A stretch of 44,108 bases of DNA from a virus. The first letter of the stretch is position 1, and the number at the start of each line of letters is the position of its first letter. Both the position numbers and the translations under genes were made by a program. The DNA is taken from the IMG/VR virus record IMGVR_UViG_3300012005_000012, positions 1 to 44,108 of that record. The stretch is one strand, 5' to 3'. This document shows positions 1-44,108 of this stretch, piece after piece. A model generated the notes under the pieces. The model saw only the letters and a list, made by a program, of their open reading frames with translations, ran no database searches and was not told where the DNA came from.

Positions 1-903
1 ATGAAAAGGTTGATAGACGACAATAATTTACCGTTTGAAATCATGGAAGCCGAAGCCGAGTTAAGAAACACATTTATTTATTTAACAATTGGTAGAGGAT
101 ACCCATTACCTAAAAACAAAAAAAACAGATGGTGTACGAGTCGGATAAAAATTGATCCAGCAACCAAATTAATGAAAAATATTGACCCTGTTTTAATTAT
201 CTTGGGTGTTCGGAAAAGTGAATCTGCATCACGCAGAGCAAGCATTGAAGAACATCAAACATCGGAATATTACAGCGATAACGTATTCATGCCTATTGTA
301 AATTTCACCTTAGAAGACGTTTGGGATTACTTAGCCAAGAACGGTATGCCGTGGGGCGATGCGGAAGAACTGAGCCAAGTGTATAAGGATGCTACAGGTG
401 AATGCGGACTATCCAAACGAAAAGCAGGAGCTGACGAAAAGACGGACGATCCTTGCGGAGCTAGAACAGGTTGCGGCATATGCCCATTGGTGAAGGTAGA
501 CAAAAGCTCTCAGGAATATGCTAAAACTCATCCATGGCTAGAACCTTATGTTGAACTTAGAAACGTTCTGATTGCTATGTACCGAGATCCTAAAAACAAG
601 GCAGGACGCATGCGAAGCGGTAAAGTATTGGAATATGGGAAGGGAACATTCACAGTAAAAGCGAGAATTAAACTATATGGAATCATCAAGCAAGCCGAGG
701 AAGATAACCGCTATCTAGCTTTACTGCACGGAGCAGAACCGCAAAAGCTAATTTACAACGAAGCACTTGACTTGATGATTAGAACCCAATGGGAAACGGA
801 TTTAATCGAATGTCCTTGGGTAGAAGATGCAGAAGTTTTAGGGCAATTTTATTTAGAAAATAATCAGTATACATGGAACTATGAGTTTGATAGTGCTATT
901 TAG
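1..903 (+). CDS. DndC/PAPS-reductase-like sulfotransferase, C-terminal half
   Basis: This is the continuation of the gene cut at the other end of the window, so the ATG at base 1 is probably internal. Residues 29-53 carry the IGRGYP...RWCT.R.KI.P signature of DndC-like proteins. Cysteines at about 135, 152, 158 and 161 (motif GARTGCGICPLV) match the cysteine set thought to hold a 4Fe-4S cluster in DndC. The C-terminal part (YGKGTFTVKARIKL and following) also fits DndC rather than classical CysH. It sits at the end of the replication module and before the RusA gene. Single DndC-like genes occur in many phages; whether they modify DNA, tRNA or a small molecule is not shown by the sequence. Confidence 0.85.
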   Translation: MKRLIDDNNLPFEIMEAEAELRNTFIYLTIGRGYPLPKNKKNRWCTSRIKIDPATKLMKNIDPVLIILGVRKSESASRRASIEEHQTSEYYSDNVFMPIVNFTLEDVWDYLAKNGMPWGDAEELSQVYKDATGECGLSKRKAGADEKTDDPCGARTGCGICPLVKVDKSSQEYAKTHPWLEPYVELRNVLIAMYRDPKNKAGRMRSGKVLEYGKGTFTVKARIKLYGIIKQAEEDNRYLALLHGAEPQKLIYNEALDLMIRTQWETDLIECPWVEDAEVLGQFYLENNQYTWNYEFDSAI

Positions 904-925
904 AACTTGACAGACCGCAGGCCAT

Positions 926-959
926 CTACCGACAGAATAAGCCCAGGCAAAGCCGGTAG
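926..959 (+). other. Weak hairpin in a 73-bp gap
   Basis: CTACCG (926-931) can pair with CGGTAG (954-959) around a 22-nt loop. It lies between the sulfotransferase stop and the next start at 977. No T-tract follows, so it is not a canonical terminator. It may be an mRNA stability or translation element, or chance. Confidence 0.25.
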
Positions 960-976
960 CCGAGAAAGGAAAGATT

Positions 977-1129
977 ATGAAAGAACTTTACCTAATCGCC
1001 ACTAACGATTCTCTCCCCCTAGACCTAAGATATGACGCTTTAAGACTGATGCAACACAAACGAATCAAGAAAGTACCGTTTTGGAAGTACAGCGTATTAA
1101 GCAAGATGGAAAAAAGGAGGAAGCTATGA
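977..1129 (+). CDS. Small basic hypothetical protein (50 aa)
   Basis: The ATG follows AGAAAGGAAAG and opens 50 codons that end in an ATGA overlap with the next gene (1126-1129). The product is rich in Lys and Arg, with a YLIATNDSLPLDLRYDALRL start and a basic tail. This N-terminus resembles small phage proteins of unknown function next to replication genes. No domain recognised. Its reality rests on the ribosome site and the exact coupling to its neighbour. Confidence 0.6.
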   Translation: MKELYLIATNDSLPLDLRYDALRLMQHKRIKKVPFWKYSVLSKMEKRRKL

Positions 1130-1356
1130 GTAGAGTGCCAATCATTCGTTTATATCGATCTATTATTTTTGATATCAAATATTTTTTCACAGCACTATTT
1201 TATTATTTCCCGCTTTGGATGAAAGGAAATCGTTGGTGTGACAGGTGTTCAATCAGAATAAGACCAACTGATTATCTAGCAGAAGTGGAGCATTGCGGAG
1301 CTGGAACCTGCATCACTCAGTATTATTGCAAAGAATGTGAGGAAGATTGCACATGA
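1126..1356 (+). CDS. Small membrane protein with C-terminal Cys cluster (76 aa)
   Basis: The start at 1126 is chosen because it follows AAAAGGAGGAAGCT and overlaps the upstream stop as ATGA; an in-frame TTG at 1081 has no ribosome site. Residues about 13-31 are a hydrophobic, aromatic-rich segment that could be one membrane helix. The rest holds CDRC, a single C-G-A-G-T-C pair and CKEC near the end, a pattern suggesting zinc binding by a cytoplasmic tail. The end overlaps the RusA start by four bases. Function unknown. Confidence 0.65.
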   Translation: MSRVPIIRLYRSIIFDIKYFFTALFYYFPLWMKGNRWCDRCSIRIRPTDYLAEVEHCGAGTCITQYYCKECEEDCT

Positions 1357-1718
1357 AACTAATCATACAAGGTACGTTGCCAACCCTAAACCAAATAATA
1401 AACACCAGCAAGCGAAATAAATACGCCTATGTCAAAATGAAAAACGGAGCGATACAAACCGTTGGATGGTCTGCAAAAGCTTGCAAGTTATCCAAAATGC
1501 CGAACCAATACGACTTTTCTTTCATGTGGTATTGCCCAAACAAAGCGACCGACAAAGACAACATCATTGCCGGACAAAAATTTGTGTTTGATGGACTGCA
1601 AGAAGGTGGATACCTTGTAAACGATGGATGGAAGCAGATTGGCAAGATCACGCATGAATTATTTGTGGACAAACTTAATCCCCGCGTGGAAATTTTGATA
1701 ACGGAGGTAGCAGGATGA
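1353..1718 (+). CDS. rusA: RusA-family Holliday junction resolvase
   Basis: 121 residues, the usual RusA length. The start is the ATG at 1353, coupled as ATGA to the previous stop and preceded by GTGAGGAAG. It begins with the RusA-type beta strand MKLIIQGTLPTLN, and acidic residues at about 67, 69 (TDKDN), 80 (FDG) and 91 (NDG) correspond to the metal-binding aspartates of RusA. The enzyme cuts four-way junctions made during recombination-dependent phage replication, which fits the ERF and SSB genes of the same early transcript. It ends in an ATGA overlap with the next gene. Confidence 0.9.
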   Translation: MKLIIQGTLPTLNQIINTSKRNKYAYVKMKNGAIQTVGWSAKACKLSKMPNQYDFSFMWYCPNKATDKDNIIAGQKFVFDGLQEGGYLVNDGWKQIGKITHELFVDKLNPRVEILITEVAG

Positions 1719-2041
1719 ACTGGACAAGCGTAAATGAACAGATGCCTGAAACAAATACAAGAGTAATTGGATTTTGGAAAAATGTATATGACAAGAATCA
1801 AACAAGCTGTGTTAAATATATTGCACCAAATTCCGTTCTTGCTGAGGATTTCCTTGATTCAGAATTCTCAGAGGGATTTGCTGAGTATGACGAAGAAAAA
1901 GACTGTTACTGGACTCCTGAAGGATTTTACGAAAGTAACTACGAAACAGATGTAAATTTTTTTATAAGCGAAAAAGTAACTCATTGGATGCCTTTACCGA
2001 AGACCCCCGAGTTAAACGAATCCGCTAAGGTCAAAGGATGA
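1715..2041 (+). CDS. DUF551-family protein
   Basis: 108 residues. It starts W-T-S-V-N-E-Q-M-P, has a middle part with G-FW and D-CYWTPEGFY, and ends T-H-WMPLP-TPE; these are the landmarks of DUF551, a small family found mostly in phage early regions. Function unknown. Translation is coupled to RusA through ATGA at 1715 and to the next peptide through ATGA at 2038. Confidence 0.8.
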   Translation: MNWTSVNEQMPETNTRVIGFWKNVYDKNQTSCVKYIAPNSVLAEDFLDSEFSEGFAEYDEEKDCYWTPEGFYESNYETDVNFFISEKVTHWMPLPKTPELNESAKVKG

Positions 2042-2145
2042 AAGAAATTATCTTTTGGACAGGAACCATACTTTTACAACTCATTATTTATTTATTACCC
2101 AGTGTCAAGCTTAAAAAAGGAAAATGGATAAGGAGGAAACCATGA
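2038..2145 (+). CDS. Tiny single-span membrane peptide (35 aa)
   Basis: An ATG at 2038 overlaps the DUF551 stop and the stop at 2143-2145 overlaps the next ATG. Residues about 4-21 are strongly hydrophobic (IIFWTGTILLQLIIYLLP) and are followed by a lysine/arginine-rich tail, the layout of an N-out, C-in membrane peptide. The codons of the tail double as the ribosome site of the next gene (AAGGAGG). Function unknown. Confidence 0.55.
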   Translation: MKEIIFWTGTILLQLIIYLLPSVKLKKGKWIRRKP

Positions 2146-2330
2146 AAATAGAAATTCATCAAACATCCAGTCCTCACTACTGGTACAACAATAAAATAGG
2201 TGAGCCATTTGAGGTAACCGATTGCGGAGATCCCGAAGATTGGGCACTCATTGATCAGCCAGGCATACACATTTTAAAATCAGATTGCAGAGAAGTAAAA
2301 TCCATTTTGGGAGAGAGGTTAAGCGCATGA
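2142..2330 (+). CDS. Hypothetical protein (62 aa)
   Basis: The ATG at 2142 follows AAGGAGGAAACC and is preferred over an in-frame ATG at 2124 that lacks a site. The product is soluble and slightly acidic with no recognised domain; it holds paired Trp/Tyr near the start and a D-C-G-D-P-E-D-W stretch. It is coupled by ATGA to both neighbours in the train of early genes. Confidence 0.65.
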   Translation: MKIEIHQTSSPHYWYNNKIGEPFEVTDCGDPEDWALIDQPGIHILKSDCREVKSILGERLSA

Positions 2331-2512
2331 ACCTAATAGACGAATTATCACACATGCAAGCAAAAGGAAAGTCGGTTATCAGCGTAACATACATTTTAAA
2401 CCGCCTAGAACTTCCACAGACAGATTATTGCGAGTTTTGCGAACAATTGCCTAACTCAAAGTGCAGAACGTGGAGAAAGGCAATACAGCTCTTTAGGAAA
2501 GGTGGTGATTGA
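2327..2512 (+). CDS. Hypothetical protein (61 aa) with Cys pair
   Basis: The ATG at 2327 overlaps the previous stop and follows GAGAGAGGTT. The protein starts with a helical segment and has C-E-F-C in the middle and one further Cys, so a metal site is possible but not compelling. It ends next to the ATG of the following 34-aa peptide. Function unknown. Confidence 0.6.
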   Translation: MNLIDELSHMQAKGKSVISVTYILNRLELPQTDYCEFCEQLPNSKCRTWRKAIQLFRKGGD

Positions 2513-2617
2513 ATGATAATGACTCCGCAGATGATCGAGGTTGAAAAGAAAATTGCAGAGAACAAAAGGATTCGGGATAAAGCGAGAAAATTAGCGAGGA
2601 AACAGCTAAAAAAGTAG
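2513..2617 (+). CDS. Highly basic helical peptide (34 aa)
   Basis: The start is immediately after the previous stop, with GGAAAGGTGGTGA upstream. More than a third of residues are Lys or Arg, with no helix breakers after residue 5, so one amphipathic basic helix is likely. Nucleic-acid contact is possible. Short length keeps confidence low. Confidence 0.45.
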   Translation: MIMTPQMIEVEKKIAENKRIRDKARKLARKQLKK

Positions 2618-2634
2618 AGAATTGTAGTAATTTG

Positions 2635-2643
2635 TGGTATAAT
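2635..2643 (+). promoter_or_regulatory. Extended -10 promoter element
   Basis: TGGTATAAT matches the extended -10 (TGnTATAAT) of sigma-A promoters. No good -35 sits 17 bp upstream, which extended -10 promoters tolerate. It would start transcription about 50 bp before the coiled-coil gene at 2702. The identical nonamer occurs at 12636. Confidence 0.5.
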
Positions 2644-2701
2644 GGAAATATACGAAGGAAATGCGGTACTGGATTAACCAAATCGACTCAGGAGGATTAA
2701 A

Positions 2702-3655
2702 ATGCGAACAATTACCGAAATCCAAGCAGACATAAACATGATGCAACAAGCCATTCAGAACGCAGGAATGGGTGTAGACACCTCCACATGGCAAGCAGAG
2801 AAAGCGAAGTATGAGAGAGAATATGCAACAGCGGAAACCTATTGGGCAGAGCAAGCAACACAGCAAGCCCAAACGGATCGTGAACAGGCGCAAACAGAAA
2901 AGGTAGAATCCGTTGTGCTGCCACTAGATCTTAACAAACTGTACGATAACACTACCATCAATGATATTGTTATTGAAATTATTCAAACCTTCCAAAAGCA
3001 AGCCTACACAGACCACAACGCCGAAGTAGCCAAGATTAACGCAGATTGGACAAGCAAACTCCAAACTCAAACGGACAACGCAGCAAATCAATTAACTCAA
3101 TTGCAAGCTCGGTTAGATTCAGAATTACTTCAAGGTCAAGAGGATGCTAAAGCATTTGCGGACCTGGAGCAAAGCTATGCGCAATGTCTAAATGATCGTA
3201 AAGATGCCGAATCAAAACGGGATGCCGCAGCACAGGAAATCATCCGTCTTAACTCGCACATTGACGATTTACAACAACAATTAGCTAACGCGCCGGCACC
3301 GAAAGCAGCCATAGAAATCGGATCCAGTGACCGTTTAGCTGAATTAGTGGTAAAAGCCAAAGAGAGCACAGCCGCCGCAGCTGCGAGAGGTTTAGCGCGA
3401 TGGAATACAGCCCAACCTGATCACGCCGTACCCGCTTTAGACATCCCATCTTTACCCCAGATAACCGAAGAGCCAGCAGCAGTTTCCACACCCCAAGAGA
3501 TACCAACCGCAATCCCTAGCGTGGATGGACACACCGATACGGCGCAAGTGGTGGGAACAAGTGCGGAAGCGACTGTAACAAGGGCAGAACATGAAGCGTT
3601 GAAAGCAAGAGTAGCGACCATTGAAGCACACGCAAACATTTCATCAGCGGCTTAA
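2702..3655 (+). CDS. Coiled-coil protein with Ala/Pro-rich tail (317 aa)
   Basis: The ATG follows CAGGAGGATTAAA. Residues about 60-205 have heptad-like Leu/Ala/Gln patterns with many Gln and Asp, predicting a long coiled coil. A Pro-rich linker (about 237-275) leads to a short helical end. There is no Cys and no membrane segment. It is the largest gene between RusA and the late regulator and has its own promoter candidate. Phage proteins of this composition are often called hypothetical or structural; I cannot assign a role. Confidence 0.75.
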   Translation: MRTITEIQADINMMQQAIQNAGMGVDTSTWQAEKAKYEREYATAETYWAEQATQQAQTDREQAQTEKVESVVLPLDLNKLYDNTTINDIVIEIIQTFQKQAYTDHNAEVAKINADWTSKLQTQTDNAANQLTQLQARLDSELLQGQEDAKAFADLEQSYAQCLNDRKDAESKRDAAAQEIIRLNSHIDDLQQQLANAPAPKAAIEIGSSDRLAELVVKAKESTAAAAARGLARWNTAQPDHAVPALDIPSLPQITEEPAAVSTPQEIPTAIPSVDGHTDTAQVVGTSAEATVTRAEHEALKARVATIEAHANISSAA

Positions 3656-3656
3656 T

Positions 3657-3782
3657 ATGTTAAAACAATGGCTTAAACAAAGACTCTGTAAACATTCCGT
3701 CTATACGATCACAAAGATAGACGGAGAATACCGAAACACCTGTAAACAATGTGGGAAGCCGAAGGAGGTAAAGAATGAGTAA
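3657..3782 (+). CDS. Small zinc-ribbon-like peptide (41 aa)
   Basis: The ATG lies two bases after the coiled-coil gene stop. It has C-K-H near residue 11 and C-K-Q-C-G-K-P at 29-35, the layout of short phage peptides that bind one zinc. The 3' end carries the GGAGG of the next gene, which starts at 3775 in another frame. Function unknown. Confidence 0.55.
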   Translation: MLKQWLKQRLCKHSVYTITKIDGEYRNTCKQCGKPKEVKNE

Positions 3783-3897
3783 GATAAAAATGGAATCAAC
3801 AAACAATTGTTACTGTTTGTTCTGTCGCACATTCTTTACCAACACCGAGAAATTTAAATTAATATGCCCGAAGTGTGTAAAATATCACTGGATTTGA
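3775..3897 (+). CDS. Small CxxC...CxxC peptide (40 aa)
   Basis: The ATG follows AAGGAGGTAAAG and overlaps the upstream gene by eight bases. CYCLFC near residue 12 and CPKC near residue 31 form a classical four-cysteine zinc knuckle, ending in HW. Second of three zinc-binding mini-proteins in a row. Function unknown; DNA or RNA contact is a guess from the fold. Confidence 0.6.
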   Translation: MSKIKMESTNNCYCLFCRTFFTNTEKFKLICPKCVKYHWI

Positions 3898-3915
3898 GGC
3901 AAAGGAGGTAAACAA

Positions 3916-4026
3916 GTGAAAACCTGTAGGATATGCGATGGCACGAAAATAGCAATTCTAAATGTCGGAGTGAGCCTTAAAATGACTTGTGAATGCTGGG
4001 CATGTAAAAAGGGGGTAAGCAAATGA
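3916..4026 (+). CDS. Small CxxC...CxCxxC peptide (36 aa)
   Basis: A GTG at 3916 follows AAAGGAGGTAAACAA. CRIC-D-G-T near the start and C-E-C-W-A-C-K near the end form another zinc site. The stop overlaps the ATG of the ArpU-like gene as ATGA, so translation is coupled to that regulator. Function unknown. Confidence 0.6.
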   Translation: MKTCRICDGTKIAILNVGVSLKMTCECWACKKGVSK

Positions 4027-4541
4027 ATATTGACGTTAAGAAGCTATTATACAAATACCCTAAACTCAAGGTAGCCCTAACCAATATTCGAGAATCACAG
4101 ATTAGGAACACCAAGCAAACTCAACGCCCTAAAATGACCGCAGGATATAACGATGATATCCAAGCAAAAGGCGGTCTACCCAGTAGCACAACGGAACGAA
4201 TGGCATTGTTCAATGCAGAACTATTCGACCAAAACTATTGGCTAGAATTAGATGCAGAGGAATATGTATATGTCATTCAGCTGATCACAACAGCCTTAGA
4301 GACACTATCGGAACGGCAGAGGGAATTAATCAAGCTAGCCTACTTTGACGAGAAGGAACCGTTATTCGTAGCCCTAGCAATGAACATCAGCCTATCACGC
4401 TTTTATCATCTACATAAGATAGCGATAGACGGTATCGAACAATGCCTGAATAGTGGGAATATATTTATGAATCGATTGATTCCGACCAAGAACAACAAAT
4501 CTAGCAACAAAAATACGAGAATTTTACAGCGAATTTCGTAG
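4023..4541 (+). CDS. ArpU-like late transcription regulator
   Basis: 172 residues. The C-terminal half (about 92-140) reads L-SERQRELIKLAYFDEK...ALAMNISLSRFYHLHKIAIDGI, a sigma-70 region-4-like helix-turn-helix as in ArpU/RinA-type proteins. Such regulators are the last early gene of many Gram-positive phages, sit just before the terminase genes and switch on packaging, head and lysis genes. Position here fits: next come a terminator and then the late region. The target promoter cannot be read from sequence alone. Confidence 0.75.
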   Translation: MNIDVKKLLYKYPKLKVALTNIRESQIRNTKQTQRPKMTAGYNDDIQAKGGLPSSTTERMALFNAELFDQNYWLELDAEEYVYVIQLITTALETLSERQRELIKLAYFDEKEPLFVALAMNISLSRFYHLHKIAIDGIEQCLNSGNIFMNRLIPTKNNKSSNKNTRILQRIS

Positions 4542-4701
4542 TATAATTGTAATTGCGAGTGAACTGCACATGAAAGCGCAGAGGGATACAAAACCCTTTA
4601 CAAACTATCAGGGGAACAGCGGCACTTATATAAGTCCATTGGCATGTATAAGGGGCTGAATGCGCGCACTTGACGGCGGGGTTAGGGTGTAATCAATCGG
4701 G
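4542..4701 (+). other. Non-coding gap, G-rich and possibly structured
   Basis: About 160 bp between the ArpU-like gene and the terminator. It opens with a TATAAT (4542-4547) lacking a good -35. It holds short self-complementary parts (AGGG/CCCT near 4580-4596, TTATATAAGT and TGTATAAGG near 4625-4655) and G-runs unlike the A-rich surroundings. A 29-codon frame from 4570 has no ribosome site. It could be a small RNA, a regulator target or a packaging signal; nothing decides between these. Confidence 0.35.
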
Positions 4702-4728
4702 GACGTTATCTTAGGATAGCGTCTTTTT
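4702..4728 (+). terminator. Rho-independent terminator of the early region
   Basis: GACGTTATC pairs with GATAGCGTC around TTAG (one G-U pair) and is followed by TTTTT. It ends the rightward early transcript that contains the ArpU-like gene. Confidence 0.85.
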
Positions 4729-4733
4729 AATGC

Positions 4734-4759
4734 AAAAAAAGAGCCTACTTAGTAGACTC
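4734..4759 (-). terminator. Terminator of the leftward RHH gene
   Basis: On the minus strand GAGTCTACT and AGTAGGCTC pair (one G-U) and lead into seven T. The stem includes the stop codon of the RHH gene. It faces the plus-strand terminator six bases away. Confidence 0.8.
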
Positions 4760-4915
4760 CTTCAACATCCGATCTTTACATATGAGGTTAAGTAACGAAC
4801 TGAGTGTAGCTTCACGCTTACTGGCTTTGTCTGTAAGCCACGCATGGACATCGGGTGATAGATAGACACTCTCGACTATCTTCTTTTCAGCAGGATTCAT
4901 TTTAGGACGACCCAT
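4745..4915 (-). CDS. Ribbon-helix-helix regulator (56 aa)
   Basis: Start ATG at 4915, preceded by AGAAGGAGGTGTTTGA. It starts MGRPKMNP and continues with a short strand (VESVYLS) and two helices, the plan of Arc/CopG-type RHH proteins, which bind DNA as dimers through the strand. It is transcribed away from a 55-aa gene, and the promoter region between them has repeated GTTTAAAAC motifs. Probably represses its own and the divergent promoter. Confidence 0.75.
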   Translation of the reverse strand: MGRPKMNPAEKKIVESVYLSPDVHAWLTDKASKREATLSSLLNLICKDRMLKESTK

Positions 4916-4936
4916 TCAAACACCTCCTTCTGTAAA

Positions 4937-5020
4937 AGAATAACATAGTTTAAAACATTCGTAAATAGTTCTTTACAAAGGTTTAAAACAGTGTTATATT
5001 AATTACAGGAAGTTAAAACA
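4937..5020. promoter_or_regulatory. Divergent promoters with GTTTAAAAC operators in their spacers
   Basis: Rightward: TTTACA (4972-4977), 17 bp, TATATT (4995-5000). Leftward: TTTACG on the minus strand (4960-4965), 17 bp, TATTCT (4937-4942). GTTTAAAACA occurs at 4948-4957, inside the leftward spacer, and at 4981-4990, inside the rightward spacer; GTTAAAACA follows at 5012-5020. The core is a near-palindrome, and copies are 33 and 31 bp apart, about three helix turns. A protein bound there would block both promoters; the adjacent RHH protein is the natural candidate. Confidence 0.7.
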
Positions 5021-5036
5021 AACGGAGGTAGTGAAA

Positions 5037-5204
5037 ATGAAAAATAATTTTAAAAAAATCGCATGGGAAATGTTTGCAAACGGATTAAGAGCAAGAGACT
5101 GCGGAACATGGGACATATTAAAAAAATACGATACGCTAATAGCTGAGCAAATAGTTGAAGAGTTAGCTAGAGTTGAAGTACTATATCTTATGAGCCAATC
5201 CTAG
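5037..5204 (+). CDS. Hypothetical protein (55 aa) controlled by the RHH locus
   Basis: The ATG follows ACGGAGGTAGTGAAA and lies behind the sigma-A-like promoter with embedded operator repeats. The product is helical, with an acidic C-terminal half and one Cys; no domain recognised. It forms a one-gene unit closed by a terminator at 5228, so it is expressed separately from both the early and late regions. Confidence 0.65.
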   Translation: MKNNFKKIAWEMFANGLRARDCGTWDILKKYDTLIAEQIVEELARVEVLYLMSQS

Positions 5205-5227
5205 AACATGAACTAAAACTATTTGAG

Positions 5228-5249
5228 AGCACCTAACGGTGCTTTTTTT
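5228..5249 (+). terminator. Rho-independent terminator
   Basis: AGCACC-TAAC-GGTGCT followed by a run of T. It closes the 55-aa gene and separates it from the late region. Confidence 0.9.
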
Positions 5250-5275
5250 GTATATAGAAATAAGGAGTGAAACCT

Positions 5276-5344
5276 ATGAATATGATGGAGATTGAGCTAT
5301 TAATTATTATTATTATCTTATTAGTTGGGGCGGTACGAAGGTAA
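5276..5344 (+). CDS. Tiny hydrophobic peptide (22 aa)
   Basis: The ATG follows TAAGGAGTGAAACCT. The product is almost only a run of Ile and Leu with a short Arg-containing end, i.e. one membrane span. It is the first frame after the terminator at 5228 and may be a small membrane peptide or a leader. Short length limits confidence. Confidence 0.4.
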   Translation: MNMMEIELLIIIIILLVGAVRR

Positions 5345-5359
5345 GGGAGGACTAGGACG

Positions 5360-5545
5360 ATGAAATACATGAAACATTATCTATGGTTTGTGAAGGAGAG
5401 TCGCTCATTTGTAGGTGAATTTAGATGGAGCAGCCTTATAAAAGCATTCGGACATGCTAAAGTCATGCGACAATGGGATAAGCTAACGCCGAATCAAAGG
5501 GAAAACTGGTATCTAAGCGGAGAGGGCAGAATGTTTTATATGTAA
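5360..5545 (+). CDS. Hypothetical protein (61 aa)
   Basis: The ATG follows GGGAGGACTAGGACG. It is rich in aromatic residues (four Trp) and basic, with no membrane span and no recognised domain. First clear gene of the late region, upstream of TerS. Confidence 0.55.
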   Translation: MKYMKHYLWFVKESRSFVGEFRWSSLIKAFGHAKVMRQWDKLTPNQRENWYLSGEGRMFYM

Positions 5546-5571
5546 AAGTGTCGAATGGGGAAGTGGCAAAG

Positions 5572-5718
5572 ATGAATGACAAAAAAATATACAAGGTAAC
5601 CATTGGGACAAACATTAAAGTAGACTACCCAAGCACAGAAGGAAAGACGGCTCAACAGATTGCAAAGGAACGAATAGATCAAGTGTTTAAAGATGTTAAG
5701 CCCAATCATTATTATTAG
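5572..5718 (+). CDS. Hypothetical protein (48 aa)
   Basis: ATG at 5572 with a weak site (GGGGAAGTGG); an in-frame GTG at 5548 is an alternative start. The protein looks like a small alpha/beta domain (YKVTIGTNIKV strand, then an amphipathic helix). No function recognised. Confidence 0.5.
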   Translation: MNDKKIYKVTIGTNIKVDYPSTEGKTAQQIAKERIDQVFKDVKPNHYY

Positions 5719-5730
5719 GGAGTTGAGAGT

Positions 5731-5898
5731 ATGGATATAAAGGTCACCTTAAAAAGCGGAAGAAGTTATCAATTTAAAGTATCGGTTATAGATAAAGACA
5801 AAGATAAGTTTATGCATGGTGTTTTTAAAGGTAAGTCAGTAAGGTTCGGAAACATGATTATAAACACAAACGAGATTGAAACAATAGAAATAGAATGA
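5731..5898 (+). CDS. Hypothetical beta-rich protein (55 aa)
   Basis: The ATG follows GGGAGTTGAGAGT. Alternating hydrophobic patterns suggest a small beta barrel (MDIKVTLKSGRSYQF, then KSVRFGNMIINTNEIETI). Such peptides are common next to terminase genes. Function unknown. Confidence 0.55.
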   Translation: MDIKVTLKSGRSYQFKVSVIDKDKDKFMHGVFKGKSVRFGNMIINTNEIETIEIE

Positions 5899-5909
5899 GG
5901 TGAATTACA

Positions 5910-6455
5910 ATGGCATTGACGGACAAGCAAGAGTTATTTGTGCATGAGCTAATCAAAGGAAAGTCACAACGAGAAGCATATAAAATAGCCGGGTACAAGA
6001 CCGATGCAATGACGGACAATACCATTGATGTAGAAGCTTGCAAACTACTCAAAAACCCAAAGGTATCCCAAAGGTACGATGAATTGCACTCTAGGATCGT
6101 TAAAGAAGCCGAGGATGAATGTATTGTGAGTGTCAAAGAGGTACTAAGAGAGCTAAAACATATCGCCTTTGATGACATTAGAAACTATTTGTCGTTTAGG
6201 ACAGAAAAAACAGTCGTTGGCTATGAAGATGGAAAACCATTGCTTGATTATCGAACGGTTGTCGATATGAAAGACAGCGACGATATAGACACGAGGAATA
6301 TTTCGGAGGTACAGATAACTAAGGATGGATTTAAATTTAAACAATACTGCAAAGATAACGCATTGATCCAGCTTGGGAAGCATCTAGGCATGTTTACAGA
6401 GAAAATTGAGCATAGCGGCAGTCTAGGCGTAACCATAACGGATGATATTAAATGA
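5910..6455 (+). CDS. terS: Terminase small subunit
   Basis: 181 residues of the Terminase_2/XtmA family: N-terminal LTDKQELFVHELIKGKSQREAYKIAGY is the typical helix-turn-helix opening, followed by KNPKVSQRYDEL, ECIVSVKEVLRELKHIAFDDIRNYL and LGKHLGMFTEKIEHSG. It recognises the packaging site in concatemeric DNA and hands it to TerL. It overlaps the TerL start by four bases. Confidence 0.92.
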   Translation: MALTDKQELFVHELIKGKSQREAYKIAGYKTDAMTDNTIDVEACKLLKNPKVSQRYDELHSRIVKEAEDECIVSVKEVLRELKHIAFDDIRNYLSFRTEKTVVGYEDGKPLLDYRTVVDMKDSDDIDTRNISEVQITKDGFKFKQYCKDNALIQLGKHLGMFTEKIEHSGSLGVTITDDIK

Positions 6456-7783
6456 CTAGGCTATCTGAAATAGTTGCACCGTCATTCTTTCCCATTCACA
6501 AAGATATCAAGCAAGGCAACCATACTCACTACTGGCTACGTGGAGGGAGAGGAAGTACCAAGTCCTCATTCACAGCCATTGAGATCATATTAGGCATCAT
6601 GAGCGATCCCCAAGCCAACGCCGTTGTATTGCGAAAAGTTAAGGATACACTCAAAGAGTCAGTGTTTGAACAGTTGTGCTGGGCAATAGATGAATTAGGC
6701 GTAGATGACTACTGGCAAGTACCAGAAGCAAAGCTTGTGATCACCTACAAACCAACAGGGCAGGAAATAAGATTCCGTGGAGCTGACAAGCCCAAAAAGA
6801 TTAAGTCTATGACATTCAGCCGAGGGTATTGTAAATTCTTATGGTACGAGGAATTAGACGAGTTTACAGGCATGGAAGAGATACGAATGATTAATCAGTC
6901 CTTAATGCGTGGCGGTAACAAATTTACTGTATTCTATTCGTACAATCCTCCTAAGAGTGCGAACAGTTGGGTGAATACAGAAGTCCAGCTCACAAGAGAG
7001 GATCGTATAGCGCATCACAGCACATATCTAAGCGTAGATAAAGAATGGCTAGGCAATCAGTTTATCATCGAAGCAGAACACCTTAAATTAGTGAAGCCGT
7101 TAGCGTATCAGCATGAATACCTGGGCGAGATCATCGGTACAGGTGGCGAGATATTCGACAACGTACAAACTCGAATCATCAGCAATGCAGAGATAGAAGA
7201 GTTTGAGAACATCAAGCGCGGCTTAGACTTTGGCTATTCAACGGATCCACTGGTTTATAACGTCATGCACTATGACCGCAAGCACAAACGATTATACATC
7301 TATCATGAGCTATTCAAAGTCCGCTTATCCACTCATGCGGCTTATTTGCATATAAAAGAAGAAAACAAGAAGAATGAGCTTGTCAACGCAGATTCAGCAG
7401 AGCCAAGAACCATTAGTGAATTAGTGCAGTATGGCTTAAGAGTTTCGGGCGTTAAAAAAGGACCCGATACCGTAGAGTATGGTATCAAGTTTCTTCAAGA
7501 TTTGGAAGCAATCATTATAGATGATACACGTTGCCCTGAGACAGCTCGAGAGTTCTTGACGTATGAATTAGACAAGGATGCACACGGTAACTTCAAGGCA
7601 GGCTATCCCGATCATGACAATCATTCGATAGACGCGGTACGCTACGGCATGAATGACGAGTGCATTGATTTCATGCTGAGAAAGAAGAAAGACAACTGGC
7701 CTGATACGAGTATGGAAGCCAAGGTGCGGAGAAACATACAGAAGTATAACAAGCCACAGAAAAGGACGGTGCAAGCGTTGTGA
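6452..7783 (+). CDS. terL: Terminase large subunit (PBSX/XtmB type)
   Basis: 443 residues, normal for the family. Walker A is GGRGSTKS at 31-38 and Walker B with catalytic acid is FLWYEELDE at about 129-137. The C-terminal nuclease begins with the RGLDFGYSTDPL strand (Asp at 259). It pumps DNA into the prohead through the portal and cuts at headful. The upstream SD is within terS. Codons at the end overlap the next gene start (GTGA). Confidence 0.96.
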   Translation: MTRLSEIVAPSFFPIHKDIKQGNHTHYWLRGGRGSTKSSFTAIEIILGIMSDPQANAVVLRKVKDTLKESVFEQLCWAIDELGVDDYWQVPEAKLVITYKPTGQEIRFRGADKPKKIKSMTFSRGYCKFLWYEELDEFTGMEEIRMINQSLMRGGNKFTVFYSYNPPKSANSWVNTEVQLTREDRIAHHSTYLSVDKEWLGNQFIIEAEHLKLVKPLAYQHEYLGEIIGTGGEIFDNVQTRIISNAEIEEFENIKRGLDFGYSTDPLVYNVMHYDRKHKRLYIYHELFKVRLSTHAAYLHIKEENKKNELVNADSAEPRTISELVQYGLRVSGVKKGPDTVEYGIKFLQDLEAIIIDDTRCPETAREFLTYELDKDAHGNFKAGYPDHDNHSIDAVRYGMNDECIDFMLRKKKDNWPDTSMEAKVRRNIQKYNKPQKRTVQAL

Positions 7784-8034
7784 AACTAAAACATATGAAA
7801 GTACAGTACAATAGAATGCCGGATCGACCAGCAACACTTTACTACGCTTTCGGTGAGGAAAATGGGGTAACTTATGAAAGCAATTTATTGGTTTATGACA
7901 GTGAAATACTGTTGATGGATGCGTTTCAATTGGACACCTTTGTTACGATTGGTCTAACATCAAACATCCGAGAACTGACACAACAAGAATTTGTAAATCG
8001 AATCGAAGAAATAAGAGAGGTAATGCTGCAATGA
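7780..8034 (+). CDS. Hypothetical protein (84 aa)
   Basis: A GTG at 7780 overlaps the TerL stop; an ATG at 7795 is the alternative. The product appears soluble with a beta-rich middle and an acidic helical end (TQQEFVNRIEEIREV). First of seven small genes between TerL and portal. No domain recognised. Confidence 0.6.
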   Translation: MKLKHMKVQYNRMPDRPATLYYAFGEENGVTYESNLLVYDSEILLMDAFQLDTFVTIGLTSNIRELTQQEFVNRIEEIREVMLQ

Positions 8035-8318
8035 TATATATCTTATCAGCAATCATATTCGTGCTTATCGCTTACACATGGGATCAGTTTCACTTAATGC
8101 ATAAGCTACGAGAAAAAGGAGCAAATGACGTTCAATGGACAGTTGAGTTCTATTCCAAATGGTTTCAATCCAAGGAGCAGGAATGGAAAGAAGAACGTCA
8201 ACAACTCCTTGATCGCATACAAGCACCCACATTCGCAGAATTCAAGCATCAAGAAGCGAAGATCATCAAGGCTAAGAACGGCACAGATAAGCCGGATATC
8301 GTAATAGAGCAATTATAG
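8031..8318 (+). CDS. Small membrane-anchored coiled-coil protein (95 aa)
   Basis: Overlaps the previous stop as ATGA. Residues 1-18 are a hydrophobic span or uncleaved signal anchor (MIYILSAIIFVLIAYTW); the remainder is charged and helical (about 25-80). A membrane-bound protein among packaging genes is unusual. Role unknown. Confidence 0.6.
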   Translation: MIYILSAIIFVLIAYTWDQFHLMHKLREKGANDVQWTVEFYSKWFQSKEQEWKEERQQLLDRIQAPTFAEFKHQEAKIIKAKNGTDKPDIVIEQL

Positions 8319-8328
8319 GAGGGATAAC

Positions 8329-8661
8329 GTGGAATTTGAAAATGACAAGATTAATGAAGCTTATAAAGAAAAAAATATCAGAGGTTTCATAATGAGTATA
8401 CCAGACCAAATATTGAGTGACATTATCGGGAAAGCAATGGGACTTGAAAAAGGGGCTTTGCTAATAACTCACGTTGGAGACGGTACACACTTCAAAGGAT
8501 TCACTATATCTGCTGTAAGTGCAAATGAACGATTTCCAAAATTGAGCGAAGGCGAAATGTTTCCACATTTGCGTCCGATAATCAAACAACGAGTGGTAAC
8601 GTACGAAGAAGGAGAAGCAATAACCGAAATATACTTTGATGGGTTTGAAGTGGAAGCATGA
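8329..8661 (+). CDS. Hypothetical protein (110 aa)
   Basis: GTG start after TAGGAGGGATAAC. A helical N-terminus leads to a mixed alpha/beta part with a G-D-G-T-H turn. No recognised family. Part of the small-gene cassette between TerL and portal. Confidence 0.6.
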   Translation: MEFENDKINEAYKEKNIRGFIMSIPDQILSDIIGKAMGLEKGALLITHVGDGTHFKGFTISAVSANERFPKLSEGEMFPHLRPIIKQRVVTYEEGEAITEIYFDGFEVEA

Positions 8662-8674
8662 AGGAGGAATTAGG

Positions 8675-8938
8675 ATGATTGATGAAACAATGAGAGCCGA
8701 ATTAAAAGATGTATTAGATCAAGGTTACATGTTATCTACAGGTTATATGGATGGCGATGCAGACCACTTTTACTTTTATCTGTTTCCTCCTGACGGCAAT
8801 AGAAAGAACGGAATCTATGGCAACATGCAACGAACCAAACGAATGACACCGGGCGAGATAGCATTTGCTGCTTCTTACTACTTACTAGGCGCATTAGAGG
8901 GCAGAGGGAAATTGAACATGGAGAAGGTGACAACATGA
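8675..8938 (+). CDS. Hypothetical protein (87 aa)
   Basis: The start at 8675 is chosen because AAGGAGGAATTAGG directly precedes it; an in-frame ATG at 8636 lies inside the previous gene and has no site. Aromatic-rich centre (HFYFYLFPPDG) and a helical C-terminus with MTPGEIAFAASYYLLG. No family recognised. ATGA overlap with the next gene. Confidence 0.6.
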   Translation: MIDETMRAELKDVLDQGYMLSTGYMDGDADHFYFYLFPPDGNRKNGIYGNMQRTKRMTPGEIAFAASYYLLGALEGRGKLNMEKVTT

Positions 8939-9285
8939 AACTATTTAATTGGATTAAGAATCTATTCTATCGTGCGCCAGAAGGATTTGAGGATGCATAC
9001 AAAAGCGCTGTAAAGCGTGTCAAACAGTCGCAACAAACACCTGAAACAGATCCGCTAATTGAAAGCTGTGGTAAAACGATAGTCGACATTATCGTAAGTG
9101 GTGGGTGGGTTAGCAAAGGAACGGTTACAAAGATCTATTTTAACGATGGAACTGTGCTTGTGATTGACAGTGTCATTGGTTCGAGGTGGGATAAGTCAAT
9201 TATCGACACATCAATAAAATTAAATAAATACACAGTAGGCAAAGGACAATATACCAAATCGGCTTATATCGAGGTGGAAGCATGA
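8935..9285 (+). CDS. Hypothetical protein (116 aa)
   Basis: Coupled to its neighbours by ATGA at both ends. It starts with an amphipathic basic segment (MKLFNWIKNLFYR) that may touch membrane, followed by a beta-rich domain with IYFNDGTVLVIDSV. Function unknown. Confidence 0.6.
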   Translation: MKLFNWIKNLFYRAPEGFEDAYKSAVKRVKQSQQTPETDPLIESCGKTIVDIIVSGGWVSKGTVTKIYFNDGTVLVIDSVIGSRWDKSIIDTSIKLNKYTVGKGQYTKSAYIEVEA

Positions 9286-9629
9286 AACTCTATAAATACA
9301 CCTTTGGCGATTGGGAGCTATACGGACCTGCCAATGACGATGCAGACGCCGAGAAGCGAAAGGCAGACGTTGACCCGCAATTCCATTATGTACCTGTGAC
9401 GATAGAGGAGGTGAAGCTAGAGGGATATGAAATCACAGTCAGTCCAGTTTCAACCATGGAGGCAGTTAATTTAGGTAATGGTAGGATAATGACCAAGGAT
9501 GCCTATGTTGATCTCGTTAAAACAATGGACAAGACAGAGTTAAAGAACGCATTACATCGCAAAAACATTGAGTTTCATCATGCTTTAGGCGAGGAAAAGC
9601 TTAGGGAACTTGTAATACAACACATATAA
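9282..9629 (+). CDS. Protein with C-terminal HeH/SAP-like helix-loop-helix (115 aa)
   Basis: N-terminal part resembles a small alpha/beta unit. The last about 40 residues (VKTMDKTELKNALHRKNI, then EEKLRELVI) follow the pattern of HeH/LEM/SAP modules, two helices joined by an extended loop, which bind nucleic acid in several phage and Rho proteins. Domain call is by pattern only. Role near the packaging genes is unknown. Confidence 0.55.
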   Translation: MKLYKYTFGDWELYGPANDDADAEKRKADVDPQFHYVPVTIEEVKLEGYEITVSPVSTMEAVNLGNGRIMTKDAYVDLVKTMDKTELKNALHRKNIEFHHALGEEKLRELVIQHI

Positions 9630-9642
9630 GGGAGTGGTTTAA

Positions 9643-9939
9643 GTGGCAGGATTAGCATATTCAATCGTAGACAACACAGTAGAGGGCAACAAGAGAGTGA
9701 TTACGGCAGACGTAACCTTTGATGCATCCTATCCAACAGGCGGCGAAGTGGTAACGCCAGCAGCGTTAGGACTCGCATCCATTCTGTTTATGCACGTTGG
9801 ATCGAAGGCAGGTAACTTAATTCAGTATGATGCAGCGAACGCTAAGTTAATGGCTTATGTGTCCAGTACAGGCGTTCAAGTAGCTAATGCCGTTGATTTG
9901 TCAGCGGTTATCGTGCGAGTAAGGGTAGTGGGCAACTAA
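9643..9939 (+). CDS. Putative head decoration/structural protein (98 aa)
   Basis: GTG start after AAGGGAGTGGTTTAA. All-beta pattern with ITADVTFDASYPTGGE, an A-LGL segment, YDAANAKL and a closing DLSAVIVRVRVVG. This set recurs in small structural or decoration-like proteins encoded beside phage head genes. Position just before the portal agrees. I cannot tell capsid decoration from another virion role. Confidence 0.6.
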   Translation: MAGLAYSIVDNTVEGNKRVITADVTFDASYPTGGEVVTPAALGLASILFMHVGSKAGNLIQYDAANAKLMAYVSSTGVQVANAVDLSAVIVRVRVVGN

Positions 9940-9965
9940 TCACGCTCATTGAAAGGAGTTGAGTT

Positions 9966-12434
9966 GTGGACAAGTCGTTAGTGCCAACAGATGTTAAGAA
10001 AGATAAGCCGGATCGAATCACCGTAGCCAAGGTTGACGAATATTACCGATTGGCAGAGGATTGGAATGACCTCAGACAGATGATGGTAGATACCAACTAT
10101 TACGCAGACAATCAATGGATAGGGTGGAATCGCGGGGACCGCCGTATTGTTCAACTTCCGATCCAAGATGCCAACCAAGAACGCATCACCTTAAACAAGA
10201 TCAAGCCGAGGGTGCTTACCCTGCTCGCCAAGCATACGAAAAACAAGATCAAGTTTAACGTGGTGGCTGGATCCAAAGAAGATGCAGACGTAGACGCAGC
10301 CAAAGGAGCCGATAAGTTCCTCAAGTTCCTGTGGAATGATTTGGGTATGAGCCAAAAGACCGTCATGATCTTCCTCAATATGCTTATTAAGTCTCGTTGT
10401 GCCGTGAAAACGTGGTTTGATGCGAGCGAAGGGGATGACATCACCCCATCCGATGGGCAAGAAGGCTACGAAGATGGCATGGACAAGATATTCAAAGGCG
10501 AGATAAAAGCCCGAGTATGCGACCCCATGACTATTTTTTACGATCCTGCTGCAACGTGTGAAGAGGAAATACGCTGGATAATCGAACGCCGAGCACGGGA
10601 TGTAGATGAACTGTTTGAGGAATACGGCGTTAAAGTCGTGCCGGATGGAAACCTAGATTCCCTCAATAGCTACGATGTGACAAACATTAACGCAGACGGC
10701 ATCAACGGAACAAACAATAAATCGAAGTCAAACACAGCGCTAACCTCTGAGTTATGGATGAAGCCCTGCAAAAAGTATCCAGGCGGCGTAAAGATTGCAG
10801 CCGCAGGAGGACGGGAGCTAGACTACACTGAGAAATCAGGTGAGTTACCATATACCATCATTGGCTACATTCCAATACCCGGAACAATGAAGTTTCAATC
10901 CGTGGTCAAGTCGATGATTCCGGTGCAGCGTGGGATCAACATTAAACGTTCGATGATTGCAACCCATGCCAAGCGAGTCGGTAACAGCATGTGGACAGTT
11001 CCTTTGGAAGCAGCCGTTGATGAGGAAGAATTGTCCGATGAAATTAGCGGTATCATTCATTTTAGCGCAGCGCATGGTATGAAGCCCGAACGAGTGCCAG
11101 CACCGGATATTCCCTCTTTCTATGATCGAGACTTAGCCAATGATGCACTAGACTTAGATGACATGTCAGGAGCTAGGGAAGTCTCACAAGGTTCTATGCC
11201 GAAAGGTTTGGATACATTGGGTGGATTGCAAATCATGGTGGAGCAGGAAAATGAGAAGCTTACTGTGGGTGCTATGGCGTATGAGGAAGGCATGAAGAAA
11301 GTAATGAGTCGCATCCTCCGGTTGGTACATAAGCATTACAAAGAGGATCGACAAGCCAAGATAGTCGGAGAAGACAACGAGATTGAGATCATCACGTTTA
11401 ATGCTTCTGATTTGACAGGTGACGAAGATATAGAGATTGTCCAAGGATCTAGCTTACCTGAGATGAAAGCTGCCCAAGAAGAACGCTTAATGCTTCTATG
11501 GGACAAAGGTGTATTCATCAAGAAGGACGGAACGCCGGACACAGATACCTTCATGAGATTGATGAACATGGGTGATGCTACACAAGCCTATGACCAAAAA
11601 CATTTGGATGATAATAAGTCGAAGATGGAAAACAAATTCTTTGAAGACCTAGCAGATAATAAACAAGCTGCTCAGGCTTATTTGCAGTACACACAACAGA
11701 AGGATCAAGCAACACAGATCAATCAAGCCATACAACAGCACCCGGATACGCAGGATATGAAGCCACATGAAGTACAACCAATGATGGAGCCGATGCCGCA
11801 ACCGCCGAAAGGCGCACCATTGGTCAGAGACTTCCAAGATCATGAGGTTCATTTGTTTAATCATAATTCATTCCGTAAGTGTAATGAATACGATGAATTG
11901 CCGCCTGAACTTCAACAGGTAGTGGACGCGCACGTGAAAGAGCATGAACAATTATTACAATCTCAACAACCAATGCCAGCAGAGCAACCGTCTGAATCGG
12001 TAGCATTTAAAGATTTACCAATGGCAGGGAAGATCCAATTTGCTGCTAAGTTGGGCATTACCTTAAAGCCTGAAGACTTCCAAGATGCTAACTCACAGCA
12101 AGATAACCAACTGAAACAGCAAGAGTTACAGTTAAAAGCACATGGGCAACAAACAGACGCACAGCTGCAAGCAGCTAAGATCGAAGCAGATAAGCAGAAA
12201 ACAGGCGCACAAATGCAGCATACGCAGGAAATGGCACAGAATAACAACGATCACAGCTTACTAAGTGCCGCTGTACTCGCTGAGCAAGCCCATAATCATC
12301 AAATGGAACATAGCCTAGTCACAAGCGCCGCCGGGCATGAGCAAGGCAAGGAAACGTCACAAATGAGCCATGGTCAACAGATGCAGCGAGATAAGCAGAA
12401 CAATAAAGTCAAGGCAAAGGCGGTGAAAAAATGA
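9966..12434 (+). CDS. Portal protein, P22-like, with long Gln/His-rich C-terminal barrel
   Basis: 822 residues; GTG start after AAAGGAGTTGAGTT. The N-terminal two thirds match short-tailed phage portals: WNDLRQMMVDTNYYADNQW near the start, an RITLNKIKPRVLTLLAKHTKN segment, DPMTIFYDPAATCEEEIRWIIERR, IPGTMKFQSVVKSMIPVQRGINIKRS and GLDTLGGLQIMVEQENEKL. From about residue 560 to the end it is a Gln/His/Lys-rich helical region (QQ, HEQ, KAH repeats), resembling the extended helical barrel of P22 gp1 in composition. The dodecamer would form the DNA channel and dock TerL and the adaptors. Confidence 0.88.
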   Translation: MDKSLVPTDVKKDKPDRITVAKVDEYYRLAEDWNDLRQMMVDTNYYADNQWIGWNRGDRRIVQLPIQDANQERITLNKIKPRVLTLLAKHTKNKIKFNVVAGSKEDADVDAAKGADKFLKFLWNDLGMSQKTVMIFLNMLIKSRCAVKTWFDASEGDDITPSDGQEGYEDGMDKIFKGEIKARVCDPMTIFYDPAATCEEEIRWIIERRARDVDELFEEYGVKVVPDGNLDSLNSYDVTNINADGINGTNNKSKSNTALTSELWMKPCKKYPGGVKIAAAGGRELDYTEKSGELPYTIIGYIPIPGTMKFQSVVKSMIPVQRGINIKRSMIATHAKRVGNSMWTVPLEAAVDEEELSDEISGIIHFSAAHGMKPERVPAPDIPSFYDRDLANDALDLDDMSGAREVSQGSMPKGLDTLGGLQIMVEQENEKLTVGAMAYEEGMKKVMSRILRLVHKHYKEDRQAKIVGEDNEIEIITFNASDLTGDEDIEIVQGSSLPEMKAAQEERLMLLWDKGVFIKKDGTPDTDTFMRLMNMGDATQAYDQKHLDDNKSKMENKFFEDLADNKQAAQAYLQYTQQKDQATQINQAIQQHPDTQDMKPHEVQPMMEPMPQPPKGAPLVRDFQDHEVHLFNHNSFRKCNEYDELPPELQQVVDAHVKEHEQLLQSQQPMPAEQPSESVAFKDLPMAGKIQFAAKLGITLKPEDFQDANSQQDNQLKQQELQLKAHGQQTDAQLQAAKIEADKQKTGAQMQHTQEMAQNNNDHSLLSAAVLAEQAHNHQMEHSLVTSAAGHEQGKETSQMSHGQQMQRDKQNNKVKAKAVKK

Positions 12435-12634
12435 ATCCATTATTAGAGAACAATTTCAAGTATCACTCACCTAAAGAAGGTCAACCTGAGAAGTACACAG
12501 CATTGCGCGACAAGGCAAAAGAACTAGCGTATTTGATTGATGAATTGTGCCCACAAAGCCGTGAAAAATCAGTCGCTTTTACTGAGTTAGAAACCGCAAT
12601 AATGTGGGCAAACGCTTCTATTGCAAGGAATTAA
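12431..12634 (+). CDS. Acb2/Tad1-hairpin-family protein (probable cyclic-nucleotide sponge)
   Basis: 67 residues; ATGA overlap with the portal stop. The core KAKELAYLIDELCPQSREKSVAF and the ending LETAIMWANASIARN form the two-helix hairpin known as the Acb2/Tad1 domain. Known family members bind the signalling nucleotides of CBASS and Thoeris and so blunt these host defences; many short family members have not been tested. The call comes from the conserved S-REKS and L-E-A-MWAN-IARN positions. Activity here is inference. Late expression after the portal is odd for a counter-defence gene, but an extended -10 follows rather than precedes it. Confidence 0.72.
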   Translation: MNPLLENNFKYHSPKEGQPEKYTALRDKAKELAYLIDELCPQSREKSVAFTELETAIMWANASIARN

Positions 12635-12635
12635 A

Positions 12636-12644
12636 TGGTATAAT
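12636..12644 (+). promoter_or_regulatory. Extended -10 element before the homing endonuclease
   Basis: TGGTATAAT, identical to the element at 2635. No strong -35. It sits in a 97-bp gap that also has GAGAG/CTCTC (about 12675-12691) followed by CTTCCCTTAATTTTATT, possibly a weak attenuator. It would give the endonuclease gene its own transcript. Confidence 0.45.
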
Positions 12645-12731
12645 ATAGAGGGATAGACAGGCCAGTCGAAAAGAGAGAATCCTACTCTCCTTCCCTTAAT
12701 TTTATTAGGAACTACTCAGGAGGTAGATGGT

Positions 12732-13379
12732 ATGGGCTTGGTTGTTGATATAGCTGGAAAAAGATTTGGTATTCTTACGGTGACAAGGTTTCATGGGCTA
12801 AATAAAAGAATGAAGTCGATGTGGCAATGTGTTTGCGATTGTGGGAAAGAAAAGTTTTTTGCCGGAGATAACCTCAAAAAGGGCAATACAACTTCTTGTG
12901 GATGTACGAAGTATGCCAAGAACACCAAACATGGAAAGTCAAAATCATTAGAGTATCGGTCATGGGTGAGCATGATAGGAAGATGCAGTAATGATAAGGG
13001 TAAAAGCTATAAAGACTATGGTGGGCGAGGTATAATTATATGCACTAGATGGTTGCAAAGTTTTGAAAGTTTTTTGGAAGATATGGGCAATAAACCTTCT
13101 GCGGAATATAGCATTGATCGAATAGATACGAATGGCAACTATGAACCCAGCAACTGCAAATGGTCGACTAGATCAGAGCAAGAAAGAAATAAAAGAATAA
13201 GCAAACGAAGCACAACGGGTTATCCTGGTGTTATGTGGAACAAAAGAGAAGGAAGGTGGAGAGCAAAAATAACAGTCGATGATAAAAACATACATGTTGG
13301 CGTGTTCAATACAATATCAGAAGCCATAGAAGCACGCAAGCAAGCAGAAATCAAATATTGGAACAAATCATCCATATAG
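12732..13379 (+). CDS. HNH-like homing endonuclease with C-terminal AP2 domain
   Basis: 215 residues; ATG after CAGGAGGTAGATGGT. Residues 31-58 hold WQCVCDCG...SCGC (zinc site). Residues 68-155 hold the HGKS...YRSWVSMIGRCSN...YGGRGI...CTRWLQSFESFLEDMG...SIDRIDTNGNYEPSNCKW unit seen in phage HNH-like homing endonucleases. Residues about 162-210 (GYPGVMWNKREGRWRAKI...AIEARKQAE) are an AP2 DNA-binding domain. Such genes are selfish elements that cut a site in sister phages and spread by repair. It lies between portal (plus the Acb2-like gene) and scaffold, with its own -10; a free-standing invader is likely. Confidence 0.88.
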   Translation: MGLVVDIAGKRFGILTVTRFHGLNKRMKSMWQCVCDCGKEKFFAGDNLKKGNTTSCGCTKYAKNTKHGKSKSLEYRSWVSMIGRCSNDKGKSYKDYGGRGIIICTRWLQSFESFLEDMGNKPSAEYSIDRIDTNGNYEPSNCKWSTRSEQERNKRISKRSTTGYPGVMWNKREGRWRAKITVDDKNIHVGVFNTISEAIEARKQAEIKYWNKSSI

Positions 13380-13394
13380 GGTGCTTTTTTTACG

Positions 13395-13476
13395 GGCTTC
13401 GGTTGAGACTGCCGGAGCCTATTCTCATGCAATAAATTCGTAGCGGCGTTGATCGTGTGGAGTGCGCCGCCCACAC
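13395..13476 (+). promoter_or_regulatory. Structured leader of the scaffold gene (hairpin plus pseudoknot-like element)
   Basis: First a hairpin: GGCTTCGG (13395-13402) with CCGGAGCC (13412-13419), one G-U pair, 9-nt loop. Then interlocked stems: GCGGCG (13443-13448) with CGCCGC (13465-13470), and GTGTGG (13455-13460) with CCACAC (13471-13476), each six perfect pairs. They either form an H-type pseudoknot or two mutually exclusive hairpins. The second stem touches the AAGGAGG ribosome site (13477-13483) of the scaffold start at 13491. Translation control of scaffold is the natural reading; P22 scaffold is known to be autoregulated after transcription. Confidence 0.6.
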
Positions 13477-13490
13477 AAGGAGGAAACAAA

Positions 13491-14255
13491 ATGGAAGAAT
13501 TGAATCAAGAAGTATCGGGCGTTGAAGAACAGACTCAGGTCGCCGTTGAGCCAACAGAAGTACCGCAACCAGTTGTTGAATCGGGCGCTGAAAAAGAGGT
13601 CGCCGCCGAACCTAACAACTTTGAAAAAGCCTTTGCCAAGCGCTTAGCCGCAAAAGAAGCTGAATGGGAAGCAAAGAACAACGAGAAATACAAGGATTAC
13701 GACACGCACAAACAGTTAAGCGAGTACTTCCAAAAGATCAACAATTCAGATGCGTTGACTCTCAAAGAACGTGTCGAGATGGAAAAGCTTCAAGAGCGCG
13801 CAGATCAAGCCAATGTGCCACCGGAAGTCATGAAACGGTTGGATGAGTTGGAAGCCAAGGCAGCAAAGGGTGACGAGTTAGAAAAGAAACAACAGGAAGA
13901 TCAGCGTGTAACGGATTACTTCTCCATAATGGAAAAAGTTTTGAAAGATAAGGGTGTCAATGCGCAAGACTTGAATCAGTTCATGGTTGACAACGAAATG
14001 CACTACAACCCGAACGCAATGGAAAAGAGTTTCGAGCTTGCTCTGAAAGCCTTTAAGGCAGACGATGCCATAGCGAAGCTGGAAACAGCCAAGAAAGACG
14101 CAGTAAACGAGTATCTTTCATCCAAAAAGGGTGTAAAGGTAGAAGGTGCACCCGGTTCAGCAAGTGTCCAAGCGGTGGATACAAAGAAAATGTCATGGGA
14201 TCAGTTAGATAGGCACGTTTTAGAGCGCGTCAAAGCAATGAATACACCACAATAA
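13491..14255 (+). CDS. Capsid scaffolding protein
   Basis: 254 residues; start at 13491 after AAGGAGGAAACAAA (an upstream in-frame start at 13449 would lie inside the structured leader). Very acidic, Glu/Val/Pro-rich N-terminus, long charged helices (about 45-140, EKAFAKRLAAKEAEWEAKNNEKY, KRLDELEAKAAKGDELEKK), and a Lys-rich C-terminus. This composition and the position immediately before the coat gene define phage scaffolds. It guides coat assembly into a prohead and then leaves or is degraded. Confidence 0.85.
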   Translation: MEELNQEVSGVEEQTQVAVEPTEVPQPVVESGAEKEVAAEPNNFEKAFAKRLAAKEAEWEAKNNEKYKDYDTHKQLSEYFQKINNSDALTLKERVEMEKLQERADQANVPPEVMKRLDELEAKAAKGDELEKKQQEDQRVTDYFSIMEKVLKDKGVNAQDLNQFMVDNEMHYNPNAMEKSFELALKAFKADDAIAKLETAKKDAVNEYLSSKKGVKVEGAPGSASVQAVDTKKMSWDQLDRHVLERVKAMNTPQ

Positions 14256-14270
14256 CAGGAGAGTGACCAC

Positions 14271-15455
14271 ATGGGCGCAACATTATCAACCATCGGTGAG
14301 GTATTGAAGATAGATTACCTCCCGAAAATCGAGGAAATGGTGAACAACGGCTGTAATTATTTCATCATGAAGTTGATGGCAGGAACGGAGGAAATGCCCG
14401 GAGGCGGTAAAAACTTCTCTATTCCTCATCACTTCGGACGCAATAGCGGAGTAGGTGCTGGAACAGAGACAGGCGCATTACCAACCGCAGGAAACCAAGC
14501 CTACAAAGCTTCTACTGGTAATGTAGCTTACGTACATGGACGTTTGCAAGTGTCTAACGCTTCCATTCAGGCTTCCAAGAAGGACGCTACAACGTATGTA
14601 AAGGAAATGTCTGCTGAGGTTAAAGGATTACAGACAGACCTTCAAAACTACCGTAAGCGTGCTTTCATGGGTGACGGTACAGGAAAATTAGCGACTCTAG
14701 CTGCCAACACAACAACCAACGTTTTGGTTGTAGATAATGTGCGCAACTTTTTCACCAATCAGATCATTGACATTATTTTGTTAAATGCAACCGTAGACAC
14801 AGCGGCAAGAACAATAACAGCCATTGACTACGACGCTAAGACAATCACCATTAGCGGAGCAGCCGTTACGACTTTAGCAACAAGCTATATTGTGAACACG
14901 GGTACGTTGAATCTTGATCCTCAGGGGTTAGGAAGTATCATTTCTAAGACTTCCACACTTCAAGGATTGGACGTTGCAACATATCCTTGGTGGGTATCCA
15001 CTATCATGGGTAACTCAGGTACAGCGATTGCGATCACAGAAGCGCGGATTCGTGCATTGATTGACCGTATTGACATTGTTTCTGGCAAGAAAGTCGATTG
15101 GCTGGCAACAACTCACGGAGTTCGGGCATCCTATGAAGCTTTGTTGACTTCGCTTAAGCGGTACACCAATCCAATGCAATTGGACGGAGGTTATACTGCT
15201 CTCGAGTTTGACGGATTGCCTTTGATCGTGGATCGCTACAAGGACGACAATACCATTTGGGGTGGAAACTTCGATAACATGGACATTTACCAAACGGCTA
15301 AATTACAGTTTATGGAAGAAGATGGAAGTATGTTCAATCGTATTGCCAATTCGCCAGCGTACGAGGCGACCTGCTTCCTTTATGAAACACTGATCTGTGA
15401 CGACAGGCGCGCCTACGGCAGCTTGGAGGATATAACTGTACCAGCATCGTACTAG
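14271..15455 (+). CDS. Major capsid (coat) protein
   Basis: 394 residues; ATG after CAGGAGAGTGACCAC. An N-terminal helical arm is followed by FSIPHHFGRNSGVGAGTETG, QAYKASTGNVAYVHGRLQVSN and a C-terminal domain with the typical DGLPLIVDRY...G-N-DNMDIYQTAKLQF strand set of HK97-fold coats. Residues about 150-210 look like an inserted beta-rich domain (repeated I/V alternation, NTGTLNLDPQG), comparable in place to extra domains of P22-like coats but not shown to be the same. It follows scaffold and precedes the adaptors. Confidence 0.88.
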   Translation: MGATLSTIGEVLKIDYLPKIEEMVNNGCNYFIMKLMAGTEEMPGGGKNFSIPHHFGRNSGVGAGTETGALPTAGNQAYKASTGNVAYVHGRLQVSNASIQASKKDATTYVKEMSAEVKGLQTDLQNYRKRAFMGDGTGKLATLAANTTTNVLVVDNVRNFFTNQIIDIILLNATVDTAARTITAIDYDAKTITISGAAVTTLATSYIVNTGTLNLDPQGLGSIISKTSTLQGLDVATYPWWVSTIMGNSGTAIAITEARIRALIDRIDIVSGKKVDWLATTHGVRASYEALLTSLKRYTNPMQLDGGYTALEFDGLPLIVDRYKDDNTIWGGNFDNMDIYQTAKLQFMEEDGSMFNRIANSPAYEATCFLYETLICDDRRAYGSLEDITVPASY

Positions 15456-15484
15456 ACATTGTAAAACCAATAAGATACTAAAAT

Positions 15485-15512
15485 GGGTGGGCTTAGGCTC
15501 ACCCTTATTTTT
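15485..15512 (+). terminator. Terminator/attenuator after the coat gene
   Basis: GGGTGGGC-TTAG-GCTCACCC (one G-U) then TTATTTTT. It ends only ten bases before the next start and its T-tract runs into GGAGG, so partial termination would lower adaptor and tail mRNA relative to coat. Confidence 0.8.
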
Positions 15513-15521
15513 GGAGGTAAC

Positions 15522-15890
15522 ATGGAAAACAGGCATTGGAAACGAGGATTTCAGACAACCTTGCTTAACGATAACTTTATGGTACAGGAACAACTGCAAG
15601 CCTATGACCCGACACTATACATCATGTTCAATACTGAAACAGGTCAACACCTAATCATGGACGGAATCCTAGAGATCGCCATAATGTCTATCCCACAAAT
15701 CGGCTTTGAAGTTCTTGATAGTCGTGTTGTCGAACATATCAAGAAGATCCACTCTTACCGAGGGTTTGATATTGCTTGGGAACTAAAAGAAAGCGAAGAC
15801 CGCAGACAGCGCGAATATGACCGACAACAAGACGATTTATCGTACAATTTTGCTAAAGATGCACAAAAATACGTCAGGCAATTAGCATAA
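15522..15890 (+). CDS. Hypothetical protein between coat and adaptors (122 aa)
   Basis: ATG after TTGGAGGTAAC, directly behind the attenuator. Mixed alpha/beta N-terminal part, then a strongly charged helical end (KESEDRRQREYDRQQDDLSYNF). No family recognised. Position suggests a virion or assembly role. Confidence 0.65.
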   Translation: MENRHWKRGFQTTLLNDNFMVQEQLQAYDPTLYIMFNTETGQHLIMDGILEIAIMSIPQIGFEVLDSRVVEHIKKIHSYRGFDIAWELKESEDRRQREYDRQQDDLSYNFAKDAQKYVRQLA

Positions 15891-15902
15891 TGGGGTGATT
15901 TT

Positions 15903-16514
15903 ATGTCAAATGTAGAGCAACTCAAGGATCGTATCTTTCGTGGTACGAATCATTTATTCAATGATACATTTCACATGCTCGAACTCATCAACGATGGTGT
16001 CGATAATTTGATGGATGCAGGAAAGTTAAGAAAGAAAACAACCATAAACGCAGTTGTAGGAACAAATTCGTACGCTTTACCAACTGATTTTAAAGCACCT
16101 GGTATTCTGCAAGACGAAACCAACGACAATTATGTGATTACCTATGATCTAGTCGGTATCAGTGAGAATCGTTTTGGTTATGCCATTGAAGCTGGATATA
16201 TTTACCTTAAACCCAGTCCCATTGAAGATAAAGTCTTAACACACTATTACTATAATTACGCCACATCATTAGTCAATGACACCGATATTCCCATTGAAAT
16301 AGATACACAATACCATAGTTTAATTGCCTTATATGCCATCGCTATGATCATACCGCTAGTACATAAAGATACTTCTACTCGTTATGCGGTCATGGCAAAC
16401 AATCTAGCGGAAACAAGGGCTTGGCAAATGTGGCAAGATGGACTAGCTGGATTTGTCAAAGCGAACACGAAAAAGAATAAAAACGTCCGCTCGCGCGAAA
16501 AAGTCATATGGTAG
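15903..16514 (+). CDS. Head-tail adaptor protein (P22 gp4 / T7 gp11-like position)
   Basis: 203 residues; ATG after TGGGGTGATTTT. Helical N-terminus, a beta segment with T-I-NAVVGTNSYALPTDFKAPG, a second beta segment YAIEAGYIYLKPSP and a helical C-terminus with an AETRAWQMWQDGL helix and basic end. This is the usual plan of adaptors that form a ring below a podophage portal (YALP-DF is a frequent motif there). It is the first of two adaptor-like genes in tandem. Confidence 0.7.
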   Translation: MSNVEQLKDRIFRGTNHLFNDTFHMLELINDGVDNLMDAGKLRKKTTINAVVGTNSYALPTDFKAPGILQDETNDNYVITYDLVGISENRFGYAIEAGYIYLKPSPIEDKVLTHYYYNYATSLVNDTDIPIEIDTQYHSLIALYAIAMIIPLVHKDTSTRYAVMANNLAETRAWQMWQDGLAGFVKANTKKNKNVRSREKVIW

Positions 16515-16526
16515 GGAGATATTGAT

Positions 16527-17168
16527 ATGCCATACATTTACAACGCCGGGCAGCTTGCAACCATGATCCTTAAACTTGGCGAAATGGATGTACCCGATTT
16601 AGGCGCAGATTCAACAACACAAAACTCATATATTTACCAGTTCATGAATATCGCTATGATGAAATTAGCTAGAGTTGCTTTCATTGTGACTTATTCCGAT
16701 GTTTTAGCAGCGTCCGCGAATGGTCAATATACTTTTAAAAAGAGTTCAGCCGATATAACCGATATGTTTGAGCCATTGACGGTATTAAATGCAAGTGATA
16801 CGCCATTACTACATCGAAACAGCTATGAAGCTTCTACAGGATGGTGGAGGGATTCACAGAACCAAGAGATCCATTTGCGCGGAGTTGTAGCAGGAAATTA
16901 TACGCTGAAATACTTAAAGTACCCTGCTAGAGTTACCTTAGACACGGACACCGTAGAGTTTCCACCTTCGGGATATGATGCACTAATCAAAGAAGTATTG
17001 TCACTGATTAAGTACACTAAGAACAGTTACGGCGGCGCTGAATTCATGGATGCAAAAGCCAAGGCAGCATTGGGGGAAGCAACACAAGGATCAATAAGTG
17101 CGCGTGGCACAGGTTCAACGGGGCAGCCGCCTTCCACAGTCGATACGCAGATTGGCAGAGGTGGATAA
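16527..17168 (+). CDS. Second adaptor / tail-closure-like protein
   Basis: 213 residues; ATG after GGGAGATATTGAT. It shares the layout of the previous protein: helical start, Y-FKKSSADITDMFEPLTV strand set, LKYLKYPARVT, then YDALIKEVLSLIKYTKN helix and a flexible Gly/Thr/Gln-rich tail. Two related adaptors before the nozzle gene fit a short-tail connector. The last base of its stop is the first base of the next gene. Confidence 0.62.
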   Translation: MPYIYNAGQLATMILKLGEMDVPDLGADSTTQNSYIYQFMNIAMMKLARVAFIVTYSDVLAASANGQYTFKKSSADITDMFEPLTVLNASDTPLLHRNSYEASTGWWRDSQNQEIHLRGVVAGNYTLKYLKYPARVTLDTDTVEFPPSGYDALIKEVLSLIKYTKNSYGGAEFMDAKAKAALGEATQGSISARGTGSTGQPPSTVDTQIGRGG

Positions 17169-18757
17169 TGCCCTATACCGATCAAGAGAAACCTATAGAA
17201 TTACTCGTTGATACTCAGCTAGGAATTCAGAACGCTTTACAGCCGACATCATTACCTAAAGGTGCTTACTTAGTCAAGAAAAACGCCTATCAGAATAAGA
17301 TTGGATCCAATGCCAAGCGTCCAGGCTCAACCGTTGTCACATCAGCAGCCTTGGCGGCAACAATCCAATACTTAACCGAGTACCGCGATACGCCAACGAG
17401 CAGCAGCCTGTTAGCTGCAAGCGGCACAACACTGTACAAGTACGATGGCGCAAGCACATTAACGGCACAGACCATGACCAATGCGCTGAATAAGTCGGAC
17501 ATTTACACATTAGCCTTTACCAATTTGGCGTTAACATCAATCTTATTCATTACCGATGGATCCGCGGTTAAATCTTATGACGGTTCAGCCGTTGCATTAA
17601 TCACGCCAGCCGCAGATGATGTCAGCCCAGCGCCTGTAAATTATTTAGCAACTTTGAACACACTCTTGCCGATCTATTGCTGGACATTTAAGGGATTTTT
17701 GTTTATCTCCATTGGGGATGATAGCGCATGGCACAGCAAATTAGGGGAGTTTGATTATTTCCCTATTACCTTCACAACGAGTTATGTCCGAAACAACGAC
17801 TATATCACTGGTTGCGGCGTTCCGTTTGGTGATGTTTGTCTCCTGCCCATGCGCCGCGGATGGGGCGTAACAACCTATGACGCATCCGTTTCAACGCTTA
17901 TGATTGGCAATCACTTTTTAAATACAATCAGCGGCAACGTAGCACCGAGAGCCATAGCTAAATTAGCCTATCCGGATGGTTCGCAGACAGTCGCCTATTT
18001 ATCAGACGATAGCTATTATGAAGTTTATGATACAGGTTTCATTGACCCAAGCGGTTCAGGCACGCGAAACTTAGCTACAAGAAGTTTAATGAAAAACAAA
18101 GTAGACTTTACCTCATACGGATTTACAATGGCTGAAATGACCGCAGCAGAGGCTTATTTCGATACAACGCTGAATTTGTACATTTCCACAATCAAGCGCG
18201 GTGCTGTCAATTATGCGTTTGTTTATGATGTGAGAACGAAAGAGTGGGATTTGTGGGATAACATCAGAGCCGAGTCAACCATACGTTTCAATGGTATTCT
18301 TTACTATGCGGGGTCTACTAAGCTATTGCATAAATACGATGCCACATTAGCAACGGATTATGACGACTTCGCACAGACCACAGGGACGATAGTAATATGG
18401 GACTGTTACCTTGATATACTCATGCTCGAAGATAGTGGATTCCAATCCTACTTAGACGAAGTTGTTATTAATGCAAAAGGCTTCCCAACAACGTCAACGA
18501 TTGATTTAACTATTGTTGGTACTTCTGATACAAGCGTTTATCTCAATGCCGTACAGAGTACAGTAGCTACATGGGATTTGTCGCTCTGGGATTTTTGCGT
18601 AATTGCTAATCTTGATTTTTCTTCAATAGTTACTCCACCTAATAGAACAATTGTAAAAAAACGCTCTTATTTTTTCCAAATTAGAGTAAAAAATGATAAA
18701 AACGAATTGGTTGAACTTTATAAAATAAAGCTAAAAGGACGTATTTCAGGCAATTAA
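17168..18757 (+). CDS. Tail nozzle / hub protein (P22 gp10 or T7 gp12-like)
   Basis: 529 residues, rich in beta strands. It opens with LLVDTQLGIQNALQPTSLPKGAYLVKKNAY and a KRPGST motif, typical for podophage tubular tail proteins that read ...R.G...; then repeated short blade-like units (SGTTLYKYDG, DGSAVKSYDGS, YLSDDSYYEVYDTG) suggest a beta propeller. The end becomes more AT-rich and Lys-rich than its start. It would form the nozzle below the adaptors, to which the spikes attach. Confidence 0.75.
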   Translation: MPYTDQEKPIELLVDTQLGIQNALQPTSLPKGAYLVKKNAYQNKIGSNAKRPGSTVVTSAALAATIQYLTEYRDTPTSSSLLAASGTTLYKYDGASTLTAQTMTNALNKSDIYTLAFTNLALTSILFITDGSAVKSYDGSAVALITPAADDVSPAPVNYLATLNTLLPIYCWTFKGFLFISIGDDSAWHSKLGEFDYFPITFTTSYVRNNDYITGCGVPFGDVCLLPMRRGWGVTTYDASVSTLMIGNHFLNTISGNVAPRAIAKLAYPDGSQTVAYLSDDSYYEVYDTGFIDPSGSGTRNLATRSLMKNKVDFTSYGFTMAEMTAAEAYFDTTLNLYISTIKRGAVNYAFVYDVRTKEWDLWDNIRAESTIRFNGILYYAGSTKLLHKYDATLATDYDDFAQTTGTIVIWDCYLDILMLEDSGFQSYLDEVVINAKGFPTTSTIDLTIVGTSDTSVYLNAVQSTVATWDLSLWDFCVIANLDFSSIVTPPNRTIVKKRSYFFQIRVKNDKNELVELYKIKLKGRISGN

Positions 18758-18769
18758 AGGAGGTTGAAT

Positions 18770-21034
18770 ATGGCTACAGTACCCGCAGATAGAACAAAAT
18801 TAGCGTTAGCACAATCGAATCAGAATCCTTTAAACGTGCTAGGCTCATCCCAAAACAAAAACGCCCTAGCCGAAGCTTACGACACCATCGACTTGCTCAA
18901 CCAAAAGGTGGATGCAAACTACGGCACAGGAGCTATCAGCACAAATCAGCTCGCAGATAGTTCAGTTACACTCGCTAAGATGGCAGACAGTTCAGTAGGC
19001 ACAATGGAACTGGTCGCTGCTTCCGTTACCCTAGCCAAGATGGCGGCAGCTTCCGTGGGTACGACACAGTTAGTTGACGGCTCAGTGACAGATGCTAAGA
19101 TTGCTCCTGCTACGATTACAGCAGATAAATTTGTTGCAGGGGCATTGAATAATGATACGCAGAATGGATTGTTGATTACTGCGCTTTCTGCGGATATTAC
19201 GCAAGTAAGAATTAATGTTAAATATCCACCTTCTCCATTAGTTGCAGTTAAAGGCGACAACATAATTGATGATACGGCAGCATTACAAGCCATAATAGAT
19301 TATGTAGTATCCGCAGGAGGTGGAGTAATTTACTTCCCTAAAGGGACTTATAAAACAACAGCTACGTTAACTTGCACATCATCAAACGTTAAATTTATCG
19401 GGCATGATGCTATCATTATGTTTAATGGTGGGTCTGGAGATCAAGCCTTGTATATTTACGGAAGTCTTGCTGCTACAAAAAACATAACCGTCGCTATTGC
19501 CGCTGGAGCGAATACGTTTACTGTTTCCCCTACAGATTCGCTTTCGTTTAATGTGGGCGATTATGTGAAGCTCGTAACGGATGAAAATTATTTTATCATC
19601 GCATCGAGAGACTACAAAAAAGGGGAAATGGTTCGTGTTTTATCTGTAAATAACACAACTGGAGTCATTACGATTAACGGTTCGGGAATTGTTTTACCAT
19701 ACAGCATTACTGGTCACACCCCTACGGCTCAACTGATTAACTTCATTGATAATATTGAAATACAAGGAATCTATTTTAAGGGTACTGGTACGGATAATGG
19801 ACAGGTTGGATTACAATTAGATTTCGTAAAAAATTCAACCATTGAAAAGAATGAGTGTTCAGATTTAGAAGTGGGGGTTTCCATTACGTCCTGCTTCTTG
19901 TCCAATATCGCGAACAATAAAATTCATGATTGCAACCATTCCACAACGGGTTATGGTATTGAGATCGGTGGAGTCAGTCAAGGGATTGAAATACACCATA
20001 ATAAATTTGATAATAACCGTCATTCAGTCACAACCACTGGATATGACGGGGTAGTAATGCACGTGAATGTTTCATATAATGAAGTTTTTCGATGTCTCAA
20101 TGCAGGATTGAATGCACACGGAAATGCAAGGTATGTAAAGTTCAGTTACAACCATGTTGATCATTGTTTATTAGGGATTTCCTCTTATGCACCTTGTACC
20201 TCTATGATTCATAACACCATCACGAATACTTATTCCTTTGCACTCTATTTCATCGAAGCCGCTTTTATTAATGCCATTGTGAAAGATAATGTTGTTGATT
20301 TTATGCAAACTGGTGACTTCATAACCATTAGTAATACAGGGGCAAGCGCCTACGAAACCAATGAATACATTATCATTGAGGGAAATATCGTTAATAATGC
20401 CGCAAATGCTACCGGAATTAGCATTGGGGTGGGAACGTCGGCGGTCATCGTATCCATTCGAAACAATGATTTAAATACGATTGGGTATAAGGGAATTAAT
20501 GTCGCTGAAGGTGAAAAAATTATGATATCGGGGAATAATCTTTATTACTCTACTCGTGGTGGTTCGGCGGGAAATGATGGAATCACAGTCGCTTGTTCTG
20601 CTGGTGTAGCCGTGTACGGCTCTATTCTTCAGATCACAAATAATAATGTATATCGCTTCTATACAGCAATTGTTGTAACTGCCGCTGATGCCATGATTAT
20701 CGAAGGCAATATCACACAAGCCGCAGTCAATTATGCTATATCTGGAGTTACGAACATGCGAACGGGGTCTAATTACCCTGACATATATAAAGGTAGCTTG
20801 GTTTGGAATCCAGCAAGTTTAGTTGATGGCGCAGGGGAAACCTCTGCTAATATTACGGTTACTGGTGCGGTAGTTACGGATCGGGTAGAAGTATATCCTC
20901 CATATACACCACAGGGAATGCTAGTTTATGGTTATGTTTCCGCAGCAGATACGGTTAACATTCGGATTCAAAATGAAACGGGTGGTACGATAGATTTAGC
21001 AAGTGGTACTTGGAAAGTAGCAGTTAAGAAATAA
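18770..21034 (+). CDS. Tailspike with pectate-lyase-type beta-helix
   Basis: 754 residues; ATG at 18770 after AAAGGAGGTTGAAT. Residues about 57-125 carry short repeats (SVTLAKMA, SVGTxxL, SVTDAKIA) as in stalk or attachment regions of phage fibres. From about 160 the KGDNIIDDTAALQAIIDYV...GGGVIYFPKGTY unit marks a Pectate_lyase_3-type right-handed beta-helix, continuing to about 660 with repeated N-rungs (NNKIHD, HHNKFDNNRHS, NNDLNTIG). The C-terminal 90 residues form a separate beta domain. It probably binds and cuts a surface glycan of the host. Specificity cannot be read. Confidence 0.87.
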   Translation: MATVPADRTKLALAQSNQNPLNVLGSSQNKNALAEAYDTIDLLNQKVDANYGTGAISTNQLADSSVTLAKMADSSVGTMELVAASVTLAKMAAASVGTTQLVDGSVTDAKIAPATITADKFVAGALNNDTQNGLLITALSADITQVRINVKYPPSPLVAVKGDNIIDDTAALQAIIDYVVSAGGGVIYFPKGTYKTTATLTCTSSNVKFIGHDAIIMFNGGSGDQALYIYGSLAATKNITVAIAAGANTFTVSPTDSLSFNVGDYVKLVTDENYFIIASRDYKKGEMVRVLSVNNTTGVITINGSGIVLPYSITGHTPTAQLINFIDNIEIQGIYFKGTGTDNGQVGLQLDFVKNSTIEKNECSDLEVGVSITSCFLSNIANNKIHDCNHSTTGYGIEIGGVSQGIEIHHNKFDNNRHSVTTTGYDGVVMHVNVSYNEVFRCLNAGLNAHGNARYVKFSYNHVDHCLLGISSYAPCTSMIHNTITNTYSFALYFIEAAFINAIVKDNVVDFMQTGDFITISNTGASAYETNEYIIIEGNIVNNAANATGISIGVGTSAVIVSIRNNDLNTIGYKGINVAEGEKIMISGNNLYYSTRGGSAGNDGITVACSAGVAVYGSILQITNNNVYRFYTAIVVTAADAMIIEGNITQAAVNYAISGVTNMRTGSNYPDIYKGSLVWNPASLVDGAGETSANITVTGAVVTDRVEVYPPYTPQGMLVYGYVSAADTVNIRIQNETGGTIDLASGTWKVAVKK

Positions 21035-21083
21035 CAGTATGGCGTATACGGAGCATAATGTGCCATAAGAGAAAGGACTAAAA

Positions 21084-21824
21084 ATGAAACTATTCTACCT
21101 TATCGCCTATGCCTATCACAGGCTTTTTCGTTTTATTTATCGCAGAAAAGGGAAGTATCAAACCATTGACTTTCAGCATCATCACCACAAAATGAAGAAG
21201 TATAAAGGACTTTTGGCACTCGTAGCCATAGTCCTTTTTCTTTGCACGAAAACAACGACAGCCGACATCATGACTAGCGAAGATAAAACAATCGTATTAG
21301 GCGAATCCCTACCGCACTCCATTGTTATAGTCAACGATAGCTTAGGTCATGGATCAGGTTTTTTCATCAGCCCGCATGAAGTGATCACAGATGAGCATGT
21401 CATACACAACGCCGACAATGTATCTATCGTAGACAACAAAGGCAAACAATGTCCTGCTACAGTCTACTACGCCGATTCTAACGAGGATTTAGCGTTGTTA
21501 GATACAAAGTGCGATGGTACGCCGCTTAAGCTTGCAACGTCCGTCAAGATAGGTCAAACAGTGGTCATGATGGGCAATCCCGAAGATCAGCAATTCTTCT
21601 TAACCAAGGGAATCGTGAGCAATCTCAGCCGTTATTTTGTGGGATTCGATGCCATGAACATACCGGGAGATAGCGGCGCACCAATTCTGAACTTAAATGG
21701 CGAAGTCTTAGGCGTAGCAAGGTGGGTATATAACGTTTCCCCGAGAGTCGGAATAGCCACAAACGATGAAACGTTAAGCGAGTTTATCGCCACAGTATCT
21801 TATTTAAAAGCAAAGGAGAATTGA
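21084..21824 (+). CDS. Membrane-anchored trypsin-like serine protease
   Basis: 246 residues; ATG after AGAAAGGACTAAAA. A basic N-terminus (1-40, with a natural HHHH at 32-35) precedes a hydrophobic span at about 41-54, so export or inner-membrane anchoring is likely. The catalytic part has the HtrA-like order: GHGSGFFISPHEVITDEHV with His105, NEDLALL with Asp135 and PGDSGAPIL with Ser197. All three triad residues are present; no PDZ domain follows. Placed between tailspike and ejection proteins, it could process a virion protein, cut host surface proteins, or act on entry. Substrate unknown. Confidence 0.85.
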   Translation: MKLFYLIAYAYHRLFRFIYRRKGKYQTIDFQHHHHKMKKYKGLLALVAIVLFLCTKTTTADIMTSEDKTIVLGESLPHSIVIVNDSLGHGSGFFISPHEVITDEHVIHNADNVSIVDNKGKQCPATVYYADSNEDLALLDTKCDGTPLKLATSVKIGQTVVMMGNPEDQQFFLTKGIVSNLSRYFVGFDAMNIPGDSGAPILNLNGEVLGVARWVYNVSPRVGIATNDETLSEFIATVSYLKAKEN

Positions 21825-21825
21825 C

Positions 21826-23346
21826 ATGGCAGCTGCAATTCCAAACGGATACATGCCTACATATACACCTAAACCAGTCACCACAGCAACGTCTACTGGA
21901 TTAGCTGCTTCGAAAGTAGCGCCGAGCACAACGAAAACCACAGATCAGTATGTTCCTTTCATATCTGCAAATCATTCGCCGACAGGTGGAAACACGACAG
22001 AATACAGAGCTCCACGTGCAGGAGATACAGGAATTGGCGTTAGTGCGCCAACTGTAAATACGCCAACTAACACGGCTCCTAAGTTTGATGCAGCAGGAAT
22101 CGCCGCCTCTCGCGTAGTTGCTCAACGTGCTGCTTTAGCTGGCTCAGTCAATGCTTATGATGCATCAACTAAAGCAGCATTTGATCACGCCCAACAGACC
22201 ACACAAGGCAATCGAGCCTTATTACAGTTTGATAACAGCAATCGCGGTGATCAATTCGGAGGTTCAGCGAGAGAAGATTTATTCCGATTGCAGAGGTCGC
22301 AGGGCTTAGAAGATACCGCAGCGAACACTCAATATCAAAACGATATATCCGCGAGTGATGCTAAATTAGCGGCTTTCGATGCAGGAGCGCCGGGAATGAC
22401 GCAGGATATTCAAAGTCAGTTGGAACATCAGAACCTTACGGATAATATTGCGTTATCGGGTGTAACCGGAATGTATAACGGATCCCCAACTTACGATGCT
22501 TCACAGGCTGCAATCAAAAATGGTCAAACCGCCGCGGATAGTAACGCAACGCAGACAGGTAATTATATCAGTCCTGAGAATACAGCATTATTACAGAAAC
22601 AGCAACAGAATAGTGCAGCTTATGCCACGGCTTCACCCGATCAACAAGCAATACTTCATCAAAATAATTTAGACATCGCTAAGCAGCTTGGGGAAACCTA
22701 TAACGCAGGTACAGGAACGTATTCAGGTGGAAATTATTCTCAACGCACAGTCGCAGGGCAAACCTTAGATATGAACAATGCAAAAGATATGGCGACTTTA
22801 ACAGGTTATATAAGTGATGGTAAAGGTGGCTACATACCAACGAACGCTAAACAGCAGCAAGATTTGACTGATGCTTGGACAGCAACGAATAATTTAGGAA
22901 GTGTAACTAAAGCACTATCCGATCTTACAGGTATTCCAGTAGGAACACCAACGCAGACAGCTAAAAATCAAGCGCAACAAATCAATATTAGTCAGCAAGG
23001 TGCTACGACATCAGCTAAAAACGCAACTACAGCAGCCACCAACTCAGCAAATTCAAATAATAACGCAAATCAAACTCATTTGATGGACATTTGGAAGGCT
23101 ACAGGTAAAGCTCCCGCAGGAATTCAAGGAGTAGCAGAAGGAACGGCGTATGCAGGAACGGCAAAAGCATCAGCAACAGCAGATGATTTTATCAAATCTA
23201 TGGATAGCACCCCATTAGTAAGTAATATTGCAGGAATGAGAAGGGTGACAGATCCGGTTGCTATGGAAAAGGCTATACTCGATTCCGGTATGACTCCCGA
23301 AGAAATGACAAAAGCATACAGAGCTTACAATATCCCAATGAAGTAA
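21826..23346 (+). CDS. Probable ejection/internal virion protein, low complexity (506 aa)
   Basis: ATG after AAAGGAGAATTGAC. Dominated by Ala, Thr, Asn, Gln and Gly with few aromatics and no Cys; patches such as TTSAKNATTAATNSANSNNN are low complexity. A short helical C-terminus (TDPVAMEKAILDSGMTPEEM) is the best ordered part. Position between spike/protease and the giant 1505-aa protein corresponds to the ejection proteins of podophages (P22 gp7/gp20/gp16 or T7 gp14-16). No sequence identity to those can be claimed. Confidence 0.55.
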   Translation: MAAAIPNGYMPTYTPKPVTTATSTGLAASKVAPSTTKTTDQYVPFISANHSPTGGNTTEYRAPRAGDTGIGVSAPTVNTPTNTAPKFDAAGIAASRVVAQRAALAGSVNAYDASTKAAFDHAQQTTQGNRALLQFDNSNRGDQFGGSAREDLFRLQRSQGLEDTAANTQYQNDISASDAKLAAFDAGAPGMTQDIQSQLEHQNLTDNIALSGVTGMYNGSPTYDASQAAIKNGQTAADSNATQTGNYISPENTALLQKQQQNSAAYATASPDQQAILHQNNLDIAKQLGETYNAGTGTYSGGNYSQRTVAGQTLDMNNAKDMATLTGYISDGKGGYIPTNAKQQQDLTDAWTATNNLGSVTKALSDLTGIPVGTPTQTAKNQAQQINISQQGATTSAKNATTAATNSANSNNNANQTHLMDIWKATGKAPAGIQGVAEGTAYAGTAKASATADDFIKSMDSTPLVSNIAGMRRVTDPVAMEKAILDSGMTPEEMTKAYRAYNIPMK

Positions 23347-23358
23347 AGGAGGTTATCT

Positions 23359-26300
23359 ATGGATGCGAGTTTTTTTGCACAACGGAGAGCAGATCTAGGA
23401 GTAACCTCCAATGCTTCAAGTTCTCAAAGTCCGTCAAGTTCATCAGCACCGAGCGACTTCTTTACTCAACGAAAAATGGATTTAGGCATGGTTCCCGACA
23501 CAAGGAAAACGAATGTGGCTTCTACGAAAACCATAGAACCTGTTCAACCGAATGTTCAACAACCGGCAACAAATAATGGTTCATTAGCGGATAAAGTTCA
23601 GTCGTTTAATGCGCCGGATGCCAATGGAAACCTAAGAACGAATTACTTTGGCGGGTTTCTTAACCCACTAAATGATATTAACCGCATCCAAAATGCTCCA
23701 TTGGTTAGGACTTTAGAGCATAGCGCAGGTCAAGCCATGGGATTACAAGAGCAAGATATGACCCCTGCCAAATCAACAGGAAGTAAATTCGTGGATAATA
23801 TTGCTAAGATTATCGGCGGTGGCGTGGGGTATTTAACAAATCCCGCGCAAATTGAACAAAATGTTGGTCAAACGTTTTTTAACAATCCAATCATAGATAA
23901 TGTCGCTACTAAATTAGGAAATAAAGCGCAGAGCCTACTTCCTGATGCAGGACTAGCATTGTCTAAAAACGGTGCAAACATAACAGATTCTATTCTAGGG
24001 AAATCATTAAACAATTTAACTAAAGGCGCAGTTGTAGGCGGTTTAGGTTCAGCAGCCTATGCACCGACACAGACGCTTAACAGTGGTCAGAATCCGCAAG
24101 ATATACCGAGGAACATGTTAGAGCAAGGATTGCAGGGCGCAGCATTAGGGGGCGCATTAGGCGCGGTTGCTCCATCGCTAGGCGCAGGAATAAAAGCGCT
24201 CATTGATAAGCACTCAGGCACGAAATTAGGCGCATCAATCGAACAGTTTGCACAGGCAGCCAGTAATCGAAATGATCTAAACATAGGTCAGATTGACAAG
24301 GGCGAGGGAAACATTGTAGATAAGTACAATTTCATCAACAAGCAGACGAATGGAACAGGTGACAATCCTTTGCAGTTACCAGAGCCAAGGTCGGCAACGA
24401 GAGCAAGGGAAGCGCAGCAAAGCAGCATCCTTCCAACGAATCAAACACCTATATATGGCAAAGGTGATATTGCAACGCTGGCTCTACCTGAATCGAACAC
24501 ACCGCGAATTATCAACGACATTAAACAGCAATCCAACGAGATTATGAAGCCACCTACTTCACGCAGGGACTTGATTGATTACGTTGGGCAGCATATGAAC
24601 ATTGACCGTCAAGAAGTCGTTAAGCTGAACGATAAGGAATTATATCAAGTAGGCCAGTTGGTTCGCAGTGGTGCGGATATGGAAGCCTTACACACTAAAT
24701 TAGCAGCAGAACAGGGGCATAATTGGAATGATTTAGTTAGTGGTAAATCTGTTACTGGACAGGTTGAGCAGCCATTAAATAAAATTCAATTCAGAAAACC
24801 GACTAAACCGACTACAGGCGCAGATAGGTTATCTGATATAAAACCAGTTACAGTTAATCCTAAAAAAATTGGCAAACTTAACGCAACTGCTCAACCAAAA
24901 TTGAGCGACTTAAAAGCAAATGTAACCGAACCCATCAAAGCGAATGAGAGTGGCGTTTTTGGAAGCTTAAAGGACTCTAAGCTTGTTTCACCGCGAACTA
25001 TCGAAGCCATTCACAACCAAGGTGAGACAACATATACACCTAAAACAAATGAAGAAACGCTTCAAAATGCGAATGATTACCTAAGTAAGAATGGTATCAA
25101 TGAATCTCGTCAAAAGGTGATGGAGAAGGACAAAGCACTAAGTGATGATGAAACAGCAGTCGCCTTCAAACTGCTTAAGCATTATCAAGACAAGGGTGAC
25201 TTTGAATCGGCAGCTACGATTGCCCATAAGCTAATGACTTCGGGAACCGCAAACGGTAGAGCTGTACAAATCAACGCAATCTTTAATAAAATGACTCCCG
25301 AGGGTGCGGCTAAGTTTGCAGCAAAATTGATTGACAAAGCTACGAATGGCGAGAAAAATATTACAGCAGACCAAACGCAGCGTATTACTCAATTTGCGAA
25401 GCAGTTTCAAACGGCAGCAGGAAATACAGAGTTATCGCAATCTGCAATTAGAGCAATCAACAAGCTAAGTAAAGGCGAACAATTGACCGTTCAAGAAGCG
25501 GATCAGTTAAAGAACTTTGCAAAGTATGCTGCTAAGAATGCACCGAAGCCATTAGACGGAAACTACAAGGATTTAAAAGGAACTCCTACGGCTCCTAGCA
25601 AGCTTTCAGAAGCCAAACCAACCAAGTTAAGAGATAGTGTCGTTAGTCTCACTTCCAAGCAAGCAGACCTTGCTAGAGAGCGCATCAAGGCAAGGGGCAG
25701 TTCTTTAAACTCCTTACCTTTAGACGTATGGGCAGATAAGGCGATCATAGGCGCGGATTATATCGCAAAAGGCGTAAAAACGTTAGCTGACTTCACCGAA
25801 AAGATGACGGATGAACTAGGTCAACACACCTATGCAGCTATGAATCGTATCTTTGTTGATTCTTTTGCAAAGTATCGGCAGCAAAATAAAATAAAAATGA
25901 CCGACTTTGAAAAGATTGTAAACAGAGCTATTGATACACACGGCATAGGAAACAATGAAGCTAATGCGATTAAAGCCAAGGCGATTGAGTTAATTCAGAT
26001 GTCCGGAAAAGATAAAGTTGCAGCAGAGGCTAGACTTCATCAACAATTCCAAGAGTTAACAGATCCTACTTTTGGAACAAAGTTATCTTCCCTACTTCGC
26101 TCAGCTCAATTGTTAAATCCGAGAACAACGCTTAGAAACGTTATTTCAAACATGATGTTCTACTCACTCGACACATCAGTTAGAAAGCTTTCTTCCATCG
26201 TTGACTTAGGCGCATCTACTCTAACCGGTAAAGATAGACAGATATTTTGGAAGAGCGCGCCGAACATCTGGAAAAACTTTTTTGGTGATGTAGCTTACGG

Positions 26301-27876
26301 AGGTAAAGAGGGCTTTGCAGGGCGTAATCCGGGAGGCTTTGCAACTCAATTCGATCTAGGAAACAACGCCTTTAATCGTAACGGCGGTTGGGGTGAAAAA
26401 GTTGGATCCTTTCTCGAACGTTCATTAGGCGCAGTGAATAAGTCGATGGATTATGCTTCTGCTAATATGGCAATGAAGAATGAACTTTATCAACTATCTA
26501 AAGCTAAAGCTTACGCAGAAGGTCACAGAGGGGCAGCGTTGGAGAGTAAAGCCATTGAGGAAATGCACCTAGCCAACGAGGAAATGCTTGCACAGGCGCA
26601 CGATTACGGTAATTATATGACATTCCAAGATACTAACTTTTTATCAACCGCCGCTCAAAATCTTAAAATGAAAGTATTAAATGCAGGAAAGGAATTTGGA
26701 TTAGGCAACATTCTTTTGAACTATCCAAAAACACCGGCCAATATATTAATGAGGGCAATAGATTATTCTCCTGCTGGGTATTTAAAGTTTGCAGGCAACT
26801 TATTTAGAATGGCTAACAATCCCAAGATAGATAAGAAAACTTTGATTCAAGACTTCATGAGAGCGAGCGGAGGAACTTCATTATTGTTTGCATCCTATCA
26901 ACTAGCCAAGGCTGGATTGGTCAACGTTCTACCAAGCCAGGACCCGCAAGTAAACAGTTTGGAACGTTCCGCAGGAATTGTAGCTAATAGCGTGAATGTA
27001 GATGGATTAATTCGATACGCTAAAACAATGTTCAGTGATCCTAGCGTAGCTAAAAAGCGGATAGGAGATTATTACGCATCTATGGATTGGGCGCAGCCTA
27101 TGGCAATGTCAGCGGCGGCAGGGGCATCTATCGCACAAGCTAATGATCCTTCGCGTATGCAGAAAGGCATTAATGCAGGAAGCGCAGCAGAGCAATCATT
27201 AGAGGGTTCATTAGAAAGCGTTGGTAATATGTCCGTTTTGAGCAACATCAAGAAAGCTATTATGGGCAATACAAGCAATCCAAATCAAACGATTCTAGGG
27301 CGCACTGGGGATATTATAAAACAAATACCGCCTGCATTCGTGCCGAGCGTTCTAGGGCAATTGAAAAATACGATTGATCCAGCCGTAAGAGACACATATC
27401 AAGGAAACTTTATGCAGCAACTTTTAAATCAAGTCGTTAATAAATTACCTGGACTGTCTAAAACCTTACCACAGCGCATTGATACATTGGGTGAACCAAT
27501 GAAAAATCAATTTGGCGTAAGCGCAAGGGCAGCCAATGCATTTTTAAACCCTTCACTCATGGGCAGATACGAACCAAATCAAGCGGCTCAGGTTATTATT
27601 AAAATGATTAACAGTTCGGGGGATCAAGGATTAGCTCCTGCAAGCCCTCAAAAATCATTAAACATTGAAGGTTTAAGGACAAAATTAACCACGCAGGAGT
27701 ATCAAGACCTACAAACAAGCAAAGGTAAGCAGATACAGGACTTGATTAATCAAAATATGGATACATTCAATGATCCGAAAATGACGGATTCTGACAAAGT
27801 GGCTGTATTAAAAGCCTTGTTAAGTGCATCCAGTGCCATTACAAATGGTAACTTAAAGGCACAAAAGATTAAGTAG
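23359..27876 (+). CDS. Giant probable ejection protein (1505 aa)
   Basis: ATG after AAAGGAGGTTATCT. The N-terminus holds a duplicated short motif (FFAQRRADLG at 5-14 and FFTQRKMDLG at about 35-44) separated by a Ser-rich linker. Residues about 140-310 include hydrophobic Gly/Ala stretches. The central part is long, charged and helical. Residues about 905-960 (TKLSSLLRSAQLLNPRTTLRNVISNMMFY) resemble a segment found in large internal or polyvalent phage proteins; the following region has several amphipathic or hydrophobic helices. Size and last-structural-gene position fit a protein injected with the DNA to help it cross the envelope. No lytic transglycosylase motif seen. Confidence 0.62.
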   Translation: MDASFFAQRRADLGVTSNASSSQSPSSSSAPSDFFTQRKMDLGMVPDTRKTNVASTKTIEPVQPNVQQPATNNGSLADKVQSFNAPDANGNLRTNYFGGFLNPLNDINRIQNAPLVRTLEHSAGQAMGLQEQDMTPAKSTGSKFVDNIAKIIGGGVGYLTNPAQIEQNVGQTFFNNPIIDNVATKLGNKAQSLLPDAGLALSKNGANITDSILGKSLNNLTKGAVVGGLGSAAYAPTQTLNSGQNPQDIPRNMLEQGLQGAALGGALGAVAPSLGAGIKALIDKHSGTKLGASIEQFAQAASNRNDLNIGQIDKGEGNIVDKYNFINKQTNGTGDNPLQLPEPRSATRAREAQQSSILPTNQTPIYGKGDIATLALPESNTPRIINDIKQQSNEIMKPPTSRRDLIDYVGQHMNIDRQEVVKLNDKELYQVGQLVRSGADMEALHTKLAAEQGHNWNDLVSGKSVTGQVEQPLNKIQFRKPTKPTTGADRLSDIKPVTVNPKKIGKLNATAQPKLSDLKANVTEPIKANESGVFGSLKDSKLVSPRTIEAIHNQGETTYTPKTNEETLQNANDYLSKNGINESRQKVMEKDKALSDDETAVAFKLLKHYQDKGDFESAATIAHKLMTSGTANGRAVQINAIFNKMTPEGAAKFAAKLIDKATNGEKNITADQTQRITQFAKQFQTAAGNTELSQSAIRAINKLSKGEQLTVQEADQLKNFAKYAAKNAPKPLDGNYKDLKGTPTAPSKLSEAKPTKLRDSVVSLTSKQADLARERIKARGSSLNSLPLDVWADKAIIGADYIAKGVKTLADFTEKMTDELGQHTYAAMNRIFVDSFAKYRQQNKIKMTDFEKIVNRAIDTHGIGNNEANAIKAKAIELIQMSGKDKVAAEARLHQQFQELTDPTFGTKLSSLLRSAQLLNPRTTLRNVISNMMFYSLDTSVRKLSSIVDLGASTLTGKDRQIFWKSAPNIWKNFFGDVAYGGKEGFAGRNPGGFATQFDLGNNAFNRNGGWGEKVGSFLERSLGAVNKSMDYASANMAMKNELYQLSKAKAYAEGHRGAALESKAIEEMHLANEEMLAQAHDYGNYMTFQDTNFLSTAAQNLKMKVLNAGKEFGLGNILLNYPKTPANILMRAIDYSPAGYLKFAGNLFRMANNPKIDKKTLIQDFMRASGGTSLLFASYQLAKAGLVNVLPSQDPQVNSLERSAGIVANSVNVDGLIRYAKTMFSDPSVAKKRIGDYYASMDWAQPMAMSAAAGASIAQANDPSRMQKGINAGSAAEQSLEGSLESVGNMSVLSNIKKAIMGNTSNPNQTILGRTGDIIKQIPPAFVPSVLGQLKNTIDPAVRDTYQGNFMQQLLNQVVNKLPGLSKTLPQRIDTLGEPMKNQFGVSARAANAFLNPSLMGRYEPNQAAQVIIKMINSSGDQGLAPASPQKSLNIEGLRTKLTTQEYQDLQTSKGKQIQDLINQNMDTFNDPKMTDSDKVAVLKALLSASSAITNGNLKAQKIK

Positions 27877-27889
27877 AAAGGAGCTTCCC

Positions 27890-28018
27890 ATGATAGAATT
27901 TGACGAGTGTGAAATGTCCGAATCCGACTTCACCGATGAAGAGTTACGTCTTATTGCTAAATTTCTAGGTGAAAAATTCAAGGATAAACTTCTGATTCAT
28001 AAGGAGAAAGACGGATGA
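27890..28018 (+). CDS. Small acidic peptide (42 aa)
   Basis: ATG after AGAAAGGAGCTTCCC. Nearly a third of residues are Asp or Glu, with a helical middle (EELRLIAKFLGEKFKDK). Its stop overlaps the next ATG. Function unknown; begins the lysis cluster. Confidence 0.55.
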   Translation: MIEFDECEMSESDFTDEELRLIAKFLGEKFKDKLLIHKEKDG

Positions 28019-28734
28019 TCTTAGAGCTTGCGGGATGGATTTACGAACACCGAATGGAGCTTACTTTCAACACCATTCTTCTTTTTATTTTACGTAAGTT
28101 TATCTTAACGGAGTTAAAACGCATCTTACGCTTTAATCGCACAGATGCGGTACTGCACAACTTAAAAATCATCATGGAAGAAATGGGGAAGGGAGATCAA
28201 TGGAGATCAAATTTACCTATGAATGGTTTCGCCTTTACGCTAGTCCCGTTCTCCAAGAAGCTCTCTTTATTTTCGTTCAAGGATATGAAACACCAAACAA
28301 GGAGGAAGAACATGAACAGATTGAAGAGTAAAAAACTGTGGTTGGCTATAGCAGGGGCTTTAATCCCTGTCATCAACAATGAATTTAGCATCAACTTAAA
28401 CTTAGACACGATGATCGGTATGTGGTCAATCTTAGGTGTAGGGATTGCTGCGATTGCCCACGTGGATGCTAAACAGGCAGCCGCAACTGTAACCGCCGTT
28501 AAAGTCGCTGTAACCGCAGATCCCAACGCAACCTACAAAGATATGGTTAAGACGGTGAATGTCGTACACACAGCAATAACAAGCATCCTAGCAGACTTGA
28601 AAAAGGACGATGGCAGTCAGGCTTTCCGTGATGCGGCAAACGCTTATACCCAATTGCACAGCATTGTTAACGACTTTAGAAAGCCGGATCCGTTGCCGGA
28701 GATTCCTACTTTAGCTGAAACGAAGGTGTCGTAA
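28015..28734 (+). CDS. Holin-region frame: membrane peptide read through into holin-like protein (239 aa)
   Basis: An uninterrupted frame with two parts. Residues 1-62 hold one span (LTFNTILLFILRKFIL) and a basic helix ending EEMGKGDQ. Residues about 63-99 (WRSNLPMNGF...RRKN) look unlike protein and overlie another good frame (28200..28331). From Met100 (base 28312), behind its own GGAGG, comes a compact two-span protein. I think two proteins are made, with the stop between them absent or lost; a real fusion is the alternative. The end overlaps the amidase start by one base. Confidence 0.5.
   Translation: MILELAGWIYEHRMELTFNTILLFILRKFILTELKRILRFNRTDAVLHNLKIIMEEMGKGDQWRSNLPMNGFAFTLVPFSKKLSLFSFKDMKHQTRRKNMNRLKSKKLWLAIAGALIPVINNEFSINLNLDTMIGMWSILGVGIAAIAHVDAKQAAATVTAVKVAVTADPNATYKDMVKTVNVVHTAITSILADLKKDDGSQAFRDAANAYTQLHSIVNDFRKPDPLPEIPTLAETKVS
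28200..28331 (+). CDS. Overlapping out-of-frame peptide in the holin region (43 aa)
   Basis: ATG at 28200 after GGGAAGGGAGATCA, in a different frame from the 239-aa reading. It starts MEIKFTYEWFRLY, has a hydrophobic middle (PVLQEALFIFVQGYE) and an acidic tail, which looks more like a real protein than the competing frame over the same bases. The next start (28312) lies inside its end. A lysis accessory is possible; unproven. Confidence 0.4.
   Translation: MEIKFTYEWFRLYASPVLQEALFIFVQGYETPNKEEEHEQIEE
28312..28734 (+). CDS. Holin-like membrane protein (140 aa, internal start)
   Basis: ATG with ACAAGGAGGAAGAAC upstream, the best ribosome site in the cluster. Two hydrophobic segments (LWLAIAGALIPVIN at 9-22, MIGMWSILGVGIAAIAHV at 34-51) are followed by a soluble Ala/Thr-rich helical tail and a Pro-rich end. 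Size, two spans and the place directly before the amidase indicate a holin that times lysis. Same frame as the longer 28015 reading. Confidence 0.65.
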   Translation: MNRLKSKKLWLAIAGALIPVINNEFSINLNLDTMIGMWSILGVGIAAIAHVDAKQAAATVTAVKVAVTADPNATYKDMVKTVNVVHTAITSILADLKKDDGSQAFRDAANAYTQLHSIVNDFRKPDPLPEIPTLAETKVS

Positions 28735-29522
28735 TGATTGAAATCACGCAAGATTTAATTCAAATCAATCCCTTTAGCCGGGATGGAAGTAAACTCAAAG
28801 CTAAAAACGGCATTGCCATGCATTACACCGCCGATCCTGGAGCACCAGCAAGAAACATCAGCCATTACTTTAACAGCCTTAAAGATCAAAACATTAAAGA
28901 CGATGCGGTAGATCGATACGCCGGAGCGCATTTCAGTGTGGATAGAACAACTAAAGTTCAGAGCATTCCAACCAACGAGCGCGGTTACCACGTTGGCAGC
29001 TCTCAGCCTTACTTACCCGATGCAATCCGGATGATTGGCAGCTATCCAAACGACTATTGTGTCGGAATAGAAATGTGTATTGAAGCCGATGGCAGTATCC
29101 ATGAGGATACCTTTCAGAACGCCGCAGACTTGGTTGTATGGCTTATCACGAACGATGGCTTTCCCAATGTGTTATTTACACACAAAGACATTGTAGGCTG
29201 GAAGGATTGTCCTCTGCCTTGGGTTAAGAATCCGAGTGAGTTTGAACGGTTTAAGCAGTTGGTAAATACAAAACTAAAGGAGCTGGAGCAAATGGATGCA
29301 ATATTAAAACAGTTGGCAGATTTACAAGGACAGGTAAAATGTTTGGAGGATGCAGCGGTAAAGATAGCGGCGCCTAAGTGGTTTGTGGATGAATTTAAGA
29401 GTGCTGATTTAGGTGGGGTCATTACAGAGCCTTTGAAGACAGAAGAGTTTTGGGAAACGTTAGCAACGGTACTAAGGGCGGTTAAATATGTAGCAGTCCA
29501 ACCTTCCGAAGTTACCGGATAG
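28734..29522 (+). CDS. Endolysin: N-acetylmuramoyl-L-alanine amidase (Amidase_2)
   Basis: 262 residues. Zinc ligands of the amidase_2/PGRP fold are visible: His30 in AMHYTADPG, His150 in FTHKDI and Cys159 in KDCPLPW; GAHFSVD and VGIEMCIE are further core motifs. It cuts between muramic acid and L-Ala of peptidoglycan at the end of infection. After residue about 180 a coiled-coil helix and a short tail with no known cell-wall-binding domain follow. No signal peptide, so export depends on the holin. Confidence 0.93.
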   Translation: MIEITQDLIQINPFSRDGSKLKAKNGIAMHYTADPGAPARNISHYFNSLKDQNIKDDAVDRYAGAHFSVDRTTKVQSIPTNERGYHVGSSQPYLPDAIRMIGSYPNDYCVGIEMCIEADGSIHEDTFQNAADLVVWLITNDGFPNVLFTHKDIVGWKDCPLPWVKNPSEFERFKQLVNTKLKELEQMDAILKQLADLQGQVKCLEDAAVKIAAPKWFVDEFKSADLGGVITEPLKTEEFWETLATVLRAVKYVAVQPSEVTG

Positions 29523-29533
29523 TTCAAAAAAAT

Positions 29534-29559
29534 ACCCTCGCATTAATCCGCGGGGGTTT
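29534..29559. terminator. Bidirectional terminator between lysis genes and leftward cassette
   Basis: ACCCTCGC (29534-29541) pairs with GCGGGGGT (29550-29557), one T-G pair, 8-nt loop. T-rich sequence follows on the plus strand, and ATTTTTTTGAA follows on the minus strand. It ends the late operon and the leftward genes. Confidence 0.85.
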
Positions 29560-29659
29560 CATCTTCCTCTTCATACATCATAGCCAAACATCCATCACAT
29601 ACAAACTCATCATATTGACTGTCCATTTCTTCCCCACATGATTCGCATATCTTACCCAT
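29543..29659 (-). CDS. Acidic four-Cys zinc peptide (38 aa)
   Basis: Start ATG at 29659, with GGAGGGATGAATAG upstream. C-E-S-C near residue 5 and C-D-G-C near residue 21 form one zinc knuckle; the last third is very acidic (EEEDE). The stop lies inside the terminator stem. Last gene of a leftward cassette that would be at a prophage end. Function unknown. Confidence 0.6.
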   Translation of the reverse strand: MGKICESCGEEMDSQYDEFVCDGCLAMMYEEEDETPAD

Positions 29660-29676
29660 CTATTCATCCCTCCAAA

Positions 29677-29775
29677 TTACCTAGATGCATAAAACGCTAA
29701 TTTTTTTTTATTGTTTTTAATCATTCTGAATAGCTTCTTATGCTTCTTGCGACTTTTACGTTCAATCTTGTCCAT
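29677..29775 (-). CDS. Very basic peptide (32 aa)
   Basis: Start ATG at 29775 after AGGGATGAATAGGT, the same leader motif as the neighbouring zinc peptide. About half the residues are Lys or Arg, so RNA or DNA contact is likely by charge alone. Low confidence because of length. Confidence 0.4.
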   Translation of the reverse strand: MDKIERKSRKKHKKLFRMIKNNKKKLAFYASR

Positions 29776-29781
29776 ACCTAT

Positions 29782-30027
29782 TCATCCCTCTCCCTGAATG
29801 GATTTTAAAGCGGATTCTGACAAGTTGTGTGCTGACTTGTGTACAATATGATCTGAATATCTAGTTATAAATGAAATTTCTTTTAAAGATTTCTCTGCTG
29901 TGTTTATAATAGATAGGAGGTATGAAATATCATTTGTCACTTCTGATTCTTCGCTATCACCATCTTTGCAATATAGGTAGATTGCCGACTCTTTATTATA
30001 TCGTTCCTTTATCTCTGCTATGTTCAC
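29782..30027 (-). CDS. Hypothetical protein (81 aa)
   Basis: GTG start at 30027 with TTAGGAGGAGTTAAG upstream. Mostly helical and acidic at the front (KERYNKESAIYLYCKDGDSEESEVTNDI in pieces), with a His/Ser-rich C-terminal half. No domain recognised. Part of the leftward cassette next to the recombinase. Confidence 0.55.
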   Translation of the reverse strand: MNIAEIKERYNKESAIYLYCKDGDSEESEVTNDISYLLSIINTAEKSLKEISFITRYSDHIVHKSAHNLSESALKSIQGEG

Positions 30028-30038
30028 CTTAACTCCTC

Positions 30039-30191
30039 CTAAAATGATTTATAAGCCTTTATTGCTTCTTCCTCTGTCTTTTCGTCCATTGCCATAATCA
30101 TCATGCGTGCTATGGCTTCTATAACTCGTTTGTCCAATCCGATTTCTTTGGCTGCTATGGTCATATATCCTAGTGCTGCTTCGTTGTTCAT
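30039..30191 (-). CDS. Small helical protein (50 aa)
   Basis: Start ATG at 30191 with TAGGGAGTGAGAGA upstream. Two to three helices (ALGYMTIAAKEIGLD, VIEAIARMMIMAMDEKTEEEA); the first part resembles a short helix-turn-helix but lacks clear signature residues. Its stop is close to the next start. Function unknown. Confidence 0.55.
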   Translation of the reverse strand: MNNEAALGYMTIAAKEIGLDKRVIEAIARMMIMAMDEKTEEEAIKAYKSF

Positions 30192-30224
30192 TCTCTCACT
30201 CCCTAAATTCAAAATTATTCCAAT

Positions 30225-30267
30225 ACAAGTAAATCGCCTAAAACATCGAAATAAAACAAGTAAATCG
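30225..30267. repeat. Pair of 12-bp direct repeats, 31-bp period
   Basis: ACAAGTAAATCG occurs at 30225-30236 and 30256-30267, three helix turns apart, in the 106-bp gap between two leftward genes. Possibly operator sites for the small HTH protein encoded just upstream in transcription order, or recombination-directionality/integrase arm sites. Confidence 0.4.
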
Positions 30268-30297
30268 ACTATTTCTAAATAATATACGGCTACCGCT

Positions 30298-30480
30298 TTA
30301 TTTCTCCCATCCCTTAACCTCTTTGATTACATTCATAATTTTCGATTTCATATCATCGCTCATTTCCGTTCTTAACCATCTTAATACGGTTTGCTCTGAA
30401 ACTCCTAGCCCTTTGGCAATAACCCAATTAGGAATTCCTTCTTTTGCTTTTCTAATATCTAAGTTACTGTTTAAAAACAT
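30298..30480 (-). CDS. Small HTH protein (60 aa)
   Basis: Start ATG at 30480 after GGAGGTTGAATCTAA. Residues 10-37 read RKAKEGIPNWVIAKGLGVSEQTVLRWLR, a clear helix-turn-helix with recognition helix SEQTVLRWL. Very similar short proteins are common beside integrases in Gram-positive phages; some control excision or a promoter nearby. It has its own promoter candidate upstream. Confidence 0.75.
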   Translation of the reverse strand: MFLNSNLDIRKAKEGIPNWVIAKGLGVSEQTVLRWLRTEMSDDMKSKIMNVIKEVKGWEK

Positions 30481-30519
30481 TTAGATTCAACCTCCAATGA
30501 TATTATTAACACTAACATC

Positions 30520-30548
30520 ATTATAGCACATCCATAATCCATATGGAA
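30520..30548 (-). promoter_or_regulatory. Promoter of the leftward cassette
   Basis: On the minus strand TTCCAT, 17 bp, then TATAAT with an extended TG (TGCTATAAT). It starts about 40 bp before the HTH gene. Would keep the cassette active independent of the lytic programme. Confidence 0.6.
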
Positions 30549-30585
30549 GATATAGAGGGGTAAATAGTTAAATGTTTATTTTATT

Positions 30586-30641
30586 ATAGTAGGAGTGAAG
30601 GTATAGTTAGATGAAGCTAACATGATCTTCGCTCCCACTAT
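30586..30641. other. 56-bp imperfect palindrome at the 3' end of the recombinase gene (attP candidate)
   Basis: Arms 30586-30600 and 30627-30641 pair at 14 of 15 positions (one T-G). An inner pair GTTAG/CTAAC (30606-30610, 30617-30621) shares the same axis at 30613/30614, leaving a central ATGAAG. No T-tract follows on either strand, so it is not a good terminator. Length, nested symmetry and place next to a large serine recombinase fit an attachment site, where such enzymes use about 50 bp. The recombinase stop codon lies in the right arm. Confidence 0.45.
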
Positions 30642-32068
30642 TCCCACAACTTATAAGCCACGATTTTCCATACCCCTTCACGCTTGCGGATAACTAAAAA
30701 GTGAAACATTCGTTGGATGTTGATCTTTCGTTCATTTACCGTCATTACATCCCAATCCTTATGTATATTGTTCATCGTAGCTAGAATGTCTTTGCGCGTC
30801 TTCTGTGAACTGGGAATGTGCTGAATGAACTGATCTAGCTCCTGCTGCCATTTTGCCGTTTTGCTATCTTCTTCCTCTGATAATGTAGAAAAGTCCTCAT
30901 ATTTCAATTTGTTGTCAGCCATAGCCCTTGTATAGTTCATCCTGCGCGTCCGGCTGTCCGCAATGAACTTCTCTAGCTTCTTTCGTTCCTTGACCACATC
31001 CACGCCATCCAGCGGTTTAGAAGCATCCTCATTATCGAACTTAAATTTCTTAATGAAATCTAAAAATAAAACCGTCAATTTAGAGTCCGCAATATCAGAA
31101 GCTTTGCAGGACATTTGACGATATTTACCCGAACATCGGTAATTGGACGTCCTCGTGCCTGGATGATTCTTTGATTTCAATTTACCGTGATAGGATCTGC
31201 CGCACTCTCCGCATTTAACAATCGTTGAAAAAGGAAATTCGTAACTGGACATATTCATATCATTGTCCCTGCGCCTTGCACGAATGGTTTGTGCTAGATC
31301 CCACATTCCAGGTGAAATGATAGCTTCGTGCATATTGGGAACGACAATTCTTTTTTCTTCTGCATCCTGCTTGCGTTTATAATGCGTAGCGCCCTTATAA
31401 ACAGGGTTTTTAAGGATGTTCCCTATAATTAGCTCAAACCATATCGAACCTCTAGGAGAAGGTACCGGGATTCCGTTTAAATACCTCGCTATCTTTTCCC
31501 GACCAAATCCACTTACATACATATTGAAAATATCCCTGACAATTTCTGCTTCTTCCTCGTTGATTGACAAGGATAATCCCTCGCCTACATTATAACCATA
31601 TGGCTTCGCTGAGGTGTTTCGTTTTCCTGTCTTAGCTCTTGTCACTTGACCCATACTAGAACGTTCCGCTATCTTTTCTCGTTCGTTCTGCGCCATCGAG
31701 AGTCGTATAGTGAACATCATCATGCCATCGGGGGTAGAGGTATCAATATCCTCTGTGACGGAAGCAAACTCCACTCCTTTCGGACGGAATAAAACAATAA
31801 CCATGTTAAGACCGTCTAAGGTATCGCGTGTAAGCCTGTCTAAACGCCAAATAACAATGATGTCAAATTTCTTATTCGCCAAGTCCACAAGCATCCGTTG
31901 AAGTGCCGGACGTTTCATATTTTTAGCAGAGTATCCGTCCTCTACATAAATTTCACCCAGCGTATACCCTTTTTCCTCAATATATTTCTTACACTCGAAT
32001 ATTTGCCCTTCTAGGGAATAAGCCGATTGATCTTCTTTACTTATTCGCGGATAAATAACAGCTCGCAT
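30638..32068 (-). CDS. int: Large serine recombinase (phage integrase)
   Basis: 476 residues; start ATG at 32068 with TATAGGAGGAACAATTC. N-terminal resolvase domain with catalytic Ser10 (YPRIS), Arg8 and the WRLDRLTRD motif near 74-82. The Recombinase domain follows (KPYGYNVGEG to about 250), then a zinc ribbon (CGECG at 286-290, further Cys at 312 and 321) and a coiled-coil (about 340-430). Such enzymes insert phage DNA at attB by attP x attB strand exchange without host factors, and need a directionality factor to excise. None is recognised here; the neighbouring small genes are candidates. Confidence 0.95.
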   Translation of the reverse strand: MRAVIYPRISKEDQSAYSLEGQIFECKKYIEEKGYTLGEIYVEDGYSAKNMKRPALQRMLVDLANKKFDIIVIWRLDRLTRDTLDGLNMVIVLFRPKGVEFASVTEDIDTSTPDGMMMFTIRLSMAQNEREKIAERSSMGQVTRAKTGKRNTSAKPYGYNVGEGLSLSINEEEAEIVRDIFNMYVSGFGREKIARYLNGIPVPSPRGSIWFELIIGNILKNPVYKGATHYKRKQDAEEKRIVVPNMHEAIISPGMWDLAQTIRARRRDNDMNMSSYEFPFSTIVKCGECGRSYHGKLKSKNHPGTRTSNYRCSGKYRQMSCKASDIADSKLTVLFLDFIKKFKFDNEDASKPLDGVDVVKERKKLEKFIADSRTRRMNYTRAMADNKLKYEDFSTLSEEEDSKTAKWQQELDQFIQHIPSSQKTRKDILATMNNIHKDWDVMTVNERKINIQRMFHFLVIRKREGVWKIVAYKLWE

Positions 32069-32128
32069 GAATTGTTCCTCCTATATACGAACATAAGATG
32101 AGAAAATTCTAATCTAATTCGACAAAAC

Positions 32129-32180
32129 ATGCCAAAAGATACGTGTCTAAAGGTTCTATGAAAGCATTTTCAATTGGCAT
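32129..32180. repeat. Spaced inverted repeat upstream of the recombinase start (alternative attP)
   Basis: ATGCCAA (32129-32135) and TTGGCAT (32174-32180) are perfect inverted 7-mers 52 bp end to end, 60-110 bp before the recombinase start. AATTCGACAAAA occurs on both sides (32116-32127 and 32202-32213). Attachment sites of several serine integrases lie at this place. Symmetry between the 7-mers is weak. Confidence 0.3.
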
Positions 32181-32235
32181 ATACTAGTAAAACACTTTAA
32201 AAATTCGACAAAAAAAAGGAGGTTAATAATAAATA

Positions 32236-32265
32236 TTGCAAACGTACGTTCTTATAATGTATAAT
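32236..32265 (+). promoter_or_regulatory. Promoter with SOS (LexA/DinR) box
   Basis: TTGCAA (32236-32241), 18 bp, TATAAT (32260-32265). The spacer holds the perfect palindrome AACGTACGTT; bases 32239-32252 fit the Bacillus SOS box CGAACRNRYGTTYC at 12 of 14 positions. It drives the short rightward gene at 32312. DNA damage would be expected to switch it on. Confidence 0.6.
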
Positions 32266-32311
32266 GAAATTCCGGTTGCTAATCTAAAATATGACATTTG
32301 GAGAGGGTACG

Positions 32312-32470
32312 ATGGAAGATGATAGGAAAAGGATTGAAGAAAAGAAAAGGTGCTTGCACAGTTTGATTGATGAAATAAAAGGCGAAAAGGACATTGATCT
32401 CGCTTTAGAAAAAATGATTCAATTAGATAAAACTATTCTTCTTCACCGTCTGGCAAGTCTGGAGGATTAA
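32312..32470 (+). CDS. Possible Spo0E-like small regulatory protein (52 aa)
   Basis: ATG after TTGGAGAGGGTACG, behind a promoter with an SOS-type box. The pattern IEEKKRCLHSLIDEIKGEKD...LEKMIQLDKTILLHRL follows the two-helix plan of Spo0E-family aspartyl-phosphate phosphatases (consensus ...L..LI......S.eLD.LI...). The key LDK is present, but the usual Ser-Gln before it is Met-Ile. Spo0E proteins remove phosphate from Spo0A and delay sporulation; a phage copy would keep the host growing. Family call is tentative. It overlaps the leftward membrane gene by 38 bp. Confidence 0.45.
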   Translation: MEDDRKRIEEKKRCLHSLIDEIKGEKDIDLALEKMIQLDKTILLHRLASLED

Positions 32471-32573
32471 CCATATTCATAACCCATTTGAATATTTTTA
32501 TTAATAACCTGATCCAAAAATAAACAACAACTAAACTACCAATACCAAGCAATGCAGCTACAAAGTTACTCAT
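32433..32573 (-). CDS. Single-span membrane peptide (46 aa)
   Basis: Start ATG at 32573 with AAGAAGGTGAATC. Residues about 5-28 form a membrane span (FVAALLGIGSLVVVYFWI), followed by a basic stretch and an acidic Pro-containing end. Third membrane gene in line after the repressor. Its 3' end is antisense to the end of the 52-aa gene. Confidence 0.5.
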   Translation of the reverse strand: MSNFVAALLGIGSLVVVYFWIRLLIKIFKWVMNMVNPPDLPDGEEE

Positions 32574-32584
32574 GATTCACCTTC

Positions 32585-32905
32585 TTATTTTTTTATTTTT
32601 TCGCCATCCCAAGTTTTAGTTTGAGGATTAAGAACGTAAGCGGATCCAGTGAATCTATTAATTTTAACGATTATATGAGATTCTAATTCGTAAGAATAGT
32701 AATAAGGTGTGGGATAAATAAAAATGCATACGAAAAAAAGCAAAGATAAATAAATTATAGGTCTAATTAGATCTCTATATAGAATGAGCCCATTATCATT
32801 TCCTTCTTTTTTATTAGAACTTAGATATGAAAATATCCCCACAACGACAATAATGATAATAGTAAATATAATTCCGGATATAAATATTAAGACATCAAAT
32901 AACAT
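32585..32905 (-). CDS. Two-span membrane protein (106 aa)
   Basis: Start ATG at 32905 with GGAGTGAATTATGAGGG. Spans at about 5-28 (LIFISGIIFTIIIIVVVGIF) and 49-67 (IIYLSLLFFVCIFIYP), then an outside-like tail of about 35 residues (GSAYVLNPQTKTWDGEKI). Transcribed with the repressor, so probably made in lysogens; superinfection exclusion is a plausible role. Confidence 0.65.
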   Translation of the reverse strand: MLFDVLIFISGIIFTIIIIVVVGIFSYLSSNKKEGNDNGLILYRDLIRPIIYLSLLFFVCIFIYPTPYYYSYELESHIIVKINRFTGSAYVLNPQTKTWDGEKIKK

Positions 32906-32924
32906 CCCTCATAATTCACTCCTT

Positions 32925-33251
32925 TTATTTATTTAAATCCCTTATTCCTTTTACATCATCGGTTACGCTTTTGTATATGCCCTTAAAAAGCATAGTAGCA
33001 TTTACATATTCAAGAATTAAGACAGAAAAAATAAAGACTAATAAGGAATAAAACAACGAACGTTCATACACATCCAAGTATTGTTTTCTGAAAGAAGTAA
33101 TTTCAGATGCGGGATTGTCTTTATATATCTCAAGGGTCGCATGATCCGGAAGCATAGATAAGAAATTGAAGTAAAAATAATCAAATGCCATCTTCGCTAA
33201 AAATAATGAAATAATTACATAAGCAGCCCTCGTAACAATTCTCGCTATCAT
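32925..33251 (-). CDS. Two-span membrane protein (108 aa)
   Basis: Start ATG at 33251 with CCAAGGAGAAAAAA, 26 bp after the repressor stop. Spans at about 10-30 and 68-88 enclose a charged loop (ASEITSFRKQYLDVYER). No family recognised. Its place directly behind the repressor gene is the usual one for lysogenic exclusion or immunity genes. Confidence 0.65.
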   Translation of the reverse strand: MIARIVTRAAYVIISLFLAKMAFDYFYFNFLSMLPDHATLEIYKDNPASEITSFRKQYLDVYERSLFYSLLVFIFSVLILEYVNATMLFKGIYKSVTDDVKGIRDLNK

Positions 33252-33277
33252 TTTTTTCTCCTTGGAAGGATTATTTT

Positions 33278-33610
33278 CTACTTCTTTATGCTTTTTAGAA
33301 CGATAATGGCGGCATCTAATTCTTCGTCTGTATTGTATCCATCTGCCAATTCGTGAAGCGTTCTAATCTTTTTTTGTTTTTCTGTTTCTTCTATAGAAGG
33401 TTCTTTTAATTCCTTACCTAACAAATAGTCGATTGTAGTTTCAAACAAGTCGGCTAATTTCTGCGAAGTTTCAAAATCTGGTTCCCTCTTCCCTTTTTCA
33501 TAATTTGCATAGGTAGACCTTGCAACTCCCACCCTCAATGAAACCTCATTTTGTGTCCACCCTCTTTTTAACCTTTCTTTTTCAAGCATTTTCAAAAACA
33601 AATTTACCAC
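33278..33610 (-). CDS. XRE-family lysogeny repressor (CI-like)
   Basis: 110 residues counted from GTG at 33610; a TTG three codons later has better spacing from GAGGGGTGG. The HTH at about 10-60 reads RGWTQNEVSLRVGVARSTYANYEKGKREPDFETSQKLADLF. A short linker and a helical C-terminus (EELDAAIIVLKSIKK) for dimerisation follow. No peptidase domain, so induction does not use RecA-stimulated self-cleavage of the LexA/CI type. It faces the Cro-like gene across three GTTTC-N5-GAAAC operators. Confidence 0.9.
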   Translation of the reverse strand: MVNLFLKMLEKERLKRGWTQNEVSLRVGVARSTYANYEKGKREPDFETSQKLADLFETTIDYLLGKELKEPSIEETEKQKKIRTLHELADGYNTDEELDAAIIVLKSIKK

Positions 33611-33622
33611 CCCTCATCTAAT

Positions 33623-33736
33623 ATTATATCGTTTCAGAATGAAACAAAAAATAATTTCTACAAAAAGAAACAAAAAGCTTGACAGGTTTCGTAGTGAAAC
33701 ATATAATAAAAGTTGTAGAGCGTTTCAATACGAAAC
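33623..33736. promoter_or_regulatory. Genetic-switch region: divergent promoters and three 15-bp operators
   Basis: Operators GTTTC-N5-GAAAC at 33631-33645, 33686-33700 and 33722-33736. Rightward promoter: TTGACA (33679-33684), 17 bp, TATAAT (33702-33707), with the second operator filling the spacer. Leftward promoter: -10 TATAAT on the minus strand (33623-33628), weak T-rich -35; the first operator fills its spacer. The third lies between the rightward start and the Cro ribosome site. Binding to the second and third would stop lytic transcription; binding to the first would shut the repressor. Confidence 0.9.
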
Positions 33737-33754
33737 AGAAGGAGGTTATGTACT

Positions 33755-33970
33755 ATGAAAGAAAGAACTTGGCTCATTGAAATGCGTGGCAGATTAACTC
33801 AAGAACAAGTTTCACAACTCGCCGGAATAAGCCGAAGCGCCTATACAAATGTTGAGCGTGGAAAAGGATTAAGTGTTTCTCTAGCCAAGAAAATCGGTAA
33901 ATCTTTGAATTTCGATTGGAAGCTTTTTTTTGAAGAAAACCGTTTCAATGCGAAACACAAATCAGCATAA
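33755..33970 (+). CDS. Cro-like XRE regulator
   Basis: 71 residues; ATG after AGAAGGAGGTTATGTACT. Compact HTH: RGRLTQEQVSQLAGISRSAYTNVERGKGLSVSLAKKIGKSL, then a short tail. First gene of the rightward early operon. It probably competes with the repressor for the same operators. Its own 3' end holds a fourth operator copy. Confidence 0.85.
   Translation: MKERTWLIEMRGRLTQEQVSQLAGISRSAYTNVERGKGLSVSLAKKIGKSLNFDWKLFFEENRFNAKHKSA
33942..33956. promoter_or_regulatory. Fourth operator inside the Cro-like gene
   Basis: GTTTC-AATGC-GAAAC, the same 15-bp pattern as in the switch region, 220 bp downstream of the third copy. It could act as a roadblock or allow looping by the repressor. Confidence 0.75.
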
Positions 33971-33988
33971 ACCCTAGGAGGAATGGAA

Positions 33989-34168
33989 ATGGAAAACGCT
34001 CAGGTAATTCATTTGAAAGCAGGACAGTTCATCAATGTAGATCAAACGGTAGTAGGATACCGAATTGATGGGCCAGCAACAATTTTCGTTATTAAGGATG
34101 AAGCCGCCGCCGAAACAGCGACTTCGCAAGAAACATTAAGCGCTCAATACAATGCTACAGAGCGTTGA
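33989..34168 (+). CDS. Hypothetical protein (59 aa)
   Basis: Start at 33989 is set by AGGAGG (33976-33981) with seven bases spacing; an ATG at 33983 would be too close. Beta-rich first part (VIHLKAGQFINVDQTVVGYRI), Ala/Thr/Glu-rich flexible end. Its last 14 bp overlap the end of the leftward Cas2-like gene. Function unknown. Confidence 0.6.
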   Translation: MENAQVIHLKAGQFINVDQTVVGYRIDGPATIFVIKDEAAAETATSQETLSAQYNATER

Positions 34169-34415
34169 ACCAAGCCCAAAAATCAGGGAGCATTTGACCA
34201 CCTGCATTTTTACTAAGTGGACTTACAAACAGAAAGTCGTTCTTATCAATATGCTGATTTAGGCGATTAACAACCTCTAGCAGCGTTAATGATGTTTTTA
34301 AAATAAACATTGAATCTTGTGCCCTTACCGCTTTTAAGACATCTAAAGCGGCGTATAGATTTTTATAATCCTTACCGGTTGCATTTAAGTCATAAACGAT
34401 TATGAAAATATTCAT
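34155..34415 (-). CDS. Cas2-fold protein of the SinR-like family (86 aa)
   Basis: Start ATG at 34415 with GATGGGGGTGAAAAT upstream; a longer in-frame reading to 34649 is antisense to the ORF6N gene and is rejected. It begins MNIFIIVYDLNATGKDYKNLYAAL, the beta1-Asp-alpha1 opening of stand-alone Cas2-like proteins, then DSMFILKTSLTLLEVVNRLNQHI and DFLFVSPLSKNAGGQMLP-W, all in the order of the family often labelled SinR in genome annotation. Cas2-fold proteins include nucleases and VapD-type toxins. No Cas1 or CRISPR is near. It is the only leftward gene within the early region, so it is likely an independent accessory. Confidence 0.7.
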   Translation of the reverse strand: MNIFIIVYDLNATGKDYKNLYAALDVLKAVRAQDSMFILKTSLTLLEVVNRLNQHIDKNDFLFVSPLSKNAGGQMLPDFWAWFNAL

Positions 34416-34512
34416 ATTTTCACCCCCATCCCTGTAAACCATAAACTTCGACAAAGTATAGTTTAACAGGAATAGGAAATTAAACCCAATAAAAATTGAG
34501 AGGAAGATGAAG

Positions 34513-35223
34513 ATGGGAGCTTTAAAAATTATTGAAAGAAACAATGCGAGAGTATTAACATCAGCGCAATTGGCAGAAGCATTCGGAACGGACGCAAAGA
34601 CGCTTAGTAAAAATTTCACAAGGAATAAAGAGAGATACACGGAAGGCAAACATTATTTCATTGTAAAGGGCGACGAACTAAAGGTTTTTAAAACGAATCA
34701 CCAAATTGACGATTCGTTGAAACACTCCAATGTAATCTACCTCTGGACAGTCAAAGGAGCATTGTTCCATGCAAAGTCATTAGGTACAGATGAAGCTTGG
34801 ACGGCTTACGAAAATTTAGTGGACGACTACTTCAATAAAGTCGAGCAATTACAGCAATACAACATTCCTACTGAATTACCTTCCACCATCGAAGACATTT
34901 TACTTCTCGCGATCGGTAACATGAAAGACATGAAAAATCGTGTTCAGAGCCTTGAAGAAAATAACCGCAAACTCTCTTTAGTCGTAGACAACGAAATTGT
35001 ACTCACAAGCCACCAGCGTGCGGAAATTCAACAAGCTGTTGACCGCAGACAAGGCGATCTGAACAAAGAAGGATACACAAGTGCACATTTTCAAGGCATC
35101 TACAAAACTTTAAAAACCCATTTCAATGTACCTGGATATGCCGAAATCAAGCGTTCCGACTTTGATAAAGCCTTAAATATCATAGCCGGATGGTATCCCA
35201 AGAAAAACGATGTAGCCAACTAA
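34513..35223 (+). CDS. Antirepressor-like protein with ORF6N and ORF6C domains
   Basis: 236 residues; the ATG at 34513 has proper spacing from GAGAGG (34498-34503), unlike the one at 34507. N-terminal ORF6N/KilA-N-like domain (about 5-105): RNNARVLTSAQLAEAFGTDAKTLSKNF...YFIVKG...IYLWTVKGALFHAKSLGT. C-terminal ORF6C (about 125-235): EDILLLAIGNMKDM...IVLTSHQRAEIQQAVD...FQGIYKTLKTHFNVPGYAEIKRSDFDKALNII. Such proteins modulate the lysis-lysogeny choice or act as antirepressors. Confidence 0.88.
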   Translation: MGALKIIERNNARVLTSAQLAEAFGTDAKTLSKNFTRNKERYTEGKHYFIVKGDELKVFKTNHQIDDSLKHSNVIYLWTVKGALFHAKSLGTDEAWTAYENLVDDYFNKVEQLQQYNIPTELPSTIEDILLLAIGNMKDMKNRVQSLEENNRKLSLVVDNEIVLTSHQRAEIQQAVDRRQGDLNKEGYTSAHFQGIYKTLKTHFNVPGYAEIKRSDFDKALNIIAGWYPKKNDVAN

Positions 35224-35303
35224 TTATTTATACCAAAATCTTACATCAAACTCAATGCAAAGTTTATCGAATCCTCTGCAAATCTAAAATAAAGGAGCCT
35301 CCT

Positions 35304-35456
35304 ATGAACATCGAAGAATTACCTGAACGTTTAAGAGTGAAAGGCGTGCAAATCTTTGACCCTTCCAAGATAGTAAAGGTCAACGTTTCCGAAGAAACTA
35401 TGCTGATCCTTGAAAAAACGAACCGCCGCTTGGTGGATCGGAAGGAATCAGCATGA
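35304..35456 (+). CDS. Hypothetical protein (50 aa)
   Basis: ATG after AAAGGAGCCTCCT; the ribosome site itself is in a small palindrome (AGGAGCCTCCT). The product is a short alpha/beta peptide (EELPERLRVKGVQIFDPSKIVKV). An upstream in-frame start inside the ORF6C gene has no ribosome site. First of about ten tiny coupled genes. Function unknown. Confidence 0.6.
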   Translation: MNIEELPERLRVKGVQIFDPSKIVKVNVSEETMLILEKTNRRLVDRKESA

Positions 35457-35590
35457 TCTTAATCGACGAACCCGGCTATCGCATCATCTGGACAGCGCCT
35501 ATCCCTTTAAAAGATGGCGTGGAGCTAACGAAAGAGGAATTACTTGAACATTTTAACAAACTACATTCGATTAAGGAGATGCCAGAATGA
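35453..35590 (+). CDS. Hypothetical protein (45 aa)
   Basis: ATGA overlap with both neighbours (35453 and 35587). Two strands (MILIDEPGYRIIWTAPIP) then a helix (LTKEELLEHFNKLHSI). Unknown. Confidence 0.55.
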   Translation: MILIDEPGYRIIWTAPIPLKDGVELTKEELLEHFNKLHSIKEMPE

Positions 35591-35799
35591 TTGAAATCAG
35601 CGGAACAGCAAAAATAAGAGTTGATTATTCCATTGAATTGGATATGACAGAGGAAGTTTGGGACGACTTAACCGAAAAACAACAAAATGAAAAAATTGAA
35701 AATCATGTTGATTGGATGGACGCTTGCAGAAGTGGAGAAGTAGATGATATCGAGGTTGATGAAGTAAATGAATTTGATGATGAGGAGGAGCCGGCGTGA
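35587..35799 (+). CDS. Very acidic hypothetical protein (70 aa)
   Basis: Coupled by ATGA to the previous gene, with AAGGAGATGCCAGA as site. Beta-strand start (ISGTAKIRVDYSIELDMTEE), a helix, and a tail of almost only Asp, Glu and Val/Phe. Net charge is strongly negative, as in some DNA-mimic phage inhibitors, but nothing else supports that role. Confidence 0.6.
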   Translation: MIEISGTAKIRVDYSIELDMTEEVWDDLTEKQQNEKIENHVDWMDACRSGEVDDIEVDEVNEFDDEEEPA

Positions 35800-35882
35800 T
35801 ACCAAAAATATCTGCACCCCTGCCAGTGCCACATAGCACACGTTATCCAAGTAAGCCAAACTCAGGGAGGAAAGGTAAATGA
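35796..35882 (+). CDS. Tiny basic Pro/Ser-rich peptide (28 aa)
   Basis: GTG start after GAGGAGGAGCCGGC, overlapping the previous stop; ends in ATGA with the next gene. Rich in Pro, Ser and basic residues, probably unstructured. Exact coupling at both ends supports translation; length does not. Confidence 0.4.
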   Translation: MIPKISAPLPVPHSTRYPSKPNSGRKGK

Positions 35883-36076
35883 TCCTATCCGAAGCCGTTA
35901 AACTAGTCAAATTCCATCAAAATATGCTATCCGAAATCAACGAGTACACGCCTGAATACATGGCAGACTTGCAAGACCCGAATAGTTCAGGAAGCGGAAT
36001 CAAGTTATCACAGGCGTTGGAAACCATTTTGAAGGGAGAAATCAAGCATGAGCAAAGAGTTAGTAAAGCCAGTTGA
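35879..36076 (+). CDS. Hypothetical protein (65 aa)
   Basis: ATG after GGGAGGAAAGGTAA. Helical first half (SEAVKLVKFHQNMLSEI), Ser/Gly linker, second helix. It overlaps the next gene by 29 bp in another frame. No family recognised. Confidence 0.55.
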   Translation: MILSEAVKLVKFHQNMLSEINEYTPEYMADLQDPNSSGSGIKLSQALETILKGEIKHEQRVSKAS

Positions 36077-36365
36077 TCCATACATTCTGACAGAAGAAGA
36101 ACTAAAGCTGCTGGAAAGAAAGTTTTTTATCGACTCAGATTTTGGAAAAGAACACTTTCCGTCAGTGGAATATTTAATAGTTTCTAACCGTAATTTATTA
36201 TCCGCAAATGCAGAATTAAGTTTTGAAAATATGCTTCGCAAAAAGTACGAAGGATTCCTTCTATCCGTTATCCGCAGCGGCGAAAAGTTGAATGACGGAG
36301 AAGATTATGAATGGTTCAAGCATCACATGGGTTCCTCATCTATTTTATCGGAGGTGTACAAATGA
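36048..36365 (+). CDS. Hypothetical helical protein (105 aa)
   Basis: ATG after GAAGGGAGAAATCAAGC. All-helical pattern (LTEEELKLLERKFFID, NRNLLSANAELSFENMLRKKYEGFLLSVI). Short helical proteins of this kind are frequent before phage recombination genes. Function unknown. Confidence 0.6.
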   Translation: MSKELVKPVDPYILTEEELKLLERKFFIDSDFGKEHFPSVEYLIVSNRNLLSANAELSFENMLRKKYEGFLLSVIRSGEKLNDGEDYEWFKHHMGSSSILSEVYK

Positions 36366-36646
36366 AATCACCTATCACCCTGTTAGAGGACTTGCAAAGC
36401 AATCTAAACCGCTCACCACTTGTCGCCATGCAATCACTCATTAACTTTGCATCAAAGGATTTGGACGCAACGATAAGAGGCGTGTACGACTTAATGGCAA
36501 GCTATGAAGTTCGGCTTGCTGCAAGGGATGAAGAAATAAAGGAACTTGAGAGCCAGCTTCCAAACGATGCTTACTTTAATCGCTTATCAGACAATTTATC
36601 TCAACTTGAATTTGTTGCAGAACATGAGATTAAGGAGGTGGCTTGA
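36362..36646 (+). CDS. Hypothetical helical protein (94 aa)
   Basis: ATG at 36362, coupled to the previous stop and preceded by CGGAGGTGTACAA; an in-frame start at 36311 inside the previous gene is rejected. Helices including a coiled-coil (YEVRLAARDEEIKELESQL). Unknown. Confidence 0.6.
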   Translation: MKSPITLLEDLQSNLNRSPLVAMQSLINFASKDLDATIRGVYDLMASYEVRLAARDEEIKELESQLPNDAYFNRLSDNLSQLEFVAEHEIKEVA

Positions 36647-36817
36647 GTGGATGACTACGATTTAATCCAAGACGAACGCGAACACCAATACAGACACCGT
36701 TTACAGCAGAGAATGGCGTTGCTTCACGAAAGGCAGGAAATGGGCATCATCGAAGCAGAGCAGGAACGCTTACGCATCATGGGTGTAGTGGATATATCGG
36801 AGGGGGAGAGCAAGTGA
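36647..36817 (+). CDS. Charged helical peptide (56 aa)
   Basis: GTG start directly after the previous stop, with TTAAGGAGGTGGCTTGA as site. About 40 per cent charged residues plus Gln and His, one long helix (EREHQYRHRLQQRMALLHER). Ends in GTGA overlap. Unknown. Confidence 0.5.
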   Translation: MDDYDLIQDEREHQYRHRLQQRMALLHERQEMGIIEAEQERLRIMGVVDISEGESK

Positions 36818-36951
36818 AGCTACAAGATTTAACGGATAGCGAATTGCAAGAACAATTTAACTTTGCGGCAATAAATGGAACGGGTGCATTAAAAGTGTTT
36901 TTGGATGAAATTGAACGGCGCCAAACCTTGAAAGGAGTTGAAACCGAATGA
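36814..36951 (+). CDS. Hypothetical peptide (45 aa)
   Basis: GTG start overlapping the previous stop, behind GGAGGGGGAGAGCAA. Short acidic alpha peptide ending in R-R-Q-T-L-K. ATGA overlap with the next gene. Unknown. Confidence 0.5.
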   Translation: MKLQDLTDSELQEQFNFAAINGTGALKVFLDEIERRQTLKGVETE

Positions 36952-37115
36952 ACGCCTTATTGGGAATAGCAAAGATAACCTCTAACCGCAAGATTAAGAA
37001 ATGGTGTGCCATCAAGCGTTACAGGCAATGGGAAGCAAAATGGGCAAAAGAAAAAGCCGCCATTCCAGTGGCAGCCGTTGATGATTTTGAGCTAAGTTGG
37101 GAACTCACGGATTAA
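36948..37115 (+). CDS. Basic Trp-rich peptide (55 aa)
   Basis: ATG after AAAGGAGTTGAAACCGA. Basic, Trp-rich middle (NRKIKKWCAIKRYRQWEAKWAKEK in parts), acidic end. Composition suggests nucleic acid binding; no family recognised. Confidence 0.5.
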   Translation: MNALLGIAKITSNRKIKKWCAIKRYRQWEAKWAKEKAAIPVAAVDDFELSWELTD

Positions 37116-37148
37116 TCATACACTAATTTTAAGGAGAAGTGAACATAG

Positions 37149-37388
37149 ATGAAAGACATTAAGAAAGCACACGGAACGTTGGAAGACCTGAAATATGAAA
37201 TTAAAAGCAATTCCAACTCGTTAAGCGAAAAACTTGAATATGTCGGAAAGTTTATCGACAGCGATTTAGAAGATATCATTTCCGTTCTTGATGATGCCGT
37301 AGACCGAATCGAAGAACTTGAAAACGATTTAGAAGATGCTCAAAAAGCAGCGGAAGAATGGGAGGAAAAATACAATGCGCTTATATGA
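37149..37388 (+). CDS. Acidic coiled-coil protein (79 aa)
   Basis: ATG downstream of AAGGAGAAGTG. Whole protein predicted helical with leucine heptads and strong negative charge (DLEDIISVLDDAVDRIEELENDLEDAQ). Overlaps the Gp157 gene by 14 bp. Possibly a partner of the recombination proteins; no evidence beyond position. Confidence 0.6.
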   Translation: MKDIKKAHGTLEDLKYEIKSNSNSLSEKLEYVGKFIDSDLEDIISVLDDAVDRIEELENDLEDAQKAAEEWEEKYNALI

Positions 37389-37866
37389 CTTAACCATGCA
37401 ATACACCGACATTCTTTCGTTCTTGGAAGATGATGCAGACAACGAAAACCTTCAAACCATGCTAGACGGCTTGGAGGATAAGATCGAGGAAAAGGTAGAG
37501 AACACCGTTAAGATCATCAAGTCTTTAGAATCTGATTCAGTCGGCATTGACGCAGAAATAAAGCGGTTAACAAGTCGAAAAAGTGCTTTAACAAACAACA
37601 TCGGCTACTTGAAGCAGAACATTGAAACCTCTTTGATCATGGTTGGAGCAGACAAAATAAAAGGCAATCTATTCACCGTATCACTTCAAAACAATCCATT
37701 CAAAGTAAATGTCATTGATGAAGCTTGGATACCTGAATACTACTACAATATTCCCGAAGTTAAGCCGCAGTTGGATAAAAAGAGATTAGCAGAGGATATG
37801 AAAACAGGTGTGTACGCAGGACCCGGAGCTGCATTGATTCAAGAAAAAAGGTTAGTTATTAAATAA
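37375..37866 (+). CDS. Siphovirus Gp157-family protein
   Basis: 163 residues; ATG at 37375 after GGGAGGAAAAATACA. Helical coiled-coil first two thirds (NLQTMLDGLEDKIEEKVENTVKIIKSLE...GIDAEIKRLTSRK), then the typical Gp157 ending: KGNLFTVSLQNNPFKV, IPEYYY, KPQLDKKRLAEDMK, G-G-LIQEKRLVIK. Common just upstream of ERF/Redbeta and SSB genes; named after a Streptococcus phage protein connected to phage resistance. Biochemical role unknown. Confidence 0.88.
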   Translation: MRLYDLTMQYTDILSFLEDDADNENLQTMLDGLEDKIEEKVENTVKIIKSLESDSVGIDAEIKRLTSRKSALTNNIGYLKQNIETSLIMVGADKIKGNLFTVSLQNNPFKVNVIDEAWIPEYYYNIPEVKPQLDKKRLAEDMKTGVYAGPGAALIQEKRLVIK

Positions 37867-37882
37867 TTGGAGGTAGTTGAAA

Positions 37883-38506
37883 ATGAGCGAAAAGAACCTG
37901 TTTCAGAAGATCAGCCAAGTAATGCAGGATGTTGAATACCTTTCAAAGGACGACAAAATAGAATTTGGCACAACGAAGTATAAAGCTATTTCAGAGGAAA
38001 AGGTTACCTCAGTCCTTCGTGCGAGCTTAATCAAGAACGGCTTAGTCATTCTACCCGTTGAGCAGTTAGCAGGGCGTACAGGCAACGTCAGCACTGTTAA
38101 CACCAAGTATAAAATCATTGACATTGATACTGGACAATTTGAAATATTAGCTTCCAGCGGTGAAGGAGCGGATACCCAAGATAAAGGCGTAGGTAAAGCT
38201 ATGACATACGCCTACAAGTACATGCTGCTTCGCACGTTTGCCATTCCAACAGGTGAGGATCCAGACAAGGTGAGTTCTCACGAACTGGATGAAAAACAGA
38301 AGGCTGCTGAGGAAAAGAAGATTGCGGAAGCGATTGCAGAAGGGAAAATATTACTCGAAGTTAAAGCAAAGTGGGAAACATTAGCGGGTAATATGGACGG
38401 TTTCGCTGATTGGTATGAAAAACAAAAGCTTGCCAAACAAACAAATGCAAATATGAACACTTACTTAGCTAAAAAACTGCAAGAAAAAATGAAGGAGAGC
38501 GCTTAA
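37883..38506 (+). CDS. erf: ERF-family single-strand annealing protein
   Basis: 207 residues; ATG at 37883 after TTGGAGGTAGTTGAAA. ERF core: LFQKISQVMQDVEYLSKDDK, YKAISEEKVTSVLRASLIKNGLVILP, ILASSGEGADTQDKGVGKAMTYAYKYMLLRTFAIPTGEDPD. The K-A-TYAYKY-L-R-F-IPTGEDPD block is diagnostic. It anneals single strands in recombination-dependent replication and genome circularisation, as in P22. The C-terminus is a charged helix. Confidence 0.95.
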   Translation: MSEKNLFQKISQVMQDVEYLSKDDKIEFGTTKYKAISEEKVTSVLRASLIKNGLVILPVEQLAGRTGNVSTVNTKYKIIDIDTGQFEILASSGEGADTQDKGVGKAMTYAYKYMLLRTFAIPTGEDPDKVSSHELDEKQKAAEEKKIAEAIAEGKILLEVKAKWETLAGNMDGFADWYEKQKLAKQTNANMNTYLAKKLQEKMKESA

Positions 38507-38902
38507 ATGAATAATGTAACCTTATCCGGCAGATGGTCGAAAGACATTGACTTTAAAGCCTTAGACAGTGGTAAATGCGTAGCCAAGTCAAGCATAGCGG
38601 TTGATGATGGCTACGGAGATAAGAAACAAACTTACTTTTTTGATTGTGAAATGTGGGGAAAAACAGCAGAAGCAGCAGCTAATTTTAGCGGCAAAGGAAA
38701 ACGGGTCTTAATCAATGGGCGCTTAAAAGTAGAATCCTGGGAGAAAGACGGACAAAAGCGATATGCAACAAAAATTGTCGTTGAAATGGTTGAATTTTTG
38801 GAACCGAAAGAAGGAAATAAGCCAGCTTCAAACGGCACTCCACCACCGTCAGACGACAACGCGCCACCAACTGACATATCGGATGATGATTTACCATTCT
38901 GA
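38507..38902 (+). CDS. ssb: Single-stranded DNA-binding protein
   Basis: 131 residues; ATG two bases after the ERF stop. OB fold with NVTLSGRWSKDIDFKAL, FDCEMWGKTAEAAANFSGKGKRVLINGRLKVESWEKDGQKRYATKIVVE. Flexible Pro/Ser-rich linker and the acidic DDDLPF tip that recruits partner proteins. Works with the ERF protein and the replication proteins. Confidence 0.95.
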   Translation: MNNVTLSGRWSKDIDFKALDSGKCVAKSSIAVDDGYGDKKQTYFFDCEMWGKTAEAAANFSGKGKRVLINGRLKVESWEKDGQKRYATKIVVEMVEFLEPKEGNKPASNGTPPPSDDNAPPTDISDDDLPF

Positions 38903-38920
38903 CCCATAGGAGGGCTTTAA

Positions 38921-39367
38921 ATGAGCGTAGCCAACGTACTCGAATTTACTAAAAGTCTCGAAGATACCGCAATGCATCTTTACATCGACAAGCATAATTC
39001 ACTTATAAAGCAGATCGACAAAATGAACTTAGATACTGTAACACCTGTAGACGTTGCTAAATCGCAGTACGCCTACGCTCAGGCTCAAATATACGCCGTT
39101 CTGATCTATTCCCACTATCGCAAGCAACAACGCTACCACGAAGCGCAGGGACGGCAGCAGAGGGCAAATAAATTTGAAGAGTATCGCAAGGATCGTTCTG
39201 CTGCTGATTCCGAAGCTATGAGCCGCAGAGTTGAGGGCGAGCAAGATCAAGAAGCCGGAAAACACGAAGCCAATTATATGCGTTGGTATGGTATCTGCCA
39301 AGCCTATGAAAATGCGATTAATAGTTTGAAAGACTTAGGTAAGGCGATTGTAAAGGAGGGCGGTTGA
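38921..39367 (+). CDS. Hypothetical helical protein (148 aa)
   Basis: ATG after ATAGGAGGGCTTTAA. Two blocks: helix 1-60 with DVAKSQYAYAQAQIYAVLIY, then a very charged middle (RYHEAQGRQQRANKFEEYRKDR) and helical end. Phage early proteins of this type are frequent after SSB; function unknown. Confidence 0.65.
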   Translation: MSVANVLEFTKSLEDTAMHLYIDKHNSLIKQIDKMNLDTVTPVDVAKSQYAYAQAQIYAVLIYSHYRKQQRYHEAQGRQQRANKFEEYRKDRSAADSEAMSRRVEGEQDQEAGKHEANYMRWYGICQAYENAINSLKDLGKAIVKEGG

Positions 39368-39368
39368 T

Positions 39369-40067
39369 ATGACCCTTAACCTAGCAGATAGCTTTAACCC
39401 CATCGCTAAACCACAATTCAGAAAGATGGATACTGTCACATGCACAGGATGTGGGATTAGATTTGAAAAGAGAAAAGATCAAGTAAACCGTAGGAATTTA
39501 AGTAATTATTGTACTCGGAGTTGCGTGACAAAGCATAATTCACCAAAAGGTAGATCATTGCCAAAAATGAAAACAGGCAAAACGATAATTTGTGTTAGTT
39601 GCGGCAAGGAATTTTATGTAATTAAATGCCGTATTGCTGCTAATCCTAGATTTTGTTCCATAGTTTGCAGGGGTAAATCGCAACAAGGTTTACCTCTACC
39701 AAAGGGATTTATCACGAGTGCAGACAATAGAGGATCCAAAAACGGCAGGTATAAGCACGGGAATAGGATTGGCGGTCATATTTCTAAAAAGAATGTTCGC
39801 TTAGCAGTGATTGAAAGGGATGGTTTTTGGTGCTTGTACTGCGGAAAGCCAGGTCCTGGATTACATCTTCATAGAGTGGACTATGGTTCTCAATGTGGAA
39901 AATATGAATTAAGTAATTGTGTCCAACTATGCAATGTGCATCACGAGCTAATTCATTCAAACAAGACTTTATGGCAACCATTATTATTTGAATATTTATT
40001 AACCGGTAAAAAATGGTTCGAAGCGTACCAGGATCAATATTTGATACCTATACTTTTGAAAGGGTGA
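39369..40067 (+). CDS. HNH endonuclease with two N-terminal zinc fingers
   Basis: 232 residues; ATG after GGAGGGCGGTTGAT. Residues about 19-55 (TCTGCGIRFEKRKDQV...NYCTRSC) and 75-105 (CVSCGKEF...RFCSIVCRG) are four-Cys units. The HNH part spans about 145-205: AVIERDGFWCLYCG, LHLHRVDYG, NCVQLCNVHHELIH, with His pairs and Cys in the right order. Likely a homing-type endonuclease inserted within the recombination cluster; alternatively a phage-borne repair or restriction nuclease. Second HNH-type gene in the genome. Confidence 0.87.
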   Translation: MTLNLADSFNPIAKPQFRKMDTVTCTGCGIRFEKRKDQVNRRNLSNYCTRSCVTKHNSPKGRSLPKMKTGKTIICVSCGKEFYVIKCRIAANPRFCSIVCRGKSQQGLPLPKGFITSADNRGSKNGRYKHGNRIGGHISKKNVRLAVIERDGFWCLYCGKPGPGLHLHRVDYGSQCGKYELSNCVQLCNVHHELIHSNKTLWQPLLFEYLLTGKKWFEAYQDQYLIPILLKG

Positions 40068-40074
40068 TCCCACA

Positions 40075-40644
40075 ATGACAGAGATAAGAACGTTAACGAG
40101 AAATGAAATTCATAATTTAAGAGAAAAGTTTATGGTTCATGTTGGTGGTTTCGGATCAGTTGAAGAATCCGATTTAAAGCCATTGTTTAACTCATACCTT
40201 TCCCTTTTAATCACTATAGAATCCCAAAACAAAAGGATAGAGGGATTAAAGTCATTTGGTACAGAGTGGCACGATACAGCTATTAAAAGACTTGAAGAAA
40301 TCGAATCCCAAAAGGAAGAAATAGAAGCGCTGCACGATGCTCTTGAGATGTTACCACCCAAGGATGTTGAAATACACGAACGAACCAAATTTATGATTGA
40401 TAAAACGGTTGATCGACTATTGATCGAATCCTTACAGAAGGAAAATAAAAAATCGGCCGAAGCGTTAGACGATTATGCAGCAATCATTTTATCCCACGAG
40501 TATGAAATATCAGAAACCAAGAAGGAGAACCAACGCCTAATAAATTTCATCGGAGAAATCGGATGCGGTCATTTTGACAGGGATGGAAAAGCAGGTTGGA
40601 AGGCTAGAGAATTTTTATTGTATATGCAGGAAGGAGATAAGTAA
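40075..40644 (+). CDS. Coiled-coil early protein (189 aa)
   Basis: ATG after AAGGGTGATCCCACA. Long leucine/glutamate heptads (about 45-90 and 125-165) and a short C-terminal domain with IGEIGCGHFDRDGKAGWKA. Resembles lambdoid Ea22/ead-type proteins in layout only. Function unknown. Confidence 0.65.
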   Translation: MTEIRTLTRNEIHNLREKFMVHVGGFGSVEESDLKPLFNSYLSLLITIESQNKRIEGLKSFGTEWHDTAIKRLEEIESQKEEIEALHDALEMLPPKDVEIHERTKFMIDKTVDRLLIESLQKENKKSAEALDDYAAIILSHEYEISETKKENQRLINFIGEIGCGHFDRDGKAGWKAREFLLYMQEGDK

Positions 40645-40770
40645 ATGAGCTTCTATCATAAATTTTGGTATCACTTTCATCTAAAACGATCTAACTTTCT
40701 AAATCACAACCGGCACTATTATAAGATGATCTACCATAGAGATTATGAAATATCATCAGAAGGTCATTAG
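40645..40770 (+). CDS. His/Tyr-rich peptide (41 aa)
   Basis: ATG next to the previous stop, after CAGGAAGGAGATAAGTAA. Eight His and six Tyr in 41 residues (FYHKFWYHFHLKRSNFLNHN), basic. Metal or nucleic acid binding is possible. The strong ribosome site supports translation. Confidence 0.5.
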   Translation: MSFYHKFWYHFHLKRSNFLNHNRHYYKMIYHRDYEISSEGH

Positions 40771-40807
40771 TCGGCTGCCGCTTCGCTAGGATTATGCTGT
40801 CGGGCGC

Positions 40808-41083
40808 AGGATTACTTAAAAGAGAAGGGGTATGTACATGTCAAACATCTATGAACCATTATGGCCAGAGAGAAATTCATACAAGGTTTACCGCGACAAA
40901 GAACCCGACCTTGTGACTGCTTTTTCTGAATGGACTTATACCAATCAAGCGAAAAATGAATTTGGATTAATTAAGCCCATACCAAGTCAGTATAAGAAAA
41001 ACGCTCCTAAAAATTGGTTTGACAATGGATGGATAAGAGAAAAGTCAGAAGTTCAGTTGACCCTATTTTAGGATTACTTAAAA
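40808..41083. repeat. 14-bp direct repeats flanking a small gene
   Basis: AGGATTACTTAAAA lies at 40808-40821 and 41070-41083, on either side of the 40838..41071 gene. The second copy begins in its stop codon. Looks like a cassette insertion or duplication footprint. Confidence 0.5.
40838..41071 (+). CDS. Hypothetical protein (77 aa)
   Basis: ATG at 40838 after GAGAAGGGGTATGTAC (ATG at 40832 is the closer alternative). Rich in aromatics and Asn, few hydrophobic helices (PLWPERNSYKVYRDKEP, FSEWTYTNQAKNEFGLIKPIP). No family recognised. Flanked by the 14-bp direct repeats. Confidence 0.55.
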   Translation: MSNIYEPLWPERNSYKVYRDKEPDLVTAFSEWTYTNQAKNEFGLIKPIPSQYKKNAPKNWFDNGWIREKSEVQLTLF

Positions 41084-41101
41084 CACTTAGGAGGTACTTG
41101 G

Positions 41102-41281
41102 ATGGGACAAGCAAAACGCCGCAAGGAATTAGGTTTAATGCCTGAACACACTATAAAGCCACGTAAGCCAAAGAGAGTAAGATTTAACCCAATGTACGGC
41201 ATGGAAGGAATGGGCGGGATACTGGCGCTTATGATGAGTATTGAACAGAGAAAAAATAGAATAAATCACCGCTCAATATAA
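41102..41281 (+). CDS. Basic phage protein starting MGQAKRRK (59 aa)
   Basis: ATG after TTAGGAGGTACTTGG. It begins MGQAKRRKELGLMPE, a start shared by many small proteins of Gram-positive phages and plasmids, and continues with a Lys/Arg-Pro stretch (KPRKPKRVRF) and a Met/Gly-rich helix. Function unknown. Confidence 0.65.
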   Translation: MGQAKRRKELGLMPEHTIKPRKPKRVRFNPMYGMEGMGGILALMMSIEQRKNRINHRSI

Positions 41282-41307
41282 AGCAAGTCGCCTATCTCGC
41301 AGTTGAA

Positions 41308-41330
41308 GAAGGAGTTATTTAAGCTCCTTC
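41308..41330. terminator. Hairpin between convergent genes
   Basis: GAAGGAG and CTCCTTC pair around nine bases at the end of the leftward RHH gene. The T-tract is weak on both strands, so termination would be incomplete. Confidence 0.45.
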
Positions 41331-41467
41331 TCATACTTCTTAAATAGATCAGCTAGAGCTTCATCAACCAGCTTAGATTGAGGTATGCGAGTCTTAATGG
41401 CAAGATGGACAAGCTTATCTCTTAACTCGCTATCTACCTTTGTAGCATAGGGAACGCGTTCAGACAT
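41315..41467 (-). CDS. Second ribbon-helix-helix protein (50 aa)
   Basis: Start ATG at 41467 (AGGTGTAATGAT upstream). VPYATKVDSELRDKLVHLAIKTRIPQSKLVDEALADLFKKYEKEL is the strand-helix-helix plan of CopG-type regulators. Transcribed away from another RHH-like gene across a promoter with repeats. Likely a local repressor. Confidence 0.75.
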   Translation of the reverse strand: MSERVPYATKVDSELRDKLVHLAIKTRIPQSKLVDEALADLFKKYEKELK

Positions 41468-41520
41468 ATCATTACACCTCCAAACAAGAGTATACCCTAA
41501 AATACATTGTATGATAAGTC

Positions 41521-41550
41521 TTGTAAAGTAATGACTAGTAATGATATACT
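41521..41550 (+). promoter_or_regulatory. Promoter with AGTAATGA operator repeats
   Basis: TTGTAA (41521-41526), 18 bp, TATACT (41545-41550). The spacer consists of AGTAATGA at 41527-41534 and again at 41537-41544, ten bp apart, so both lie on one DNA face, as expected for tandem RHH dimers. On the other strand TTTACA-17-TATTTT and TTATCA-17-TATACT offer leftward promoters over the same stretch. Confidence 0.65.
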
Positions 41551-41583
41551 GAATATATCAAATATTAAATAGGAGGTAACGGC

Positions 41584-41733
41584 ATGGAAAACAAAATAAG
41601 TGCGTTCCAGTTGCGAATTTTGTCTGAACTTAGCCACGAAATAAAGGTTATTTCCGCACAAAAGCACATGACAAAGCATGAATATATAGAACGTGCGATT
41701 AAGGAACAAATGAAACGCGATCAGGCGGTGTAG
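41584..41733 (+). CDS. Third RHH-like small protein (49 aa)
   Basis: ATG after ATAGGAGGTAACGGC. FQLRILSELSHEIKVISAQKHMTKHEYIERAIKEQMKR fits a short strand followed by two helices (Arc-like). It precedes the replication genes by two bases. Together with the leftward RHH gene it makes a divergent pair of small regulators. Confidence 0.65.
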   Translation: MENKISAFQLRILSELSHEIKVISAQKHMTKHEYIERAIKEQMKRDQAV

Positions 41734-41734
41734 A

Positions 41735-42586
41735 ATGGGAACGTTTCATACTGACAGGGAATTATTCAAAAATCCCATATGGAAGAACATCACAGAGTTT
41801 AGATTGTTCTTTTTAATTTATGGCAGTGCGATATTTGCAGAAGAGGGTTATCGAGTTTCAGAAGACCTATTTTTAGAACGTGGTCAATGGTGCAGATCGA
41901 CAAGAAAGATACAGGAAGACCTCACATTTATTGAGAATAGGCAGATCAAAACGTACTCTACTTCCACAATTAGCCGTTGCATTAAGGCGTTGGTACAGTC
42001 GCAGAGGATATGCACGAAAACACATGAACTTGGAACAGTGTTTACAGTGGTAAATTATGAGTTGTACCAAGGGTTTGGAGGAAGTAAAAAAGATAACTTG
42101 GAACGGAACTTGGAACAGTCACAGAACAGTAACGAAACAGTGAGCGAACAGTCACAGAACAATAATAATAAAGAGAATAAAGAGAAGAAGGAAAAGAAGG
42201 AGAAAGATATTAAAATACCCTACGCCGTAAACGTTAAATTAACTGAACCTGAATACCAACGATTACTAACCGATTTTGGAAAAGAGTTAACAGATTCAAG
42301 TATTCAATTCCTATCCTCTTACAAAATAGAAAAGGATTACAAAACAAAGGACGACAATTTAACAATTAGACGATGGGTTATGGATGCTGCAAAAAAAACA
42401 AATGTTCGTGATCCAATAAAAGGAGGTAGTAACGTTGTCCAATTTGGAGAAAGTATTCGACAAGGAACTTCTGATGGAGAAACTAAGGCAGTTGAAGGAA
42501 AGAGCGGACTCTTACCAAGCGCCTACAGAGCAGAGATTGAAGCAGCTGCCGCTGAATGGGAATCAAAAAACTTGCGAAAAGTGTGA
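41735..42586 (+). CDS. Replication initiation / primosome-like protein
   Basis: 283 residues; ATG one base after the previous stop. N-terminal winged-helix-like part: DRELFKNPIWKNITEFRLFFLIYGSA...LERGQWCRSTRKIQEDL...STSTISRCIKALVQSQRI, typical for phage replication proteins related to DnaD or Rep_N. A hydrophilic linker of Asn, Glu and Lys (about 125-165) leads to a second helical domain (about 170-225). Next gene is a helicase-loader ATPase, so both probably recruit host helicase to the phage origin. The last 50 codons overlap that gene in another frame. Confidence 0.8.
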   Translation: MGTFHTDRELFKNPIWKNITEFRLFFLIYGSAIFAEEGYRVSEDLFLERGQWCRSTRKIQEDLTFIENRQIKTYSTSTISRCIKALVQSQRICTKTHELGTVFTVVNYELYQGFGGSKKDNLERNLEQSQNSNETVSEQSQNNNNKENKEKKEKKEKDIKIPYAVNVKLTEPEYQRLLTDFGKELTDSSIQFLSSYKIEKDYKTKDDNLTIRRWVMDAAKKTNVRDPIKGGSNVVQFGESIRQGTSDGETKAVEGKSGLLPSAYRAEIEAAAAEWESKNLRKV

Positions 42587-43295
42587 CGGTATGAAGTATA
42601 TTGCTACTGCAAAGGACGATTATGGCAATGATTTATACAGTCCTTGCGAGTGTATGATCGCTGAAAACCAAGCAAGATCCTTTAATTCAAGTCAAATCAC
42701 ATTTGAATTTAAACAAAAGAATTTTGATACCTTTGATTTAGCAGACATACACCCATCCGTCAGAATGGCTTTTCATACATGCCGAGGATATGCCAACCAA
42801 TTTCAAAAAGTAAAAGACGGTGACTACAACGGAATGTGCATATTAGGCAACGTAGGATGCGGTAAGACGCATTTACTGATGGCAATTTGCAATCACCTTA
42901 TGACAAATCAATACCTTTACAACGGCGTTTTGAAATTCCCTAGGTTGTTATATTTCCCTTGGGTTGAAGGATTCAACGGCTTAAAAAACGATTTATCCAG
43001 CCTTGAAGAACACATAAATAAGATGCAGAAAGCAGACGTTTTGTACATTGACGATATGTGGAAGGGCAGGAAAGAAGCCACTGATTTTCAAATTGAACAA
43101 ATATTTGCAGTTATCAATTACCGCTATATCGAACGTTTACCAACGTTGATTAGCTCTGAAAAAGATATTGATGCTATGTGTCGAATTGACGAAGCAATTG
43201 GAAGCCGTATCAACGAAATGTGCCGTAACTTCCGCATCATTTTAAAAGGCGGCAAGGAATTAAACTACAGAATGAAGGAGGAAATTGGATCATGA
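42435..43295 (+). CDS. DnaC-like helicase loader ATPase
   Basis: 286 residues; TTG start at 42435 with AAAAGGAGGTAGTAACG, inside the previous gene. Cys47, Cys50, Cys71 and Cys73 form an N-terminal zinc motif (CEKC...CEC). Walker A GNVGCGKT at 138-145, Walker B VLYIDD at 202-207, and a later sensor region with LISSEKDI and RI-EAIGSRI. DnaC/DnaI-type proteins load the replicative helicase. The 152-bp overlap with the previous gene is long. Confidence 0.9.
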   Translation: MSNLEKVFDKELLMEKLRQLKERADSYQAPTEQRLKQLPLNGNQKTCEKCDGMKYIATAKDDYGNDLYSPCECMIAENQARSFNSSQITFEFKQKNFDTFDLADIHPSVRMAFHTCRGYANQFQKVKDGDYNGMCILGNVGCGKTHLLMAICNHLMTNQYLYNGVLKFPRLLYFPWVEGFNGLKNDLSSLEEHINKMQKADVLYIDDMWKGRKEATDFQIEQIFAVINYRYIERLPTLISSEKDIDAMCRIDEAIGSRINEMCRNFRIILKGGKELNYRMKEEIGS

Positions 43296-43609
43296 AAATA
43301 TTTATTGATAACGTAATTATTGCAGGAGAAGACAAAGGCGAATTATTCATCGAAGGGCATGACGGTAGTAACATCGAGGTAAATATTTACAGACCCAATA
43401 AAAAAGGCGACATCACAGCAAAAAATTACGGATACTTCCGTACAAGAAATCAAGCTCTGAAAGAGTGCTTAAAGTTTGAAATCCACAATACAACGGTCAA
43501 AACGATCCATGAAGTCATGAAGGACAACGAGCGACTTGAAAAAAAAATTGATGATTACATATTCAAAGTAGCGGCGGCAGTAGTGGAAAACGTAGATATT
43601 TCAGCTTAA
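43292..43609 (+). CDS. Hypothetical protein (105 aa)
   Basis: ATG overlapping the loader stop, with GAAGGAGGAAATTGGATC. Beta-rich N-terminal half (MKIFIDNVIIAGEDKGELFIEG), helical C-terminus. No domain recognised. Position between loader and sulfotransferase. Confidence 0.6.
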   Translation: MKIFIDNVIIAGEDKGELFIEGHDGSNIEVNIYRPNKKGDITAKNYGYFRTRNQALKECLKFEIHNTTVKTIHEVMKDNERLEKKIDDYIFKVAAAVVENVDISA

Positions 43610-43622
43610 TCTTCAAGTATTT

Positions 43623-43838
43623 GAGGATATGAAGAAAAAATAGGAGTGGTGAAGATGACAATGTATAGCATTTATATAAACGGGAAATATCACGGATTTA
43701 CAGAAGATGACGATATTGAATCATTTGCAAGAGAGTATTACCCAAATACAAGTTATGAAGTTAGAGGAGAAAAGCTGTATATATGGACGGAAAACACATG
43801 AAAAAATAGGAGGATATGAAGAAAAAATAAGGAGTGGA
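43623..43838. repeat. Two copies of a 27/28-bp leader, each before a gene start
   Basis: GAGGATATGAAGAAAAAATA(A)GGAGTGG at 43623-43649 and 43810-43838, differing by one inserted base. Each copy provides the ribosome site of the gene that follows (43655 and 43842). A recent duplication of leader plus gene, or recombination of a cassette, would explain it. Confidence 0.6.
43655..43801 (+). CDS. Small acidic protein (48 aa)
   Basis: ATG after ATAGGAGTGGTGAAG in the first copy of the repeated leader. Strand-helix-strand pattern (MYSIYINGKYHGF, DDIESFAREYYP, YEVRGEKLYIW). Precedes the sulfotransferase gene. Function unknown. Confidence 0.55.
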   Translation: MTMYSIYINGKYHGFTEDDDIESFAREYYPNTSYEVRGEKLYIWTENT

Positions 43839-43841
43839 GGA

Positions 43842-44108
43842 ATGAACGTGGATGGATACAAAGAAAAGTCCATGTATGCAACATTTGAAATTATAAAAGC
43901 TTATACAGATCCAACACAAAATAGACCGTGGCAAGTAGGTTATAGCGGTGGAAAGGATTCAACCGTTGTATTGGCTGAAATATTCAAAGCGGTTATAACC
44001 CTGCCAGTTGAAAAACGAATCAGAAAAATTTACATCGTTACCGCTCAGACTCACCTTGATTTTGTCACCGATCCACTCAAACAAAGTGAATTTAAAAAAA
44101 TGAAAAGG
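43842..44108 (+). CDS. DndC/PAPS-reductase-like sulfotransferase, N-terminal half (gene cut by window end)
   Basis: The ATG follows a GGAGTGGAGGA ribosome site and opens 89 codons that run off the window in frame. Residues 35-40 are SGGKDS, the PP-loop that binds ATP in PAPS reductase and DndC-type ATP pyrophosphatases. The reading frame continues at base 1, where the typical middle and C-terminal DndC parts follow. The joined protein would have 386 or 389 residues, depending on whether the nine bases shared by the two ends are counted once. Family role: activation or transfer of sulfur; DndC works with DndA, D and E in DNA phosphorothioation. No such partners lie in this window, so the substrate is unknown. 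Family assignment is strong, function is inference. Confidence 0.85.
   Translation, partial: MNVDGYKEKSMYATFEIIKAYTDPTQNRPWQVGYSGGKDSTVVLAEIFKAVITLPVEKRIRKIYIVTAQTHLDFVTDPLKQSEFKKMKR

Follow-up and report, generated by a model that had tools for sequence, protein, structure and literature searches.

A minimal Acb2-family gene inserted between portal and scaffold genes in the head operon of a virus

Introduction

Among the described systems closest to the locus considered here are the Acb2 proteins of phage T4 (Vs.4, 88 aa) and Pseudomonas (94 aa). The Acb2 protomer is built from one short N-terminal helix and two long antiparallel helices (PMC10419184). In T4 Acb2, dinucleotide binding is abolished by the Y8A mutation and reduced by F82C (PMC12657218), and decreased binding has also been reported for T68M (PMC12657230). 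Tad1 has a C-terminal helical hairpin with an R-E...T..EEALMW core, preceded by an N-terminal beta-sheet domain that makes up much of the gcADPR pocket of the protomer (PMC12043709). Two further sponge families, Tad2 (PF11195) and Acb4 (PF13876; PMC11722364), have folds unrelated to that of Acb2.

Links between signalling immunity and late phage genes are also documented. In staphylococcal phages, the CBASS-activating cabRNA originates from terS/terL and escapers map to the scaffold gene product gp46 (PMC10686824), while a phage devoid of Acb2 escapes CBASS through mutations in its major capsid protein (PMC10419184). Acb2 itself sets off Panoptes (PMC12657218). As to gene position, T4 vs.4 adjoins regB and vs, and the acb2 genes of three actinophages lie outside the head region as judged by gene number (PMC13348362, PMC11953737). 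The gene analysed here, in contrast to that of T4, is located in a head operon. It belongs to a 44,108-nucleotide stretch of viral DNA (IMG/VR record IMGVR_UViG_3300012005_000012), referred to below as the window.

An acb2-like gene overlapping the portal gene

The reading frame at 12431..12634 (+ strand) runs from ATG to TAA and encodes a protein of 67 aa (MNPLLENNFKYHSPKEGQPEKYTALRDKAKELAYLIDELCPQSREKSVAFTELETAIMWANASIARN), exactly as described in a first-pass annotation made from the sequence alone. Its start codon overlaps the stop codon of the portal gene in an ATGA motif (12431..12434, +), which agrees with the proposed coupling to a structural gene and makes translational coupling of portal and acb2 likely; a GGTG tetranucleotide 5 nt upstream of the ATG (12422..12425, +) may serve as a weak Shine-Dalgarno-like site. 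The portal protein (822 aa; 9966..12434, +) is recognized by PF16510 P22_portal (E 1.6e-14) and the portal family phrog_156 (E 1.6e-55). The gene directly 3′ of acb2, in the same insertion, encodes a free-standing HNH/AP2 homing-type endonuclease (12732..13379, +; phrog_374, E 4e-79; AP2, E 7e-5), and only then comes the scaffold gene (13491..14255, +). The location between portal and scaffold given in the first-pass annotation is thus accurate as to the portal, which is directly upstream, but an endonuclease gene intervenes on the scaffold side. The scaffold product gave no match in the Pfam search and owes its label to its position and conservation between the portal gene and the major capsid gene (14271..15455, +), the latter also assigned by position, with 52–75% identity in relatives.

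A promoter and terminator scan of positions 9500–14400 returned no more sites than shuffled sequences, so that no promoter of its own can be claimed for acb2. The Rfam scan of the window was without match and thus gave no sign that the HNH gene lies within a described intron, and Pfam gave no other sponge match near the portal within the window. Elsewhere in the window are found a PAPS-reductase-domain protein (PF01507) at its very start (1–903) and, amid tail/injection genes, a trypsin-like serine protease with an N-terminal hydrophobic stretch (21084–21824; PF13365, E 1e-23).

Family membership and conservation

The 67-aa protein matches PF24729 (Acb2_Tad1_hairpin) over 58 of 58 model columns (E 5.4e-24), and its 84.6 bits against a curated cut-off of 27 bits bear out the Acb2/Tad1-family call of the earlier annotation. 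The same Pfam domain is found in T4 Vs.4, a tested Acb2 (E 7e-20). In a PDB search with a profile of 63 close relatives, the nearest solved sequence was Acb2 homolog 43 (9ptq, an entry with six chains; E 1.4e-5), with the REKS...LEEA core common to both proteins but without the WANAxIAR stretch of the 67-aa protein; Tad1 entries, which have the hairpin core in common with it, were retrieved more weakly (E 0.005). Judged by these profiles, the protein is a new member of the known Acb2 family with a complete domain. It is shorter than the solved members (76 residues in homolog 43, in addition to the lengths given above), as had been noted for tested ones. A search with PADLOC gave no match, as expected of a library devoted to defence rather than anti-defence.

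Homologues are widespread, with 119 confirmed relatives in viral contigs (64–87% identity for the best 80 of the 119), homologues in 25 genome contigs, Firmicutes in nearly all according to their titles, and 380 phage records containing them. The gene is under strong purifying selection: dN among homologues is 0.10–0.18 while dS is saturated or >1.5, and dN/dS is 0.06–0.07 where dS is measurable. A chance reading frame is ruled out by the PF24729 match, the many relatives and the low dN. This adds to the sponge family a minimal form of 67 aa, which is widespread and under strong conservation in phages and prophages of Firmicutes and there mostly goes unnamed or misnamed. Members of phrog_1454 (E 3.5e-28 for the protein of the window) and homologues in Paenibacillus larvae phages (70–82% identity) have the same length, but unlike the gene of the window they lie near a RinA-type regulator, as in phage Hayley, or within the replication region, as in phage Heath. 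In several Paenibacillus larvae phage records (KT361655, MH460826 and others) close homologues are labelled ‘phosphomannomutase’, a label to which a 67-aa hairpin gives no support.

Variations on the hairpin also occur. A short Cys-rich (zinc-ribbon-like, CxxC) N-terminal extension joined to the Acb2 hairpin is a fused sponge form (L012:4920-5189, L030:4911-5192, L045:4872-5195, L073:4899-5204). In two large phage contigs (L078:4842-5198, L080:4830-5189), an N-terminal domain of about 57 residues precedes the hairpin; it is possibly strand-rich and could represent a Tad1-like arrangement. A subgroup (L031, L036, L068, L143) has a C-terminal extension beyond the hairpin.

Predicted fold and ligand-binding residues

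The AF2 model of the 67-aa protein (pLDDT 89.9, pTM 0.67) comprises helices at residues 3–8, 18–39 and 44–66 and no strand. As modelled, the protein fits the Acb2 protomer, whose helix order it reproduces, and not the Tad1 protomer, since the beta-sheet domain found ahead of the Tad1 hairpin is absent from the model. In the Foldseek ranking the T4 Vs.4 entry with cGAMP came out on top, followed by Pseudomonas Acb2, with Tad1 in fourth place. The E-values (0.4–1.9) fall short of significance for a helical hairpin of this small size, so the ranking is in keeping with the profile search but is no proof taken by itself. According to the alignment, T4 Acb2 contains an insertion of about 20 residues between the two long helices that is missing from the 67-aa protein, which accounts for the small size of the latter without truncation of the domain itself.

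In the alignment with T4 Vs.4 (27% identity), Y8, T68 and W76 of T4 correspond to Y11, T51 and W59, and F82 to A65, next to an invariant R66. Two of three T4 ligand-binding residues are therefore kept (Y11, conserved in 90% or more of the 63 relatives, and T51, found in all of them), whereas the counterpart of F82 is replaced, so that the ligand preference of the 67-aa protein may differ. The counterparts of R26, R44 and T51 in Pseudomonas Acb2 are K26, R67 and T74 (R44 and T51 aligned by hand); K26 and R67 presumably contribute to the di- and trinucleotide pockets. A lack of binding-pocket residues, which the first-pass annotation had named as part of what would refute it, is not seen here, since Y11 and T51 are retained. 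The fold and the retention of pocket residues have the backing of prediction, and nucleotide binding itself is presumed.

The portal–scaffold junction in phages with a related portal

The comparison covered 37 viral contigs encoding a related portal (45–61% identity). None of the 37 encodes a PF24729 protein anywhere; the search found no match in control genomes but recovered the acb2 of the window. The junction, a cargo site at 12435..13490 (+), spans 1,056 bp in the window, where it is occupied by acb2 and the endonuclease gene. It is empty in many relatives, with gaps of 85–230 bp, and in the closest of them (L086, capsid protein 75% identical) it measures 94 bp. The two genes are therefore an insertion relative to related phages.

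In 9 of the 37 contigs the junction contains one to three tandem Tad2 (PF11195) genes (L094–L099, L112, L114, L121), although the set includes near-identical phages as well as fragmentary copies (L095, L114, L121), so that independent events are fewer than contigs. A PF13876 gene follows Tad2 in four of the nine (L096, L097, L098, L112), and in four further contigs Tad2 lies upstream of the portal gene. Other junctions carry a GDSL lipase (L087) or short proteins with no Pfam match among those scanned (L089–L091, L104, L106–L108, L110, L118).

Location of acb2 homologues beside other portals

Fifty contigs encoding a close relative of acb2 were examined. In 28 of them a portal (PF04860, PF05133) or Mu-F (PF04233) gene was located, always on the same strand as acb2 (28/28); in the other 22 no portal was detectable. 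Compared with other small genes (50–110 aa) of the same contigs, acb2 is enriched close to these head genes, lying 0–3.5 kb downstream in 13 of 28 (2.5 expected) and within 6 kb in 26 of 28 (6.5 expected). The tendency persists in those contigs of these Firmicutes-type phages that reach at least 30 kb (10 of 23 versus 1.3 expected, and 21 of 23 versus 4.2 expected, respectively). Averaging by portal cluster gives 7.8 of 16 versus 0.9 expected (p ~6e-6), the p-values being somewhat optimistic because the distance zones were picked after the distances had been seen. Counts of the adjacent genes by Pfam and PHROG family point the same way, with portals, minor head proteins, scaffolds, maturation proteases and small terminases, which belong to several unrelated types. 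HNH endonucleases as a general vehicle of acb2 found no support in these tallies. Within the 50 contigs Acb4 is absent (0/50) and Tad2 occurs once (1/50), in a contig (L013/L073) where it stops some 30 bp short of one acb2, while a second acb2, with the Cys-rich N-terminal extension, follows the Mu-F gene. Given the actinophage and T4 relatives outside the head operon and the 22 contigs without detectable portal, this siting is a tendency.

Function and rival explanations

The locus probably encodes a minimal Acb2-type CBASS sponge, inserted together with an HNH/AP2 gene at the portal–scaffold cargo site and translated from the late head operon. Its protomers, each with a short helix and a pair of long ones, would form an assembly, by analogy with Acb2 a hexamer, and would sequester CBASS cyclic di- and/or trinucleotides, or the cA3 of type III CRISPR systems, so that effectors stay off. 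With its translation presumably tied to the portal gene of the late head operon by the ATGA overlap, the sponge would be made alongside terminase, portal and scaffold, at the stage where the known triggers of CBASS and the mutations that escape it arise. Late transcription and a benefit to the phage are likewise presumed. Portal-coupled expression would be sensible, given that CBASS is triggered by, or escaped through, products of the same operon; more speculatively, the risk of setting off Panoptes may favour late and limited expression.

It is possible, if rather doubtful, that acb2 is a passenger that came with the mobile HNH/AP2 gene and owes its place in the head operon solely to the tolerance of such junctions for cargo; its position would then lack regulatory meaning, and the protein might still be a sponge. 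The first-pass annotation had raised this idea, which holds insofar as an endonuclease gene lies directly downstream, the nearest relative has an almost empty junction, and the site also takes non-sponge cargo (L087 lipase, L090, L104). It accounts poorly, however, for the enrichment of acb2 beside unrelated portals beyond that of other small genes, and for other recognizable sponges at the junction of relatives without a recognized HNH gene; moreover, HNH families are missing from the listed downstream families that recur beside homologues, which argues against HNH as a general vehicle.

Two other readings fare worse. An anti-Thoeris, Tad1-like protein trapping gcADPR would account for the shared C-terminal hairpin family and the weak profile match to Tad1 chains, but is improbable in a strandless model lacking the sheet that forms much of that pocket (PMC12043709); CBASS is the likelier target, and while the earlier reading proved largely right, its family call included, its Thoeris part is doubtful. 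Even less probable is a head-assembly accessory protein resembling Acb2 in fold only: portal, scaffold and protease genes do recur as neighbours, but acb2 is missing from 37 of 37 related-portal contigs, the neighbouring portals are of unrelated types, and close homologues also reside in replication regions (Heath).

The preferred reading, a CBASS sponge, can be tentatively widened, at somewhat less than even expectation, to the view that Firmicutes-type phages have repeatedly placed unrelated sponges (Acb2, Tad2, Acb4) in packaging and head-operon junctions, forming a head-operon sponge island matched to the timing and dose of the trigger. If so, synthesis of a decoy would match, in moment and amount, the capsid-stage products by which signalling immunity is triggered, a link directly testable by relocating the gene. 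A sponge-rich head-operon junction, of which no description was found in the literature searched, is the part that a specialist may not expect, and the portal–scaffold junction becomes a concrete site to search for new anti-signalling genes.

Further occupants of the junction

Between portal and scaffold, L097 (7065-8105) and likewise L096, L098 and L112 carry an Acb4 gene behind two or three divergent Tad2 genes in tandem, so that about 1 kb holds as many as four predicted sponge genes. In L108 (4204-4749) and L118, two junction reading frames with no Pfam match resemble divergent Tad2 (RRGW...DWEIAT). A recurrent junction protein of 75–86 aa (TPDDD...TRGxxVGxxGDLxVxMxDGTxV; L104:7115-7342, L106:1659-1889, L089, L090, L091, L110), followed in L090, L091 and L110 by a 196-aa protein, is possibly a head decoration protein.
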